This document shows positions 1 through 64,000 of a stretch of DNA of 64,000 bases, piece by piece; the stretch's first letter is position 1, and the number at the start of each line of letters is the position of its first letter. The translations under genes were made by a program, and so were the position numbers. Source of the stretch: Cytophagaceae bacterium (GTDB lineage Bacteria > Bacteroidota > Bacteroidia > Cytophagales > Cytophagaceae). The stretch is taken from the NCBI GenBank assembly GCA_025455005.1, contig JALONH010000015.1:1-64000 (forward strand), given 5' to 3'. Below the pieces are notes generated by a model. It did no database searches, was not told the origin of the DNA, and saw only the letters and a list, made by a program, of their open reading frames with translations.

Positions 1-1
1 A

Positions 2-99
2 TACTAAATACTAAATACTAAATACTAAATACTAAATACTAAATACTAAATACTAAATACTAAATACTAAATACTAAATACTAAATACTAAATACTAAA
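2..99. repeat. Heptanucleotide tandem repeat, 14 copies of TACTAAA
   Basis: Fourteen exact, uninterrupted copies of TACTAAA run from near the window edge to 3 nt before the start codon of the bacilliredoxin gene, so the array may continue to the left. It cannot be coding: a 7-bp unit cycles through all frames and each frame meets TAA every 21 bp. It occupies the whole visible leader of the downstream gene. Uniform short repeats of this kind are prone to slipped-strand copy-number change. An effect on promoter spacing or leader structure is inference. Confidence 0.95.
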
Positions 100-102
100 A
101 AT

Positions 103-519
103 ATGTACCCAGAATCACTCGTAGCCCCGATGCGTCAGGAATTATCCGGCGCTGGATTTGAAGAATTAAAAACACCGGAACAAGTAGACCTTTTTTTAAG
201 TCAACCCGGTACTGCTTTATTGGTTTTCAACTCTGTATGTGGATGTGCAGCCGGAACAGCTCGTCCGGGTGTTCGCAAAGCGATTGTAGAAAGTGGAATA
301 AAACCATCTCAACTGGGAACGGTGTTTGCCGGAGTAGATAAAGAAGCCGTCGCAAAAGCAAGAGAATATACGTTACCCTATCCTCCATCTTCTCCTTCTA
401 TAGCGTTATTTAAAAATGGAGAATTGGTTCATTTTGTAGAACGCCATCATATTGAAGGTAGAAGTGCGGATATGATAGCACAACATTTAAAAATGGTATT
501 CGAAGAAGCTTGTGTTTAA
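103..519 (+). CDS. BrxA/BrxB-family bacilliredoxin
   Basis: A 138-residue thioredoxin-fold protein of the BrxA/BrxB (YphP, DUF1094) family. It has the family opening MYPESLV and the signature CGC motif (Cys46, Cys48). In Firmicutes these proteins remove bacillithiol from mixed disulfides on oxidised proteins. Bacteroidota homologues are common and are presumed to act as disulfide reductases or isomerases in the cytoplasm. Length is normal for the family and no signal peptide is visible. The ATG is preceded by the TACTAAA array, so there is no recognisable ribosome-binding site, and a stop lies in frame at 82-84, which fixes this start. A strong bidirectional terminator follows. Family assignment is firm; the physiological thiol partner in this organism is unknown. 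Confidence 0.9.
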   Translation: MYPESLVAPMRQELSGAGFEELKTPEQVDLFLSQPGTALLVFNSVCGCAAGTARPGVRKAIVESGIKPSQLGTVFAGVDKEAVAKAREYTLPYPPSSPSIALFKNGELVHFVERHHIEGRSADMIAQHLKMVFEEACV

Positions 520-527
520 ATCTTACC

Positions 528-576
528 TAGATGAATAAAAAAAGTCCGATTAAATCGGACTTTTTTTATTCATCTA
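528..576. terminator. Bidirectional intrinsic terminator between convergent genes
   Basis: A perfect inverted repeat with 23-bp arms and a 3-nt loop (TAA at 551-553). The core is AGTCCGAT/ATCGGACT flanked by A7 and T7 tracts, so it can terminate in both directions. It lies between the rightward bacilliredoxin gene and the leftward OmpA-domain gene and contains the stop codon of the latter. Confidence 0.93.
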
Positions 577-1288
577 AAACACGAACTTCCGTTCGTCTAT
601 TTTTTGCTTTATTTTCAGGGGTAGTATTGGGCACTAAAGGAACTTGTTCTCCATATCCTTTAGCGGAAACGCGATTAGGATCGAGTCCTTTTTTAATAAG
701 ATACTGCATCACCGCTTCTGCTCTGTTCTGAGAAAGTATTAAATTCTTGACATCATCCCCATCACTGTCTGTGTGTCCTCCTAATTCGATTTTCATTTTA
801 GGATTAATCATCAAGGTATTGTATAAATTATCAATATGAGGTGCACATTCCGGTTTTATATCCCATTTGTTCACATCAAAATAAACGTTTTCTAAAGTAA
901 AAATTCGAGAATAATCCCGTATGATTTTTATACGAATTACTTGATCAATACTATAAGCACCGGGCTCTACGTCAACGGGTAGTGCTCCATCAAAAGGGAA
1001 ATCTGTTCCAAACTTATACACTACCATAGTATAAATTTTACCTTCTGGTAAAAGAGTATAACAGTTTCCAAACTTATCGGATATAAATTCTTTTTTGAAA
1101 ATTTTATCTGTAGAAGACACTACTAACTTAGCCCTTTCCAAGGGTACACTATCTAAATCTGTAATGATAAAATTGACTAAAGCTGAATCATCCGTTGGTT
1201 TAAACGGAGGAGGTGGCAATGTCAATTCGTCTTGAGCTGAAACCCAAAAAGAATAAAGAAATAATAGGAACCATAAAAATCGAACCAT
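566..1288 (-). CDS. OmpA-family peptidoglycan-binding protein
   Basis: A 240-residue exported protein. It has an N-terminal signal peptide (hydrophobic FLWFLLFLYSF, then VSAQ), a central region of about 110 residues resembling a beta-sandwich carboxypeptidase-regulatory-like domain, and a C-terminal OmpA domain (about residues 130-240). The OmpA domain shows the typical VYFDVNKWDIKP start, the GHTDSDGDD loop and the NRRTEVRV end. This domain binds the diaminopimelate of peptidoglycan, so the protein probably tethers the outer membrane or a periplasmic complex to the wall. It is last in a leftward series, 14 bp after the sugar transporter gene, and its stop codon lies inside the bidirectional terminator. 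No beta-barrel region is present, so it is not a full OmpA porin. Confidence 0.85.
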   Translation of the reverse strand: MVRFLWFLLFLYSFWVSAQDELTLPPPPFKPTDDSALVNFIITDLDSVPLERAKLVVSSTDKIFKKEFISDKFGNCYTLLPEGKIYTMVVYKFGTDFPFDGALPVDVEPGAYSIDQVIRIKIIRDYSRIFTLENVYFDVNKWDIKPECAPHIDNLYNTLMINPKMKIELGGHTDSDGDDVKNLILSQNRAEAVMQYLIKKGLDPNRVSAKGYGEQVPLVPNTTPENKAKNRRTEVRVLDE

Positions 1289-1302
1289 CAGTATGTGTTT
1301 GT

Positions 1303-2571
1303 TTAAATCAATACTTGGTCATCCGCCAAGTCTTCTCGTTTTTCGTATTTCGAAAAACGGAAACCATATAACGATATATAAAGATAACAAGCAACCACTA
1401 TCAATAACGCGATATCATAATTCACATGAGAGAAATTTCTAACATTGAAAGGAATGACTGCTCCACCTACGATAAACATAATCAAAACGGCTGATCCATC
1501 AATGGAGTATCGACCTAATCCATTTACACCCATAGTAAAAATGCTGGGGAACATGATGGAATTAAATAATCCTACACACATCACTAAAGTAAAATTTAAT
1601 TGATGCATCGAATCCGGTAATACTATCGCTATCAATACTAACAAACAGGATATTAGAGCAACGAAACCAAGAGCTTCATTTACTCGGATAAATCGTAACA
1701 ACCCAGCTCCAACAAATCGCCCTACCAACATCAACATCCAATAATACTCTGCGTATCGAGGCTCGTATTCGTATAAATAAACAGATAGAGCAACTTCTGC
1801 CCCAACATATGCAAAAATTGCAAAAGCACCTAAACGTAACTGTGAGAAATGCATAACATGTCGTTTACGCTGAGACTTTACTTTATTCAGAGGTTCTAAC
1901 AAATGAGTATCTATTTCCGGCATGAAAATAAAAATTAGCACTAAAGTTAAGATAGACATCGCTATAGCTAATACACTGTAGATATTAGATATATAGGGTA
2001 CTTCCATTTGAATTCGTTCCAGGTCTGAAGCGACAACTAAAAGCTCTTGTTTGGGAACGGATATAAAATTGTAAATAACAGCGCCGGCTAACATTGGACT
2101 CATAACATTACCTAAGGAGTTAAAGGCTTGAGTAAAAACTAATCGGCTCGGTGCTGATTCTTGCTCCCCTAATAACACCACGTATAAATTGGCTCCTACT
2201 TGTAATACCGTGATACCGGTAGCCACAATAAATAAGGCTACAAGAAACAAATTATAATAACCGGATTTGATTGCAACAAAGAATACCGTACATCCAATTA
2301 AAGCTAAAATCCAACCTACTATAATTCCTTTTTTATAACCCACTTTAGATATTAAATTACCTGCTTGAAGCGATACTACTAAGTAGGCAAAGAAAAATGT
2401 AATATCAATTAAGGTAGAAATAGAATACGACAGGTGAAATTTTTCACTCAAGTGTCGGTACAAATAAAAATTCAAATTGGTTAACAAGCCCCACATAAAA
2501 AAAATCATAGCCATAGCCATCATCAAGAGTATGCGCTGTGAACCCGTTATATTTATTTTAATACTTTTCAT
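1303..2571 (-). CDS. MFS sugar transporter, FucP/GluP-like (FHS family)
   Basis: A 422-residue integral membrane protein with about 12 hydrophobic segments. The first helix carries the FHS-family signature FFMWGLLTNLN, as in fucose, galactose and glucose proton symporters of the major facilitator superfamily. It is expected to import a monosaccharide across the inner membrane with protons; the substrate cannot be read from sequence. The ATG overlaps the end of the upstream GH13 gene by 14 bp, suggesting translational coupling. A transporter coupled to a cytoplasmic amylase-like enzyme points to glucan or sugar metabolism. Confidence 0.85.
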   Translation of the reverse strand: MKSIKINITGSQRILLMMAMAMIFFMWGLLTNLNFYLYRHLSEKFHLSYSISTLIDITFFFAYLVVSLQAGNLISKVGYKKGIIVGWILALIGCTVFFVAIKSGYYNLFLVALFIVATGITVLQVGANLYVVLLGEQESAPSRLVFTQAFNSLGNVMSPMLAGAVIYNFISVPKQELLVVASDLERIQMEVPYISNIYSVLAIAMSILTLVLIFIFMPEIDTHLLEPLNKVKSQRKRHVMHFSQLRLGAFAIFAYVGAEVALSVYLYEYEPRYAEYYWMLMLVGRFVGAGLLRFIRVNEALGFVALISCLLVLIAIVLPDSMHQLNFTLVMCVGLFNSIMFPSIFTMGVNGLGRYSIDGSAVLIMFIVGGAVIPFNVRNFSHVNYDIALLIVVACYLYISLYGFRFSKYEKREDLADDQVLI

Positions 2572-4033
2572 AATTCAAGAAAATCCAACACAAATGGTAG
2601 GGTGGCACTTCGGTCAACATCCCAATTGTTGTTGTACCCCACTCTTCCCCATCGTATAAATATACAATATTTTCACGATTCCGACTATGAAATATCCTAT
2701 TTTCAATAGAAATATTCCTTGAACAGTCCGACAAATTAAGTATAATGTGGATGGAGGCAGACGTACTCTTCCATTCTATTTCCCACATCTGATTGTTTAA
2801 ATCGAGCTTACACGATGTATACATCAAAGATATCCAATCAGACCAAGTATTTCGAAGCTTAAGCAACGACTGTAATCGTATATAAGGAATAGAACTCGTA
2901 GAGTGATAGATACCTTTATATACCGGAATAAACGAAAACATTGGTTCTCGAATATACCCATCATGATTCCCTTGACCCCTTAAACCTTGTTCGCTTCCAT
3001 AATAAATACAAGGTATGCCGGGAGACAAACAGAGTAAGGCCCATAGTAAAGGGATTTGACGCGTATTCCACAAACAAGAAACACGTTGTTTAGGGAACAA
3101 GCCCACTTGGTCGTGGTTATCCAAAAAACGAATCGCTTGTAGTCGGTCAGGAAAGTATATTTCTTTTTTTATAGGAGAAGAGGAAGGAGCTCTCCAAATA
3201 AAGTGAAGCGGAAAATCAAAATACGCATCCATGTTAATGGAAGGATACGGATCATAGTTCGAACTAATATATTCTCCAAAAACAGTGAAGGTGGACTTTC
3301 CCAAAGACTTCATATGCCGGCGTATGGCACTGATCCATTCATTTACCCATTCAGGATGAATATGTTTTACGGCATCTAATCTACAACCCTCTACGTTTAA
3401 TAAAGTAAACCAATAAACGTAAACATCTACCATTGTAGACAAATTTGCTCTCCCCCCTTTCGTTGTCAGGTCGGTTTGTAAATCTTTTAATTCAAAAATA
3501 TCACCACTATATTGTGCTTCTAAGTCTTCCCAATCTACAATACTCCCCTTTCTGGAGTAACACTCTATTGACCGAAGTGAGGAAGGTTGTGGTAAATCAT
3601 CATAGCGCCATTTACCAAAAGTATACTGTCTCCCTTTTTTAAAGATGGGGTACATCATTTCGTAAGACCAATTATTACCTGTGTGATTCAACACCACATC
3701 GAGATAAATTTTAAAGCCCATTTCATGTGCTACTCTTACACATTTTTTCCAATCTTCTACACTTCCGTACCGGGTATCACATCGATAAAAATGTTCGATG
3801 GCATACCCATGATACGATTCTGGATTATTTTGAAAAAACGGATTAAACAATAAAGACGTAATACCTAATTGTTTTAAATAAGGTAATTGTTGCAGGACAC
3901 CTAAAACATGGCCTCCATAATGCTGATCCGGCTGAAGAGATGACTGCTGAACGGGTATAATGGGAAGGTTTTCCGCGTTTGGATGAAAACGGTCGAGAAT
4001 GATGGAATAAATAACTTCGGTAGAATCAAACAT
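2558..4033 (-). CDS. Alpha-amylase family (GH13) glycoside hydrolase
   Basis: A 491-residue (beta/alpha)8 GH13 enzyme acting on alpha-glucans. All four family motifs are visible: DVVLNH (region I), GCRLDAVKH with the nucleophile Asp220, VFGEYI with the acid/base Glu254, and FLDNHDQ with Asp308. No signal peptide is seen, so the enzyme is probably cytoplasmic. An in-frame ATG lies 42 bp upstream (4075), but that extension runs through a terminator hairpin. The ATG at 4033 follows a strong SD (AAGGAGG, 7 nt spacing) and the protein then begins with the typical VIYSIILDRF strand, so 4033 is preferred. It overlaps the sugar transporter gene by 14 bp. The exact specificity (amylase, maltodextrin glucosidase or transferase) is not determinable. 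Confidence 0.87.
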   Translation of the reverse strand: MFDSTEVIYSIILDRFHPNAENLPIIPVQQSSLQPDQHYGGHVLGVLQQLPYLKQLGITSLLFNPFFQNNPESYHGYAIEHFYRCDTRYGSVEDWKKCVRVAHEMGFKIYLDVVLNHTGNNWSYEMMYPIFKKGRQYTFGKWRYDDLPQPSSLRSIECYSRKGSIVDWEDLEAQYSGDIFELKDLQTDLTTKGGRANLSTMVDVYVYWFTLLNVEGCRLDAVKHIHPEWVNEWISAIRRHMKSLGKSTFTVFGEYISSNYDPYPSINMDAYFDFPLHFIWRAPSSSPIKKEIYFPDRLQAIRFLDNHDQVGLFPKQRVSCLWNTRQIPLLWALLCLSPGIPCIYYGSEQGLRGQGNHDGYIREPMFSFIPVYKGIYHSTSSIPYIRLQSLLKLRNTWSDWISLMYTSCKLDLNNQMWEIEWKSTSASIHIILNLSDCSRNISIENRIFHSRNRENIVYLYDGEEWGTTTIGMLTEVPPYHLCWIFLNYEKY

Positions 4034-4057
4034 AAAAAAACCTCCTTGCGGAGGTTC
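4034..4057 (-). terminator. Intrinsic terminator containing the SD of the next gene
   Basis: On the minus strand the sequence forms AACCTCC - GCAA - GGAGGTT, a 7-bp stem with a GNRA-type loop, followed by T7 and then immediately the ATG of the GH13 gene. It begins 5 nt after the epimerase stop codon. The 3' arm with the loop end spells AAGGAGG at ideal SD spacing from that ATG, so the element could both end transcription after the epimerase and hide or present the ribosome-binding site of the GH13 gene. Confidence 0.75.
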
Positions 4058-4061
4058 TACG

Positions 4062-4988
4062 TTATTGAAATGCAAATCGTTTTTTAAATAGAACTAATTC
4101 TTCCATGAAATCTGTTTTAGGTAATGGAATGATGTTGCTTAACGCAGTTTCAGGATTTATTTGTTGGTCTCTTAACTCTAGGTGTTGATTAATAAAGATA
4201 AATTCCAATGCTGGATAAAGCGTTTTCATGACATCCACCAAATCATTAATTTCTATATTACGTTCTGTTAAATTATATACGCCAGATGGGATTGGGGTTT
4301 TAATCAATTCGGCTAAAACATACGATGCTTTTTGAATTGAAATAAACGAACGATGTTGTTTGCCGTTACCATGAATAGAAATTCTATTTTTATAGTGCGC
4401 TTCAAACATGAACTTGTTTACCACAGCATCAAAACGCATGGCAGCCGAATAACCGTATACATTTCCTAAACGAATTACTACTGCTGTTCTTTTTTGTGCT
4501 AAACGTAAGACATGTTCTTCTCCTCTCATTTTTGAAACTGCATATACAGTAGAGGGGTTCAAATCCGAACGCTCATCTTTTAATTCTTTACCGGAACCGT
4601 AGACAGAGCAGCTGCTTATATAATAAAACTGTTGAACATTGGGATGTTCTTCGATAGCATAAACCAGTTCTGCAGTACCCCAGTGATTTACTTGTTCATA
4701 TTGATGGCTGTCTATAGAGCTAAAAGGAGTAGAAACGCGTGCAGCACAATGGTAGACTACCTCTACTTGAGCCACGAGTTTACGAATTTTACGTGAATCT
4801 AATAGATCTCCAAATTCAAACGTCACTTTTTGTTGTGATAAGGGATTACCTTGTTGTATAAAGAGATTATAGTTTTCGCGAGATAAATTATCATACACTA
4901 TGACTTGTTGTACCGAAGGGTCTGCCACTAATTGCTGCACTAACTCTGACCCAATGTATCCTGCGCCACCCGTAACTAATATTTTCAT
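4062..4988 (-). CDS. NAD-dependent epimerase/dehydratase (extended SDR)
   Basis: A 308-residue extended short-chain dehydrogenase/reductase. It has the NAD-binding motif TGGAGYIGSE at residues 6-15 and the catalytic Tyr149-x3-Lys153 (YAVSK), preceded by the SSCSVYG strand. Such enzymes modify nucleotide-linked sugars (4-epimerisation, 4,6-dehydration and similar). The C-terminal half is the substrate domain and gives no clear specificity. The gene lies 4 bp downstream of cysH, so the two probably share a transcript, and it is followed by an intrinsic terminator. Given several exopolysaccharide genes in the window, a role in surface sugar synthesis is plausible but inferred. Confidence 0.82.
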   Translation of the reverse strand: MKILVTGGAGYIGSELVQQLVADPSVQQVIVYDNLSRENYNLFIQQGNPLSQQKVTFEFGDLLDSRKIRKLVAQVEVVYHCAARVSTPFSSIDSHQYEQVNHWGTAELVYAIEEHPNVQQFYYISSCSVYGSGKELKDERSDLNPSTVYAVSKMRGEEHVLRLAQKRTAVVIRLGNVYGYSAAMRFDAVVNKFMFEAHYKNRISIHGNGKQHRSFISIQKASYVLAELIKTPIPSGVYNLTERNIEINDLVDVMKTLYPALEFIFINQHLELRDQQINPETALSNIIPLPKTDFMEELVLFKKRFAFQ

Positions 4989-4992
4989 TCGA

Positions 4993-5649
4993 TTACTTTT
5001 TAACTAATTCTGTATTTAAGCCACATTCCGTTTTATTCAAACCAAACCAACGGCCTTGACGGTCATAATTTTCTAAATCCACTTTTCTAGTACAAGGTTC
5101 ACATCCTATACTAAAATATCCTTTATCTTCTAGTGGGTGAGCCGGAATAGAATGTTCTCGGATATATTTTGATATCATACGTTGATCCCAATCCAACATT
5201 GGATGAAATCGTATAGTGTCGAAAGGCGCTTTCTCTTCAATTTGAAACGATTTACGAACGGCACTCTGATCAGCTCGAACTCCATTTATCCAAATGTCAT
5301 GCGAAGCTAAAACCGGCTCTAATGGTTGAACTTTATTCAAATAACAACAATAATCCGGATCGGAGGTAAATAATAATCGACCTTGACTATCTTTTTGAAG
5401 ATGACGAGGAGTAGAAGAGGATACTTCTTTTAAATTTAACCCAAGCCAATCCGTTATTTGATCACGATATGCTAACGTTTCCGGAAAATGATACCCTGTA
5501 TTAATACAATACACCGGAATCGTTTTATCGATTTGACTTAATATGTGTAATAAGACAATCGAATGCGTTTGGAAAGAAGATGTGGTAAACAACTTTTTAC
5601 CTTGCGCTTGGTAGTTGAGTATCGAGTCACGAATTGCTTCTACAATCAT
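4993..5649 (-). CDS. cysH: Assimilatory adenylyl-sulfate (APS/PAPS) reductase
   Basis: A 218-residue PP-loop-fold enzyme that reduces activated sulfate to sulfite in cysteine biosynthesis. It has the cysteine pairs of the iron-sulfur type: Cys101-Cys102 and Cys183-x2-Cys186, which ligate a 4Fe-4S cluster, and the C-terminal nucleophile Cys209 in ECGLN. These clusters are typical of enzymes using APS directly with thioredoxin, rather than the cluster-free PAPS enzyme of E. coli. It heads a leftward unit with the epimerase 4 bp downstream. No sulfate adenylyltransferase or sulfite reductase gene is in the window, so the rest of the pathway must lie elsewhere. Confidence 0.9.
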   Translation of the reverse strand: MIVEAIRDSILNYQAQGKKLFTTSSFQTHSIVLLHILSQIDKTIPVYCINTGYHFPETLAYRDQITDWLGLNLKEVSSSTPRHLQKDSQGRLLFTSDPDYCCYLNKVQPLEPVLASHDIWINGVRADQSAVRKSFQIEEKAPFDTIRFHPMLDWDQRMISKYIREHSIPAHPLEDKGYFSIGCEPCTRKVDLENYDRQGRWFGLNKTECGLNTELVKK

Positions 5650-5669
5650 TATTTCGAAATTATATTTTG

Positions 5670-5699
5670 CAAATTTATATATTACAATGAATTAACAAA
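5670..5699 (-). promoter_or_regulatory. Putative cysH promoter
   Basis: Reading leftward, TTTG (5699-5696), an 18-nt spacer, then TAAATTTG (5677-5670), a full match to the Bacteroidota -7 element TAnnTTTG with a near-standard -33 box. It lies about 20 bp before the cysH start. The call is by pattern only. Confidence 0.45.
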
Positions 5700-5849
5700 A
5701 GAGATTTAAGGTTTAGTTCCATTTTTAAAATAATATTTTGAAAGTCTATCTTTACAGCACATCTTCACTAAAATTCATTCATTCTACCAATTAAAATTTG
5801 GAGAACAGTCCATTTTAAACAATGTAAATTGTAGTTTTGTATTTGTAAG

Positions 5850-6278
5850 ATGAAACCAACCTTTCCAATCCGCGCTTCGGTATTCCGAAAAGAGCATTTT
5901 AATGCTGCCCATCGTTTGTATAATCCCACTTGGTCAATGGAAGAAAACGACCGTGTTTTTGGGAAATGCAACAACCCGAGTTTTCATGGGCATAATTATG
6001 AGTTAATCGTACAGTTGACTGGAGAAGTAGATCCGGATACCGGTTATGTTTATGATGCAAAAAAGTTAAGTGATCTTATAAAAGAAAATGTTTTACGTCG
6101 TTTTGACCATAAAAATTTAAACTTAGATTGTCCGGAATTTAAAGAGTTAAATCCCACTGCAGAACACATTGCTTTTGTTGTGTACAGCCTATTAAGACCT
6201 TTGATCCATGAACGTTTGGATCTTAAAATACGATTATATGAAACAGAAAGAAACTTCGTGGAATACCCGGGAAACTAA
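5850..6278 (+). CDS. 6-pyruvoyl/6-carboxy-tetrahydropterin synthase family protein
   Basis: A 142-residue T-fold enzyme converting 7,8-dihydroneopterin triphosphate to a tetrahydropterin. Zinc-ligand histidines are visible at His21, His46 and His48 (HGH), the catalytic Cys40 sits in GKCNNP, and the DHKNLN and TERN motifs follow. The Cys-x5-HGH spacing resembles eukaryotic-type PTPS as well as bacterial QueD, so the product could feed queuosine or a biopterin-like cofactor. It overlaps folE, which supplies its substrate, so the two genes make consecutive steps. A TAGTTTTG element just upstream may be the -7 box of a short-leader promoter. Confidence 0.85.
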   Translation: MKPTFPIRASVFRKEHFNAAHRLYNPTWSMEENDRVFGKCNNPSFHGHNYELIVQLTGEVDPDTGYVYDAKKLSDLIKENVLRRFDHKNLNLDCPEFKELNPTAEHIAFVVYSLLRPLIHERLDLKIRLYETERNFVEYPGN

Positions 6279-6936
6279 AGGAAAAACACCTCAGGAAATA
6301 CACGAAGCTGGGGAGGAACACACCTCAAGTTCAATGAACACCCCGTTGCGACCCGATGCGTTTGAATTGTCAGACGCTACCAAGATGGAAATGATCGAAG
6401 ACCATTTCAGGCAAATTATGTTGATTTTAGGTTTAGATCTTACCGATGATAGCTTAAAAGGAACGCCACATCGTGTCGCCAAAATGTTTGTTAAGGAAAT
6501 ATTTTCAGGGCTTAATCCGGCTAATATGCCGGCAACCAAATTATTTGAAAACAAATATAAATACGGGGAAATGTTGATTGAGAAAAACATAACCTTGTAT
6601 TCTTATTGTGAGCATCATTTCGTTCCGATTATAGGGAAAGCCCATGTTGCGTACATTTCTTCCGGTCATGTGATTGGCTTATCTAAAATAAATCGTTTGG
6701 TCCAATTTTTTGCTAAACGGCCACAAGTACAAGAACGCCTTACCGTACAAATTGCAGAAGCGTTAAAAGAAGCGCTTCACACAGATGATGTTGCGGTTAT
6801 CATAGACGCCGAACACTTATGTGTTGCATCCAGAGGAGTAAAAGATACCGCGAGTTCAACTCTTACGGCCCATTATTCCGGTAAATTTAAAGACCCCTCC
6901 AAAAAAGAGGAGTTTCTTCGTTTATTACAAGTATAA
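6238..6936 (+). CDS. folE: GTP cyclohydrolase I
   Basis: Converts GTP to 7,8-dihydroneopterin triphosphate, the first step toward folate and other pterins. It shows the YCEHHFVP zinc-site segment and HLCVASRGVKD, the second zinc and active-site segment, in a normal-length enzyme (232 residues from this start). The start is uncertain: ATGs occur at 6208, 6238 and 6334. Position 6238 keeps the N-terminal EAGEEHTSSS segment that resembles other Bacteroidota FolE proteins, and gives a 41-bp overlap with the upstream PTPS/QueD gene. The overlap implies co-translation of two enzymes that share an intermediate. Confidence 0.92.
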   Translation: MKQKETSWNTRETKGKTPQEIHEAGEEHTSSSMNTPLRPDAFELSDATKMEMIEDHFRQIMLILGLDLTDDSLKGTPHRVAKMFVKEIFSGLNPANMPATKLFENKYKYGEMLIEKNITLYSYCEHHFVPIIGKAHVAYISSGHVIGLSKINRLVQFFAKRPQVQERLTVQIAEALKEALHTDDVAVIIDAEHLCVASRGVKDTASSTLTAHYSGKFKDPSKKEEFLRLLQV

Positions 6937-7077
6937 ACATCGATTAACATATTTTGTATAGCAGAAAATGCAACTTTTTACATTATTCTGACATCAATTT
7001 GTAACTTTTAATCCATAACTTCGAAAAATGTTGTATACAAGTCGGTTACTAATTAATTCTTTAGAAGTATAAAGTGG

Positions 7078-7617
7078 ATGAATGACGTTGAGATTTTAGA
7101 GGCTCTTAAAAAAGGCGATGAAGCCGTCCTTCAAAAGCTGTATAAGCAAAATTACCGTATGATGGTGAAGTTAATCACCAAAAATAACGGTACGGAAGAA
7201 GAAGCAAAAGATATCTATCAAGAAGCCTTGATAGTTATCTGGCAAAAAGCTCGAGATCCAAATTTTGTATTAACCTCTAAAATAAGCACTTACCTTTACT
7301 CTGTCTGTTTAAATTTATGGAGAAAAGAGTTAGAACGTAAGAAACGACATTCACACGAAGAAAAAGACGGCGAAGTTCAACCGGTTATCGATCGGCAAGA
7401 AAAAGTGCAAATTGTACATAAATGTTTGGAACAGTTAGGGGATACCTGCCGTACAATATTAATGTATTATTACTTTGACAAAATGTCGATGGTTGAAATT
7501 GCAGAGAATATGGGATTTGCGAATTCCGATACGGCAAAAACTAAAAAGTATAAATGTAAAAAAGAGTTAGACCACTTGGTTAAAACTCAATATTCAGAAA
7601 GTGATTTCCTAGATTAA
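7078..7617 (+). CDS. ECF-type RNA polymerase sigma factor
   Basis: A 179-residue sigma-70 family protein of extracytoplasmic-function size. Region 2 covers about residues 10-85 (EEEAKDIYQEALIVIWQKA is typical) and region 4 about residues 115-170 (YFDKMSMVEIAENMGFAN, a helix-turn-helix). It would bind core polymerase and direct it to a stress- or surface-responsive regulon. The next gene begins 1 bp after its stop and encodes a membrane protein of anti-sigma type, the usual ECF arrangement. There is a 141-bp gap upstream, presumably containing its promoter; no strong consensus match was found there. Confidence 0.88.
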   Translation: MNDVEILEALKKGDEAVLQKLYKQNYRMMVKLITKNNGTEEEAKDIYQEALIVIWQKARDPNFVLTSKISTYLYSVCLNLWRKELERKKRHSHEEKDGEVQPVIDRQEKVQIVHKCLEQLGDTCRTILMYYYFDKMSMVEIAENMGFANSDTAKTKKYKCKKELDHLVKTQYSESDFLD

Positions 7618-7618
7618 T

Positions 7619-8458
7619 ATGAACACCTATTTCGAACAAATCGAGGACTACCTGAGAAAAGATTTAACGGATGCAGAAATGCAATCCTTCGAATCCGCTC
7701 TATCGCAAGACCCTCTACTCCAACAAGAACTTCGTTTTCAGCAATCCATTATCAACGGCGTACGAGCTGCTCGACATTCGGAATTAAAAGCGTTACTTCA
7801 ACAAACACCCATTTCTGCACCTCCCCTATGGCAAAATATTTATGTTCGCTTAGGAGCATCTGCAATGGCTGTTGCTGCCGGTATTGGAGCTTTAACGTTT
7901 GTATTACCTGAATCTTCTACAGCCCCAAATACGGCTTCGCCTTCTACGAACTTAGTGGCTACCCAAGCGACTCCAAAAAATCAGTCGACTCTGACACCGA
8001 TAACAACATCCAAAACGACTACTCCTAAGGCTGTTGCTTCCAATAATCAAAAAACCAAAGCGGTAACCAATAAATCAGTAAAATCAACTGCCTCTCCTAC
8101 CTCTTTTGACCCAAATGATCTGGATGCCGTATCAGACATCGAAATGATGGAAAAAGAGAATACGCCATTAAGTTCCGGTACAACTACTTCTAGAACCTCT
8201 ACCAAACAACCTGTTTCTGTAAAAACTATAGAAGATAAGACATTAGGATATCGTTATTTTAATAATGAATTGTATTTGCACGGAAATTTCTCCAAAGATA
8301 AATACAAACTCATTCATGCTGCCTCTCAAAATGAAATGTACTTGTATTTTGATAATCAGTATTACCTATTAAAACCCGGAACTACTAAAATCACTTCCCT
8401 TAGTGCCATAACTAACCTTAAGCAAATTCAACGCTTAGATATTTTAAGGCAAGAGTAA
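7619..8458 (+). CDS. Probable membrane-anchored anti-sigma factor
   Basis: A 279-residue protein. The N-terminal 45 residues resemble Bacteroidota anti-sigma cytoplasmic domains (YLRKDLTDAEMQSFESAL, then DPLLQQEL), with no zinc HxxxCxxC motif. One membrane helix is seen at about residues 77-96, then a long Ser/Thr/Pro/Lys-rich linker (about 97-195), then a small C-terminal domain of about 75 residues rich in Tyr and Lys. The position 1 bp behind an ECF sigma gene supports an anti-sigma role: the N-terminus would hold the sigma factor until a periplasmic signal releases it. The C-terminal domain matches nothing I recognise. A terminator follows. Confidence 0.7.
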   Translation: MNTYFEQIEDYLRKDLTDAEMQSFESALSQDPLLQQELRFQQSIINGVRAARHSELKALLQQTPISAPPLWQNIYVRLGASAMAVAAGIGALTFVLPESSTAPNTASPSTNLVATQATPKNQSTLTPITTSKTTTPKAVASNNQKTKAVTNKSVKSTASPTSFDPNDLDAVSDIEMMEKENTPLSSGTTTSRTSTKQPVSVKTIEDKTLGYRYFNNELYLHGNFSKDKYKLIHAASQNEMYLYFDNQYYLLKPGTTKITSLSAITNLKQIQRLDILRQE

Positions 8459-8470
8459 ATAAGGCTTACA

Positions 8471-8502
8471 TTAGCATAGAATGGTCAAATTTAGTACATT
8501 TG
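8471..8502 (+). promoter_or_regulatory. Putative ftsX promoter embedded in the preceding terminator
   Basis: TTAG (8471-8474), a 20-nt spacer, then TACATTTG (8495-8502), matching the Bacteroidota -7 element. The -7 box falls in the loop and 3' arm of the terminator hairpin, and the expected start site leaves a leader of only a few nucleotides before the ATG at 8517. Confidence 0.5.
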
Positions 8503-8516
8503 ACCATTCTTTTTTT
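8478..8516 (+). terminator. Intrinsic terminator abutting the ftsX start
   Basis: A 13-bp perfect stem AGAATGGTCAAAT / ATTTGACCATTCT with a 7-nt loop, followed by a T tract that runs directly into the ATG at 8517. It ends the sigma/anti-sigma unit while leaving no spacer before ftsX. Confidence 0.88.
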
Positions 8517-9419
8517 ATGTCTAATACGACCACATATCGACGAAAAAAAATTCTTGGTTCCTATCCGGTACTAACAGTATTTATTAGTATTACTCTATCC
8601 CTTATTGTAATGGGATTGTTTGGCCAAATCCTTCTGAATGCACATACGATCAAAGGGTTGATGGAACAAAAAGCGGGTGAAGTTCAAATATATTTGTATA
8701 CCCAAGTCAGCGATTCTCTTCAAAAAGACTTTTATCAGCAATTAAGTAAAAGCCCCTATATTGATAAACAAAACGACACCCTTTTTATTACCTACACTTC
8801 GCCGGAACAAGCTAAAAAAGAATATATAGCGATGATGGGAGTTGATTTTACAAAAGTAATTTCAGAAAATCCACTACCTGCCAGTTATACTCTCCAATTA
8901 AAACCTCAATATATTCAAGACACCGCAAACATTCAATTCATTGCTCAAGATTTCAAACAGCATCCAGCCGTTCGAGAGGTCAGCTATGAAAAGGATTTAG
9001 TGCAAAAAATACAATATAACATTCGACTTATCAGTTGGATAGTTGCCGGTTTTGCACTGGTATTAATATTAGTTACAGTATTGCTAATCAATAACACCAT
9101 ACGCTTGGCACTATACAGCCAACGGTTTTTAATTCGAAGCATGCAATTAGTAGGTGCTCGTCCTTATTTTATTCGAAAACCCTTTATCGTCCGAGCTGCT
9201 TGGCAAGGGGGATTAAGCGGAATATTTGCCGCCTTATTTTTATTCGGGTGTCTTCAATATCTCTTCCTGGAAATCCCGGAACTACAGTTATTATTTCAAT
9301 TAGAACCTACCTTATACCTCTATGGAGGATTAATCCTAACCGGTGTAATGATTGGTTTTTTTAGTAGCTTTGTTGCAGTGAGTAAATATTTAAATGTTCG
9401 ATTAGACGACTTATATTAA
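8517..9419 (+). CDS. ftsX: FtsX-family cell-division ABC permease
   Basis: A 300-residue permease-like protein. It has a first membrane helix (about residues 20-43), a periplasmic domain of about 130 residues, and three C-terminal helices, the FtsX topology. With FtsE it controls peptidoglycan hydrolases at the division site; ftsE is not in this window. An in-frame ATG at 8481 would place the start inside a terminator stem, so the ATG at 8517 is chosen. It heads a compact operon with DUF3098, uppP, truB and ribF, an order seen repeatedly in Bacteroidota. Confidence 0.88.
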   Translation: MSNTTTYRRKKILGSYPVLTVFISITLSLIVMGLFGQILLNAHTIKGLMEQKAGEVQIYLYTQVSDSLQKDFYQQLSKSPYIDKQNDTLFITYTSPEQAKKEYIAMMGVDFTKVISENPLPASYTLQLKPQYIQDTANIQFIAQDFKQHPAVREVSYEKDLVQKIQYNIRLISWIVAGFALVLILVTVLLINNTIRLALYSQRFLIRSMQLVGARPYFIRKPFIVRAAWQGGLSGIFAALFLFGCLQYLFLEIPELQLLFQLEPTLYLYGGLILTGVMIGFFSSFVAVSKYLNVRLDDLY

Positions 9420-9423
9420 TATC

Positions 9424-9618
9424 ATGGTATTTTCAAAAATAAACTACATCATTCTTATCGCAGCCATTGCGGTTATGATTTTAGGATACATCATAATGGG
9501 CATGGACAAAGAAGATTATGGGTTTGGAACCTTAGGTTTAACCATTGGCCCTATGACAGTGTTAGCCGGATTAGGCATAGCATTAGTAGCCATATTATAT
9601 AAACCGAAACAATCGTAA
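9424..9618 (+). CDS. DUF3098 small membrane protein
   Basis: A 64-residue protein with two hydrophobic helices (about residues 7-26 and 40-58) separated by a short charged loop, ending in a Lys-rich tail. Length, two-helix layout and position between ftsX and uppP match the Bacteroidota-specific DUF3098 family. Its function is unknown; the conserved neighbours suggest the cell envelope or division. It is 4 bp from both flanking genes, so it is clearly within the operon. Confidence 0.8.
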
Positions 9619-9622
9619 TTGT

Positions 9623-10417
9623 ATGGAATGGTGGGAAGCCGTTTGGTTAGCCATAGTAGAGGGCATTACTGAATTCTTACCGGTTTCCAGTACCGGACAT
9701 ATGATCATCACAACTGCTCTCCTACACCTTACCTCTACTGATTTTATTAAGGTATTTACTGTTAACATTCAATTTGGAGCTATCTTATCAGTAATCGTTC
9801 TATATTGGAAACGATTTATTACAGATTGGTCCATGTACCCCAAATTATTGGTAGCCTTCCTTCCGGCAGCCGTTATCGGATTTTTATTGGGAGATATTAT
9901 TGATTCTTTTTTAGAAAACATCACAATAGTAGCCTTAGCTTTATTATTTGGTGGAATTATATTGATAGTTGTCGATCGACTATTTCCGGAAGATAAGGCT
10001 ACTCTTCAAGACAGCTCAAACATAACTTACTTACAAGCCTTTTGGATAGGATGCTTTCAGTGTATCGCATTGATTCCGGGTGTATCCCGTTCAGCAGCTA
10101 CCATTATTGGAGGACTACAGCAGACCCTGTCCAGAAAAGCTGCAGCAGATTTCTCCTTTTTACTCGCCGTCCCTACTATGTTTGCTGCGTCTGCTTACAA
10201 ACTATTAAAGCACCACGAATCCATTACGGCAGATACTGTTCCACTCTTACTATTAGGGAATGTCGTTGCGTTTGTTGTCGCACTTATGGCTATTAAATTT
10301 TTTATTCAATTTGTTTCCCAATATGGGTTCAAACATTTTGGTTACTATAGAATAATGGTAGGTATAGTACTTTTAACCTTACTGTATGTCTTCCAAGTCG
10401 ATCTATCGATAGTATAA
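9623..10417 (+). CDS. uppP: Undecaprenyl-diphosphatase (BacA type)
   Basis: A 264-residue polytopic membrane enzyme that dephosphorylates undecaprenyl pyrophosphate, recycling the lipid carrier for peptidoglycan and polysaccharide synthesis. The two catalytic signatures are present: [14 protein letters not shown] near the N-terminus and [12 protein letters not shown] near residue 150. Length is normal. Its stop codon overlaps the start of truB (TAATG). Its product supports both wall synthesis and the WcaJ-initiated polysaccharide pathway encoded further right. Confidence 0.95.
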
Positions 10418-11109
10418 TGATGGTACTTCCGGACAAAACCCTTACAGACCATATTTTATTAGTCGACAAACCCCTTACGTGGACATCGTTTGATGTAGTA
10501 AAAAAACTAAGAGGGCTTACCAAAATAAAAAAAATTGGACATGCCGGTACATTAGATCCTTTAGCAACAGGATTACTGGTTGTTTGCACCGGTAAAAACA
10601 CGAAAACAATCGATAGCATACAAGCTGCTGAAAAAGAATATACAGGAACCATTACCTTAGGTGCTACTACTCTTTCTTATGATTTAGAAACAGAGCCAAC
10701 TTATTTCGGTCCTTATGATCACATTGATACTCATCAGTTATTTAAAATAGTTACTACATTTTTAGGCACGCACAACCAAGTACCACCGGCACACTCTGCA
10801 ATCTGGGTAAACGGCAAAAGAGCCTATGAAGAAGCTCGATTAGGCAATGAAGTTCACTTGCCAACCCGAACGGTATTTATCCGTTCCTTTGAACTAACGC
10901 GCATCGCCTTACCGGAGATTGACTTTAAAATTCGCTGCAGCAAGGGCACCTATATTCGATCGATTGCAAACGATTTCGGAAAAGCCTTAGGTACCGGCGC
11001 TTATTTAAGTGCCCTACGTAGGACGGCAATAGGTCATTGGAGAATAGAAGATGCCCTTAGCCTGGAAATGTTAACTCAACACTACAAAGGAGATGCAAAT
11101 ACACTATAA
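10417..11109 (+). CDS. truB: tRNA pseudouridine(55) synthase
   Basis: A 230-residue enzyme that forms pseudouridine 55 in the T-loop of tRNAs. The catalytic Asp47 sits in [11 protein letters not shown], and the LVDKP and [12 protein letters not shown] motifs are present. The protein is on the short side, lacking the C-terminal PUA-like domain of E. coli TruB, as is common in this phylum. Its start overlaps the uppP stop, and ribF begins 17 bp before its end, so translation is probably coupled along the operon. Confidence 0.94.
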
Positions 11110-12022
11110 TTTAGACTCCTTCCCCATAGGTACTGCCAGCGTTGTCACCATTGGCGCATTTGATGGAGTGCACAAGGGACATAAAATAATTTTATCGAGA
11201 TTAATCGAACTATCTCAACTCATGAAGGTACAAAGTGTGCTGGTCACTTTTTGGCCTCATCCTAAAACAGTACTACAATCAACAACCCCTATCCAACTAT
11301 TAAACAGTTTAGATGAAAAAATTCTTTTACTCAAACAATTTTCCATCGATCATTTAGTTGTATTAAATTTCAATCAAACACTGGCGCAGTTAAGTGCACA
11401 AGAGTTTACTCAATCCATCCTAAAAGATATTTTTCATACTCGACATATGATACTGGGTTATGATCATCGATTTGGGAATAATAGAGAAGGTAGTATCGAG
11501 TATCTAAAAAATAATTTTAAACAATTTGAAATCGAACCGATAGAAATACCGAAACAAGAAGTAGATTCTGTTACTATTTCTTCTACTCAAATTCGAAAAG
11601 CATTACTCGAAGGAGACATTCAATTGGCCTCTGAAATATTAGGTTACCCCTATCGTTTATCCGGAAAAGTCATACGAGGAAAAGCATTGGGTAAAACAAT
11701 AGGATACCCAACTGCCAATATAAAATTAGATGAACCCTCGAAACTACTTCCCAAACAGGGAGTATATGCTGTCTATGTATATGTGAAACAAAGACGACTA
11801 AAGGGGATGATGAACATAGGACTACAACCAACTGTTGAAGGCAAAGTGGTTCGTATAGAAGTTCACATCTTTGACTTCTCAGACCATCTATACGATGAAG
11901 AAATACAAGTAGAATGTGTTCAATACCTGAGAGAAGAAATAAAATTCCCGAATATTGCTGCACTTATTCATCAAATACAACACGATGAACAAATCATTCG
12001 GTCGTATTTTTTAGAGCATTAA
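11093..12022 (+). CDS. ribF: Bifunctional riboflavin kinase/FAD synthetase
   Basis: A 309-residue enzyme making FMN and then FAD from riboflavin. The N-terminal nucleotidyltransferase domain shows GAFDGVHKGH and the SSTQIRKAL segment. The C-terminal flavokinase domain shows GKTIGYPTANI and the GVYAVYV strand. It is the last gene of the ftsX operon and overlaps truB by 17 bp. A leftward gene converges 16 bp away with no clear hairpin in between. Confidence 0.94.
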   Translation: MQIHYNLDSFPIGTASVVTIGAFDGVHKGHKIILSRLIELSQLMKVQSVLVTFWPHPKTVLQSTTPIQLLNSLDEKILLLKQFSIDHLVVLNFNQTLAQLSAQEFTQSILKDIFHTRHMILGYDHRFGNNREGSIEYLKNNFKQFEIEPIEIPKQEVDSVTISSTQIRKALLEGDIQLASEILGYPYRLSGKVIRGKALGKTIGYPTANIKLDEPSKLLPKQGVYAVYVYVKQRRLKGMMNIGLQPTVEGKVVRIEVHIFDFSDHLYDEEIQVECVQYLREEIKFPNIAALIHQIQHDEQIIRSYFLEH

Positions 12023-12037
12023 TACAATCGATTTTAC

Positions 12038-13066
12038 TTATTTTTTTGATTTGGAAAATTCTACCCAAACAGGAAAATGATCACTATATCCTCCAAAATA
12101 TTTTCTACCTACAAACGTACGAAACGGGCCGGATTTTCTGTTCTCTTTATAGTATAACCAATCCGGATTAAAAATTTCAGCCTGTTTAAACGTCCATTTT
12201 TTACCACCTAACGTATTGGAAGAAAATAATATTTGATCAAATAAATACCATTGTCCATCGTGCCGACAAGTCCCTTTGCCCTCTTTCTTTAATTGGATAA
12301 AGGGATTGAGCAACGCTTGACTACTTAACATAGTTTGTACACTTTCATCCGACGGCTCATCGTTTAAATCACCCATGAGTACAATATGGGCTTTGGGATC
12401 TTGTGTTAAAATGGAATCTACAATTTCTTGCGTCAACATAGCAGCCGCAATTCTCTTTTCTTGCGTTTTTTCTTTGCCGTCTCGTCTGGATGGCCAATGC
12501 ACAACTAAAACATGAAGTGTATCTTTATAGGTAACACCTTTTACATAAAGAACTTCCCTCATAAAATAATCTACTTGTTCCTCCTGAGCAAAACGTAACA
12601 TAGTAGAGGAGGTGGGTTGAAAATAATCCGGATTATAGAGTAAACACTGATCAATACCTCTAGGGTCACTTGTAGGACCATGAATCGATTTCCAATTCCC
12701 TTTCAACCGGGGAATCAAGGCTTGTACTACCGATTCGTTCTCCACTTCACTAAGACCAAATAATAACATATTACCGGAAGTATTCATAGAATCCACAACT
12801 TGAGCGATATTTTTCATTTTTAAATTATAGCGCTCTGAATCCCATTCCATGTCTCCATCGGGTAAAAAATCTGCATCGTTTACACTTGGGTCGTCAAGCG
12901 TATCATATAAATTTTCAGTGTTATAAAAGCCAATTCGAAAGGATTGAAAAGGAATCATCTTTGTAGGTTTAGGTTGGTAAATAGTCGTTTCTGTGGAAGA
13001 AGAGGACTGACAAGCCCATAAAAGACTTAAAACCAATAGAATGCTTACTTTATTAAAGAGTGCCAT
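12038..13066 (-). CDS. Endonuclease/exonuclease/phosphatase-fold lipoprotein
   Basis: A 342-residue protein of the EEP superfamily with the ordered metal and active-site motifs FYNTENLYD, SEVENE, VVHWPSRRDG, GDLNDEPSDE and YSDHFPVWV. The N-terminus is a lipoprotein signal (hydrophobic VSILLVLSLLWAC), so it is predicted to be lipid-anchored in the envelope. Members hydrolyse phosphodiester or phosphate bonds in nucleic acids, phospholipids or inositol phosphates; the substrate here is unknown. A GTG lies six codons upstream, but the ATG at 13066 gives a standard signal peptide. It is a monocistronic gene, divergent from gldC. Confidence 0.83.
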   Translation of the reverse strand: MALFNKVSILLVLSLLWACQSSSSTETTIYQPKPTKMIPFQSFRIGFYNTENLYDTLDDPSVNDADFLPDGDMEWDSERYNLKMKNIAQVVDSMNTSGNMLLFGLSEVENESVVQALIPRLKGNWKSIHGPTSDPRGIDQCLLYNPDYFQPTSSTMLRFAQEEQVDYFMREVLYVKGVTYKDTLHVLVVHWPSRRDGKEKTQEKRIAAAMLTQEIVDSILTQDPKAHIVLMGDLNDEPSDESVQTMLSSQALLNPFIQLKKEGKGTCRHDGQWYLFDQILFSSNTLGGKKWTFKQAEIFNPDWLYYKENRKSGPFRTFVGRKYFGGYSDHFPVWVEFSKSKK

Positions 13067-13153
13067 AGGTAGGACAAGAGTCACACAATTTACACAAGTG
13101 AATTTGGTTTAGTAAATTTTTAAAGAGAAATTTGAGAATAAATAGTATTGATA

Positions 13154-13486
13154 ATGAAACAATCCGAAATAAAATTTCACATCACCTTAGACGATAATAA
13201 TATACCGGAGAAAATTGAGTGGGTAGCGACTGATGGACCATCACCCAAACTACAACCAACAGATGCTATAGCATTATCCTTGTGGGATCATACACAAATG
13301 AGTACGATGCAAATTCAATTATGGACGAAGGAACTCCCAGTTGTAGAAATGAAACGATTTTCAATTGAAGCAATGGGAGGTTTAGCAGATACTATTCAAA
13401 ATGCTACAGGAGATGAGGTTATGGCAGAAGCGATACGTAAGTTATGTAGAGATTTAGTCGTACATGTTAAAGAGACCCATAAATAA
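13154..13486 (+). CDS. gldC: Gliding motility protein GldC
   Basis: A 110-residue soluble protein with the GldC opening (KQSEIKFHITLDDNNIPEKI) and the body WVATDGPSPKLQPTDA. GldC is a conserved Bacteroidota accessory gliding protein whose exact role is unclear. It is found in gliding and many non-gliding species, so it does not prove motility. A TTG lies two codons upstream; the ATG at 13154 matches the usual start. The gene is alone, divergent from the EEP lipoprotein, and followed by a bidirectional terminator. Confidence 0.88.
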   Translation: MKQSEIKFHITLDDNNIPEKIEWVATDGPSPKLQPTDAIALSLWDHTQMSTMQIQLWTKELPVVEMKRFSIEAMGGLADTIQNATGDEVMAEAIRKLCRDLVVHVKETHK

Positions 13487-13525
13487 AAGCTAATCTCCAT
13501 TACAATAACACCAAATTTACTTTAT

Positions 13526-13561
13526 ATCAAAAAAGGCTTCGTAAACGAAGCCTTTTTTGAT
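13526..13561. terminator. Bidirectional intrinsic terminator
   Basis: A hairpin with arms CAAAAAAGGCTTCGT / ACGAAGCCTTTTTTG, with A6 and T6 tracts on the two sides, lies between gldC and the convergent giant gene. Confidence 0.92.
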
Positions 13562-13564
13562 GGA

Positions 13565-16500
13565 TTATTCTTTAACTATTTTCTTATACACAACTCCTTC
13601 CGGTGTATCAATTCGTAAAAGATAAACGCCCGAAGCATATGGGAAGACTAAAGTAAATGGAATAGTTGTATCAGACCATACAAACGTATCGATAGATTCT
13701 CCAGTAGAGGTAAATACTTGAAGATTCGCTGAACTTGCCCATTGTAATTCTATGGTCAATTGAGATACAACAGGAATAGGATATACACTTACACGGTTAG
13801 CTAATTGACTTAATTGTATAGAGGTAGCAATACCAATAGGTAAATTCAACACGTTGGTTTGACCGGCTGGATTAGTTTCTATAACCGATACGGTTCCACC
13901 GGTAGAACCAAAATCTATGGTCACACTCGATGTACCTTGACCAGAAATAATAGTAGCACCCGGAGGTACAGTCCATTGATAGGTCATACCCGTTTGATTG
14001 GGCACATTAAATGTTACGTTTTGTTGATTTGCTGTCACAGAACCTGGACCGCTTATAGAAGAACTAAAACTAGGATTTGCTTGAATACTCATTGTTACAC
14101 TGGTGCTTGCCGGAGAGCCTGTAGCACACGATAAGCTGGATGTCATGGTAACTTGTATCACATCTCCATTTATCAAAGAATTTGTAGAGTACAAAGAGGA
14201 TGTAGCAGAAGGAATAATTGTACTATTTTTTCTCCATACATATGTAGGTGTTGAACCACCACTACTTGGTATAGCCGTAAATACAACATTTTGTCCCAAA
14301 TAGGCCGTAGTTCCCGGTTGGACATCTAACGCAACAGATGCAACAGTAGAGGAAGTGGTTGTAATCGTTATACTGTTAGATTGGTCTGTGGCCGTCGTCT
14401 TACAAGTAGCGGAGGATGTTAACTCTACTTTAAAGGCATCATTCGATACAATAGAAAATGCTTCATATGAATCTGACGTTGCACCCGGAATACTTACATT
14501 ATTTTTAAACCATTGATAAGTTGGAGCTGACCCTCCACCGGTAGTGGAAGAAGAAAATTGAACAGAACCTCCGGAACAAACAGACGTTTGATTAGCTGTT
14601 ATCGTTACCTCAGGAGTATCAATCGATAGTACTACCATAGGTAATTGATTGGATACATCCGTTGTTGCCGTTACACAAGTCAACGAAGTGGTCATAACAA
14701 CAGACACTACATCCCCATCCGCTAACGTAGTGGTAGAATAGGTAGAAGCTGTAGATGCTGACCCAACATTTGATCCGTTTATCCTCCATTGATATTGAGG
14801 TATTCCTCCATTAATAGGAGTAGCAGTAAAGACAACCGTTGCTCCTGCACAATTGGTTAATGCCGGAACACTTATCGTTACACTAGGTGTTTGGGCTGTC
14901 GTAACCGTAATAGTACTCACAGCTGAAGTAGCACTAGAAGAAGTAGTACAAGACGCATTGGATTGCATCACTACGCTAAACTGATCGTTTGTCGCAACAG
15001 AGGATTCCGAGTAAGTGGATAAAGTAGCTCCGGAAATATCGATTCCATTTTTCTTCCATTGATAGGAAGGTGCTGTTCCGGGATGCGTAGGAGTAGCTGT
15101 AAAATTCAACGTCTGATTACTACAAATGGTAGATGATCCGGGCGAAATGACAACAGAAGGTGTAACAAGAGGATTAACGGTTATCGATACACCAGAGGAT
15201 ATAGCGGTTCCCGGTGCTTGAACACAAGGAGCATTCGATGTTAACACTACGGAAAAGACATCCGATGTAACGATCGAGTTGGACGTATAGGAACTGTTGG
15301 TGGCTCCGGCTATAGGATTGCCATTCAACCTCCATTGATATTGTGGTGTAGGACCTCCATTTACCGGTGTGGCCGTAAAAGTAACCGATGTACCTTGGCA
15401 AATGGAACTAGTGGATGGAGTAATGGAAATGGAAGGAACTACTACAGAGGTTACGGTAATAGTCAAAGCTGAAGAAGTAACTGTAGCCGTTGTAGCGCAG
15501 TTTGCGTTCGATGTTAAGCGAACGGAAAAGTTATCGCCCGTTGTATAAGATGCTGTAGAGTACGAAGCATTTGTAGCTCCTGATATAGGATTGTTATTCT
15601 GCAACCATTGATAAGCAGGTGTTGTTCCACCATTAGTAATAGAAGCATTAAACGTGATAGATGTTGCTGAGCACACTGTTGTCTGGGTAGCCGTAGCCGA
15701 TATAGTTGGTGTTACACTGGGAGTAACGGTTATGATCACTGTATTCGATACTTGATTTAAACAAGCACCGGAAGATACCGAACGACGATAATGAGTAGTA
15801 GAGGATAACAAAGCAGGAGCATAGGTAGCAGCAGTCGCTCCACTGATAGTAGACCATACTGTTCCATTTGAAGACGTTTCCCATTGATAAGAGAAAATAG
15901 AATTGCCACCGGTTGGCGCTGTTACACTCGTTAATGGATCCGGTAATTCAGAAGAGCAAATTGATTGATTAACCCCTATTACCCCCGGATCTAAAGTCGG
16001 AGTGACGGTTTTAATCACCACGTTAGAAGCAATATTCGTACAATATTGCGATGAAGTTAGTCGACGGTAATGTGTTGTTACAGTTAGAACACCCGGGGCA
16101 TAGGTAGTAGAAGTTGCACCACTGATAGCACTCCAAGACGATCCATTAAGCGATGATTGCCACTGATAGGCAAAACTACCATTTCCTCCGGATGCTGTTA
16201 CAGTCGATGCGATAGAAGCAGCAGTAGCACCGGCACAAATCGACTCATCCCCACTGATGGTTCCGGCTAAAGTAGTAGGAGTAACATTTATAGTAACAGC
16301 CGCCGATGTGGCCGTACAAGATGCGGATGAAACGACACGACGATACAATACCGATGCTCCGGCGGTACCGGGTGAATACGAGGATTGAGTGGCACCTGAA
16401 ATTACGGCATACGACACACCGGCATTAAAGGATTGTTCCCAAGAATAGGAGAAAGAACCTGAACCGCCACTTGGTGCTATACTTTCTGTAAGGGTTGGGA

Positions 16501-19444
16501 TCGTGGAGCCGGCACATAAATTTCGATCACCAGTAACCGCTCCGGCATTAAGAGCAGGTGTTACCATAATGGTTATAGGTGCGGAAGTAGCCATACATCC
16601 ACCGGATGTAGCCATTCTACGGAATAAAGCAGTTGTCACTAAACCTACCGGAGCATAGGTAGTAGAGGTAACTCCGGATATTGTTGTATAAGAAGTACCA
16701 CCATTGGTAGATTGTTCCCAAGCGTAGGTATAGGATCCAGTTCCACCCGAAGGTAAAGTAGTAGAGGTGATGGTAGTCGGTACTTCTCCTGAACAGATGG
16801 TTTGATTTCCGGCTATACTTCCTGGTGTTAGTACGGGTGTTACCGTTATGGTTAGAACAGCACTTTCTATATTAGAACACGCGCCGGAACTTACCAATCG
16901 TTTAAAATAAGTGGTCGAGGTCAATACTCCGGCATCGTAAGTTGTGCTTGTAGCCCCGCTAATATTTGACCAAGGACCTGTGGAGACCAATGCTTGTTGC
17001 CATTGGTACGTAAAAGTACCTGTTCCGCCTGATGCCGGAGTTGTTTCCGAAAACGGTGTGACATCCGTTCCGGTACAGACTGTTTGATTTGAGGCTATTA
17101 CACCCGGATTAACAGTGGCTGTAACGGTTACCAAGAAGGAAGGGCTTGTGACATTCGAACACGCTCCGGAAGTTACCGATCTTCTAAAATGAGTGGAAGC
17201 AGATAGTGCTCCCGAAGAGTAAGTACTACTGGTAGCGCCACTGATATCGCTGAAGGTAACACCATTAAGTGAGGACTGCCATTGAAAGGAGTAGGTTCCG
17301 TTACCACCACTTGGGGCGCTTAAAGAAGAGAATGCAGTTGGCGTAGATCCTGAACAAATGGTTTGTGCTGATCCTACGGTACCTGCTGTTGTCGTTGGAG
17401 TAATTGTTATAATAACTGCATTCGAGGCTACATTTAAGCATGCACCGGAAGAAGCTAATCGTCGATAATGTGTAGTAACGGTAACAACACCGGGAGCGAA
17501 TGTAGTAGAAGTAGCACCGGATATAGATAACCAAGCGGAACCATCCGGAGACGATTGCCATTGATAAGTTATCCCACCGGAACCGCCGGTTACAGCGCTA
17601 AGTTCTGTTAACGCGGTAGCCGTAGTTCCGAAACATAACGTTTGATTGGATCCAATAGACCCTGAAGTAAGCGTAGGGGTTACGCTTAAGGAAACGGCAC
17701 TTGACGTAACAGAAGTACAAGCATTTGAAACACGAACAGCATACGATCCATTATTGGCCGGTGCGGCGTTGGTAATAGAATACGCAGCGTTTGTAGCACC
17801 GGATATATCCACACCGCCTAAAGTCCATTGGTATCCCGTTGCGTTAGTAGCGCTCACAGAGAATGTTGCTGTTGAGCCTTGGCATACAGTAGATCCAGTA
17901 GGGGGAGTAGTAATGGTAGGAGAAGCACATAATTGATAACGGGAAACCCATCCATCGGTAACCCCTTTTATTGTAAGGTTGGCAGTACCGGCACCCGGAT
18001 CGTAATCACCGGATCCAGCCATTGTTCCTGCAATATGAACTTTTCCGGATGTAGCAAAAGCAATGGTATTTGCCGATTCCGCACTTGTCCCTCCTACTGT
18101 AAATCCAATGGTAGTTGTTCCGGTAGAAGAATATTGAACAACAATACCATCCGAACTACCGGCAGAATTTACAGTAAGGGTATTACCTAAATTTATAGAA
18201 GAGCCCTCCACTTGACCGGTTGCCCAAATCGTATTGGATGCGTCTAAGGTTATTCCAGAGATACGGTCATCACCGGATTGAGCTATTGTTTTATGCCAAG
18301 CATAAGCCCCTGCTGTAGAATAGGAAGCAACAAATCCATCGTTATTACCTAGAGGAGTATAATTGGCCGTAGCGGCTCCCGGATTGAAATCAAAGGCATT
18401 CGCTCCATCGGTTCTAAGATAACCCGACACATACAAATCACCGGATGTTTTGTTGACGGCAATATCCGTACCCCTGTCCTCTAATGCTGTACCTAAGGAA
18501 AAACTCCATTGATGTGCAAAGGAAGAGGAATACTTAGCTACAAATACATCACCCGAACCCGGTGAACCAAATTCGGTTAAGGTATTATCCCCTGCCATAC
18601 CGCTGGCCGGAGAAAAATCGACAGATGTTCCTCTAAAAATACCGGTCACATAGATATTACCGGAGTTATCTGTATCGATTCCGAAACCTTCATCCGAGAA
18701 TGTAGAGCCTATGGAATAAGCAAAATCAGCAATTAAAGTAGCAGTAGAGTATTTAGCTACGAAAACATCTTGAGAGCCGGAAGAAGATAAGTTTATAGCA
18801 GTTCCCTTGCTATTGAAATTAATATTAGAATTTTCTAAAGACCCTGTAATGTAGAAAGAATTCGCATCGGAGGTAATGTCTGACACTTTTCCACAAATAG
18901 CGGCAGGTGAAGAGGATATTCTGAATGAATTAGTTATGCTGGTAACTAAACTATTATCATATTTAATGATTACTATGCCGGGACCACCGATTAAAAAAGT
19001 AGGAGTTGGAGTAGATCCTACTAAATTATTGGTTGATACTAATGTTGGAGTATTGGTTTGTACCGCAATGACTATGTTGCCATTAGGGTCACAGGTAATA
19101 GAAGTGACTTTATCTGAAAGAGTCGAACTGGTGTTTGGACCAATTCGACAAGCCTTTTGAAGTATTCCACTGGAATTATATTTTGCTATAAAACCATCTT
19201 CTCCAAAAGAGGTTAAATTTACTGCAGTTCCTCCTAATGGATTAAAGTCAATATTCGATCCGTTGAAAGAACCTCCTATAAATATATTGTTATTTGCATC
19301 TGTAGCGATGGAATTTACGATTACATTCCCTCCGGATGCGCCCAGGTTATATACTAAATCATTGGTTTGGGAATGAGCTAAAAAAACAAACCCTTGAAGA
19401 AATAGAAAAACGGTTAGTCGAAGTAGTGGTTTCATAGGTTTCAT
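13565..19444 (-). CDS. Giant secreted repeat protein A (SBBP, Ig/PKD-like repeats, T9SS tail)
   Basis: A 1959-residue predicted surface or secreted protein. Order: signal peptide (residues 1-26), about 480 residues of SBBP-type repeats (units like GGSFNGSNIDFNP and DGFIAKYNSSG, probably a beta-propeller), one Ig-like domain, seven repeats of about 92 residues with the cores NQTICSG, YQWQSS, ISGATSTTY and HYRR, and six repeats of about 91 residues with the cores YQWxxN and ISGATNxSY and a Cys pair. A PKD-like domain and a C-terminal type A T9SS sorting domain (about residues 1880-1959, starting VSVYPIPVV and ending YKKIVKE) follow. T9SS removes such tails on export. Repeats of this type occur in Bacteroidota adhesins; the ligand is unknown. 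A second ATG three codons in is an equally possible start. Confidence 0.85.
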   Translation of the reverse strand: MKPMKPLLRLTVFLFLQGFVFLAHSQTNDLVYNLGASGGNVIVNSIATDANNNIFIGGSFNGSNIDFNPLGGTAVNLTSFGEDGFIAKYNSSGILQKACRIGPNTSSTLSDKVTSITCDPNGNIVIAVQTNTPTLVSTNNLVGSTPTPTFLIGGPGIVIIKYDNSLVTSITNSFRISSSPAAICGKVSDITSDANSFYITGSLENSNINFNSKGTAINLSSSGSQDVFVAKYSTATLIADFAYSIGSTFSDEGFGIDTDNSGNIYVTGIFRGTSVDFSPASGMAGDNTLTEFGSPGSGDVFVAKYSSSFAHQWSFSLGTALEDRGTDIAVNKTSGDLYVSGYLRTDGANAFDFNPGAATANYTPLGNNDGFVASYSTAGAYAWHKTIAQSGDDRISGITLDASNTIWATGQVEGSSINLGNTLTVNSAGSSDGIVVQYSSTGTTTIGFTVGGTSAESANTIAFATSGKVHIAGTMAGSGDYDPGAGTANLTIKGVTDGWVSRYQLCASPTITTPPTGSTVCQGSTATFSVSATNATGYQWTLGGVDISGATNAAYSITNAAPANNGSYAVRVSNACTSVTSSAVSLSVTPTLTSGSIGSNQTLCFGTTATALTELSAVTGGSGGITYQWQSSPDGSAWLSISGATSTTFAPGVVTVTTHYRRLASSGACLNVASNAVIITITPTTTAGTVGSAQTICSGSTPTAFSSLSAPSGGNGTYSFQWQSSLNGVTFSDISGATSSTYSSGALSASTHFRRSVTSGACSNVTSPSFLVTVTATVNPGVIASNQTVCTGTDVTPFSETTPASGGTGTFTYQWQQALVSTGPWSNISGATSTTYDAGVLTSTTYFKRLVSSGACSNIESAVLTITVTPVLTPGSIAGNQTICSGEVPTTITSTTLPSGGTGSYTYAWEQSTNGGTSYTTISGVTSTTYAPVGLVTTALFRRMATSGGCMATSAPITIMVTPALNAGAVTGDRNLCAGSTIPTLTESIAPSGGSGSFSYSWEQSFNAGVSYAVISGATQSSYSPGTAGASVLYRRVVSSASCTATSAAVTINVTPTTLAGTISGDESICAGATAASIASTVTASGGNGSFAYQWQSSLNGSSWSAISGATSTTYAPGVLTVTTHYRRLTSSQYCTNIASNVVIKTVTPTLDPGVIGVNQSICSSELPDPLTSVTAPTGGNSIFSYQWETSSNGTVWSTISGATAATYAPALLSSTTHYRRSVSSGACLNQVSNTVIITVTPSVTPTISATATQTTVCSATSITFNASITNGGTTPAYQWLQNNNPISGATNASYSTASYTTGDNFSVRLTSNANCATTATVTSSALTITVTSVVVPSISITPSTSSICQGTSVTFTATPVNGGPTPQYQWRLNGNPIAGATNSSYTSNSIVTSDVFSVVLTSNAPCVQAPGTAISSGVSITVNPLVTPSVVISPGSSTICSNQTLNFTATPTHPGTAPSYQWKKNGIDISGATLSTYSESSVATNDQFSVVMQSNASCTTSSSATSAVSTITVTTAQTPSVTISVPALTNCAGATVVFTATPINGGIPQYQWRINGSNVGSASTASTYSTTTLADGDVVSVVMTTSLTCVTATTDVSNQLPMVVLSIDTPEVTITANQTSVCSGGSVQFSSSTTGGGSAPTYQWFKNNVSIPGATSDSYEAFSIVSNDAFKVELTSSATCKTTATDQSNSITITTTSSTVASVALDVQPGTTAYLGQNVVFTAIPSSGGSTPTYVWRKNSTIIPSATSSLYSTNSLINGDVIQVTMTSSLSCATGSPASTSVTMSIQANPSFSSSISGPGSVTANQQNVTFNVPNQTGMTYQWTVPPGATIISGQGTSSVTIDFGSTGGTVSVIETNPAGQTNVLNLPIGIATSIQLSQLANRVSVYPIPVVSQLTIELQWASSANLQVFTSTGESIDTFVWSDTTIPFTLVFPYASGVYLLRIDTPEGVVYKKIVKE

Positions 19445-19494
19445 AACTATTAATTTTTTAAATTAATATAATAATCCTATGAAACCAAGTTTAC

Positions 19495-22400
19495 CTAAGG
19501 TAAACGTTCCACACGTTCTACCTGCACTTGTTCACCCATACGAATATGGATTAAATAGAGCGCACTAGGAAGTGATTCCATAGGTAATTCTATTTGTTGT
19601 ATATCATTTTGAATAATTTGTTTGGTTGAATATACAATAGTACCTACAGTCGAAATAATGGTTACTTCAACTGTTTTACCCAGTCTATCTTTTATTTCTA
19701 AGGTGGCATTCGAAACCACCGGATTAGGATACACTCGCGCATCGATGGTAGAGGTTAATTGTACACTTGTACAAACACTGGCTGTAACAGTAGCTACATC
19801 GGATAAAGCCGGTGGTGAACATATTCCTGAAACTCTACAAGTATAATCTCCGGCTGTTGCTGCTTGACTATTTGAAATAGTTAAAGATGCTGTTGTGGCT
19901 CCGGAAATGCCACTTCCATTTACCACAGCTACTCCATTTTTAAACCATTGATAGGTTAAATTTTGACCGGATGCCGTCACAGACAAAAAGGTAGGTTGAC
20001 CTATGCATACAGACTGACTAAATGGTTGCACTATTATTTGAGGCGTATTAATGATTAACGCAGCAGCATTTGTATTCAGTACATTTCCACAACTTTCCGT
20101 AACGACACAACGATAACTTCCTTGATTTGCCAAAACAGCGGTAGTCAAGATTAAATTTGCCGATGTCGCTCCACTAATAGCTCCCCCATTAGAAATATTT
20201 ACAAAAGGATTGGAACCGGATTTAAATTGCCATTGAAAAAGCGCTCCACTCCCACTATAGGTAACAGAAAATACAGCCCCTTGATTTAAACAAATATTAG
20301 CATTGATTGGATGTTGTGTAATTGCGCCGGTAGCACCTACAGTCAATACAGCAGTACTAGACGTTGTAGTACCGGTACAGGTTAAAGCCACTTCACAAGT
20401 ATAATTTCCGGCATCACTAAGCGCTATAGACGCAATACTTAATGTATTGGTGGTCGCTCCACTTATGGTTCCGCCATCCGTAAGGGTCACCCCATTTTTC
20501 TTCCAAACATAGATTGCTCCGGTTGGATTCGATATTAATATGGTAAAGCTGCCAGGTTGTCCAACACATGCAGAGAGATTATCCGGTTGATCTGTAATAA
20601 CTGGAGGTGTTGCTAAAGTCAGTACTGCCCCAGTCGAGGTAACAGCCGGACCACAAACACCTGTTACTACACAACTGTAAGTAGCTTCGTCTGTTCCGGA
20701 TAAAGAAGATAATGTAAGGGTAGCTGTCGAACTTCCAGAAACAGACCCTCCATCGCTTAACGTACTGCCATCTTTTAGCCAAGAATAAGTTAACGATGCA
20801 CCATTTGCTGCAACTGAAAAGAGTATAGACGATCCCGGACAGGCACTAGAAGAGGCCGGTTGCGTTGTAATAACTGTTTGAGCATGTGTGGTTAACGTTG
20901 CGGCTGTGGTACTTGTCACACCACAACTACCGGTAATATCGCATACATAAGATCCCGTATTAGCAAGTGTTAGGGAGGTAATTGTTAACGTAGCAGTGGT
21001 GGCACCGGAAACAGACCCGCCATCTACTACTGTTGTCCCATCTTTTTTCCAAACATAACTTAACCCTGTACCAGAGGCAACAACTGTAAGCACAGCATTG
21101 GTTCCTTCACATTGTATTGTTGAAGTAGGTTGTGAAGTAATCGTAATTGAAGTAGTTATGGATAAGATAGCAGCAGAAGAACTTATTGTACCTCCACATG
21201 CACTGGTTACCTCACATACATACGAACCGGCATCCAAAGCAGTGGAGGAACTTACAATTAAGGAAGCAGTAGCAGATCCACTGATAGTCCCACCATCACT
21301 AAGTGCAACCCCATCTTTTTTCCATTGGTACGTAAGGCTTCCGCCTCCTGCTACTACAGTAAAGACAGCATTGGTCCCACTACAAATTGCTTGATTGGAT
21401 GGTTGTGTAAGAATAGAAACACTATTGGAAACGGATAATGCTGCTGCTGAAGAAGACGCAGAAGGCGAACAAGCACCGGAAACGTCACAGGAATAATTTC
21501 CGGCATCTCCGGATACCACACCGGTTATGATTAGCGTTGCGGATGATGTACCGGAAATACTTCCACCATCTGTAAGGTTGACACCATTCTTCTTCCACTG
21601 ATACGAAATGCCCGTGCCGGTTGCCACAACAGTAAAGGATGCAGTAGAGCCACTGCAAACACTTTGATTCGTAGGTTGAGTGGTAATAGAAGGAAGTGTT
21701 TGTATAGTTAAAAGAGCTGCGGCAGAAGTTAATACTCCACTACACGCATTTCCGGTTTCACAAGTATACGTATCGGCATCTGCACTTAGCGCCCCTGTAA
21801 TGGTTAAGGTAGAAGTTGTAGCTCCACTAAATCGTCCACCATTGCTAATATTAACTCCATTTTTCTTCCACTGAAATGTATTACCGGTTCCGGAAACGGT
21901 AACCGTAAAAGCCGCATTGGAACCGGAACAAATAGTAAGATTACTCGGCTGTCCGGTTATCGTTGCCAGCGAACCTACGGATAAAACAGCAGATGTAGAA
22001 GTAACAGGTGGTGTACAAGAGCCGCTAACCACACAATCATAATTACCGGCATCTGCCATGCCGGCAGATGTAATCGATAAGGTAGACGTTGTAACACCAC
22101 TGATAGAACCGCCATTCGAAAGGGCAATACCATTCTTTCTCCATTGATATGTGATGGATGTACCGGTGGCTACTACAGTAAAAGAGACATTCGAAGCAGC
22201 ACAAATGGTTACATCTGTAGGTTGTGTCGTGATTGCAGGTAAGGCATTGACCGTTAATACCCCTACTGATGATGTTAATGAACCGGCACATGCGTTCGAT
22301 ACAATACAACGATAATTACCGGCATCTGCCGACACGATCGATGCTATAGATAAAACAGCCGTAGTAACACCTGAAACGGATCCACCATTAGATAAGTTGA

Positions 22401-25389
22401 CACCATTTTTTTGCCATTGATACGTAATACCACTTCCACTCGTCGTAACCGTAAAGGATGCATTTTGACCGGCACACAAAGTAGCAGATGTGGGTTGTCC
22501 TGTTATGGCTGCTGTTGATCCAACAGTCAATATCGCGACAGCAGAAGTAGCTGCCGGTGTACACGTACCGGATACGATGCATCGGTAATTACCGGCTTCA
22601 GAAACTGAAGCAGCTGTTAAACTAAGCGTTGAAGTGGTTACGCCTGTATAAATGGCATTATTCGATAACGACACTCCATCTTTCTGCCATTGATAAGTTA
22701 AACCGGTACCGGTAGCCACAACTGTGAAACTGGTATTTTGACCGGAACAGATAGAAGCCGAACTTGGTGGTGTCACTATTGTAGGGACGGCATTTACTGT
22801 CAACGTAGCTGTAGCGGAAGTAGCAGTAGGTGCACATGCTCCCGTTACGATACATTGGTATGAAGCAGCATCTGCAGTAGTAATAGAAGTTAAAGTTAAA
22901 GTAGAAGTTGTAGCGCCACTTACATTTCCCCCATTACTTATGTTTACTCCCCCTTTTTGCCATTGATAGGATAAACCGGAACCGCTAGCAGTAACCGAAA
23001 AGGAAACGTTATTGCCACTACAAAGTGTTTGATTGGATGGAGAGGTAGTAATGGTAGGTGCTGCTGTAATGGTAAGAGCCGCTATAGAACTTGTAACAGA
23101 TGGTGTACAGGTACCGGAGACCACACACGTGTAGTTGGCGGCATCACCCGCAACCACCCCTGTAATAGATAAGGATGCTGTCGTAACACCTGAAATAGAA
23201 CCACCATTTGACATGGCCACACCATTTTTTTGCCATTGATAGGTAATTCCGGAACCGGAAGCAACCACCGTAAAGTTTACATTAGCTCCTAAACAAGCCG
23301 CAATGGAAGAAGGGGATGTTGTTATGGATGGAAGACTTGAAATAGAAAGTATCGCCGCATTCGACGTTGCAGACGGTGTACAAGATCCGGTAACGATACA
23401 TGTGAAAGAACCTGCTTCGGCGATTGTGGCTCCGGTAATGTTAAGCGTTGCAGCACTTGTACCCGCATAAACTGCATTATTGGTAATATTCACTCCATTT
23501 CGTTGCCATTGATAGGACAATCCAGTTCCGGAAGCAACTACACCAAAACTTACATTCGCACCACTACATACAGATTGATTGGTTGGATGTGTCGTAATAG
23601 ATGGTGCTGTATTGATGGTAACGGTAGCGGCTGTAGAATTAATTGATCCACAGGCAGACGTAACGACACAACGATAGGACCCATTATTAGCTGAGGATGC
23701 CCCCGCTATCGATAAGGACGCCGTTGTGGCACCTGATACACCTCCCCCATTAGACAAATTTGTTCCATCCTTTTGCCATTGATAACTGATACCGGAACCG
23801 GTGGCCGTGATAGACAAGGCAATGGTGGCTCCCGTACATCCAGTAAAATTAGTTGGTTGCGAAGTGATGCTGGCTCCAGTACATTCAGAATATTTAACGA
23901 TATAACCATCTTCTACACCAAGATTTGTAAGGGATTGAGTGCCTGCACCTGGATCAAAATCTCCACAAGTACTAGAAGCAAAATAACCCGAAAACCATAT
24001 TTCGCCGGATGCTGTGATATCTACTGCAGTACCTACATCATCAGCCGTTCCTCCTAAATTGTATGCCCACGCGTTATCTCCAGTGGATGTATTGTATTTT
24101 GAAATGAAAATATCTTTGGCTCCTACACTACTTAATAATTTGGTCGTGCCACCTCGATTGAATTCTATATTAGATCCATTAAAAATCCCGGTAACATACA
24201 AATTTCCACTACCGTCTCCGGCAACTTTACTAACGGAATCCTTTAATGACCCACCAAGAATTTTTACAAAAATAGGAGCTTGAGTAGATAAGTTGTATTG
24301 GGCAACAAATCCATCCATGTTGTCAACGGTGTTTCGGGTTAGAACGCTTGCTCCACCGCGCATGTCAAAATCTATGGCTAAGTTTGTTCCTTGAACGTAC
24401 CCCCCAACGTTTAACAACCCGGAAGAACCAACATGCAGGGAATTGATATTTTCCTCGTTAACCCCTTCGATAGCTCCATGCCATGTATAAGAACCGGCAG
24501 ATGTATACTTAGCAATGTAGGCATCGCCTGTTCCTTGAGGAACCGATTCTACTGCATTGTTTGTTGCTCCACTTTGATTCATATCTACGGTTCCAAAAAA
24601 TCGGCCGGCGACATAAATATTATCAGAAGCATCAACGGTTAAAGCAGTAGCTTTGTCTGCACCTGCTCCACCTAATAAAAAATTCCATTGTAAAACACCT
24701 GAACCATTAAATTTAACTACAAATCCATCCAATGATCCTGTAACTGTAAGATTAGCTAAGGTAGTTTGAGCCCCACTTGGCATATCTCGTCCATATATAG
24801 TAGAACCGGTATTAACAAAACCGGTAACGTATACATCTCCATTAGAATCTAATTCCATATCAGTAATTTGGTCTTCTCCGACACCTCGATCTCCAAAACC
24901 TCTTACCCAGATCAAACCACCATTGCTATTGTATTTAGCTAAAGCCCCATCTCGCGCAGAAGATGCATTTACATTCAATGCTGAGTTTACATTAAAGAAT
25001 GGTTGGAAATAAGTAGCGGTACTAGCAATATTACATGCCATAAAGACATTACCGGAATTGTCTACTTTTATTTTAATAGCATTTGAAATGGCTGAAGGTG
25101 CACCCGTAGTAATATGATTTAACCAAGCTACTGTGCCGGAAGAATTGATTTTAGCTAAAAAGGTTTGTTCTTTGGTAGAGGAAGAACCTAATCCGGAATT
25201 CGTAGGTGTTGATATCGTATTTCTAGTATTACCTACGATATACGTATTACCGGCAGCATCCGTTTGTATATCAATTACTTTATTGATATGTATGCCCCCG
25301 ATATGTGTTACACTCTGATACGTTTGAGCGTTCCCTGAGCTGATGTACAAAGCAAACAACCCAATCCAAACAAAATTCAATAGCCTCAT
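19495..25389 (-). CDS. Giant secreted repeat protein B (SBBP, 15 Ig-like domains, T9SS tail)
   Basis: A 1964-residue predicted surface or secreted protein, paralogous in design to the gene downstream. It has a signal peptide ending SSGNAQ and about 500 residues of SBBP-type repeats (units such as GNVFMAC, GDVYVTGF and DGYIVKY). Fifteen immunoglobulin-like domains of about 90 residues follow, each with the pattern ITxxP, a Cys, YQWQKNG, SGxTTxxLSI and YxCxV, where the two cysteines would form the Ig disulfide. A C-terminal T9SS sorting domain (VYPNPVV onward, ending VERVERLP) closes the protein. A TTG two codons earlier is rejected in favour of the ATG at 25389. The Ig units are of a different class from those in protein A, although the propeller regions and their junctions (DPGAGT, then LxxxGVxDGxxxxY) match. 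Confidence 0.85.
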   Translation of the reverse strand: MRLLNFVWIGLFALYISSGNAQTYQSVTHIGGIHINKVIDIQTDAAGNTYIVGNTRNTISTPTNSGLGSSSTKEQTFLAKINSSGTVAWLNHITTGAPSAISNAIKIKVDNSGNVFMACNIASTATYFQPFFNVNSALNVNASSARDGALAKYNSNGGLIWVRGFGDRGVGEDQITDMELDSNGDVYVTGFVNTGSTIYGRDMPSGAQTTLANLTVTGSLDGFVVKFNGSGVLQWNFLLGGAGADKATALTVDASDNIYVAGRFFGTVDMNQSGATNNAVESVPQGTGDAYIAKYTSAGSYTWHGAIEGVNEENINSLHVGSSGLLNVGGYVQGTNLAIDFDMRGGASVLTRNTVDNMDGFVAQYNLSTQAPIFVKILGGSLKDSVSKVAGDGSGNLYVTGIFNGSNIEFNRGGTTKLLSSVGAKDIFISKYNTSTGDNAWAYNLGGTADDVGTAVDITASGEIWFSGYFASSTCGDFDPGAGTQSLTNLGVEDGYIVKYSECTGASITSQPTNFTGCTGATIALSITATGSGISYQWQKDGTNLSNGGGVSGATTASLSIAGASSANNGSYRCVVTSACGSINSTAATVTINTAPSITTHPTNQSVCSGANVSFGVVASGTGLSYQWQRNGVNITNNAVYAGTSAATLNITGATIAEAGSFTCIVTGSCTPSATSNAAILSISSLPSITTSPSSIAACLGANVNFTVVASGSGITYQWQKNGVAMSNGGSISGVTTASLSITGVVAGDAANYTCVVSGTCTPSVTSSIAALTITAAPTITTSPSNQTLCSGNNVSFSVTASGSGLSYQWQKGGVNISNGGNVSGATTSTLTLTSITTADAASYQCIVTGACAPTATSATATLTVNAVPTIVTPPSSASICSGQNTSFTVVATGTGLTYQWQKDGVSLSNNAIYTGVTTSTLSLTAASVSEAGNYRCIVSGTCTPAATSAVAILTVGSTAAITGQPTSATLCAGQNASFTVTTSGSGITYQWQKNGVNLSNGGSVSGVTTAVLSIASIVSADAGNYRCIVSNACAGSLTSSVGVLTVNALPAITTQPTDVTICAASNVSFTVVATGTSITYQWRKNGIALSNGGSISGVTTSTLSITSAGMADAGNYDCVVSGSCTPPVTSTSAVLSVGSLATITGQPSNLTICSGSNAAFTVTVSGTGNTFQWKKNGVNISNGGRFSGATTSTLTITGALSADADTYTCETGNACSGVLTSAAALLTIQTLPSITTQPTNQSVCSGSTASFTVVATGTGISYQWKKNGVNLTDGGSISGTSSATLIITGVVSGDAGNYSCDVSGACSPSASSSAAALSVSNSVSILTQPSNQAICSGTNAVFTVVAGGGSLTYQWKKDGVALSDGGTISGSATASLIVSSSTALDAGSYVCEVTSACGGTISSSAAILSITTSITITSQPTSTIQCEGTNAVLTVVASGTGLSYVWKKDGTTVVDGGSVSGATTATLTITSLTLANTGSYVCDITGSCGVTSTTAATLTTHAQTVITTQPASSSACPGSSILFSVAANGASLTYSWLKDGSTLSDGGSVSGSSTATLTLSSLSGTDEATYSCVVTGVCGPAVTSTGAVLTLATPPVITDQPDNLSACVGQPGSFTILISNPTGAIYVWKKNGVTLTDGGTISGATTNTLSIASIALSDAGNYTCEVALTCTGTTTSSTAVLTVGATGAITQHPINANICLNQGAVFSVTYSGSGALFQWQFKSGSNPFVNISNGGAISGATSANLILTTAVLANQGSYRCVVTESCGNVLNTNAAALIINTPQIIVQPFSQSVCIGQPTFLSVTASGQNLTYQWFKNGVAVVNGSGISGATTASLTISNSQAATAGDYTCRVSGICSPPALSDVATVTASVCTSVQLTSTIDARVYPNPVVSNATLEIKDRLGKTVEVTIISTVGTIVYSTKQIIQNDIQQIELPMESLPSALYLIHIRMGEQVQVERVERLP

Positions 25390-25464
25390 GTACAAACAAA
25401 TAGAATATTATACACTAATCTTGTACGCAATTGAATCTTAAAAAGTTACAATTTTTGAATTGAA

Positions 25465-26271
25465 TTACGCTCCTCCGGATAATTCTTTTGCTCTTTTTTC
25501 AGCCTGTTGAAGGGCTTTTTGTATGTTAGGGCCCACTTCAGATTCTATCATGGTATTTAGCGCGGCCTCTGTAGTCCCCCCCTTCGATTTTACCATTGAG
25601 ATGAGCTCGTCAATACTTTGTTTAGAGGAGTTTAATATTTGATAAGCTCCGTGCATAGTTTCTTTCACTAATAACGCTGCTATGTTTTCATCAACTCCCA
25701 TCTTTACTCCCGCTTCTATCATATGTTGAACGATATAATAAAAATAAGCCGGACCACTCCCACTTAATGCCGTAACTGCGTCTAACAACTTTTCATCTTT
25801 TAAAAATATAGATTTACCTGTTGACTCTAACAACATGTCCATGGTACTGATTAAATCGTTTGGTTGACCTTCAGCTATGGTAAAAGCCGATATCCCGTAA
25901 CCGAGTTGTGCCGGTGTATTCGGCATCGCTCGAGCCACTTTTCGATGCAATAACCAATCTTGAATCTGTTGAATGGTTATACCCGCCATGATGGACAAAA
26001 TTACTTGAGACGATTGCAAATATTTTTGTAATGTCTCGGCCATTGCTCTAAAATCTTGTGGTTTTACTGCTAAAACAACAATATCATACGATACAATAGA
26101 AGAATCTATAGTAGAACTGACTTGCGCCACTCCTTCCTGAACCAATTGCAGGCGCTTATCGTCGTGTTTTTCTATTATTAATAGATTTTCAGTACGTACA
26201 ATTTTTCTATTAATAAAGGCTTTGGCATAGGTCAAGCCCATGTTACCTCCGCCTATAATGGCTATTCTCAT
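25465..26271 (-). CDS. proC: Pyrroline-5-carboxylate reductase
   Basis: A 268-residue enzyme for the last step of proline synthesis, NAD(P)H-dependent reduction of pyrroline-5-carboxylate. It has the N-terminal Rossmann motif IIGGGNMG and the C-terminal GSGPAYFYYI and KGGTTEAALN signatures. It is the last gene of the guaA - binding protein - hemL - proC unit, 4 bp after hemL. Only a weak hairpin is visible before the giant gene B. Confidence 0.95.
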   Translation of the reverse strand: MRIAIIGGGNMGLTYAKAFINRKIVRTENLLIIEKHDDKRLQLVQEGVAQVSSTIDSSIVSYDIVVLAVKPQDFRAMAETLQKYLQSSQVILSIMAGITIQQIQDWLLHRKVARAMPNTPAQLGYGISAFTIAEGQPNDLISTMDMLLESTGKSIFLKDEKLLDAVTALSGSGPAYFYYIVQHMIEAGVKMGVDENIAALLVKETMHGAYQILNSSKQSIDELISMVKSKGGTTEAALNTMIESEVGPNIQKALQQAEKRAKELSGGA

Positions 26272-26275
26272 AATA

Positions 26276-27568
26276 TTAGGTATGAATGTCGTTTAATGCA
26301 TTTTCATGCGCTTGTAAATATTGAGTTATATGTTCTTCTGTAATAGCAGTAGAAACAAACAAACTTTCATATTGGGAGGGAGCTAAATAGATACCTTGAG
26401 ATAACATGGATCTAAAATATTTTCCAAATAAAACGGTATCACTTTTTTTAGCGGATTCAAAATTCGTAACCGGTTCCGAAGTAAAGAACAAGGTATACAT
26501 GGAACCAATAGAATTAATCGTATACGATACACCTAATTTTTGGTGGATCGCTTCCATTCCCTTCACTATAGATGCAGTAGTGGATTGAATGCGGGTATAT
26601 ACTTCCGGATGTTGTTTCAAATACGTCAACATAGTTAATCCCGCGGACATGGCGATAGGATTACCACTCAGTGTTCCGGCTTGATACACCGGTCCGGCTG
26701 GAGCAACACATTGCATAATTTCTTTTTTTCCTCCATACGCGCCCACCGGCAATCCTCCACCTATTATTTTTCCTAAAGTGGTTAGATCCGGAACTACCGG
26801 ATAGATTCCTTGGGCTCCGGATGTTGATAATCGAAACCCCGTCATTACTTCATCCCATATATAAACAATACCTTCTCGATCGCAAAGGGTTCGCAGTCCC
26901 TTTAAGAACTCTATATCCGGGAGTACACATCCCATATTACCCACTACCGGCTCTAATATGATAGCTGCAATTGTCCCCTTATTAGCAGCCACTATCGACT
27001 CCACTGCAGCTAAGTCATTGTAGGGAGCGGTTAAAGTATCGTTCGCCACCCCTTGGGTTACACCCGGACTATCCGGAAATCCCATCGTGACCGCACCGCT
27101 ACCGGCGGCTATTAAAAACGAATCTCCATGTCCATGGTAACACCCTTCAAATTTTATTATTTTTTCTTTTCCGGTATACCCTCTTGCAACACGAATCGCA
27201 GCCATCGTTGCTTCTGTTCCGGAGTTTACCATCCGGACCATTTCCATATTCGGCAGCATAGACAAAATACACTCCGCCATCTCTATCTCTTTTCTGGTTG
27301 GAGCACCAAAGGACGTAGAATGTTGAACAGCAGCCACAATTGACGCTTCTATTGGTTCATAGGCATGCCCTAAAATCATAGGTCCCCAAGAGTTGATAAA
27401 ATCGATATAGGCATTATCGTCTTCATCAAACAAATAAGCACCAATGGCACGTTGAATAAAGATCGGCTCTCCGCCCACCGCACGAAAGGCCCTCACTGGA
27501 GAGTTTACCCCACCGGGTATTACTTTTTGGGCGCGTTCAAACAACGCTTTACTAGTATTGTGTATCAT
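26276..27568 (-). CDS. hemL: Glutamate-1-semialdehyde 2,1-aminomutase
   Basis: A 430-residue PLP enzyme forming 5-aminolevulinate for heme in the C5 pathway. The PLP lysine is Lys267 in LGKIIGGGLPVG. The N-terminal VIPGGVNSPVRAF motif and the NSGTEATMAAIR segment are family hallmarks. It overlaps the upstream binding-protein gene by 4 bp and precedes proC by 4 bp. hemA is not in the window. Confidence 0.96.
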   Translation of the reverse strand: MIHNTSKALFERAQKVIPGGVNSPVRAFRAVGGEPIFIQRAIGAYLFDEDDNAYIDFINSWGPMILGHAYEPIEASIVAAVQHSTSFGAPTRKEIEMAECILSMLPNMEMVRMVNSGTEATMAAIRVARGYTGKEKIIKFEGCYHGHGDSFLIAAGSGAVTMGFPDSPGVTQGVANDTLTAPYNDLAAVESIVAANKGTIAAIILEPVVGNMGCVLPDIEFLKGLRTLCDREGIVYIWDEVMTGFRLSTSGAQGIYPVVPDLTTLGKIIGGGLPVGAYGGKKEIMQCVAPAGPVYQAGTLSGNPIAMSAGLTMLTYLKQHPEVYTRIQSTTASIVKGMEAIHQKLGVSYTINSIGSMYTLFFTSEPVTNFESAKKSDTVLFGKYFRSMLSQGIYLAPSQYESLFVSTAITEEHITQYLQAHENALNDIHT

Positions 27569-29274
27569 TGAATAGGATTAGCTAATATCAACTGGATTTG
27601 TTGAAAATAAACTAGTGGTAAATAGGTATTGTATTTGTGGTTTGAAAAATTCGCACCAATTAATACAGCGCCGGAATCGCTCCCTTGGTTACACCATTCT
27701 TGGAGAAAACCTGAACCATATTGATGTAATCTTGAACCTGCTTGAAATAGCAATTCAAATCCGCAATGAGAAAAACGGGTAGGCATCGTTTTGTAAGCCG
27801 TTAAATAGTGTCGTAGAAAGTTTTTATATGAATCCGAATAAAACGCATAATAATCCGGATGCATAAAATAAACCATACGGCGTTCGTATTGGTCATAGGT
27901 AATATTAAAGTCTAACCAATCGCTTTTAACAACGAGTGGGACTTGTTGTTTACTTATTTCAACTTGACTAATGATATAAGAGGCTACAGTCGGGTCTGAA
28001 GAAGCTACAAAAATATGACTCGTTTTAAGTAATGATATGGAATCCCCAAATACTTTAGGCGCAACTGTACCTATAGTTCGATTCGATACTTTACTACAAA
28101 TCGTTACTTTAAACCCTTTTTTCTGAATTGAATCTTTATAATAAAAGGCTAATAATGAATCTTTCTTTTCCCCTGAATAAAATATAAGAACTTGTTTTTT
28201 CTCTAACGCGCTATTATCCTTATCTACATTTTTTCGAAAACGAAAGTTTTCGTAAGCAAATTGAGCTACCGTTCCGGCATAAGTTTCTAAAACCGGTTGA
28301 AATAATAAAGTATAGTTCGTTTTCTCCGTTAGTTTCGAGTTCAATGAGATAGGATTTATAACCGGTATTTTATTCGCTTCTGAAAAAGCAGTAACCACTT
28401 CAATATGATACGGAACCAATGGGCCAATAATTAAATCCATTGATTTAAGCTCTGGAAGCGCTATGATTTTTTTTATGGTTTCATTATCCGTTCGGGTATC
28501 GTAAGGATGAATCGAAAGGGATACACCCATTTTTGCTAGTGAATCTGCGGCTAATCGAATACCTTGATACAACTCTAGAATGTAGGAATTGGCATTCTTT
28601 TGTACTTCATAGGTCAACTCTTTTATATTAAATGGCAAAAGTACGGCTACTTTATACGATGACTTTTTACTATACGATGAGGGGCTACTACCCGTTGTAA
28701 ATTTATACTCTTGTTGAAGGTAAGCCGCCAACATAGAGAGTTTCACATCCGAGGTATTTTTGATTTTAGTGTATAAAATGGAAGCTAGTTCAATATCTTT
28801 TGGATAGGCCCGTTGGAGTTGTATTAATGTATCCAACGGTTCGATGGTTTTGTAGTAATTCGACTGCATTTCTTTAACAGAAGTGGACATATCCGATTGT
28901 AAGGGATACATATACGCTAATGCGGAGCGAAATTTTTTCAATTCCCAGTAAGAAGCGGCTAATACAAATTCTGCTTCTTTATGTTGTTCCCAATTGGGAT
29001 CACGGTTCAAAAGTTGTAATAACATTTGTCGCGACTCTTGGTACTTAGCAGATTTATAGGCAGCTAAACCATAATAATATTGGGCATAAGAAGCATACGG
29101 ATTGGTCTCATCCGGTGTGGTAACCGGTAAAAACATTTCCATAGCCAAAGTATATTTACCATCAGCAAAAACTTGTTTCGCTTTTTCAAATGCATAGGAC
29201 CAATCACTCTGAGCCGAAACACTAAGAGACAGGATACAGCTGAAGAATACTTGAATCCAAAAACGAAACATCAT
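27565..29274 (-). CDS. TPR plus type I periplasmic-binding-protein-fold exported protein
   Basis: A 569-residue protein with a signal peptide (ILSLSVSAQ), an N-terminal TPR-like helical region of about 180 residues (AFEKAKQVFADGKYTLAMEM, YAQYYYGLAAYKSAKY), and a C-terminal domain of about 350 residues. That domain resembles the type I ligand-binding fold of amino-acid ABC receptors and LpoA-like proteins (YKVAVLLPFN, then LYQGIRLAAD, then LIIGPLVPYH). No transporter permease or ATPase lies nearby. The TPR-plus-receptor layout recalls LpoA, an activator of penicillin-binding proteins, so a wall-related or sensing role is as likely as transport. It sits inside a metabolic operon, 4 bp after guaA and overlapping hemL by 4 bp. 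Confidence 0.68.
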   Translation of the reverse strand: MMFRFWIQVFFSCILSLSVSAQSDWSYAFEKAKQVFADGKYTLAMEMFLPVTTPDETNPYASYAQYYYGLAAYKSAKYQESRQMLLQLLNRDPNWEQHKEAEFVLAASYWELKKFRSALAYMYPLQSDMSTSVKEMQSNYYKTIEPLDTLIQLQRAYPKDIELASILYTKIKNTSDVKLSMLAAYLQQEYKFTTGSSPSSYSKKSSYKVAVLLPFNIKELTYEVQKNANSYILELYQGIRLAADSLAKMGVSLSIHPYDTRTDNETIKKIIALPELKSMDLIIGPLVPYHIEVVTAFSEANKIPVINPISLNSKLTEKTNYTLLFQPVLETYAGTVAQFAYENFRFRKNVDKDNSALEKKQVLIFYSGEKKDSLLAFYYKDSIQKKGFKVTICSKVSNRTIGTVAPKVFGDSISLLKTSHIFVASSDPTVASYIISQVEISKQQVPLVVKSDWLDFNITYDQYERRMVYFMHPDYYAFYSDSYKNFLRHYLTAYKTMPTRFSHCGFELLFQAGSRLHQYGSGFLQEWCNQGSDSGAVLIGANFSNHKYNTYLPLVYFQQIQLILANPIQ

Positions 29275-29278
29275 AGGC

Positions 29279-30808
29279 TTATTCCCATTCTATTGTAGCT
29301 GGAGGTTTAGACGATATATCGTATACCACCCGATTAACTCCTTTTACTCGATTAATTATTTCATTGGATACGTCTGCTAGAAATTCATAAGGTAAATGTA
29401 CCCAATCCGCTGTCATACCATCGGTACTGCTTACAGCTCTTAGTGCAACTACCTTTTCATATGTACGTTCATCCCCCATAACCCCTACGGAATGAACCGG
29501 CAATAGGATAGCACCGGCTTGCCACACCTGATTATACAAACCTTTATCTTTTAACCGAGAAATAAAAATATGATCCACTTGTTGCAATACATGTACTTTT
29601 TCAGGGGTAATATCTCCTAAGATACGTATAGCAAGTCCCGGTCCAGGAAATGGGTGACGTTGTAATATTGTAGCATCTATTCCTAACGCCTTTCCTACTT
29701 GACGTACTTCATCTTTAAACAACGTATTTAACGGCTCTACAATTTTCAGTTTCATTTTATCCGGAAGTCCTCCTACATTATGGTGCGACTTGATGGTAGC
29801 CGATGGTCCTTTAACAGAAACCGATTCAATGACATCCGGATAGATGGTGCCTTGACCTAACCATTTTACATCTTGTACTTTGTGTGCTTCTTGATCAAAC
29901 ACATCAATGAATACTCGGCCAATGGCTTTTCTTTTGGCTTCCGGTTCGGATAAATCTTTTAGGGCCTTATAAAATTGATCTTTAGCATTTACACCTATTA
30001 CATTTAAGCCCATGTGTTGATAAGAGGCTAAAACTTCTTCGTATTCTTGGTAGCGGAGCAACCCATTATCAACAAAAATACAAGTTAAGTTTTTACCAAT
30101 GGCCTTATGAATCAAGACCGCAGCCACAGAGGAATCGACTCCTCCGGACAAACCTAAAACTACTTTGTCGTTGCCTAATTGTTTTTGCAGTCCGGCTATA
30201 GTTGTTTCGATAAAGGCATCCGGGGTCCAATCTTGACTACAGCCGGCAATGTGTACTACAAAATTTCGTAATAATTCTTTTCCTTGTAAAGAGTGGGTAA
30301 CCTCTGGATGAAATTGAATCCCATAGGTTTGCTCCCCTTTGATTTTATATGCCGCGACTTTTACGGTTTCAGTACTAGCTAGTAACTCAAAGTTATCCGG
30401 AATAGCGGTAATGGTATCGCCATGCGACATCCAAACTTGCGACTCAAGTGGAACTTCTTTGAATAACGCATCCGAGGAATGCACTTCATTTAATTTAGCT
30501 CTACCATATTCCCGTATCGAAGACGGTTGGACAGTACCTCCGGAAGTATGTGCTAATAATTGAGCGCCATAACAAACCCCTAAAAGTGGTAATTTGCCGC
30601 GGTAAAGGGAAAGATCCACCATAGGCGGATGTTGTTCGCGGACCGAACAAGGACTTCCGGATAAGATTACACCTTTTATCGATGCGTCAATTTCAGGTGC
30701 TTTATTATAGGGGTGAATCTCACAATATACATTAAGTTCGCGCACCCTACGAGCGATTAATTGGGTGTATTGAGAACCAAAATCCAGGATAAGAATTTTT
30801 TCAGACAT
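29279..30808 (-). CDS. guaA: GMP synthase (glutamine-hydrolysing)
   Basis: A 509-residue enzyme converting XMP to GMP. The class I amidotransferase domain has its nucleophile Cys79 in GVCYGAQLL and the HPEVTHS His/Glu segment. The PP-loop ATP-pyrophosphatase domain has GLSGGVDSS, and the dimerisation domain ends in [10 protein letters not shown] possible start 13 codons upstream (30847) is rejected because the ATG at 30808 matches the usual opening [15 protein letters not shown] and lies just after a good promoter. First gene of a four-gene operon. Confidence 0.97.
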
Positions 30809-30812
30809 AGTG

Positions 30813-30843
30813 CAAAGGTATGAAACAAAGATTGTATTTCTAA
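30813..30843 (-). promoter_or_regulatory. Putative guaA promoter giving a near-leaderless mRNA
   Basis: Reading leftward: TTAG (30843-30840), a 19-nt spacer, TACCTTTG (30820-30813), then only 4 nt before the guaA ATG. This fits the Bacteroidota TTTG/TAnnTTTG promoter. The transcript would begin at or very near the start codon. Confidence 0.5.
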
Positions 30844-30847
30844 GCAT

Positions 30848-30885
30848 AAAAAAAGCAGTCGTAAAAAAAATAGATACAACTGCTT
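30848..30885 (-). terminator. Intrinsic terminator after the uspA-like gene
   Basis: On the minus strand AAGCAGTTGTA pairs with TACGACTGCTT (11 bp with one G-U) across an 11-nt loop and is followed by T7. It lies 28 bp downstream of the universal-stress-protein stop codon. Confidence 0.85.
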
Positions 30886-30913
30886 ATGAATACGTTAGAT
30901 AAGGTATGCCGAC

Positions 30914-31753
30914 TTAATAATCCATTTTAAAGGCTAGTACAGGAACGGTAGCATACTGTAACATTTTCTTTGTTTTAGAGGCACTAAAGATTCGCTCTAA
31001 AAACGTTCGTTGGTGCATCGTCATCACTACTAAGTCCGCTTTCTGTTCAGCAGCAAAGATTTCTATCCCTTCCACTATAGAATCATTTTCTTGCAAATGA
31101 AAAGATATAGCGTCATAAGGGAATGTATGAACATATTTTTGTACTCCGGTTTGGATATCTTTTGCGGTAAAATCAGTATTTTCTTTTTTAATGGAAACGA
31201 AAGAGATATGGGCATGGTGAAAGGAAGCCAAAGCTATCACACGTTCAACAGCATAGGAAGCATCTACTTCTAGATCGGTTGCATACACCACTTTTTTAGG
31301 TAATGTAGGCGTCCATTCGTCCGGCAAAATCAATACGGGACAGTCCACTTGTTCAAAAACCTCCACAGAGATAGTTCCTAATACCGCATCTAAAATAGTA
31401 TCGGCTCCTGTTGTATACATCACTACTAAATCCGCATCTACTTCCCTTACTAATTGCGTAATACCTTCCACTGCGAATCCATATTTTATATGAATATGGT
31501 AGGTAAAGGGGATTTCATCTCCAAACACTGTAGCTAACATGTCTTCTATTTTTGTTCGAGCACTGTCTTCCGTTTCCGCTACCAAAAGATTGGAATCAAA
31601 CATATTATTTTCCGGAGAAGGTAAGGGAATATGGCAAGCGTGAAACAAATGTAAGCGCGCACCTGCTCGATGGGCAAGCTCGCCGGCATATTGTAACGCT
31701 TTAAACGAAGCGGATGAATAATCTAATGGACATACTATTTTTTTAGGAAACAT
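30914..31753 (-). CDS. Tandem-domain universal stress protein
   Basis: A 279-residue cytoplasmic protein made of two consecutive UspA domains, residues about 1-145 (MFPKKIVCPLDYSSAS, ending CPVLILP) and about 148-279 (KKVVYATDLEVDAS, ending VPVLAFKMDY). Such tandem Usp proteins respond to stress and often bind ATP; the glycine-rich ATP signature is weak here, especially in the second domain. An open frame extends to a TTG at 31786, but the ATG at 31753 begins the standard Usp strand, and a TATCTTAG element upstream could be its -7 box. It appears monocistronic with its own terminator. Confidence 0.85.
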   Translation of the reverse strand: MFPKKIVCPLDYSSASFKALQYAGELAHRAGARLHLFHACHIPLPSPENNMFDSNLLVAETEDSARTKIEDMLATVFGDEIPFTYHIHIKYGFAVEGITQLVREVDADLVVMYTTGADTILDAVLGTISVEVFEQVDCPVLILPDEWTPTLPKKVVYATDLEVDASYAVERVIALASFHHAHISFVSIKKENTDFTAKDIQTGVQKYVHTFPYDAISFHLQENDSIVEGIEIFAAEQKADLVVMTMHQRTFLERIFSASKTKKMLQYATVPVLAFKMDY

Positions 31754-31821
31754 AGTGTTGGCTGTTTTAATAGTACTAAGATACAATAATTCAATTCGAA
31801 AAAAAGGGTAAAAAAATCGTT

Positions 31822-31853
31822 AAAAAAAAGGGCAATAATCACTTATTGCCCTT
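31822..31853 (-). terminator. Intrinsic terminator after the TerB-like gene
   Basis: An 11-bp perfect stem AAGGGCAATAA / TTATTGCCCTT with a 4-nt loop, followed on the minus strand by a run of eight T residues, 26 nt beyond the TerB-like stop codon. Confidence 0.9.
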
Positions 31854-31879
31854 CGAATATGAATAAAAAAAACAGGTTA

Positions 31880-32311
31880 TTACATGAACATATAATTGGA
31901 AACGGAAGCTTTCAACGATTTCTTTTTCGATTTTGCTTTGATTCCTTCAATTAAATTATTGATTAAAATCCAAGATACTGCCGGACGAACCCCCATTTTT
32001 TCAGCCACTTGAATTATAAATGTTTTTTCTTTTTCGTCTATACGGCCATCGACCATCATCAGCTCCACCATGTCAAATAGTTGATCAAAACGCTCTGTAT
32101 CAGTAGTCGGTACTCTGTAAAAGAATTCTTCCGCATCTTCCATTAATTCAATCACTTCTGCCTGTGACATACCTTGGCGTTTGCCTATTTTGATTAATAA
32201 ATCAAATTCAGCATCGGAAACAAAGCCATCCGCTTTGGCTAATTTTACTAAACTCAATAAATAATTTTTCTTAACAGCGGTTGTTTTGGGTGTACTAAAT
32301 AAAGTAAACAT
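31880..32311 (-). CDS. TerB-like protein
   Basis: A 143-residue all-helical protein with two EF-hand-like acidic segments in the TerB arrangement: LAKADGFVSDAEFDLL and MMVDGRIDEKEKTFI. The TerB/DjlA-type fold is found in tellurite-resistance proteins and in many stand-alone proteins of unknown function, sometimes metal-binding. No other ter genes are nearby, so tellurite resistance should not be assumed. It is monocistronic, with a very AT-rich 229-bp stretch (32312-32540) upstream that presumably holds its promoter, and an intrinsic terminator downstream. Confidence 0.78.
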   Translation of the reverse strand: MFTLFSTPKTTAVKKNYLLSLVKLAKADGFVSDAEFDLLIKIGKRQGMSQAEVIELMEDAEEFFYRVPTTDTERFDQLFDMVELMMVDGRIDEKEKTFIIQVAEKMGVRPAVSWILINNLIEGIKAKSKKKSLKASVSNYMFM

Positions 32312-32540
32312 ATCTTTATGACGTTTTATGATGATACAAAATTGGAGAGCAAAATCTTAAAATACAAATTTTTAATATTTATTTTTTAAGGAATAATCAT
32401 AAAAAATATTAAGTTATAAAAATATTTACATACTATATAATCTAATATTCAGACACTTAAAATATATAATCGATTTTAAAAAAATATAAAATATTAATAT
32501 AATACAATTTTTAAATCCAATCAAAATATTAGATAAGTAC

Positions 32541-32571
32541 AAAAAAAAACCACCGATACGAAGCGGTGGTT
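32541..32571 (-). terminator. Intrinsic terminator after surE
   Basis: An 8-bp stem AACCACCG / CGGTGGTT with an 8-nt loop and a T tract on the minus strand. It ends the dnaG - GT - ribBA - surE run. Confidence 0.9.
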
Positions 32572-32587
32572 CAGAATTCAATTCCAA

Positions 32588-33367
32588 TTATGAAGGGTAA
32601 GACCATTGTCGGTTCAGCCAACCGATACTAGTATGGGCAGTTAGGTCATAGGTGCAAGGTACAATGGAAATATAGCCATTCGATAACGCCCATTCATCTG
32701 TATCTTCCCCCACATCTTTATTATCAAAATCACCGGCCATCCAAAAGTATCGTCGTCCATATGGGTCATAGCGTTCTTCAAACCGTTCTTCCCACCGGGC
32801 TATGGCTTGTCGACAAAATTTAATTCCTTTTAAAGGTGCATATTTTCGAGAAGGAAAGTTAACATTTAAGGTAATACCGGTTGGTATTCCTTTCGTCAAG
32901 GCAGTCTCCGTGATTTGCTTTACCCAAGACCGGATGTATTGAAAATCGGCATTATGATCATAGTCACAAAGTGAAAATCCGATAGCCGGAAGTCCTTCTA
33001 ACGCCGCTTCAATGGCCGCAGACATTGTTCCGGAGTACAAAACCGATATGGATGAATTACTGCCATGGTTAATTCCACTGACTACAAGGTGAGGTACTCT
33101 ATTTTTCAATACAAAGTGTTTAGCTATTTTCACACAATCAGCCGGAGTACCGGAACATTCGTAGGCTTCTATTTCCGGAAACAGTTTGCTTTTTTCTAAT
33201 CGTATAGTATTCCCAATCGTGATCGCATGCCCCATTCCCGACTGCGGAGAATCCGGCGCTACCACTACTACTTCTCCTATTTCCTGCATTACTTCTACCA
33301 GCATTCGAATGCCGGGAGAGAATATTCCATCATCATTTGTTACTAGTATCAGCGGTTTAGTTGCCAT
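32588..33367 (-). CDS. surE: 5'/3'-nucleotidase SurE
   Basis: A 259-residue metal-dependent nucleoside monophosphate phosphatase. It shows the N-terminal acidic metal motif NDDG (Asp12, Asp13), [16 protein letters not shown], and the [20 protein letters not shown] core. Length is normal. Its ATG overlaps the end of ribBA by 11 bp, and an intrinsic terminator follows, so it ends the transcription unit. SurE acts on damaged or excess nucleotides in stationary-phase physiology. Confidence 0.95.
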
Positions 33368-34583
33368 CTTTATTATTCATTATGGTATGACCCATTTTAT
33401 CTCTTTTCGTTTGAAGGTATTTTTCATTAAACGGGTTAGCTGAAATTTCAATTGGTATTGTTTCTACGATTTCTAATCCATAACCCGCTAAGGCGGCTCG
33501 TTTGACAGGATTATTACTGATTAATCGAAGGTTTCGTACATTTAAAAAACGAAGGATTTGTGCACCGGTACCATAGTCGCGTTCGTCCATTTTGAAGCCG
33601 AGCGACACATTGGCTTCCACCGTATCCAAGCCTTGTTCTTGCAGTTTGTACGCTCTTAACTTATTTAACAATCCGATACCTCTACCCTCTTGGTTCATAT
33701 ACAAAATAACCCCTTTCCCTTCTTTTTCAATCATGCGCATGGCTTCATGCAGTTGGGGGCCGCAATCACATCTACAAGAACCAAATATATCTCCTGTTAC
33801 ACAAGAACTGTGTACTCTTACCATAATAGGTTCGTCCTTATCCCAAGAACCTTTTATTAAGGCCAAGTGCAGTTCATTAGTATGGATTTGGCGGAACGCT
33901 AACAATTCAAAACTTCCCCATTCCGTGGGCATTTGTACACCTATTTCTTGACGAACTAAACTTTCATGGTTTAACCGGTATTCAATTAAATCTTTAATAG
34001 AAATAAGTTTTAAATTAAACTTATCCGCCATCCGTCTTAATTCCGGTAACCGTGCCATGCTACCATCGTCGTTCATAATTTCGACTAAAGCCCCTACCGG
34101 ACGAAATCCTGCCAGCCTAGCTAAATCAACTGTCGCTTCCGTATGCCCTACCCTGCGCAACACGCCATCGGATTTTGCTTTTAAAGGAAATATATGTCCC
34201 GGGCGACCCAAATCACTGGCCCGAGTACTATCTTCAGCTAAAGCTTTAATTGTTTTAGCTCTATCGTGTGCCGAGATACCGGTGGTGCACCCGTGTCCTA
34301 ATAAATCTACTGAAACCGTAAAAGCCGTTTCATGGGTTGCCGTATTTTTACCCACCATTAATTGAAGGTCCAAGGTATTACAGCGTTCTTCCGTAAGCGC
34401 TACACAAATTAATCCTCTTGCTTCTTTAGTCATGAAGTTGACAATCTCAGGTGTAATGGTTTCTGCCGCACAAATCAAATCCCCTTCATTTTCTCTGTCT
34501 TCATCGTCAACTACAATAATTACTTTGCCTTGACGAATATCTTCAATGGCTTCTGCTATACTATCCAATTGTATTGGTTCCAT
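33357..34583 (-). CDS. ribBA: Bifunctional DHBP synthase/GTP cyclohydrolase II
   Basis: A 408-residue riboflavin enzyme. The N-terminal RibB domain ([12 protein letters not shown], then [10 protein letters not shown]) makes dihydroxybutanone phosphate. The C-terminal RibA domain has the zinc motif [14 protein letters not shown], the HSSCVTGD segment and QEGRGIGL, all intact, so both activities are predicted. It precedes surE (11-bp overlap) and lies 9 bp after a glycosyltransferase gene. With ribF at 11-12 kb, two steps of flavin metabolism are in the window. Confidence 0.95.
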
Positions 34584-34592
34584 AACGTTACT

Positions 34593-35774
34593 TTATTTTA
34601 CTTGAACAAGTTGCTCAAAAGCTTTTTCCAGATGGGTATTAATGGCTTCCCAACGATAAGTGGACTCTATATATTTTTTTCCTTCTTTGCCAATTTCTTC
34701 TGCTACTTCATCGTGCTGCAATAAGTACTCAATCTTGGAGGCAAACACTTCTGCCGTATTCGCAATGTATATGGTTTCACCATCGATTGCACCTAAAGCT
34801 TCATTTGCTAGCGAAGTGGTAATGGCCGGAATCCCGCATGCCATCGCTTCCAACAGTTTATTTTGTAAACCGGATCCGCTAAACAAAGGAGCTACACAAA
34901 TTTTTGAGGTGGCAATGAACGGTTTTATATCCGGCACAAAACCGGTAACCGTTACATAATCCCCCGCCAATTGTAACACTTCTTTAGTAGGGGATGTTCC
35001 CGCTAAACATATTTTAGGGCTCAATCCCTTCAATAATAATAATGGAAGTACTTTGGTCACTAAAAATTTAGCTGCAACTACATTAGGATGGTAGCCCATA
35101 TTGCCCGTAAAGATGATATCGAATTTCTTCGATTCTTGTGGTTGTGTCTCCAAAAAGGATTGATTGACACCATTCGGTATGACGTCCACTTTTTGTTGAA
35201 TGAATTCGGGTAAAAATCCTTTATCTTGAGCTGAAATGATTGAAAAACCTTGGTATTGTTCTGCTACCAATTGTTCTGCTTTTTTTAACCGAGAGCATTC
35301 AATGGCAACTAATGGTTTTTCATAAAACATAGAATACGAATATCTTTTTTGCATACCGGCCGAAAGCGCATCCATATAATCCAAATAGACCGGAACCGAA
35401 GATGTTGTTGGTATATTATGTAACAACCGGATTAATTGAACATATATCAAATCGATAGGGTATTTCCTCAACAACGTTTCAATGGTTTGGAACATTTCAG
35501 GTGAATTAAAATAATGCACTTGAAACGGCAAGGGACTAAATATACCTTTCAACAATCGCTTTATTATCTCTTTCTTAGTTAAATAAATAATCTTTATCTC
35601 AGCACAAAAGGGTTGTAATACTGCAATATCTTGAGGGGATACCGGAGTGTCACTTAAACAGACCAAATAGAGTTGGTGTGACTTCGCTAACTCCTTTATT
35701 TGAAAATACGCTCTTAATTTATCTCCTTTATCTGTTGGATAAGGAAAGCGTGACAATGCAATTAAAATGTTCAT
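34593..35774 (-). CDS. Glycosyltransferase family 4-like protein
   Basis: A 393-residue GT-B fold transferase. The N-terminal acceptor domain begins ILIALSRFPYPTDKGDKLRA. The C-terminal nucleotide-sugar domain contains FTGNMGYHPN, the PLFSGSGLQNKLLEAMACG segment (donor-binding E in KLLEAMA) and a trailing helix. The GDKLR motif is common in exopolysaccharide GTs. Donor and acceptor are unknown. It overlaps the next upstream GT gene by 4 bp (ATGA) and precedes ribBA by 9 bp. Confidence 0.85.
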   Translation of the reverse strand: MNILIALSRFPYPTDKGDKLRAYFQIKELAKSHQLYLVCLSDTPVSPQDIAVLQPFCAEIKIIYLTKKEIIKRLLKGIFSPLPFQVHYFNSPEMFQTIETLLRKYPIDLIYVQLIRLLHNIPTTSSVPVYLDYMDALSAGMQKRYSYSMFYEKPLVAIECSRLKKAEQLVAEQYQGFSIISAQDKGFLPEFIQQKVDVIPNGVNQSFLETQPQESKKFDIIFTGNMGYHPNVVAAKFLVTKVLPLLLLKGLSPKICLAGTSPTKEVLQLAGDYVTVTGFVPDIKPFIATSKICVAPLFSGSGLQNKLLEAMACGIPAITTSLANEALGAIDGETIYIANTAEVFASKIEYLLQHDEVAEEIGKEGKKYIESTYRWEAINTHLEKAFEQLVQVK

Positions 35775-36961
35775 AAAAGTGTGGTATACACCTCCTCAAA
35801 ACGTTTGACCAAAACGTTCCAATCGTATAATTTTTTTGCTTTCTGATAGGCCTTTTGAGCCATTAATTGGGCTTTATCCGGGTGATGGTACAAATCTAAA
35901 ATGGCATTGGCAAACGCTTCCGGTTGGTCCGCTATGTATACATCCACATTACGTTCGTAAGCAATCCCTTCTGCCCCAATAGTAGTAGATACAATAGGTC
36001 GAGACAGACTCATCCCTTCCACCATTTTTAGGCGCATTCCACCGCCGGACAACAAAGGTACAATAAAAATTCCGTGCTTTAGAATAAAATCGGATGCGTC
36101 CGGTACTTGTCCATGTAAGGTTACACCGGGAATGGATTTCCATTTATGTTCTACCGCAGCCATTCCTTTACCGGCCAGATGACATAGAGCTTGAGGTTCA
36201 AATGCTCGAACCAAAGGCCAAACACGTTCAAAAAACCAATCTAATCCTTCTATATTCGGCATCCATTCCATACTACCGATAAAACAAACTTGAGCTGTTG
36301 GGGTAGGGGTGAAAATCGGGGTTTCGTTTGTAAACAGCATTCCGGCTGCAATAGTCGTCACCGGTGTTTGAGGTGTCAATTTATGGTAGACATGGGCATC
36401 CGAATCCGATATTGCCAATATATGCCGGTACAGAGGAGCCGTTTCCAATTCAAAACGTTTTATTTTCGGAAATAAGGAACTTAAATACCAACGTTTAATG
36501 GGATGCTTCTCCCCTTTGGCTAAACGTTGCCAAATTTGGTGTTCAATATTATGGGAACGCAGAACGACCGGACTTTGAGTTAACCTTTTAATCAGTGGAA
36601 CATACAAACCCATATAAGCCCCTTCCACTTGTATGATATCGTAAGTTTCGTTAGAAAGTATCTGCCGTAATAAGGCCGACATAGCGGAACTGTTGAATCG
36701 GCTGATGTTATAAGGAGTAGATTGAAATAATCCGGCGATAATGCCTATGGGCTCAATTGTTGTATCAATATCAACGGAGTAAATATTGGAATACCAAGAT
36801 TGAATAGAACTGGGGGGATGATAATGTTTTAAGGTGTTTAAAAAGGCAATATCCACTGTATGTCCTAAAGCTTGAAGGCCTTGCGCTACATGATGAACAG
36901 CTAAATTACCTCCATCGTTTAATGGAAAAGGTATGCGATTATATACAACTAATATTTTCAT
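35771..36961 (-). CDS. Glycosyltransferase family 4-like protein
   Basis: A 396-residue GT-B transferase, similar in layout to its downstream neighbour. It begins ILVVYNRIPFPLNDGGNLAV and has VLRSHNIEHQIW, CFIGSMEWMPNIEG and the donor-site stretch VPLLSGGGMRLKMVEGMSL. The SHNIEH motif is frequent in sugar transferases of surface polysaccharide loci. It overlaps both neighbouring GT genes by 4 bp, so the three are translated as a coupled set. Confidence 0.85.
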   Translation of the reverse strand: MKILVVYNRIPFPLNDGGNLAVHHVAQGLQALGHTVDIAFLNTLKHYHPPSSIQSWYSNIYSVDIDTTIEPIGIIAGLFQSTPYNISRFNSSAMSALLRQILSNETYDIIQVEGAYMGLYVPLIKRLTQSPVVLRSHNIEHQIWQRLAKGEKHPIKRWYLSSLFPKIKRFELETAPLYRHILAISDSDAHVYHKLTPQTPVTTIAAGMLFTNETPIFTPTPTAQVCFIGSMEWMPNIEGLDWFFERVWPLVRAFEPQALCHLAGKGMAAVEHKWKSIPGVTLHGQVPDASDFILKHGIFIVPLLSGGGMRLKMVEGMSLSRPIVSTTIGAEGIAYERNVDVYIADQPEAFANAILDLYHHPDKAQLMAQKAYQKAKKLYDWNVLVKRFEEVYTTLL

Positions 36962-38097
36962 ACGCTAGCTAAGCCGGGTTGAACCTGACAAAGAGTATTC
37001 CAAAGTTTTAGTGCCGATTGATCCCATGAAAACAAAGACCGTTGAAGCCTTCCGGCCATTATTAATTTTTGTTGGAGGTCTTCCGATTCTTTTACAATCT
37101 GTAATGCAGTACTCAATTCAGCAGTCGAATGGGGATCTACATAATATGCTGCAGAACCTGCTACTTCAGGTAAGGAGGTTGTATGGGATGCTATGATTGG
37201 GATGTCCGATTGCATGGCTTCCAGTAATGGAATACCAAAACCCTCGAAGAAGGGGACAAATGTAAGCGCCGTTGCAGCCCCTACCAATTGCGCCACTTCG
37301 AGGGTGGATTGTCTCCCTAGAAATAGTATATCAGATGCAAATGCAAGAGTAGTGAGTAAGGTTTCAATTTCGGTATTACCCCACATAGGAGTGCCTACTA
37401 AAACCAATTTATCCGGATACCCGGTTGTTCTTTTGTATGCATCAAACGCTTTAAGCAATGTTGCAATATTTTTCCGAGGATGTAACGAGCCAACATAGAT
37501 AAAATAAGGATTGCCCTGTGTATAGGTTAAACGGACTGTGCTTTTTTCAGTCCGAGTTAAGGGACGGAAGGAGTCATTACACCCATTATACACAACGTCT
37601 ATTTTAGATGCCGGAAGTTGATACGTTTGCATCAAATCCTTTTTAGAAAAGTTAGATACCGTAGCGATGCGGGTTGCTTTATGAGCAAATTTTGGAAAGG
37701 CTTCTCGATAATAAGAAGCTATAGCAGGAGGTAGATCAAATGGTCTATGTTCAAAATTTATATCATGAATAACATTTACTCCCGGTGTTGGGGTAGATAG
37801 GCTGTAATACCCATCCGGAGATAAAAATAAATCGGCTTTCGTTTTTCGATTCATCCATGGAATACTCCATTCAAAAAAGAGATACCATAAATACCGGTGT
37901 CTTGCCGGTGGATAAAGGACGTGAGGAATTACATTCGAACCATATACAAATTCTTCTGCAAACGGTCGATCAAAATAAAAATGAAAGGTGTGTTCGGGAT
38001 GACGTTGAGTTATTCGTTTGAGTATTTCATGTGAAAAACTCCCGATACCCTCTAGTTTATTGGGCAATAATAGTCTGGTATTTACGGAAATATTCAC
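36958..38097 (-). CDS. Glycosyltransferase family 4 (mannosyltransferase-like)
   Basis: A 379-residue GT-B transferase. It has the opening NTRLLLPNKLEGIGSF, the central NVIHDINFEHRP and VVYNGCNDSFRP, the donor-domain FIYVGSLHPRKNI, and the EX7E-type stretch VPFFEGFGIPLLEAMQ. This pattern is typical of GT4 mannosyltransferases. The start is GTG, supported because the N-terminus then aligns with the usual NTRxL opening. It is 29 bp downstream of dnaG and overlaps the next GT by 4 bp. Confidence 0.87.
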   Translation of the reverse strand: MNISVNTRLLLPNKLEGIGSFSHEILKRITQRHPEHTFHFYFDRPFAEEFVYGSNVIPHVLYPPARHRYLWYLFFEWSIPWMNRKTKADLFLSPDGYYSLSTPTPGVNVIHDINFEHRPFDLPPAIASYYREAFPKFAHKATRIATVSNFSKKDLMQTYQLPASKIDVVYNGCNDSFRPLTRTEKSTVRLTYTQGNPYFIYVGSLHPRKNIATLLKAFDAYKRTTGYPDKLVLVGTPMWGNTEIETLLTTLAFASDILFLGRQSTLEVAQLVGAATALTFVPFFEGFGIPLLEAMQSDIPIIASHTTSLPEVAGSAAYYVDPHSTAELSTALQIVKESEDLQQKLIMAGRLQRSLFSWDQSALKLWNTLCQVQPGLASV

Positions 38098-38126
38098 TTG
38101 TATCGATTTGCATACAAGTTAATCAA

Positions 38127-40115
38127 TCATTTTATTTTATTGGCATTAATACTTCCTTCAATACTTAATTTTTTTTCAATTTGAATCGAAATAGATTTAA
38201 GTTCACCATACGTTTTCATCAATTGCTCTACTGTTTCTATACTACCGGATGGTGATACTTCTTTTAATTCTTTCAACAATTCTTCCATCATCGAGTGGAT
38301 GACCGTACGTTTTAATCGTAATATAGATTTAGGTACTATGGTATCTAATACATCGGATTCTTGAGGAACTTCAATATTGTGTTTTGTTGTCCAAATGGTG
38401 CTGACTTGATATTTAGTCAACAACATTTCAATTGCAGTTTGTCTTATTTTTTCATCGGGATGTTGAATCCAATGTTGTTGAGAAGGAACCGTTCCATTTT
38501 CAAACGCTTGGTTCAACTCTTCAAAAATTTGTTGATAAACCGGATTTTTAAATTGAACTTCTTCTCTTAACTCTTGAATAATATACCCCATCGTAGTAAC
38601 TTCCGTATCCACATACGCATCCGCATGATTCAAGAGCAAACGAATAATATTAAAGGCTTCGTTTTCTATCGCCTTTTCTTGCAAGGAAAGTACCGAAACT
38701 TCTTCCTCGGGCAAATCTAAAGGAATTGTTGGTGTTGGATACTCCCCTTCTTTTTCTTCTTTATTTTTCTTTTGCTTTGAGGCTTGTACCGCTTTTTTAT
38801 TGTATTCCGAAATAAGGACCTGCTCATCGATTTGCAATAACTGACTGCACTCTTTAAAGAACACCGAACGTTTTATGCCATCCGGAATTTTGGAAATGCT
38901 TTCAACAATATCCCGAATAACTTCAGCTCGCTGAATGGGATCGTTTTGAGCTTGGTCAAGGGCTAACTTTGTTTTAAATGTAATAAAGTCTTGTCGATTC
39001 GCTTCTATATACCGCTTGAATTCCGGCCCTCCCAGTGATCGAACATAACTATCCGGGTCTTCTCCATTCGGGAATAAGACGACCGACACATTCATATCTT
39101 GTTCTAAGATCATGTCGATTCCGCGCAAGGAAGCACGGATACCGGCTGGGTCGCCATCATATAAAACGGTTATGTTAGGAGTATAGCGACGAATTAATTT
39201 GATTTGGTCTTCTGTTAGGGAGGTACCACTGGAAGCAACTACATTATCTACTCCGGCCTGATGGAGACTGATTACATCTGTGTACCCTTCTACTAAATAA
39301 CAACGGTCGTCTCGACGAATACCGTTTTTAGACTGGAATAAACCGTAGAGTAATTTACTTTTTTGATAAACAGCCGACTCCGGAGAATTGAGGTATTTAG
39401 CTTCTTTTTTATCATTCGTTAAAATGCGGGCACCAAATCCTACTACTTTACCGGTAACGCTGTGTATAGGAAACATCACGCGATTACGAAACCGATCAAA
39501 ATATTTAAAGGAAGCGGAATCGTTTGCATTTTCCTTTTCGATGGTGAGACCGGTTTTTACTAAGAACTCCCGTTGGTAACCCTTCGTCTCCGCTTCTTTG
39601 GTAAAGGCATCCCAAGATTCGGAACTATACCCCAATTCGAAGGTTCGGATGGTGGATTCAGAAAATCCTCTTTCTTTAAAATAACTTAAACCAATCGCTT
39701 TTCCATTTTCACTGTTCCAAAGTAAATCGGAATAATATTGGCGGGCATAATTTAATACCACCCACATACTTTCTTTTTCCGACACTTCAGAGGGAACCAT
39801 ACCCGACTCTAATTCACCGGTGGTGATTTCGATGTTGTATTTTTTAGCCAAGTAAACCATGGCTTCCGGATAAGTCATGCTTTCATGATCCATGACAAAT
39901 TGTACCGCATCACCCGCTTTGCCGCAACCAAAGCACTTATAGATCCCTTTAGCCGGAGTTACCGTAAAGGAGGGTGTTTTTTCATTATGAAACGGACAAC
40001 AAGCTGAATAGTAATGTCCTTTTTTCTTTAAAGAAACAAAATCATTGATCACCTCCAGTATATCTATGGACTGTTGAATTTGATCTATGGTTTCTTTCGT
40101 AAGGCGCACCGGCAT
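38127..40115 (-). CDS. dnaG: DNA primase
   Basis: A 662-residue primase that makes RNA primers at the replication fork. It has a CHC2 zinc-binding domain (Cys40, His43, Cys61, Cys64), the TOPRIM catalytic core (YLVEGYTDV, then VLYDGDPAGIRA), and a C-terminal helicase-interaction region. Length is normal for Bacteroidota. It heads a leftward run in which three glycosyltransferases, ribBA and surE follow, an unusual mixture with no obvious functional logic. No rpsU or rpoD, the classical partners, are near. Confidence 0.95.
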   Translation of the reverse strand: MPVRLTKETIDQIQQSIDILEVINDFVSLKKKGHYYSACCPFHNEKTPSFTVTPAKGIYKCFGCGKAGDAVQFVMDHESMTYPEAMVYLAKKYNIEITTGELESGMVPSEVSEKESMWVVLNYARQYYSDLLWNSENGKAIGLSYFKERGFSESTIRTFELGYSSESWDAFTKEAETKGYQREFLVKTGLTIEKENANDSASFKYFDRFRNRVMFPIHSVTGKVVGFGARILTNDKKEAKYLNSPESAVYQKSKLLYGLFQSKNGIRRDDRCYLVEGYTDVISLHQAGVDNVVASSGTSLTEDQIKLIRRYTPNITVLYDGDPAGIRASLRGIDMILEQDMNVSVVLFPNGEDPDSYVRSLGGPEFKRYIEANRQDFITFKTKLALDQAQNDPIQRAEVIRDIVESISKIPDGIKRSVFFKECSQLLQIDEQVLISEYNKKAVQASKQKKNKEEKEGEYPTPTIPLDLPEEEVSVLSLQEKAIENEAFNIIRLLLNHADAYVDTEVTTMGYIIQELREEVQFKNPVYQQIFEELNQAFENGTVPSQQHWIQHPDEKIRQTAIEMLLTKYQVSTIWTTKHNIEVPQESDVLDTIVPKSILRLKRTVIHSMMEELLKELKEVSPSGSIETVEQLMKTYGELKSISIQIEKKLSIEGSINANKIK

Positions 40116-40431
40116 GAAAATTAGAAAATGAAGGTACGGATTTTTATGTTGGAGCTATACACAATCTATCGTTTGTCTGTGGAAAGAATGACGTGTATAA
40201 ATACCATCTCATCTACCTAACTTTCAAACAAATAGATAATATCTACCTATTTAGATTATAATCTTCACAGCGATATGTGGAAATTAAAGGATGGATTCAA
40301 ATTCGGGAAAGAAAGGATGAAAGTGAAGTTATTATCCTTGTTTTAAGCTCCGGTGTTAACTATTTCTACTTCTTATTTGTTATTAATCTAAATCCAAATC
40401 ACTAACTTGCTGCATTATATATAAAAAGCCC
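40116..40431. other. Intergenic region between divergent dnaG and mrp
   Basis: A 316-bp divergent spacer with no convincing coding sequence or RNA gene. It presumably contains both promoters: TACCTTCA 10 nt before dnaG is a partial -7 match, and TAACTTGC about 20 nt before mrp is another. A short inverted repeat (TAGAT/ATCTA, nested in AAATAG/CTATTT) lies near 40236-40253. Confidence 0.5.
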
Positions 40432-41535
40432 ATGTCGATTACGAAAGAACAAGTATTAAATGCGTTGCGCACGGTCGAAGAACCGGACTTGAAAAAAGAT
40501 TTAGTAACCTTAAATATGATCACGCAGGTGGAGGTAGAGGGGCTTAAAATCTCCTTCACTGTCATTTTAACCACACCGGCCTGTCCTTTAAAAGAACTCA
40601 TTAAAAATAATTGCATTCAAGCCATTCGTAACTTGGTACATCCGGAGGCTGATGTTACAGTAAACATGACGGCAGAAGTGACGTCCGGACAATTCAACAA
40701 AGGTCCGTTGCTACCGGGTGTAAAAAATATTATAGCTATTTCCTCCGGTAAAGGAGGCGTAGGAAAATCTACTGTTACCGCTAACTTAGCTGTCGCCTTA
40801 GCACGCTCCGGCGCTAGCGTCGGATTAATCGATGCCGATATCTATGGCCCTTCGATGCCAACTATGTTTGATGTAGAGGAGGTACAACCGAATATTGTTG
40901 AAAATGAACAAGGTAAACCGACCATCATTCCTGTTGAACAGTATGGGGTAAAAATAATGTCCATAGGATTTATGACGCCACCGGACCAAGCTATTGTATG
41001 GCGTGGCCCCATGGCAAGTTCTGCTTTGCGACAATTTATTGCCGATTGCGCTTGGGGTGAATTAGATTATTTAATCATTGATTTACCACCGGGTACAAGT
41101 GACATCCATTTAACATTAGTGCAAACAGTTCCCTTAACAGGAGCAATAGTTGTTACTACACCACAAAAAGTAGCTTTAGCTGATGCACGTAAAGGCCTTC
41201 TGATGTTCCGTCAACCTCAAATCAATGTTCCGGTTTTAGGTGTAGTTGAAAATATGGCTTGGTTTACTCCGGCAGAATTACCACAAAATAAATATTATAT
41301 ATTCGGACAAAACGGTGGTCAATCGTTGGCTTCTGACTTTGACGTTCCTTTAATTGGTCAAATACCGTTAGTACAATCGATACGAGAGAGTGGCGATACA
41401 GGTAAACCTGCTGTACTCCTTCGAGACCCTATGGTATCCGAAGCTTTCGAACAATTAGCTGCTGCTGTAGCACAGCAAGTGGCCATTCGGAATGCCTCCA
41501 GTGCCCCTACACAAAAAGTTGATATAAAAGTATAA
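40432..41535 (+). CDS. Mrp/NBP35-type iron-sulfur cluster carrier ATPase
   Basis: A 367-residue protein with an N-terminal MIP18/DUF59 domain (about residues 1-90) fused to a P-loop ATPase domain with the deviant Walker A SSGKGGVGKST. MIP18 plus Mrp is the usual bacterial form (ApbC/Mrp), which holds and passes on Fe-S clusters. The typical C-terminal CxxC of Mrp is not obvious here; this region reads TPAELPQNKYYIFG, so cluster binding may be altered or absent. A NifU-domain scaffold gene begins 1 bp after its stop, supporting a role in Fe-S assembly. Confidence 0.9.
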   Translation: MSITKEQVLNALRTVEEPDLKKDLVTLNMITQVEVEGLKISFTVILTTPACPLKELIKNNCIQAIRNLVHPEADVTVNMTAEVTSGQFNKGPLLPGVKNIIAISSGKGGVGKSTVTANLAVALARSGASVGLIDADIYGPSMPTMFDVEEVQPNIVENEQGKPTIIPVEQYGVKIMSIGFMTPPDQAIVWRGPMASSALRQFIADCAWGELDYLIIDLPPGTSDIHLTLVQTVPLTGAIVVTTPQKVALADARKGLLMFRQPQINVPVLGVVENMAWFTPAELPQNKYYIFGQNGGQSLASDFDVPLIGQIPLVQSIRESGDTGKPAVLLRDPMVSEAFEQLAAAVAQQVAIRNASSAPTQKVDIKV

Positions 41536-41536
41536 C

Positions 41537-41788
41537 GTGAGCACCACTACCACATTAACCTTACACGAACGGGTTGAGCAAGCGCTTGATACCATACGTC
41601 CGTACTTATTAGCCGATGGAGGCAATGTACGTTTAGTAAACATAACCGCCGATAAAATTGTCGAATTGGAGCTTTTAGGCGCTTGTGGCAGTTGTCCTAT
41701 GTCTCCTATGACGTTAAAAGCCGGAGTTGAAGAATCCATTAAAAATGCTGTTCCGGAAATCATCGGCGTACGAGCACTGAATGTCTAG
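41537..41788 (+). CDS. NifU C-terminal-domain Fe-S scaffold protein
   Basis: An 83-residue protein consisting only of the NifU-like domain (Nfu type) that carries Fe-S clusters. The signature IRPYLLADGGNVRLV and the cluster-ligand pair Cys50-x2-Cys53 (CGSC) are present. The start is GTG, 1 bp after the mrp stop, so the two are surely co-transcribed and probably act in the same cluster-delivery path. Confidence 0.9.
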   Translation: MSTTTTLTLHERVEQALDTIRPYLLADGGNVRLVNITADKIVELELLGACGSCPMSPMTLKAGVEESIKNAVPEIIGVRALNV

Positions 41789-41827
41789 TCCTTTTTTTGT
41801 ATTTTTGATTTCAGTCGCTATACACAC

Positions 41828-44527
41828 ATGAGAATAGGAATAATCTTTGGAGGACCTTCCAGAGAAAGAGAAATATCATTTGCCGGTGGTAGAACCGTAT
41901 ATGATAATTTAAATAAAGATTTATTTGAAGCCATCCCACTATTTGTAGATAGTTTGGGGCAACTCATTTTATTGGATTGGTCATTTGTATACAAAGGCAC
42001 CATCCGAGATTTTTATCCTCCCTTTGACTCTATACCCCATACACCCCATAACTTTCAAGTGTACATTGAATCTTTGGGGAAATTAAATAAAGAAGAGTTA
42101 GATCAAATCATTTCTTCAGTGGGTCGTCGAGTAGAATTCTCCGAACTTCCTGACTTGATTGATATAGCTTTTTTAGCTTTACATGGCCCGTATGGAGAAG
42201 ACGGAGCTATTCAAGGTATTTTAGATTGGTATAACATACCCTATACCGGATCCGGTAAATTAGCCTCGGCTATAGGAATCAACAAAGCGGTTCAAAAAAA
42301 ATTGATGGCACAAGCCGGTTTTCCCGGTCCGGCCTACACTTTCTTATCTAAAGAAACGTGGGAAGCGACAACGAATATAGAGGCTTTGTTTTCCGATGTG
42401 AAACAAAAAGTAGGGTTTCCACTGGTTGTGAAAGCACCCTCTCAAGGTTCATCTATAGGTATAACCGTTTTGACCAAAGAGGATATAACCGATTTTAAAA
42501 AAGCCATACAACGAAGTTTCTTTATACAAGAAATCAGTGCTACGGATTGGAAAGCCTTATCAGAAGAAGAACGAATACGATGGGTAATTACCTTATCTGA
42601 TATACGAGATGGTATTGGGCTTCCTGTTACGGTAGTTGGTGCTCATAAAACACTCTTCCATCCGGAAGATGTTTTGGGTTATTTAAACGAACAATTTTTT
42701 TATCAAGGGGCTATTACCCTAGCCTTAGAAAGTGTAGACACAGAAGAAGAAATTATCATTGAAAGCTTTATACCCGGACAAGAATTTTCTTGTATCGTGT
42801 TACAACAAGAAGATGGTAGCCCGTTAGCCCTTCCTCCTACCGGTATTATTAAAGGTAATCAGTTTTTTGATTACCGATCCAAGTATTTACCGGGAATGTC
42901 TCGGAAAGTCACTCCGATTGATTTACCGGAATCACAAATAGAAGCCATACGATCAGAATGTGAACGGTTGTTTACTGCCTTAAGCTTTAATGTTTATGCC
43001 CGTTTAGATGGGTTCATCACACCGGACGGTGCAATATTTCTGAACGACCCCAATACAACATCGGGTATGATGCCCTCCTCTTTTTTCTTTCATCAAGCAG
43101 CCGAAATTGGACTTAATCCCTCACAATTTTTAACCTATATTATTCGTACCTCACTTAAAGAGCGCGCTAAAGAAGGTAAAAAAAGTGCGAAATTAAAAGA
43201 ATGGATGGAAGCCTTAGACCAACGAATTGCCGCTGATCATAAAGCTGAAAAAAATAAAATACCGGTTGCCGTTATTATGGGGGGCTATTCATCAGAACGC
43301 CATATATCAATGGAGAGCGGACGAAATATTTATGAAAAATTAGCCTCCAGTACGAAATACGAACCACTTCCGGTCTTCTTAACCGGAAGCGATACGGAAC
43401 ATCGGATGTATGTGTTACCCATCAATATTTTATTGAAAGATAATGCCGATGATATAAAAGAAAAGGTAGAACATTTTACCGGATACCACCCGGTAATTGA
43501 AAAAATACAGCAACAAGCAAAAGCCATCACGGATAAATACGTTTATCGAAATATCCGAACACCCAAAGCTATACAATATGAAGAACTCGCACAACTCGTA
43601 CAGGTGGCGTTTATTGCGCTTCACGGTCGACCGGGTGAAGACGGTTCTTTACAACAACAGTTAGAAAAGTATGGAATCCCCTACAATGGCTCCGGAGTTA
43701 AAAGTTCTTCTATTACCATCAACAAGTTTGAAACAAATAAAATTCTACGAGAAAATGGAATTGCAGTAGCGAACCACCGAATGGTGTTTCAAGAGGAATG
43801 GAAACAACAAGGTTCTGCTTTATTAGATGAAATAGAAAGCGGGTTTCAATATCCTATTATTTGTAAGCCTTCGGATGACGGTTGTAGTTCAGCTGTAAAG
43901 AAAATTAAAAATAGAGCCGAGTTACAAGCTTATATTCAATTGATGTTTGGAGAAGCGGATATACGAAATTCAGAAAGTGCGTCCATCTTACAACTTAAAT
44001 ACAACGAAGAGTTTCCACAAAAAAACTACTTCCTATTGGAGGATTTAGTAAGCAAAGGCACAGCACAACATTTTTTGGAAGTTACCGGAGGACTATTAAC
44101 CCGTCACGATGCTAAAGGAAATATTCTTTATGAAATATTCGAACCTTCCGAGGCATTAGCAACCGGAGATGTATTGTCCTTAGAGGAAAAGTTTTTGGCG
44201 GGAGAAGGTCAAAACATTACCCCTGCCCGCTATACGAAAGATAAGAAAGAATACGAAACAGTAGCTATTCACGTTCGTTCTACTCTAGAAAAAGTAGCTC
44301 ATATATTAGACATACAGGGATATGCTCGTATTGATGCCTTTGTTCGTGTATACCAAGACGGACGCGTAGAAACAATCATTATCGAAGTAAATTCACTACC
44401 GGGCATGACACCGGCGACGTGTATCTTCCATCAAACCGCCCTGAATGGATATAAACCGTATGATTTTATTGATGCCATACTAACCTTTGGTATAGAAAGA
44501 GAAAAACTAAAAACACTAACCCATTAA
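41828..44527 (+). CDS. Tandem-fused D-alanine--D-alanine ligase-like protein
   Basis: An 899-residue protein made of two complete Ddl-type ATP-grasp units, about residues 1-470 and 480-899. Each starts with a ligase N-terminal domain (IGIIFGGPSREREISFAGG; VAVIMGGYSSERHISMESG), contains ALHGPYGEDG or ALHGRPGEDG, and ends with a metal-binding segment. The second unit has the canonical IIIEVNSLPGMT. The first has FLNDPNTTSGMM, where the usual Glu is replaced by Asp and the Pro-Gly by Ser-Gly. Normal Ddl is about 300-360 residues. Ddl makes the D-Ala-D-Ala dipeptide of peptidoglycan; whether both halves are active, or one is regulatory or makes another dipeptide, is open. A membrane PASTA gene follows by 4 bp. 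Confidence 0.85.
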   Translation: MRIGIIFGGPSREREISFAGGRTVYDNLNKDLFEAIPLFVDSLGQLILLDWSFVYKGTIRDFYPPFDSIPHTPHNFQVYIESLGKLNKEELDQIISSVGRRVEFSELPDLIDIAFLALHGPYGEDGAIQGILDWYNIPYTGSGKLASAIGINKAVQKKLMAQAGFPGPAYTFLSKETWEATTNIEALFSDVKQKVGFPLVVKAPSQGSSIGITVLTKEDITDFKKAIQRSFFIQEISATDWKALSEEERIRWVITLSDIRDGIGLPVTVVGAHKTLFHPEDVLGYLNEQFFYQGAITLALESVDTEEEIIIESFIPGQEFSCIVLQQEDGSPLALPPTGIIKGNQFFDYRSKYLPGMSRKVTPIDLPESQIEAIRSECERLFTALSFNVYARLDGFITPDGAIFLNDPNTTSGMMPSSFFFHQAAEIGLNPSQFLTYIIRTSLKERAKEGKKSAKLKEWMEALDQRIAADHKAEKNKIPVAVIMGGYSSERHISMESGRNIYEKLASSTKYEPLPVFLTGSDTEHRMYVLPINILLKDNADDIKEKVEHFTGYHPVIEKIQQQAKAITDKYVYRNIRTPKAIQYEELAQLVQVAFIALHGRPGEDGSLQQQLEKYGIPYNGSGVKSSSITINKFETNKILRENGIAVANHRMVFQEEWKQQGSALLDEIESGFQYPIICKPSDDGCSSAVKKIKNRAELQAYIQLMFGEADIRNSESASILQLKYNEEFPQKNYFLLEDLVSKGTAQHFLEVTGGLLTRHDAKGNILYEIFEPSEALATGDVLSLEEKFLAGEGQNITPARYTKDKKEYETVAIHVRSTLEKVAHILDIQGYARIDAFVRVYQDGRVETIIIEVNSLPGMTPATCIFHQTALNGYKPYDFIDAILTFGIEREKLKTLTH

Positions 44528-44531
44528 TCCT

Positions 44532-45293
44532 ATGTCGTTCTTCACCGTTGACTCATGGAAAGGTGTATTGATTCATATTGCAATCATCACCGGTATAGCA
44601 GTAGGACTATTACTTTTATTCTTTTACGTTTATTTACCCAACGTCACCAATCATGGGGACTATATAGAGGTTCCCAAATTAGAGGGATTATCGGTTGAAC
44701 AAGTCGAGCAGTTGATGGATGAAAAAGGCTTACGTTATGAAATAAATGATTCTACGTACAAACCGGACGTTAAACCCAATATTGTTTTATCCCAACACCC
44801 ACTACCCGGTGCACAAGTAAAAAATAACCGAAGAATTTACATTTCCATTACGGCAACATTTCCTCCGGATATAGCGATGCCGGATTTAATTGACCGTCCC
44901 ATGCGGGATGCCGAAAATCAAATTCGTTTTCATGGCTTAACTTTAGGAAATGTAGACACCGTACCTTATCCGGGGAATGTAGTACGGAAACAATATTTTA
45001 AAGGCAAGGAAATCGCCAAAGGTACCTTATTACCTAAAGGGTCTACCATTGATTTAATCATTGGTAGTGGCGGTGGTGGAAGTGAAGTAGAATTGCCTAG
45101 TGTTGTAGGTAAAACTAAAGTAGAAGCAGAAAGTATACTCAATAGTTTTGGATTAGCAACGAATGTTATTTACGACCCATCCATTACGAATATAGAGGCC
45201 GGTCTGGTTGCAAAAACACAACCGGCATACGAAATTGGTAAAAAAGTTCGTTCTGGAGATATAATTGATATCATCATAGCCGGTGAAGAATAA
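44532..45293 (+). CDS. Membrane-anchored three-PASTA-domain protein
   Basis: A 253-residue protein with a short cytoplasmic N-terminus, one membrane helix (about residues 12-34), and three PASTA domains of about 65-70 residues outside (VPKLEGLSVEQVEQLMDEKG; MPDLIDRPMRDAENQIRFHG; LPSVVGKTKVEAESILNSFG). PASTA domains bind uncrosslinked peptidoglycan stem peptides, but here there is no kinase or transpeptidase domain attached. It lies 4 bp after the double Ddl gene and 6 bp before a T9SS cargo gene. It is probably a wall-sensing or scaffolding protein. Confidence 0.88.
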   Translation: MSFFTVDSWKGVLIHIAIITGIAVGLLLLFFYVYLPNVTNHGDYIEVPKLEGLSVEQVEQLMDEKGLRYEINDSTYKPDVKPNIVLSQHPLPGAQVKNNRRIYISITATFPPDIAMPDLIDRPMRDAENQIRFHGLTLGNVDTVPYPGNVVRKQYFKGKEIAKGTLLPKGSTIDLIIGSGGGGSEVELPSVVGKTKVEAESILNSFGLATNVIYDPSITNIEAGLVAKTQPAYEIGKKVRSGDIIDIIIAGEE

Positions 45294-45299
45294 ATTTAC

Positions 45300-47441
45300 A
45301 TGCGCTTCCTAGTACTTTTCTCTCTCATCCATTTCATTACCCCATGGGCTTGGTCGCAAGTAGATATAGTACCTTGGCAGCAAGCACCCTCTTCTTATGC
45401 CTTATTTGGCCCTACCCTTATACAAGACGACACCCTACGTCTCCCACTTTTTGAAGACTTTTCCGGCGACTATAGTACTTTATGTGATATTCGAGAAGTA
45501 ATGATAGGTGCAGACGAAGGGTATGAAATCGAATACTGTCAATTTCACGGATTAAAGAACGGTGATTCCGTTCGTGTTCTCAACTCTAAAGGAAATCCAT
45601 TAGTTGGTTTTAATACGGCAGCATTTGAAGGTATCCGATATATACAAGTAATCAATAAATATACCATTCGATTGTTTTTAGATGCAGCCTTAACCCAAGT
45701 GGCTACGACACAAACTATACCGGTCAACATGTGTACACTGCGAAAATTGCCTTACAGTGGAACAGTCAGTTACCCGGATACGCTTCGATTTGTGTACAAT
45801 AGTGGTGGTGTCTTTGTAAACGAAACGATGTCAAATTTCCCTGTTAGTATTGGAGTAGCCACTTTTGACGGTTTAAATGAATTAGGTGTACCGTATAGTA
45901 ATCAAACATTTTTAAATGGATATGCAGATAATTTAACTTCTTTGCCTATCAATCTTGAAACTATTCAACCGTCAGATTCGCTTTATTTTTCTTTTTATTG
46001 GCAAAGTTTCAGCTTTGGTGAGTCCCCGGAGGCAACCGACTCCTTGATTGTAGAATTTAAAGATAACACGAATAAATGGAACCGAGTGGTTCGGATCAGC
46101 GGGGCTATAGCTACGGCCGATTCTTTTTACTTAGCTGCTGTAGCTATAAAAGACATTCGTTATTTACATAAAGGATTTCAGTTTCGTTTTCGTAACTATG
46201 GACGATTATCCGGTCGGTTTGACATATGGAATGTAGATTATATCGTATTAGATACCGGAAGGACTTTAACAACATTAGCCACTCGAGATGTTTCAATTGT
46301 TCAACATTCCCGCTCCTTTTTAAAAGCCGGTACGGCGATGCCACATCTACATTTCAGAGCATTAAATTCAACCCAACAAGCCAATCTGGTTCAAGATAAT
46401 TATTCCTTCACTGTTCGGAATTTACAAACCTTAATACCTCGGCGAAACGAATTAAAAATTAGAACCAATACCAACGTATTTATTGACACCATTACGTCCA
46501 TAGCAGGAGATATAGATGCATCGAGGTATACTATTCCCCTAATTACAACTAAAAAATTAGCCGATACTTTACTGGCGAATATCTCTCCAACATTACCTTT
46601 TGTTGTGAAAATGGATTACTTTTTAGGAAATGGTGATGGGGCCTTTGTTAGTCCTTTTGGGAGAATTGATTATACCTGTAACAATTTCAGTGTGGCAGAA
46701 ACGTATTTCACGGATTATTACGCCTATGACGATGGAACCGCGGAGATGAGTTTTCGAAGTAATGAAAATGGGATACGATTGGGAAATGAATTTACCATAA
46801 TGGCCACTGATACGTTATCTCATGTTGATATAGCCTTTAACCGAAATAATGGTCCCGATTTAACCGGAATACGATTATTTATTACCATTTGGAATGCGGC
46901 CAATATGGAAGTCTATTCTGAACTACTTCCAATTCAATATAGCAGCACGTTGAACGGGTTTACACGTTATAAATTAAGCGCTATCGTACGTTTAACACCG
47001 GGTGTATATACTATAGGTTATCGGCAGAATACAAACGAAGCTGTCCATATAGGATATGACCGAAACAACAATTTTAGTAACAAAATAAAAATTAATAGTA
47101 ATGGAACTTGGTTTTATTATTCCCCGCCGGGCGATTTAACCGGCGCTTTGATGATCCGCCCTATATTTATTAAAAATACCCAATTGGTAACCAATACTCC
47201 ACAACCAAGTAAAGAAATGCGCAGTATGGTATACCCTAACCCTATCTATTCCGGTGGACGATTGTATATCAGTGGTGCTGTAAATGAAGCTCGTATAGTT
47301 GGACTAGATGGTAGGGAAATTTTATTCGTCCCAATAATAGATGGATTCATCGAAATACCCACTTTTTTAGACGGAATGTATTTGATTCAACTTATCGGTG
47401 AGAGTCAACTTGAAACACACAAACTTTTGATTTTACATTAA
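45300..47441 (+). CDS. T9SS type A sorting-domain protein of unknown function
   Basis: A 713-residue exported protein with a signal peptide ending WAWSQ and a C-terminal T9SS sorting domain (about residues 640-713, MVYPNPIYSGGRLYI to the end). The long middle has no recognised catalytic motif. It contains beta-rich segments (YFSFYWQSFSFGESPEATDS; FQFRFRNYGRLSGRFDIWNV) resembling jelly-roll or concanavalin-like units that Bacteroidota secreted proteins often carry. The start is 6 bp after the PASTA gene, linking it to the same transcript. Function unknown; probably cell-surface. Confidence 0.8.
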   Translation: MRFLVLFSLIHFITPWAWSQVDIVPWQQAPSSYALFGPTLIQDDTLRLPLFEDFSGDYSTLCDIREVMIGADEGYEIEYCQFHGLKNGDSVRVLNSKGNPLVGFNTAAFEGIRYIQVINKYTIRLFLDAALTQVATTQTIPVNMCTLRKLPYSGTVSYPDTLRFVYNSGGVFVNETMSNFPVSIGVATFDGLNELGVPYSNQTFLNGYADNLTSLPINLETIQPSDSLYFSFYWQSFSFGESPEATDSLIVEFKDNTNKWNRVVRISGAIATADSFYLAAVAIKDIRYLHKGFQFRFRNYGRLSGRFDIWNVDYIVLDTGRTLTTLATRDVSIVQHSRSFLKAGTAMPHLHFRALNSTQQANLVQDNYSFTVRNLQTLIPRRNELKIRTNTNVFIDTITSIAGDIDASRYTIPLITTKKLADTLLANISPTLPFVVKMDYFLGNGDGAFVSPFGRIDYTCNNFSVAETYFTDYYAYDDGTAEMSFRSNENGIRLGNEFTIMATDTLSHVDIAFNRNNGPDLTGIRLFITIWNAANMEVYSELLPIQYSSTLNGFTRYKLSAIVRLTPGVYTIGYRQNTNEAVHIGYDRNNNFSNKIKINSNGTWFYYSPPGDLTGALMIRPIFIKNTQLVTNTPQPSKEMRSMVYPNPIYSGGRLYISGAVNEARIVGLDGREILFVPIIDGFIEIPTFLDGMYLIQLIGESQLETHKLLILH

Positions 47442-47451
47442 TCTAAAGGTT

Positions 47452-47483
47452 TTGTCCAATCCATGATTTTTGTGTAATTTCAA
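47452..47483 (+). promoter_or_regulatory. Putative promoter of the WcaJ-like gene
   Basis: TTTG (47452-47455), a 20-nt spacer and TAATTTCA (47476-47483), a partial match to the Bacteroidota promoter, 8 bp before the start codon. No terminator hairpin separates it from the upstream gene, so read-through is also possible. Confidence 0.3.
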
Positions 47484-47491
47484 TTGTTTTT

Positions 47492-48886
47492 ATGGACAAG
47501 GGGTATAGTAGATTTTATTGGTTGATTCAAGTTATAGGGGACTTATTATTACTGAACGGTTCATATTTAGGTGCCTATATAGCTGAGGAACGATTGCCTT
47601 CGTTTCCCAACGTACCTGATTCTTATATTTTATTGCATGTGTTGTTTAACACAGCTTGGATTATTCTAGCCTTTAGTTTCAATATTTATGTTCATACTAC
47701 TCAACGAAGACGCAAACTGGAAAGAGTCGTTTGGAGTATTATAGAAACCGTTGGAATTCATCTTTTGTTAGTCTATACTGTATTAGGAGCATTAAAGGGA
47801 GATATGATCTTCAACAAAATGTTATTATGGTGTTATGTCTCCTTTTTCTTATTACTATTATTATGGCGGTTATTCTTCATCAAGTTGGTGAATTATTATA
47901 GACGTTCCGGAGCTAATTTTAGAAATGTCCTAATTGTAGGAGCCGGTCCCGTAGGCGAACAAATCATGAAGTATATTTTACGGCATGAGACTGCCGGGTA
48001 TCGATTCATTGGTTTCTTAGACGATGCTCCGAATAGGGTTCGACATAGTGAATTAGTTCTAGGGAATACGTCTGAAATAAAACACATAAATCAAAAAGTG
48101 GACGAGGTGTTTTGTGCCCTTCCCCTCTCAGCAGCAAGACAGATACAAGACCTCATTAAATATTGTGATAACAATTTAATACGATTACACATTGTTCCGG
48201 ATTTCAGAGGTCTATTAAATAAAAAAATGGATTTAGATTTTTTTGACAACGTTCCGGTTTTACATATTCGAAAAGAACCTTTAGAAAGTTTACTCAACCG
48301 TTTTTTCAAACGCAGCTTTGATATCGGGTTTTCATTGCTTGTGGTTGTATTAATATTCCCTTGGTTATTTCCCTTGTTAGCCCTGGCGATTAAACTCTCC
48401 TCACCCGGTCCGGTATTTTTCAAACAAAAAAGAAGTGGGCGAAATAATGATGAATTTAATTGTTATAAATTTCGATCCATGGCAGTAAATAAAGATTCCG
48501 ATTCGAAACAAGCAACCGAAAACGATACCCGTATCACTTGGATTGGTAAATTTTTACGCAAGTCCAACTTAGATGAACTTCCCCAATTTTTTAATGTTTT
48601 GATGGGCCATATGTCGGTTGTAGGTCCTAGACCGCATATGTTGAAACATACCAAAGATTATTCTAAATTGATAGATAAATTCATGGTTCGTCAATTAGTT
48701 AAACCGGGCATTACCGGATGGGCGCAAGTGAATGGTTATCGAGGCGGCACCCCTAATCCAAGGTACATGATGAAACGGGTACAATACGATTTATGGTATA
48801 TTGAAAATTGGACATTATTATTGGATATTCAAATTATATTTCTGACGGTATATCGAATGTTTAAAGGAGATAAAAATGCATTCTAA
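47492..48886 (+). CDS. Undecaprenyl-phosphate glucose phosphotransferase (WcaJ-type)
   Basis: A 464-residue membrane enzyme that starts repeat-unit synthesis of an exopolysaccharide by moving a sugar-1-phosphate onto undecaprenyl phosphate. It has four N-terminal helices (about residues 8-130), a nucleotide-binding-like domain (VLIVGAGPVGEQIMKYIL), and a C-terminal transferase domain beginning KRSFDIGFSLLVVV with SSPGPVFFKQKRSG, YKFRSM, LDELPQFFNVLMG and VGPRPHM. All transferase motifs are intact. The last codons overlap the RemB/Wzi-like gene by 11 bp. Confidence 0.92.
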   Translation: MDKGYSRFYWLIQVIGDLLLLNGSYLGAYIAEERLPSFPNVPDSYILLHVLFNTAWIILAFSFNIYVHTTQRRRKLERVVWSIIETVGIHLLLVYTVLGALKGDMIFNKMLLWCYVSFFLLLLLWRLFFIKLVNYYRRSGANFRNVLIVGAGPVGEQIMKYILRHETAGYRFIGFLDDAPNRVRHSELVLGNTSEIKHINQKVDEVFCALPLSAARQIQDLIKYCDNNLIRLHIVPDFRGLLNKKMDLDFFDNVPVLHIRKEPLESLLNRFFKRSFDIGFSLLVVVLIFPWLFPLLALAIKLSSPGPVFFKQKRSGRNNDEFNCYKFRSMAVNKDSDSKQATENDTRITWIGKFLRKSNLDELPQFFNVLMGHMSVVGPRPHMLKHTKDYSKLIDKFMVRQLVKPGITGWAQVNGYRGGTPNPRYMMKRVQYDLWYIENWTLLLDIQIIFLTVYRMFKGDKNAF

Positions 48887-50504
48887 AAAACTACTCACCA
48901 TCCTCTTGATTTGCCTAACCTATATTGCGGTTGGGCAATCTTATTTTTATCCCTTAGAACGGAGCTATTTATTAAGTAGAGAAAAGAACTTGTACCATAA
49001 ATCTTCTACCTTACATACTTCAATTCAACCTTATTTTTACAAAGAGACCTCCGATTATTTTACAGAGGACTCTTTAGCGAATGGAGTTCAATACAACATA
49101 AGAAGAAATAACTTTTGGAACAGAACCGCTTCTAATTTTTTAAATAGTTATTTAGTTAAAATTGATACCGGTAACGTACACCTGAGAGCGGCGTTGTTAT
49201 TTGATTTGGAAATGGTCAAAGATGTAGAGGCCAAAGACAGCTATTATAGAAATACCAGAGGTTTGATTTTGAAAGGAGATTTAGGAAAGCAGTTTTCCTT
49301 TGTGACCGGATTTTATGAGAACCAAGCTTCATTTGCCGGTTATGTGAATCGCTTTATTGATAGTTTTGGAGTCATTCCCGGACAGGGCCTTACCAAACCG
49401 TTTAAGGATGGATCTGCTCAAGACTTTGTGCTTCCGTTTGGATACATTTGTTATGCCCCTAGTAAATACATCACCATTCAATTTGGCCAGGATAAAAATT
49501 TTATAGGAAATGGTTATCGTTCCTTGTTGTTATCCGACAACAGCATGAATGCCCCGAATGTAAAACTGATGAGTTCTTTTTGGAAGATAAAATATATGGT
49601 CTTATATCAACAATTTTTAGATACCAGAGAACAAAATGCAGGAGCATTATTAGGGAAAGGATATCCCAGAAAATTTGCAACCATGCATTATTTAAGTTGG
49701 AAAGCAACCCGTTCCTTAGAACTAGGTTTTTTTGATGCTGTTATTTGGCAAGCTTCAGATTCTACCAATCAAAGAGGATTTGATATAGCGTACTTAAATC
49801 CTGTTATTTTTTTACGACCGGCAGAATTTTATAATGGTTCAGCCGATAATGCGTTAATGGGTATTAATGTAAAATACAGTATACGAAACAATTGGTATGT
49901 TTACGGACAATTCATTTTAGATGATATGAAGTTTAATGAATTGAAAAAGAAAGATTCTCGTTATCCTCAAAAATATGGATTTCAAATAGGAACACGTGTT
50001 TTCGATATCGCAAAAATAAAAGGTTTAGCAGTGCAAGGAGAAATCAATTACGTTACCCCTTACACGTACACCCATCGGTTATCCAGACAAGGTTATACGC
50101 ATTACAATCAATCCTTAGCACATGTTCAAAATGCTAATTTTTGGGAATGGGTAGGAATAGTGGATTATAATAAAAATCGTTGGAGTTTACATGGTCGAAT
50201 GGTTCGGGTGGCTTATGGAGCCGATACCAGCGCGGCTACCAATTGGGGGCATAATGTATTAGCGGATATACAACAATACCCTAATTATTATCAAGGTGAT
50301 GTAAAAATGTTACAAGGAGTACGAACGGATGTTACTTTTTTAACCGGAACGGTAGCGTATATACTTAACCCTACATTAAATATGCGAGTAGAAGGATCCG
50401 TAACGATTCGTATTCAAGAACAAATAGGAAAACCTACCGAAGAAAATATCATGGTAGGTATTGGATTAAAGACTGCTTTGTTTAATAAGTATTATGATTT
50501 TTAA
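48876..50504 (+). CDS. RemB-like / Wzi-family outer-membrane protein
   Basis: A 542-residue exported protein with a signal peptide (LLTILLICLTYIAVGQ) and a body rich in alternating aromatic/hydrophobic strands, as in a beta-barrel. Segments such as ITIQFGQDKNFIGNGYRSL and NAPNVKLMSSFWKIKY resemble the RemB gliding protein of Flavobacterium and the Wzi-like capsule-assembly barrels. Wzi anchors capsule to the outer surface, and RemB is linked to surface polysaccharide and motility. The 11-bp overlap with the WcaJ-like gene supports a polysaccharide role. Homology is by recognition of these segments only. Confidence 0.65.
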   Translation: MHSKKLLTILLICLTYIAVGQSYFYPLERSYLLSREKNLYHKSSTLHTSIQPYFYKETSDYFTEDSLANGVQYNIRRNNFWNRTASNFLNSYLVKIDTGNVHLRAALLFDLEMVKDVEAKDSYYRNTRGLILKGDLGKQFSFVTGFYENQASFAGYVNRFIDSFGVIPGQGLTKPFKDGSAQDFVLPFGYICYAPSKYITIQFGQDKNFIGNGYRSLLLSDNSMNAPNVKLMSSFWKIKYMVLYQQFLDTREQNAGALLGKGYPRKFATMHYLSWKATRSLELGFFDAVIWQASDSTNQRGFDIAYLNPVIFLRPAEFYNGSADNALMGINVKYSIRNNWYVYGQFILDDMKFNELKKKDSRYPQKYGFQIGTRVFDIAKIKGLAVQGEINYVTPYTYTHRLSRQGYTHYNQSLAHVQNANFWEWVGIVDYNKNRWSLHGRMVRVAYGADTSAATNWGHNVLADIQQYPNYYQGDVKMLQGVRTDVTFLTGTVAYILNPTLNMRVEGSVTIRIQEQIGKPTEENIMVGIGLKTALFNKYYDF

Positions 50505-50637
50505 CTTACCGATCGAGATGATAGGTGTGTGATTGTTTCGTAAAGACTAAATAGGCTTATCGAAAATAGATGGGGTGTACAAATAATGTAGGGAACACAG
50601 GTAAACCAGTAATTCCCTTTAACTATTCAATATTGGA

Positions 50638-51549
50638 TTATTTGCGTAATAGATGTTGTTTACCTTTAGCAGAACGACGTTCTTGATTGGTGAAGGTATA
50701 AATGGCACCTACACTAAAGATAAAATATTTATCTCCATAGATAGAGTTATTACCCCGCTGACGTCCATGCGCGTATCCAAGGTCATCCGGTGTTTTATCG
50801 GCTAATTGAGCCGCTAGAGGAGATAAGGTCGCCGGATCTACATACCATTTTTGACTCACATCGTCTATATTATCAGAAGTAGTTAAACGAAGACCAAAGT
50901 CTGTCATGAACGTTAATTTATAGGATACTTTAACTTTTACTCCGATTCCCAATGTGCCCATAAAAGCAAGCGAGCCGTATTCTATACCTTGTGTTTTCAA
51001 GTCTCTTAATTGGTACCATTCACCATTTAAGCTACCATATGGATTATAGGTCATAAAACCAATTCCGCCATAAATATAGTGATTGAATAAAGGTCTACGA
51101 CGAAACACACGATCATAGTTGTATAAATCATATTGACCACCGGCCCAAAATTCAAAGTTATTGGAGCGAAAATCTAAATTGCGTCCAAAAGGTTCCCCTC
51201 TAAAAAAATCATTTGAGTATAATCTAAAGTAACGAAGTTCAGCCCGTAAACTAAAACGACTACCCAACAATCGAGTCCTCCAATATCCCCCTAATCCCAA
51301 TTGAGGGCGAGGTGACATACAATCAAAGCCCACACATAAATCCCCTTCGTACAGAGCAAAACCGGTGGTGGCGTAAATACTGAAGTATTCATTTTTCTTA
51401 GCTTGTTTGGATTGTAACCAAGGCGCTTTTTTATTTTTAGAATACCTTCCTTGACCCTTAAAAGTCTTTTGGGCATTAACGTTTAATGTAGAAAAGAATG
51501 CAATGAAAGTAAGAAATAAAGAAACTCGGAGGATATTACTTATGATCAT
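50638..51549 (-). CDS. Outer-membrane beta-barrel protein (DUF6089-like), copy 1
   Basis: A 303-residue exported protein with a signal peptide ending LNVNAQ and a likely 8-strand barrel. It shows YEGDLCVGFDCMSPRPQLG near the N-terminus, LRAELRYFRLYSND, YIYGGIGFMTYNPYG and the closing strand FSVGAIYTF, with a Lys/Arg-rich end HLLRK. It is a clear paralogue of the next gene upstream, sharing the Cys-x4-Cys pair in GDLCxGFxC, the PRPQ motif and the HLLRK end. Function unknown. There is no T9SS tail. Confidence 0.65.
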   Translation of the reverse strand: MIISNILRVSLFLTFIAFFSTLNVNAQKTFKGQGRYSKNKKAPWLQSKQAKKNEYFSIYATTGFALYEGDLCVGFDCMSPRPQLGLGGYWRTRLLGSRFSLRAELRYFRLYSNDFFRGEPFGRNLDFRSNNFEFWAGGQYDLYNYDRVFRRRPLFNHYIYGGIGFMTYNPYGSLNGEWYQLRDLKTQGIEYGSLAFMGTLGIGVKVKVSYKLTFMTDFGLRLTTSDNIDDVSQKWYVDPATLSPLAAQLADKTPDDLGYAHGRQRGNNSIYGDKYFIFSVGAIYTFTNQERRSAKGKQHLLRK

Positions 51550-51620
51550 GAATACTAGAAATTGATAACATATAAATATAGGAAATAAGCTACGTGCAAG
51601 AAAATAATAGGACAGATTTT

Positions 51621-51657
51621 AGACGAAAAAGCCCAAGTTGTAATTTTGGGCTTTTTC
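51621..51657 (-). terminator. Intrinsic terminator after barrel-protein copy 2
   Basis: Arms GAAAAAGCCCAA / TTGGGCTTTTTC (12 bp) with a 9-nt loop and T tracts, 8 bp downstream of the copy 2 stop codon. It separates the two tandem paralogues into different transcripts. Confidence 0.9.
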
Positions 51658-51664
51658 AATAGGA

Positions 51665-52561
51665 TTATTTTCTTAACAAGTGTGTTCTACCTCTCACCTT
51701 CGTTTGATGTTTATTGGTTAAGTGATAAATAGCCCCCACATTAAACATAAAGTAAGTATCATTCAGCCCGGTTGAGGCACGTTCTCTTCCTGTCGCAAAT
51801 CCATCACGATTAGCTGATTTATCTGAAAAATAAGCTGCAAAGGAATTGGTGTAAATGCTCGGATCCGTATATTCTTTATTACTAACATCATCTATGTTAT
51901 CCGTTAATGTGAATCTGAATCCAAAATTAGCCATTAAAGACAATTTATAACTCAATTTATATTTGGTACCGAATCCTATAGGAAATGTTAGAGAATATCG
52001 ATTAATGTTATACCCTTGAGTTTCATACGTTCTTAATTGATGCCATTTATCAGTGGGTATATGTAATCCCCAAGGATCATAATGAATAAAACCAACCCCT
52101 ATAAATAAATATGGATTAAATAGAGTTCTTCTTCTTAAAAGCTTTTCATACGAATATGCATCTACTTGTAAACCAAACCAACCTTCCCAATTGGTAGATC
52201 TAAAATTTAAATTCCTCTCCTCATTATAATCTTCAGCATAAAGCCTAAAGTAATTTCCTTCTAATCGTAAGTTTAACCGCTTTCCTAAATAACCTGTCCT
52301 ATACAAAAAACCACCCCCCACTTGAGGTCTTGGAGTAACACAACCAAAACCCTTGCATAAGTCTCCACCATAAGATGAAGCACCTATAACTAAGAAGACT
52401 GACAGATATTCATTTTTCTTGATTTCGTTAAATGAAATCATCCGTTCAAACTTACCTTTATGATATTGTCCTTTAAAAGCTGTTTTATTTTGTGCTATCG
52501 AATGAAAAACATTCATGCATACAAAAAATACAAATATTGGATAAAGAAAACGTGTCAACAT
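51665..52561 (-). CDS. Outer-membrane beta-barrel protein (DUF6089-like), copy 2
   Basis: A 298-residue paralogue of the next gene downstream. It has a signal peptide (residues about 1-23), YGGDLCKGFGCVTPRPQVG, barrel strands such as LRLEGNYFRLYAEDYN and YLFIGVGFIHYDPWG, and the end VRGRTHLLRK. The two copies agree along their whole length, including the two cysteines, so this is a local duplication. Each copy appears to have its own promoter, as a terminator lies between them. The 217 bp upstream are AT-rich and otherwise featureless up to the amt terminator. Confidence 0.65.
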   Translation of the reverse strand: MLTRFLYPIFVFFVCMNVFHSIAQNKTAFKGQYHKGKFERMISFNEIKKNEYLSVFLVIGASSYGGDLCKGFGCVTPRPQVGGGFLYRTGYLGKRLNLRLEGNYFRLYAEDYNEERNLNFRSTNWEGWFGLQVDAYSYEKLLRRRTLFNPYLFIGVGFIHYDPWGLHIPTDKWHQLRTYETQGYNINRYSLTFPIGFGTKYKLSYKLSLMANFGFRFTLTDNIDDVSNKEYTDPSIYTNSFAAYFSDKSANRDGFATGRERASTGLNDTYFMFNVGAIYHLTNKHQTKVRGRTHLLRK

Positions 52562-52720
52562 ATTATGAAAATGATTTTCATCAGTGAATTATAAAAATAT
52601 GGCTATTATTTAATTAAATCAAGACTTTATCTAAAAAAAATACATTTTAAAGAACAGGTAAATTATAATAATACAATACTATACCCCTATAATTCTATAT
52701 AGAAAATTTCATATAATACA

Positions 52721-52757
52721 AAAAAAAAAGAGGTGCAATGAATCATTGCACCTCTTT
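52721..52757 (-). terminator. Intrinsic terminator after amt
   Basis: A 15-bp near-perfect hairpin AAAGAGGTGCAATGA / TCATTGCACCTCTTT with a T run on the minus strand, 21 bp downstream of the amt stop. Confidence 0.95.
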
Positions 52758-52778
52758 AAGAAAATATTTGACTATCGA

Positions 52779-54152
52779 TTAATATTCTTTATTGATATCG
52801 ATATTGTAAGCTTTCATACCATGTTCAGCGATATCTAAGCCTTCGATTTCTTCTTTAGCCGGTACACGTAATCCAATCGTTTTGCTGATTATTAAGAACG
52901 CAATATACGACAGAGGGAAAACGAATACGGCTGCTGCAGCTACACCTATCAATTGAGAAATAAATTGGTTCATACTAGCTAACTCACCCATTACACCCAC
53001 TACTAATGTACCAAAGATACCGCAAACTAAGTGAACAGACGTAGCACCAACGGGATCATCTATTTTAACTTTATCAAAGAATACAACCGCTAATACCACG
53101 ATTACACCGGAGATAATACCGATGATGATGGCTTCCATTGGAGACATTTTGTCTGCACCTGCAGTGATACCAACTAATCCACCTAAGATACCATTTAATA
53201 CCATAGACAAATCAAGGGATTTAAGTACAATAGATGCTGTAATAGCAGCTCCTACTGCACCGGCCGCAGCAGCTAACGAAGTAGTTACTAATACTAATGA
53301 CGTTAAGGCCGGATCAGCAGATAATACTGAACCACCGTTAAATCCAAACCATCCTAACCATAATAAGAATACACCAATAGCAGCTAAAGGCATGGAATGA
53401 CCCGGGATTGGGATAATTTTACCATCTACATATTTACCAATACGTGGACCTAACACCAACACACCGGCTAATGCCGCCCATCCACCTACGGAGTGTACTA
53501 AAGTAGAACCAGCGAAATCATAGAAAGCAGGAAGTTCACCACCAATGGCAGTTAACCATCCACCGCCCCATTTCCACATACCTACGATTGGATATAGGAT
53601 ACCAACTAAGAATACTGTAAATACTAAGTAAGAGCCGATTTTAATACGTTCCGCTACAGCTCCGGATACAATAGTAGCCGCTGTCGCTGCAAACATACCT
53701 TGGAACAAGAAATCGGTCCAGTAGGTATATCCTGCCCAAGAAACATAGGACAATTGATCGTATCCTTCTGAAGTACCTATTCCAAACCCTGCAAAACCGA
53801 AAAACTTACCGGCGTAATCTGCACCTGGATACATCAAGTTAAAACCCCAAGCTGCATATAGTAACAAACCAATAGCTGGAGTTAAGGTGTTTTTAAATAA
53901 GATGTTTACCGTGTTTTTAGAACGGGATAAACCGGTTTCAACCGTTGCAAATCCTAAGTGCATTAAGAAAACTAATGCTGTACACACCATCATCCAAACA
54001 TTACTTGTAGTAAGCGTTTGGGTTAACATAGGATCTGGAGCAGCAGCCTCTGCTACTGCGGCCGTATCAGCAATTACAGCTGTTGCCGCCACTATAGTGT
54101 CTTTAAGGGAATCTACCACTACAGCCATGGAATCTAATAATATAGTTGCCAT
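52779..54152 (-). CDS. amt: Ammonium transporter
   Basis: A 457-residue Amt-family channel with about 11 helices after an N-terminal Ala/Val/Thr-rich segment of about 45 residues that may be a cleaved signal or an extra helix. The twin-histidine pore motifs are visible as LVHSVGGWAALAG and SVHLVCGIFGTL, and DFAGSTLVH and GFNGGSVLSA are family landmarks. It follows glnK by 49 bp, the near-universal glnK-amt pair, so the PII protein can plug the channel when nitrogen is plentiful. A strong terminator follows. Confidence 0.95.
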   Translation of the reverse strand: MATILLDSMAVVVDSLKDTIVAATAVIADTAAVAEAAAPDPMLTQTLTTSNVWMMVCTALVFLMHLGFATVETGLSRSKNTVNILFKNTLTPAIGLLLYAAWGFNLMYPGADYAGKFFGFAGFGIGTSEGYDQLSYVSWAGYTYWTDFLFQGMFAATAATIVSGAVAERIKIGSYLVFTVFLVGILYPIVGMWKWGGGWLTAIGGELPAFYDFAGSTLVHSVGGWAALAGVLVLGPRIGKYVDGKIIPIPGHSMPLAAIGVFLLWLGWFGFNGGSVLSADPALTSLVLVTTSLAAAAGAVGAAITASIVLKSLDLSMVLNGILGGLVGITAGADKMSPMEAIIIGIISGVIVVLAVVFFDKVKIDDPVGATSVHLVCGIFGTLVVGVMGELASMNQFISQLIGVAAAAVFVFPLSYIAFLIISKTIGLRVPAKEEIEGLDIAEHGMKAYNIDINKEY

Positions 54153-54201
54153 AATTTTGTTCGTTGTTTAGATAAATAAAGTTGATAAAAGGGTAAGGTT
54201 A

Positions 54202-54540
54202 TTATTGTAAAGCCGGAATGCCGCGCTCTCCTGTACGTATACGCACACAATCTTCAATATCATATACGAAGATTTTACCATCTCCCAACTCCCCTGTTTT
54301 ACAGGTCTCAACGATACACTTAATCACTTCATCTACTTTCTCGCTTACCACGATTTCCATTTTAATACGGGCAATAGAACCTAAATCGTATTCTACTCCA
54401 CGATACACCGCTTTTTCAGGTGCTTGATTTCCTACACCCTTCACATCTGAATAAGTGAAGAACAGGATACCCATCTTTTTTAAGGCTTCTTTCACCTCAA
54501 AAAACTTGGATGCACGAATGACTGCTTCGATTTTTTTCAT
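54202..54540 (-). CDS. glnK: PII nitrogen regulatory protein
   Basis: A 112-residue PII protein. The T-loop contains KAVYRGVEYDLG with Tyr51 at the position uridylylated in enterobacteria, followed by the ARIKMEIVV strand. The C-terminal ATP-site region GDGKIFVYDIEDCVRIRTGE is intact. It precedes amt and is expected to bind ATP, ADP and 2-oxoglutarate and gate that transporter. An imperfect inverted repeat 32 bp upstream of the start may be a regulatory site. Confidence 0.95.
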   Translation of the reverse strand: MKKIEAVIRASKFFEVKEALKKMGILFFTYSDVKGVGNQAPEKAVYRGVEYDLGSIARIKMEIVVSEKVDEVIKCIVETCKTGELGDGKIFVYDIEDCVRIRTGERGIPALQ

Positions 54541-54572
54541 AAGTACTAGTTTATGTTAACGTTTAATAAAAG

Positions 54573-54593
54573 GGTCAGTTAAATAACTTGACC
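54573..54593 (-). promoter_or_regulatory. Inverted repeat upstream of glnK
   Basis: An imperfect palindrome with arms GGTCA(A)GTTA and TAACTGACC (9 matched bases, one bulge) 32 bp before the glnK start. Its position suits an operator for nitrogen control, but it does not match an operator I know. Confidence 0.35.
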
Positions 54594-54999
54594 TAAACAT
54601 AGTACAAAATTTACTAATTGTAAAAATCCTATAAATAAAATGTTATCAAAAAGAGCAAAAAAATTGATTAAATCATATTTATACTACAATAAATGATAAA
54701 TTAAGCTCATTTTAAACGGGGTTATTTTTAGTATCTATTTAAAAATAAAATGATATTATAAAGTATCTACACTCTATTTTTAAACCTATATTCTATGTTT
54801 TACATCGTTTTTTAATTTTTAGACCCAAATTATAGTATTTACTCATCGATTTTAATGATAATGAAAATCCAGCTATTTTACCTACTGATTACTACTATTT
54901 TACAATAGTTATGGATTTTATAAAATATAACTATTCAAATATTACAGGAGCCATTCCCTCAACCTAAAAAGGGTAAAAATCCTACGACTTGCTAAAACC

Positions 55000-55013
55000 A
55001 CCGGAATTCCGGT
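55000..55013. promoter_or_regulatory. 14-bp perfect palindrome before the aldehyde dehydrogenase gene
   Basis: ACCGGAATTCCGGT, GC-rich in an AT-rich spacer, ending 11 bp before the ATG at 55025. It may be an operator or a leader hairpin; there is no T run, so it is not a terminator. Confidence 0.4.
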
Positions 55014-55024
55014 AGTTTGTTCCC

Positions 55025-56377
55025 ATGTTCCACACCTATAACCCCTTTACGGACCAAATCATCGCTACTTATCCCTCTTCCAGTGATGAAATAGTAGCAC
55101 AATCGATAAACCAAAGCGCCCTTGCGTTGGTAGACTGGAAAAACAGCCCTCTATCGACACGAATTCAATATATACAGCACGTTGCCCATTTATTAGCCGC
55201 CTCTTCTTCCCTGGCGCACTCCATTTCTATTGAAACAGGAAAACGAATCCAAGAAGCTCAAGCGGAAGTCGATAAATGTATCCTATCGATTCATCAACTA
55301 TGCGAGCTGGCTCCGGAAGCTCTATCGTCTAAAAAGCACCTTCACCCTTTACCGTATATACAGTCATACGAACCGATGGGGGTCATTTTGGGAATTCTAC
55401 CTTGGAACTTTCCTATTTGGCAAAGCGTTCGGTTTGCTGTCCCGGCGTTACTGGCTGGTAATACGGTCTTAATTAAACCGGCCCCGTCTGTAGCCGCCTC
55501 TAGTCTTGCTTTACAAGACCTTTTCACTCGTTGTTTGCCACACCATATCGTTCAAACTGTCTTTGCCGAAACTACTCAAATCCCCACCTTACTGTCTCAT
55601 CCTTCCATTCGTGGGATGTCGTTTACAGGTAGTAATCGAACAGGCGCTGTTTTGGCTGCGCAAGCCGGAGCCGCACTCAAACCGATTGTTTTAGAACTGG
55701 GCAGCAATGACCCTATCGTTCTGCATTCGGATTATCCTTGGCAGGATGCTTTCCATACTTTACTTCATGCACGCCTTCAAAATAACGGACAATCTTGCAT
55801 TGCAGCCAAACGGTTTTTCGTACATGAAACGATTCTAACTTCCTTTTTAGAAAAACTCTATGATGCGTTGGAACACCTTGTATTCGGGGATCCTACTAAT
55901 CCATCTACAACAGTAACCACGCTCGTTCACCCTCAAGCGGTAGACGCCTTACAGCTTCAGGTTCAACACGCCATAGACTATGGTGCTACTACTGTATATC
56001 AATACCCAACTCCTGCTGATGCTCCGCGAGCATTCTTCCCTCCTACGGTATTAGTAGGTTCGATGGACAACCCCGTCCTTCATCAAGAAGAATTATTTGG
56101 ACCTGTATTTTCTATAATACCCTATAAAACGATTGAATCTGCTATTTCCTGTATCAATAGTAGCCCTTATGGATTGGGGGCTGCTATCTTTACAAATGAT
56201 CCGGAAGTATGGTCTAAAGCACAAACTCAAATACAATCGGCTACAATCGTTCAAAATACAATAGTAAGTTCGGATGCGCGCATCCCTATGGGAAGTGTCA
56301 AACAATCCGGTATTGGATATGAGTTAGGTAAAGAAGGATTGCTTAGTTTTACACGAATAAAAATTATACGATACTAA
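55025..56377 (+). CDS. Aldehyde dehydrogenase (succinate-semialdehyde type)
   Basis: A 450-residue NAD(P)-dependent aldehyde dehydrogenase. The catalytic Cys258 is in NNGQSCIAA, the general base Glu224 in LELGSNDP, the cofactor segments are FTGSNRTG and PWNFPIW, and the EELFGPVFSII motif is present. At 450 residues it lacks the N-terminal extension of longer forms and resembles the short GabD/Sad-like group. The glycine pair usual in LELGG is LELGS here. The HAD gene begins 3 bp later, so the two form an operon. The substrate is not determinable. Confidence 0.87.
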   Translation: MFHTYNPFTDQIIATYPSSSDEIVAQSINQSALALVDWKNSPLSTRIQYIQHVAHLLAASSSLAHSISIETGKRIQEAQAEVDKCILSIHQLCELAPEALSSKKHLHPLPYIQSYEPMGVILGILPWNFPIWQSVRFAVPALLAGNTVLIKPAPSVAASSLALQDLFTRCLPHHIVQTVFAETTQIPTLLSHPSIRGMSFTGSNRTGAVLAAQAGAALKPIVLELGSNDPIVLHSDYPWQDAFHTLLHARLQNNGQSCIAAKRFFVHETILTSFLEKLYDALEHLVFGDPTNPSTTVTTLVHPQAVDALQLQVQHAIDYGATTVYQYPTPADAPRAFFPPTVLVGSMDNPVLHQEELFGPVFSIIPYKTIESAISCINSSPYGLGAAIFTNDPEVWSKAQTQIQSATIVQNTIVSSDARIPMGSVKQSGIGYELGKEGLLSFTRIKIIRY

Positions 56378-56380
56378 AAT

Positions 56381-57004
56381 ATGTTACTATTTGATTTAGG
56401 TGCTGTTATTATTCCCATTGATTTTTCCAAGACGTTCAGGGCATTCGCTACCCTTTCCGGAAAATCGACCGAAGAAATTCAACAACTCTATTTACACCAT
56501 CAAGAAGATACTTTCTTAGCGTTTGAAAAAGGTCAAATAGGAAACCATCAGTTCTTTAATCAAGTGAGAAGTCTGTTACAACTTTCGCCTACCATAACCA
56601 ATGACCAAGTGGTGGCGGCTTGGAATGCACTCTTGCTGGATATACCCAAAGAACGAATAGAACGTCTTCAAAAATTACAACAACAGCATACGCTATGTTT
56701 ACTAAGCAATACGAATCCCATACACATTCAAGAAGTGAATCGAATTTTATATAAATGCACCGGAGTAGCTATGTTGGAAGATTTATTTTCTCATACTTTT
56801 TATTCGTATGATATGGGTTTAGTCAAACCGTTTCCTGATATATATCGATATGTATCCCATCATCAAGATTGTCCATTGAACACGATTACTTTTTTTGATG
56901 ACCACCCCGATAATGTAAAAGGAGCGGCTGCTGTAGGTATACATTCGGTAACTATTACCCCCTCCTACGATATACTACATGCAACAGAATCGTATATTAA
57001 TTAA
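56381..57004 (+). CDS. HAD-superfamily hydrolase (YihX-like)
   Basis: A 207-residue haloacid-dehalogenase-fold phosphatase of the HAD-IA type. Motif I is FDLGAVIIP (Asp5 as nucleophile, in the DLGxV form seen in YihX sugar phosphatases), motif II CLLSNTNP, the motif III lysine is in MGLVKPFPDIY, and motif IV is TFFDDHPDNVKGA. An alpha-helical cap follows motif I. Its substrate is unknown, probably a sugar phosphate. It is 3 bp after the aldehyde dehydrogenase gene, and its stop overlaps by 8 bp the end of the convergent kinase gene. Confidence 0.83.
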   Translation: MLLFDLGAVIIPIDFSKTFRAFATLSGKSTEEIQQLYLHHQEDTFLAFEKGQIGNHQFFNQVRSLLQLSPTITNDQVVAAWNALLLDIPKERIERLQKLQQQHTLCLLSNTNPIHIQEVNRILYKCTGVAMLEDLFSHTFYSYDMGLVKPFPDIYRYVSHHQDCPLNTITFFDDHPDNVKGAAAVGIHSVTITPSYDILHATESYIN

Positions 57005-59057
57005 ATAGATTCTCTAAAGTGTAGGATAGTTTTTGTTTATCAAAAGGCTTTAGAATCCAAGCGTCAATTTGAAGACCTTGAACTTCTGTCGGATCCATTC
57101 TTTGACCGGAAATCACCAACACTTTCAATGTAGAATATAAGGGATGCTCACGTAATTTCCGAATGAATTCAGCACCGCTCACTACGGGCATATACCAATC
57201 CGTAATCAATACATCAAATGTTTCTATACTTAAATAGTGGGATGCCTCATGGGCATCCGTACAGCAAACAATAGTGGAACCGGGGAAAAGAGTCGATAAA
57301 GCGATGCGTAATAATTTTAAACTAATCGCATCATCTTCCAATATAAGGAATGAATACGTTTTAGTAGACCATAATGAAGGCGTTGTGGAATGGGTAGCAA
57401 TAGGATAATCAAAATAAAATAAACTGCCTTTTCCGGGTTCGCTTTCAAGGTGAATCGATATTCCCATTTGTAATAGTATGGCCTTGGTAATGGTTAACCC
57501 TATACCGGTTCCGGTGATATGTTCTAATGCTTCTGAATTATGATATTCGAATAAATCAAAAATTTTGTTTTGAAATTCTTTCTCAATACCGATACCTGTG
57601 TCCCGAACCTCAAACCGAACACATAGTGGTTGATCGGGTTTCCGTTGTAAAGATAAGCCCACCTCTACACTTCCGGAAGCAGTAAATTTAACCGCATTGG
57701 AAATAAGCTGATATAGAACTTGATTCATTCGTTCCACATCCATCATAAATTGAGTAGGCACACCCTCGCTTACGGTATAAGAGATTCGTAAGTGAGAACA
57801 ATCCGTAGAAGCCAAAAGAACTATACGTTCTAACCAAGGACGAATATCGACCTGTACCATATCTAACGTAAATTTTTGCGCTTCAATTTTAGATAGATCC
57901 AAAACAGCATCAATTAGAAATAAAATTTCAAACGATGCTTGATGTATTCGTTTAAGATAAATGGAATTGGTTTCTTCTATTTTTTCATCGAGTAATAAAT
58001 TGGAATACCCAATCACCGCGTTTAAGGGTGTTCGTAATTCATGGCTCACATAGGCAATAAAATCAGATTTTGATTTATTAGCTTTCTCAGCGAGTTTTGT
58101 AGCCTTTTCCACTACTAATTGTTGTTCTTTTCTGGTAGTGATATCAATGGCAATGCCTATTATCTTTTCACACACTCCATCTTTTATTTCGGGTTTACCT
58201 AATACCTTCATCCAAGAAGTTCCGGCCGGAGTATTCAAATCAATAACAATATTAAATGTTGTATGGTGTTGTATAGCATTCGCTAGGGATTCTTGGATTA
58301 AATGATTCGAATAATCAGAGTGCAAAAATTGTAACGCCTCTTGGGGTTTTTCATTAAAATTTTCGTCCAAACCATAAGTCTTATTGATGGACGTATCCCA
58401 ATGAAATAATAAGGTTTTAGGATCATAATCCCATAAAGCAATTTTAGCTGCCTTATTACTCGTATGCAATAAAGTAGAAGAGGTTTCTAAAAATTCTCTT
58501 GCTGCTACCTCCCTTTGTAAAAAACTAGTGGCAAAAATTATGGTAATATAGAAAAGGCCTAGATAGGTTATAAAAGTGTCTAATAAAAAATTCACTCTAT
58601 CGTGTAAGATATAGGGAAACGTTATACCTTTTTCCTGACACCAAAATAAAATCCCTACGCAAATAATTGATATGCCCAACCAAATAATAGATTCTTTCTT
58701 TTTGGATCGTATCATTTGAATGACCATTGGAGGAAAAGCTAACCAAAAAACACCAGTCGCCTTTAAACCACCGGTATAAAGAATTCCGGGCAATAAACCG
58801 GTACACACCACTATTCCCACAAACACATGGGAAGTAACGGCTATGTTTATTTTTTTGGTACGAAATAAAAAATACAATACTAGATTTAAAGCAATAGATA
58901 AAGATAAAACAAAGGTTAACAACCACAAGCCGGATATCGCATACGACACCACATACAAACCACAGACAGCCCATGAAATTCGCATAAAACGAATGAGCTG
59001 TTTCTCCATCAACATTTCAGGAGCATAATCTTCGGTTATGGTTCTAAACGACAACAT
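56997..59057 (-). CDS. Hybrid sensor histidine kinase/response regulator 1
   Basis: A 686-residue membrane sensor. It has about six N-terminal helices (residues about 25-190), a PAS-like domain (about 200-315), a HisKA dimerisation domain with the phospho-acceptor His339 in SHELRTPLNAV, an ATPase domain with the N box QLISNAVKFTASG and the glycine boxes RDTGIGIEKE and GTGIGLTITKA, and a C-terminal receiver with phospho-acceptor Asp620 in ITDWYMP. It is paralogous to the kinase gene 3 bp upstream and ends overlapping the convergent HAD gene. There is no output DNA-binding domain, so the signal must leave through another protein. Confidence 0.92.
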   Translation of the reverse strand: MLSFRTITEDYAPEMLMEKQLIRFMRISWAVCGLYVVSYAISGLWLLTFVLSLSIALNLVLYFLFRTKKINIAVTSHVFVGIVVCTGLLPGILYTGGLKATGVFWLAFPPMVIQMIRSKKKESIIWLGISIICVGILFWCQEKGITFPYILHDRVNFLLDTFITYLGLFYITIIFATSFLQREVAAREFLETSSTLLHTSNKAAKIALWDYDPKTLLFHWDTSINKTYGLDENFNEKPQEALQFLHSDYSNHLIQESLANAIQHHTTFNIVIDLNTPAGTSWMKVLGKPEIKDGVCEKIIGIAIDITTRKEQQLVVEKATKLAEKANKSKSDFIAYVSHELRTPLNAVIGYSNLLLDEKIEETNSIYLKRIHQASFEILFLIDAVLDLSKIEAQKFTLDMVQVDIRPWLERIVLLASTDCSHLRISYTVSEGVPTQFMMDVERMNQVLYQLISNAVKFTASGSVEVGLSLQRKPDQPLCVRFEVRDTGIGIEKEFQNKIFDLFEYHNSEALEHITGTGIGLTITKAILLQMGISIHLESEPGKGSLFYFDYPIATHSTTPSLWSTKTYSFLILEDDAISLKLLRIALSTLFPGSTIVCCTDAHEASHYLSIETFDVLITDWYMPVVSGAEFIRKLREHPLYSTLKVLVISGQRMDPTEVQGLQIDAWILKPFDKQKLSYTLENLFN

Positions 59058-59060
59058 GTA

Positions 59061-61136
59061 TTAACAAGAATGTTCAATAGCTTCAAACAACACTTCTGGG
59101 AGTACCGGCTTAGGCAACAACTTCTGAATACCTACTTCCTGACATAAAAGATATTGTTCCCCCATCAAACCTGCTGTAACGGCGATGATGATGGTATCTT
59201 TTAAGGTAGATTCTTTTCGAACACATTTTGCCAAATCATATCCATTCAAACCGGGCATATGAATATCGGTTAAAATAATATCCGGAAGTTCTTTTTTAAT
59301 TAAATCTAAAGCCGTGTTTCCGTCGGAAGCGCCATACACTATGGACTGTGGAAACATTCTGTTGACTAAGGTTTCCAATAATCTCAAATTCATAGAATGA
59401 TCTTCCACTAATACCAATGTTAGTTTTTTATTGGATAATAGTTTTTTGGGAGCTTCCACCATTCTATGCACTGTTGTTTTACTAAAATGTACTTTAACCG
59501 GTAAATAAAAATAAAACACCGTACCTAAGCCAACCAAACTGGCGACTTCGATTTTACTTCCCATAGAAGACAGTAATTCATTGGTAATCGTTAGCCCTAA
59601 TCCAGTCCCTTGTCTTTTATAGGAAGTGACATGCGGACGCTCGAAGGCTTGAAATATTTTATTGATATTATCATGTGATATTCCAATACCTGTATCTTTC
59701 ACTTGAACATTTAAAATACCAACATTAGGTGTTTCTGCAGGCAAATAATGTAGTTGTACCACCACACTTCCTCTTTCGGTAAACTTAATCGCATTGCTTA
59801 TTAGATTGATTAAAACTTGTTTAAACACGATTTCATCTATATAAAGAATTTCCGGAACTCCTTCATCTAATTGATATCGAATCTCTAATTGATGCGTCTT
59901 TGCATCTAAAGAAAACAATTGCATAATTTCGTTTAAGAAGCGTTGAATATCGATAGGGCGAATATTCAGCACCGTATTTTTAGTATCAATCTTAGCAAAG
60001 TCCAGCACTTCTCCTATTAATTGGTTCAGAGATGCTGCAGCTGACCGGACGTACTGGGCATATTTTTTCTGCACTTCATTTAAAACGGCCACATCCACCA
60101 GACTAGAATACCCTAAGATAGTATGTAAGGGTGTTCGTAGTTCGTGGCTTACCTTTGTAATAAAACTAGTTTTAGAGTTATTAATACGCTCTGCTTGTCG
60201 TTTCGATTTTTGTAAAATTTGATGTCGCTTTTTTTCATCTGTGATATCCATCATTAATCCAAATACGGATACACATTGTTGATTTTTATTATTAGCCAAA
60301 CCTATGCATCGATACCAAACGGACTCTTTCCCATTTTTGATTTCCAGAAACTCTTTATCAAAATTTTCTGCCGTATGTTTACATTGTTTAACTGCTGCAT
60401 AAAAACTTTCCTTAGAGGACACATCTATCCAGCCGGTAAATCGTTTAATAGTAGGCTCTGACCCAATCAACTCTATAGCCACATCAGATAAATAAAAGAC
60501 ATCTTGCTCTATATTATATTCCCAAGTACCAATTGAGGCTTCTCGATTCGTCGTCTTTAACAGATATTGTACATATTCTAAGTCTACTCTTGCTTTTGTT
60601 TCGCTTTTCAGAAAAAGATAACTGAACGTAAATACTAAGAAGAACAATCCTACATAGGACATAAAATAGACGGTATGTAAAATACTGGTAGAAGATATAA
60701 TTTGAGGAACCGGGTAATCCATCCAATATAGGTAAGAGAAAAAAAGTAAAATTAATACTACAATTAAAAACCATATATACATGTAATTTTTTTCTTTAAA
60801 CAACATGATCATAACGATAGGAGGAAACAAAAACCAACCCATAGCCAAAGACTCCAGGCCTCCGGTTAACCAAGCTACCGGAACTAGCCCAATAAAGGTA
60901 TTAATGGCTATGTAAGCATGACAAGAATACCCTAATGACCAAGATTTATATTGATAGAACCAGGTATTAAAAGAACTTATCAATGTTGTCAAACTAAGTA
61001 AAATAGCCAGGTTGTAGATTTCTAAAGAAAAATAGATAACACCAAACAACATGGTTGTAATAGCTGTGATATCTACAAAAAGGAGGTACTGTTCTTTTTT
61101 AAAATCAACAGAAGCATTATCCGCTGCTGGAATCAT
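59061..61136 (-). CDS. Hybrid sensor histidine kinase/response regulator 2
   Basis: A 691-residue protein with the same design as its downstream neighbour: about six N-terminal helices (about 15-185), a PAS-like domain (about 195-310), His331 in SHELRTPLHTI, an ATPase domain (NLISNAIKFTERG; KDTGIGISHD; GTGLGLTITNE), and a receiver with Asp624 in LTDIHMP. The membrane parts also match (TGGL, then FPPxVxxM), so the two arose by tandem duplication. It is divergent from wcaF, about 125 bp away, which makes control of exopolysaccharide a reasonable guess only. Confidence 0.92.
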   Translation of the reverse strand: MIPAADNASVDFKKEQYLLFVDITAITTMLFGVIYFSLEIYNLAILLSLTTLISSFNTWFYQYKSWSLGYSCHAYIAINTFIGLVPVAWLTGGLESLAMGWFLFPPIVMIMLFKEKNYMYIWFLIVVLILLFFSYLYWMDYPVPQIISSTSILHTVYFMSYVGLFFLVFTFSYLFLKSETKARVDLEYVQYLLKTTNREASIGTWEYNIEQDVFYLSDVAIELIGSEPTIKRFTGWIDVSSKESFYAAVKQCKHTAENFDKEFLEIKNGKESVWYRCIGLANNKNQQCVSVFGLMMDITDEKKRHQILQKSKRQAERINNSKTSFITKVSHELRTPLHTILGYSSLVDVAVLNEVQKKYAQYVRSAAASLNQLIGEVLDFAKIDTKNTVLNIRPIDIQRFLNEIMQLFSLDAKTHQLEIRYQLDEGVPEILYIDEIVFKQVLINLISNAIKFTERGSVVVQLHYLPAETPNVGILNVQVKDTGIGISHDNINKIFQAFERPHVTSYKRQGTGLGLTITNELLSSMGSKIEVASLVGLGTVFYFYLPVKVHFSKTTVHRMVEAPKKLLSNKKLTLVLVEDHSMNLRLLETLVNRMFPQSIVYGASDGNTALDLIKKELPDIILTDIHMPGLNGYDLAKCVRKESTLKDTIIIAVTAGLMGEQYLLCQEVGIQKLLPKPVLPEVLFEAIEHSC

Positions 61137-61205
61137 GGGTAGGAGTAGTTGAAATCAACGTATAATATACACAAATCCTTTAAATTAGAAAAAGGAGGAA
61201 CTCTA

Positions 61206-61280
61206 TTGAAAATTTTTATTATTATACTATTCCTTGTATTTTCACCCTTCACACTACAGATATGTCGTATCAACAATTGA
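61206..61280 (+). CDS. Possible 24-residue leader peptide overlapping wcaF
   Basis: A short frame starting at TTG 7 nt after AAAGGAGG, an unusually strong SD for this phylum, and ending 19 bp inside wcaF in another frame. The peptide is hydrophobic (KIFIIILFLVFSPF), like a signal sequence. It could couple translation to wcaF or be a chance frame; there is no evidence beyond the SD, its spacing and the composition. The frame is open upstream to 61149. Confidence 0.3.
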   Translation: MKIFIIILFLVFSPFTLQICRINN

Positions 61281-61822
61281 ATACCTTTCAAATGCCTCCG
61301 GGATTTAGAGGTAAATCATCACTCTATGTTCAACTCTGGTGGTTGGTGCAAGCGATTCTTTTTCATCCTTCACCTCAAGTGCTTTATGGATGGCGTCGTT
61401 TTTTACTACGTTGTTTTGGTGCCCGTATTGGAAAGGGTGTAATACTTCGTCCGAGTGTTCGCATCACCTATCCATGGAAACTCACGATAGAGGATTATGC
61501 TTGGATAGGAGACCATGTTGACCTATACACTTTAGGAACCATTCACATCGGCGCTCATGCCGTCGTATCTCAAAAATCGTATCTTTGCACCGGTACACAT
61601 GATTATCATCATTCTAGTTTTCCAATACAAGCCTATCCGATTGTTATTGAACCGGAGGTGTGGATTGCTACCGATGTTTTTATAGGCCCCGGTGTTATAG
61701 TAGGTAAAGGGTCTGTGGTAGGTGCTCGAAGCAGTGTATTTAAATCGATAGAAGGTGGGTGGTTGTATGCCGGTTCTCCGGTAGTAGCCCTTCGCAAAAG
61801 AGAAGGAGTGCCTACTGCATAA
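61262..61822 (+). CDS. wcaF: Colanic-acid-type acetyltransferase WcaF
   Basis: A 186-residue left-handed beta-helix (hexapeptide repeat) acyltransferase of the WcaF type, which acetylates sugars of exopolysaccharide intermediates. It has a family N-terminus (NTFQMPPGFRGKSSLYVQLW), hexapeptide turns such as ARIGKGVILRPSVRI, the catalytic-loop segment TGTHDYHHSSF, and IATDVFIGPGVIVGKGSVVG. The next gene begins 4 bp later and encodes WcaI, matching the pairing seen in colanic-acid-like loci. Confidence 0.88.
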   Translation: MSYQQLNTFQMPPGFRGKSSLYVQLWWLVQAILFHPSPQVLYGWRRFLLRCFGARIGKGVILRPSVRITYPWKLTIEDYAWIGDHVDLYTLGTIHIGAHAVVSQKSYLCTGTHDYHHSSFPIQAYPIVIEPEVWIATDVFIGPGVIVGKGSVVGARSSVFKSIEGGWLYAGSPVVALRKREGVPTA

Positions 61823-61826
61823 TAAT

Positions 61827-63041
61827 ATGACTAAAAAGAAAATTTTAATTTACGGTATAAATTATAGTCCCGAGTTAACCGGTATCGGAAAATACACCGG
61901 AGAAATGGGTGCTTGGCTTGCGACTCAGGGACACCAAGTGGATGTCATCACAGCCCCTCCTTATTACCCGGAATGGCGGATTCAGTCGGAGTATAAAAAT
62001 AAATGGTGGCATACTGAAATTCGTGATCGGGTTCGCGTGCACCGTTGTCCTTTATATGTTCCAACTAAGGTTAATGGCGCCAAACGTATCTTTCACGAGT
62101 TTAGTTTTGGCTGCAGTAGTTCTGTCTATTGGTTTTTTAAACTTTTCAAACACTACGACACCATCTTTACACCCTATCCACCCTTGATTATAGGCGTATG
62201 GCCCTGGCTATATCGTATCTTTCATCCTTCCACTCGGTGGATATTCCATATTCAAGATTTACAAGTAGACGCAGCGAAAGAGTTAGGTTTAATAAAAAAT
62301 AAATTTGTACTGTCTCTATTTGAACGAGTAGAAAAATTTTGGTTGTCACAGGCGACGATAGTAAGCTCTATATCAGAAGGAATGAAACGTCGGATTTTAC
62401 TCAAAGGCATTTCGGAAAACAAGTACCATATGTTACCCAACTGGGCAGATACAGAATTTATTCGTCCATTATCGAAAGCTGAATCGTTAAGGAGTCGCTT
62501 ATCTATACCATTAGAAAGAAAGGTCGTATTATACTCCGGTAATTTAGGAGAGAAACAAGGTGTTGAAATCCTACCGGAAGTAGCGCAATTATTACCGGAG
62601 TATTTATTTTTATTAGCAGGGGAAGGCGCTTCAAAAGAACGATTAACTCAAGTCATTCAAGACAAAAAATTAACGAATGTACGCTTTGTACCTTTACAAG
62701 CGTATAAGGATCTCCCCTCTTTTTTAGCTACTGCCGATGTTCATTTAGTACTACAAAAAAAATCTGCTGCAGATTTAGTTTTACCTTCCAAATTCATCAC
62801 TTTACTCGCAGCCGGCGCTACTACTGTTGTTACAGCAGAACCGAACACCACTTTATACGACATCATTTATAAAGAAAAAGTAGCGTATTTGTGCCCTCCG
62901 GAGGACCCTGGCACTTTAGCATCCTATATCGATGCAGCGATGCGACAAGAAGACCCTATGATACCTAAGCGTGCCCGTGCCTATGCAGAAGTAAACGTAG
63001 AGAAAAACGCTCTACTTCAACAATTACCTTTAGGAGAGTAA
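61827..63041 (+). CDS. wcaI: Colanic-acid-type glycosyltransferase WcaI
   Basis: A 404-residue GT-B glycosyltransferase of the WcaI family. It has the opening ILIYGINYSPELTGIGKYTG, TAPPYYPEW, the mid-protein HIQDLQVDAAKELG, VLYSGNLGEKQGVE, and the donor-site region LVLPSKFITLLAAGA. It adds a sugar, commonly fucose in colanic acid, to a lipid-linked repeat unit. It follows wcaF with 4 bp, so the two are one operon. About 200 bp after its stop carry nothing recognisable before the tRNA terminator. Confidence 0.88.
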   Translation: MTKKKILIYGINYSPELTGIGKYTGEMGAWLATQGHQVDVITAPPYYPEWRIQSEYKNKWWHTEIRDRVRVHRCPLYVPTKVNGAKRIFHEFSFGCSSSVYWFFKLFKHYDTIFTPYPPLIIGVWPWLYRIFHPSTRWIFHIQDLQVDAAKELGLIKNKFVLSLFERVEKFWLSQATIVSSISEGMKRRILLKGISENKYHMLPNWADTEFIRPLSKAESLRSRLSIPLERKVVLYSGNLGEKQGVEILPEVAQLLPEYLFLLAGEGASKERLTQVIQDKKLTNVRFVPLQAYKDLPSFLATADVHLVLQKKSAADLVLPSKFITLLAAGATTVVTAEPNTTLYDIIYKEKVAYLCPPEDPGTLASYIDAAMRQEDPMIPKRARAYAEVNVEKNALLQQLPLGE

Positions 63042-63258
63042 GTTATGCGAATGGGGTTATTCCCATTCGTAATTGAATACCGTTTGGTTAATGGTTAATT
63101 CGTTTTAAGTTCCATAATAGAGCAACTTTTTTAATATTTATTCTACAGAATACCTGTATATCAGTTAAGCTTATCATAATAGAACAAAACAACTTGAAAA
63201 GTGTAAACGAATTGAGATGGGATAACTGAAAAAAATAGGTTACGTACTTTTCAAACAT

Positions 63259-63292
63259 AAAAAAAGAGAGAAAGTAAAACTTTCTCTCTTTT
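63259..63292 (-). terminator. Intrinsic terminator of the tRNA gene
   Basis: A 14-bp perfect stem AAAAGAGAGAAAGT / ACTTTCTCTCTTTT with a 3-nt loop and a T7 tract on the minus strand, directly after the encoded CCA of the tRNA. Confidence 0.92.
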
Positions 63293-63368
63293 GGTGGGCC
63301 TTGCTGGAATCGAACCAGCCACCTCCTGATTATGAGTCAGATGCTCTAACCGAATGAGCTAAAGGCCC
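63292..63368 (-). tRNA. tRNA with CAU anticodon, probably tRNA-Ile2
   Basis: A 77-nt cloverleaf with a 7-bp acceptor stem GGGCCTT/AAGGCCC, D arm GCTC/GAGC, anticodon loop CTCATAA, T arm GCTGG-TTCGATT-CCAGC and an encoded CCA. The anticodon CAU is read as Met or, after lysidine modification by TilS, as Ile. C4-G69 and C5-G68 in the acceptor stem match the identity pairs of E. coli tRNA-Ile2 and not those of elongator Met, so the Ile2 reading is favoured. There is no initiator feature. Confidence 0.93.
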
Positions 63369-63605
63369 ATAGATGCTCCCCCTAAAACGTGCCGTAACAG
63401 CACTAATTGATAGATTTATCCATTTTGGGATTGCAAACATACTAAAACCTATAGTAAGGTCAAAAAGTATAGTCTAAATTTAGGGGATTTTATTTCTATT
63501 TTAGTTTAAAATATTGAATATAAGTTAATTAAGTATTATATATGTAACACGTTTATCTATTATAAAAATTTACTCTTTTCCTTCAACGAATCCCCCTTAC
63601 CCATC

Positions 63606-64000
63606 GTGCGTCTTATACAACAACAAAATAGTATCAGCTTACAGTGGTTGCTGTATTGCATTTTATTGGTTGGACTTCTATTAGTCAGTTTAGGTTTATA
63701 TACACACAATGCTATTACGATGGCCAATGGTGTGTATACCATCGTAGCCTCCTTATTATCCTATTATTTTTTACGCCAATCGATCGGTATACCTTATGTA
63801 TTAAGTTTTTTAGTAGGTACTTCTTTTTTAGCATTTACCCTACACCCCTTTATATTTAATGGAGCACAAGATATACAATTATTCACCTACTATTTAATGT
63901 ATGTGGGAGGCTATCTTTTGGTATCCTATTTACTCTACCGGCATGAACATTTCTACATTCGATGGATGGCCACGGTGTGTTATGGAATTGGAATTCTAAT
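63606..64000 (+). CDS. N-terminal part of a membrane protein (runs off the window)
   Basis: An open frame from a GTG with no stop before the window end, about 131 residues seen. It encodes several strongly hydrophobic helices (LLYCILLVGLLLVSLGL; VYTIVASLLSYYFL; VLSFLVGTSFLAF; YYLMYVGGYLLVSYLL). No family is recognised from this part; it could be the sensor region of a signalling protein or a polytopic transporter. No ATG lies in frame upstream, so the GTG start is tentative. The 237 bp before it, up to the tRNA, are AT-rich and otherwise empty. Confidence 0.55.
   Translation, partial: MRLIQQQNSISLQWLLYCILLVGLLLVSLGLYTHNAITMANGVYTIVASLLSYYFLRQSIGIPYVLSFLVGTSFLAFTLHPFIFNGAQDIQLFTYYLMYVGGYLLVSYLLYRHEHFYIRWMATVCYGIGIL

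Follow-up and report, generated by a model that had tools for sequence, protein, structure and literature searches.

The window considered here, a stretch of 64,000 nucleotides from a Cytophagaceae bacterium (contig JALONH010000015.1), harbours two large genes, A and B, which lie on the same (-) strand and are separated by 50 bases (Table 1). The mechanical open reading frame of B begins at a TTG codon at position 25395, and its ATG start yields the product of 1964 aa. An earlier sequence-only reading had described both proteins as close to 1960 residues long, and its sizes and coordinates proved correct. The SBBP-type repeats it placed at both N-termini were likewise recovered, as a scan of the genome scored PF06739 above its cut-off in A as well as in B; scored over the whole protein, B reaches 34 bits and A 16.7 bits, the latter under the cut-off of 20.5. 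The stalks were segmented by their recurring cysteine, and their domains were assigned with Pfam and NCBIfam profiles. In B, this segmentation yields the 15 Ig domains that had been anticipated, and the Ig_3 profile scores 465 bits with 14 stretches above threshold. The stalk of A likewise amounts to 15 domains: the seven C1 repeats, six C2 repeats and PKD-like domain that had been listed are all present, yet an additional B-type Ig domain between head and array had been missed. The nearest solved sequence relatives of the B-type domains are Ig-domain proteins of phage tails (PDB 9ncf and 9c2d; E 8e-56 and 2e-43), which differ from A and B in both their carrier and their secretion route.

Table 1. 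Features of the A/B locus, in coordinates of the window
Feature	Position	Strand	Basis and remarks
gldC, convergent conserved neighbour of A	13148..13486	+	TIGR03515, 153 bits (cut-off 102)
17-pair hairpin, probable shared terminator of A and convergent gldC	13525..13562	.	pattern match only
Gene A	13565..19444	-	1959 aa; propeller head, B-type Ig 1, C1 x7, C2 x6, PKD-like, T9SS type A tail
Sorting domain of A (T9SS type A)	13568..13786	-	TIGR04183
A PKD-like domain PKD_6, PF19408 (aa 1794-1868)	13841..14065	-	66.8 bits
A C2 array: six ~91-aa repeats, the first Cys missing from the sixth (aa 1246-1788)	14081..15709	-	segmentation and class HMMs
A C1 array: seven Ig_7-type repeats, each 93-95 aa long (aa 592-1245)	15710..17671	-	segmentation and class HMMs
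A domain 1, B-type Ig (aa 509-591), kept in all A orthologues	17672..17920	-	B-type HMM 62.6 bits vs 14 (C1) and 40 (C2)
A putative signal peptide and predicted seven-bladed SBBP propeller head (aa 1-506)	17927..19444	-	AF2, CylK match, hmmsearch E 9e-19
Gene B	19495..25389	-	1964 aa from ATG; propeller head, 15 B-type Ig domains, T9SS type A tail
Sorting domain of B (T9SS type A)	19510..19734	-	TIGR04183
B array, 15 Ig domains, period ~91 aa	19795..23874	-	segmentation
B putative signal peptide and predicted seven-bladed SBBP propeller head (aa 1-503)	23881..25389	-	AF2, CylK match, hmmsearch E 7e-34
proC, encoding pyrroline-5-carboxylate reductase; conserved upstream of B	25465..26271	-	synteny

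The surroundings of the pair are conserved beyond the window. The gene order guaA, TPR, aminotransferase, proC, B and A, followed by gldC, exo/endonuclease, ribF, truB and uppP, is common to the window and to Cytophaga hutchinsonii, which carries an inserted TetR/RND efflux operon between A and gldC. All three Cytophaga species searched possess the proC-B-A block, namely C. hutchinsonii, represented by a genome which we take to be that of ATCC 33406, Cytophaga aurantiaca DSM 3654 and an uncultured Cytophaga (a MAG); no others emerged from a search across the whole genus. In a third genus of the family, here designated g4, upstream or downstream halves of the block are found on broken contigs, and on a contig of one g4 genome (G010) A is followed by gldC, exo/endonuclease, ribF and truB with a few other genes interspersed.

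The heads of A and B are related in sequence (blastp 128 bits, E 3e-36, about 28-31% identity). AF2 models based on orthologue alignments predict a seven-bladed propeller for each of them, with pLDDT 79.8 and pTM 0.84 for A, and pLDDT 81.3 and pTM 0.85 for B. By sequence as well as by structure, the CylK propeller is the nearest solved counterpart of both heads (E 9e-19 and Z 42.9 for A, E 7e-34 and Z 42.1 for B), whereas unrelated propellers attain Z values of only up to ~33. At Z 42-43 the predicted heads thus match a closed propeller, and the correspondence to CylK (PDB 7ron, 7fh6) extends over 380-390 residues at 2.2-2.5 Å with 24-25% identity. The DPGAGT/DGxxxxY region, which the sequence-only reading had taken for the junction between head and Ig part, indeed occurs in both proteins but forms the last propeller blade in the AF2 models rather than a linker. 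Moreover, where CylK has acidic residues at its blade junctions, the aligned positions of the B-head profile are acidic and conserved as well. Every blade junction of the CylK propeller binds Ca2+ (PMC8916777), and by analogy the heads of A and B may bind Ca2+ at the corresponding sites. On the other hand, CylK is a cyanobacterial alkylating enzyme, which carries an N-terminal Ca2+-binding roll and is devoid of an Ig stalk and a T9SS tail. Between the window and Cytophaga, the B heads are 37-42% identical as compared to 51-53% for the B Ig domains; the head is therefore no better conserved than the stalk, and there is no sign of a binding site under strong constraint.

Two trees were computed to trace the origin of the pair, one from 11 A/B head sequences of the window genus, Cytophaga and g4, and one from 49 SBBP heads. 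The former separates an A clade from a B clade, each at 100/100, and both clades repeat the order g4, window, Cytophaga. Since the species order recurs in either clade and the locus is shared by three genera, the duplication is, judged from these comparisons, old and predates the split of the three genera. In the larger tree the A and B heads fall into a single group (SH-aLRT 97), which also encloses one long-branch row from Ignavibacteria, and constraining the 11 A/B rows together results in a higher likelihood (p-AU 0.93). Full-length heads are confined to the three genera among the 19 genomes from 10 genera of the family that were searched. A contig search with the B head alone found nothing, while an alignment query did find homologues. 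Outside the family, a 956-aa protein of Nisaea nitritireducens (locus L079, 10004-12874, +) combines an SBBP propeller with subsequent RTX-like repeats, and hence the same type of head with another secretion carrier. Contamination was rejected as an explanation for this match, as its neighbours look genuinely alphaproteobacterial and the SBBP head is fused to the RTX-like repeats, and the sequence was kept as an outgroup. Taken together, the origin by duplication put forward by the sequence-only reading is borne out, in that the heads share sequence as well as predicted fold and group among 49; both are predicted CylK-type propellers rather than unrelated N-terminal domains, and the nearest relatives of both genes share one locus instead of lying in different ones. 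These comparisons support the view that B and A are ancient tandem paralogues derived from one duplication.

In contrast to their common origin, the two stalks appear to have had different histories. The array of B comprises 15 domains in all four complete cases, which represent four species, at a protein length of 1955-1964 aa. Within Cytophaga, each of the 15 domains finds its best match at the same position in every comparison, and between the window and Cytophaga identity amounts to 51-53% on the diagonal versus about 43% off it. This suggests that the B stalk behaves as a fixed-length spacer, whose length and domain order would have been kept since before the Cytophaga split in the four species covered. 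For the window and Cytophaga, homogenisation of B by concerted evolution was dismissed, as the domains match by position and the internal DNA identity of complete B arrays does not exceed 65%. A caution to this reading comes from the B orthologue of g4 (L071, 7246-10902), whose array is split by broken contigs: there, domains two apart are up to 90% identical in DNA and form a repeat unit of two domains, which indicates recent duplication.

The A stalks of five species, on the contrary, comprise 15, 15, 21, 19 and 7 domains in proteins of 1959, 1977, 2452, 2257 and 1187 aa, respectively, so the similar reach that the sequence-only reading had attributed to the pair is not supported as a general trait, given the range of 1187-2452 aa for A versus 1955-1964 aa for B. 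The first A domain is of B-type in all five species, and so are the last two in Cytophaga and G010. In between, the window and C. hutchinsonii feature C1 and C2 repeats, G010 possesses a further class, and C. aurantiaca and the Cytophaga MAG contain mainly C2 repeats along with three repeats of 74-79 residues belonging to another class. The DNA identity of neighbouring A repeats reaches a maximum of 87% in C. hutchinsonii and 80-81% in C. aurantiaca, and is at most 67% in the window. Since B-type domains persist at the ends of A while the classes in the middle have switched, it looks as if the A stalk began B-like and its middle was replaced and amplified more than once. These repeat comparisons uphold the earlier proposal of stalk replacement after duplication, and an A array composed wholly of unrelated domains was rejected on account of its B-type ends. 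It is very improbable that A and B recruited their SBBP heads independently and became neighbours by chance: although such propellers are common, also on other carriers such as the RTX-repeat protein of Nisaea, and the one Ignavibacteria row stands beside the B heads with weak support, the locus and gene order are the same in three genera, the tree improves when A and B are held together, and the A array has retained B-type Ig domains at either end.

The cysteines of the Ig domains deviate from the classical pairing that had been ascribed to B. Each B domain contains three cysteines, and the usual B-strand position is mostly occupied by V, I or A. The pair kept in all species consists of an early cysteine and a cysteine just after the F strand, and is shared by the A domains. 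The third cysteine is present in 15 of 15 domains here, in 14 of 15 in two Cytophaga species, in 8 of 15 in C. hutchinsonii and in none in two g4 genomes. This extra F-strand cysteine of the B array (19795-23874, -) has no obvious partner, and its presence varies by species.

Both proteins terminate in a T9SS type A sorting domain (TIGR04183, 29.6 bits for A and 29.0 bits for B at a cut-off of 23), while TIGR04131, the profile of the type B tail, gave no match in either at E 0.01. The similarity between the two tails is no more than generic (33% over 42 aa, E 1e-4), and more than 70 TIGR04183 tails exceed the cut-off in this genome; hence, the "same tail" of the sequence-only reading stands as the same sorting class, but not as a specific resemblance. 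The genome also encodes SprA (TIGR04189, 2584 bits). Read from sequence and models, the N-termini of A and B show a hydrophobic helix followed by S-QT and A-QT, respectively. SprB of Flavobacterium johnsoniae, which is repetitive, resembles A and B in being a very large surface protein exported by the T9SS, but differs from them by its type B tail and cognate SprF shuttle; no PorP/SprF shuttle gene adjoins the pair, whose neighbours are proC and gldC. An N-terminal glutamine of the mature protein is the rule for T9SS cargo according to PMC5837995. In F. johnsoniae, type A tails confer static anchoring or release, but not helical movement (PMC12618676).

A connection to experimental work is provided by C. 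hutchinsonii, in which the GH9 gene at 1107802-1112160 is the 22nd open reading frame after A and is presumably CHU_0961. The latter locus tag is named in PMC6247017. If this gene count is right, A of C. hutchinsonii would correspond to CHU_0939 and B to CHU_0938, an assignment supported by PMC7906972, whose account agrees in giving CHU_0938 and CHU_0939 a T9SS tail, Ig-like domains and a place in one common gene cluster. Both are present on the wild-type surface and missing or reduced in sprA and sprT mutants, and their double deletion lowers the number of transformants on plates poor in Ca2+ and Mg2+, while its growth curves exhibit no significant lag (unpublished data in PMC7906972; all other results ibid.). 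The two pairs share locus, order, head and tail class, and the B orthologue also contains 15 Ig domains. They differ in that the stalk of CHU_0939 features eight C1 repeats, four C2 repeats and, at its C-terminal end, a pair of B-type domains, where A of the window has seven, six and a PKD-like domain, and in the efflux operon between A and gldC.

The reading we favour, at a probability of roughly 0.6, regards A and B as statically anchored adhesins or receptors that expose a Ca2+-stabilised propeller tip on an Ig spacer; both the adhesive or receptor function and the orientation of the fibre are inferred. The tail would send the protein through the SprA and PorV route, and the C-terminus would be fixed statically at the outer membrane. 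From there, the 15-domain array would raise the propeller tens of nanometres above the surface; as an Ig domain is about 4 nm long, our own estimate for fifteen of them is a reach of roughly 60 nm. An Ig array rooted at the membrane by the C-terminus would put the propeller at the tip, so that the propeller is likelier to be the binding part than the stalk, to which the sequence-only reading had tied the different binding of the two fibres. There, made rigid through Ca2+ at its blade junctions as in CylK, it would bind the ligand, while the middle of the A stalk would have been repeatedly replaced and re-amplified at constant length and order of B. Against this reading stand the release that type A tails can also cause, the absence of a significant growth lag in the C. 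hutchinsonii double deletion (unpublished data in PMC7906972) and the head conservation noted above.

Alternatively, the pair might serve calcium acquisition by collecting Ca2+ at the surface and handing it to an outer-membrane uptake route, an idea already put forward for the C. hutchinsonii proteins. This notion draws on the reduction of CHU_0938 and CHU_0939 in T9SS mutants short of Ca2+, on the far fewer transformants of the double deletion on Ca2+/Mg2+-poor plates (both PMC7906972), and on the several Ca2+ bound by CylK-type propellers. We nevertheless regard it as unlikely, given that the deletion mutants grow without significant lag in poor medium (unpublished data in PMC7906972), that structural Ca2+ of propellers normally assists folding and not transport, and that the Ca2+ argument of PMC7906972 rests on Ig domains in general. 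No likelier is a role as T9SS-delivered gliding adhesins of the Cytophaga lineage, which can dispense with its SprB homologue: SprB of C. hutchinsonii (CHU_2225) is reported not to be needed for gliding (data not shown therein; PMC8564354), loss of the type A shuttle PorV impairs gliding of this species (PMC8564354), and gldC is a conserved convergent neighbour of A. Against it speak the behaviour of the F. johnsoniae type A tails, which gave no helical movement (PMC12618676), the absence of an SprF-like gene adjoining the pair, and the position of gldC on the opposite strand behind a probable terminator. A related and improbable extension would be a two-component contact system of the Cytophaga lineage, with B as a ruler fixed at 15 domains and A as its rapidly remodelled partner of adjustable reach, both being among the type A adhesins for SprB-free gliding or cellulose contact of C. 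hutchinsonii. Quite improbable, finally, is a catalytic propeller that the stalk merely displays: several other propellers are enzymes, and so is CylK, the nearest solved relative, with its active site on the top face of the propeller, but CylK catalysis also needs the N-terminal Ca2+-binding domain with Arg105, which is absent from the heads, as the alignment spans CylK residues 249-653 only and the heads start at the propeller.

For the favoured anchored adhesins or receptors, the parts and the general layout are already known; what is unusual is the frozen versus the remodelled stalk within a conserved pair, and the CylK-type head. The locus thereby offers a clean natural comparison, with the same head and sorting route but one fixed and one rebuilt stalk, and this contrast between paralogues allows asking what sets stalk length in T9SS surface proteins. 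Moreover, two uncharacterised and already deleted C. hutchinsonii proteins are tied to a probable Ca2+-stabilised propeller head, which constitutes an alternative reason, as opposed to the Ig domains, for the suspected link to Ca2+.

Elsewhere in the window, a 713-aa protein (45300-47441, +) carries a further T9SS type A tail (24.3 bits), and an 899-aa open reading frame (41828-44527, +) contains two D-alanine--D-alanine ligase matches (residues ~2-231 and ~477-710), apparently constituting a double or fused Ddl.
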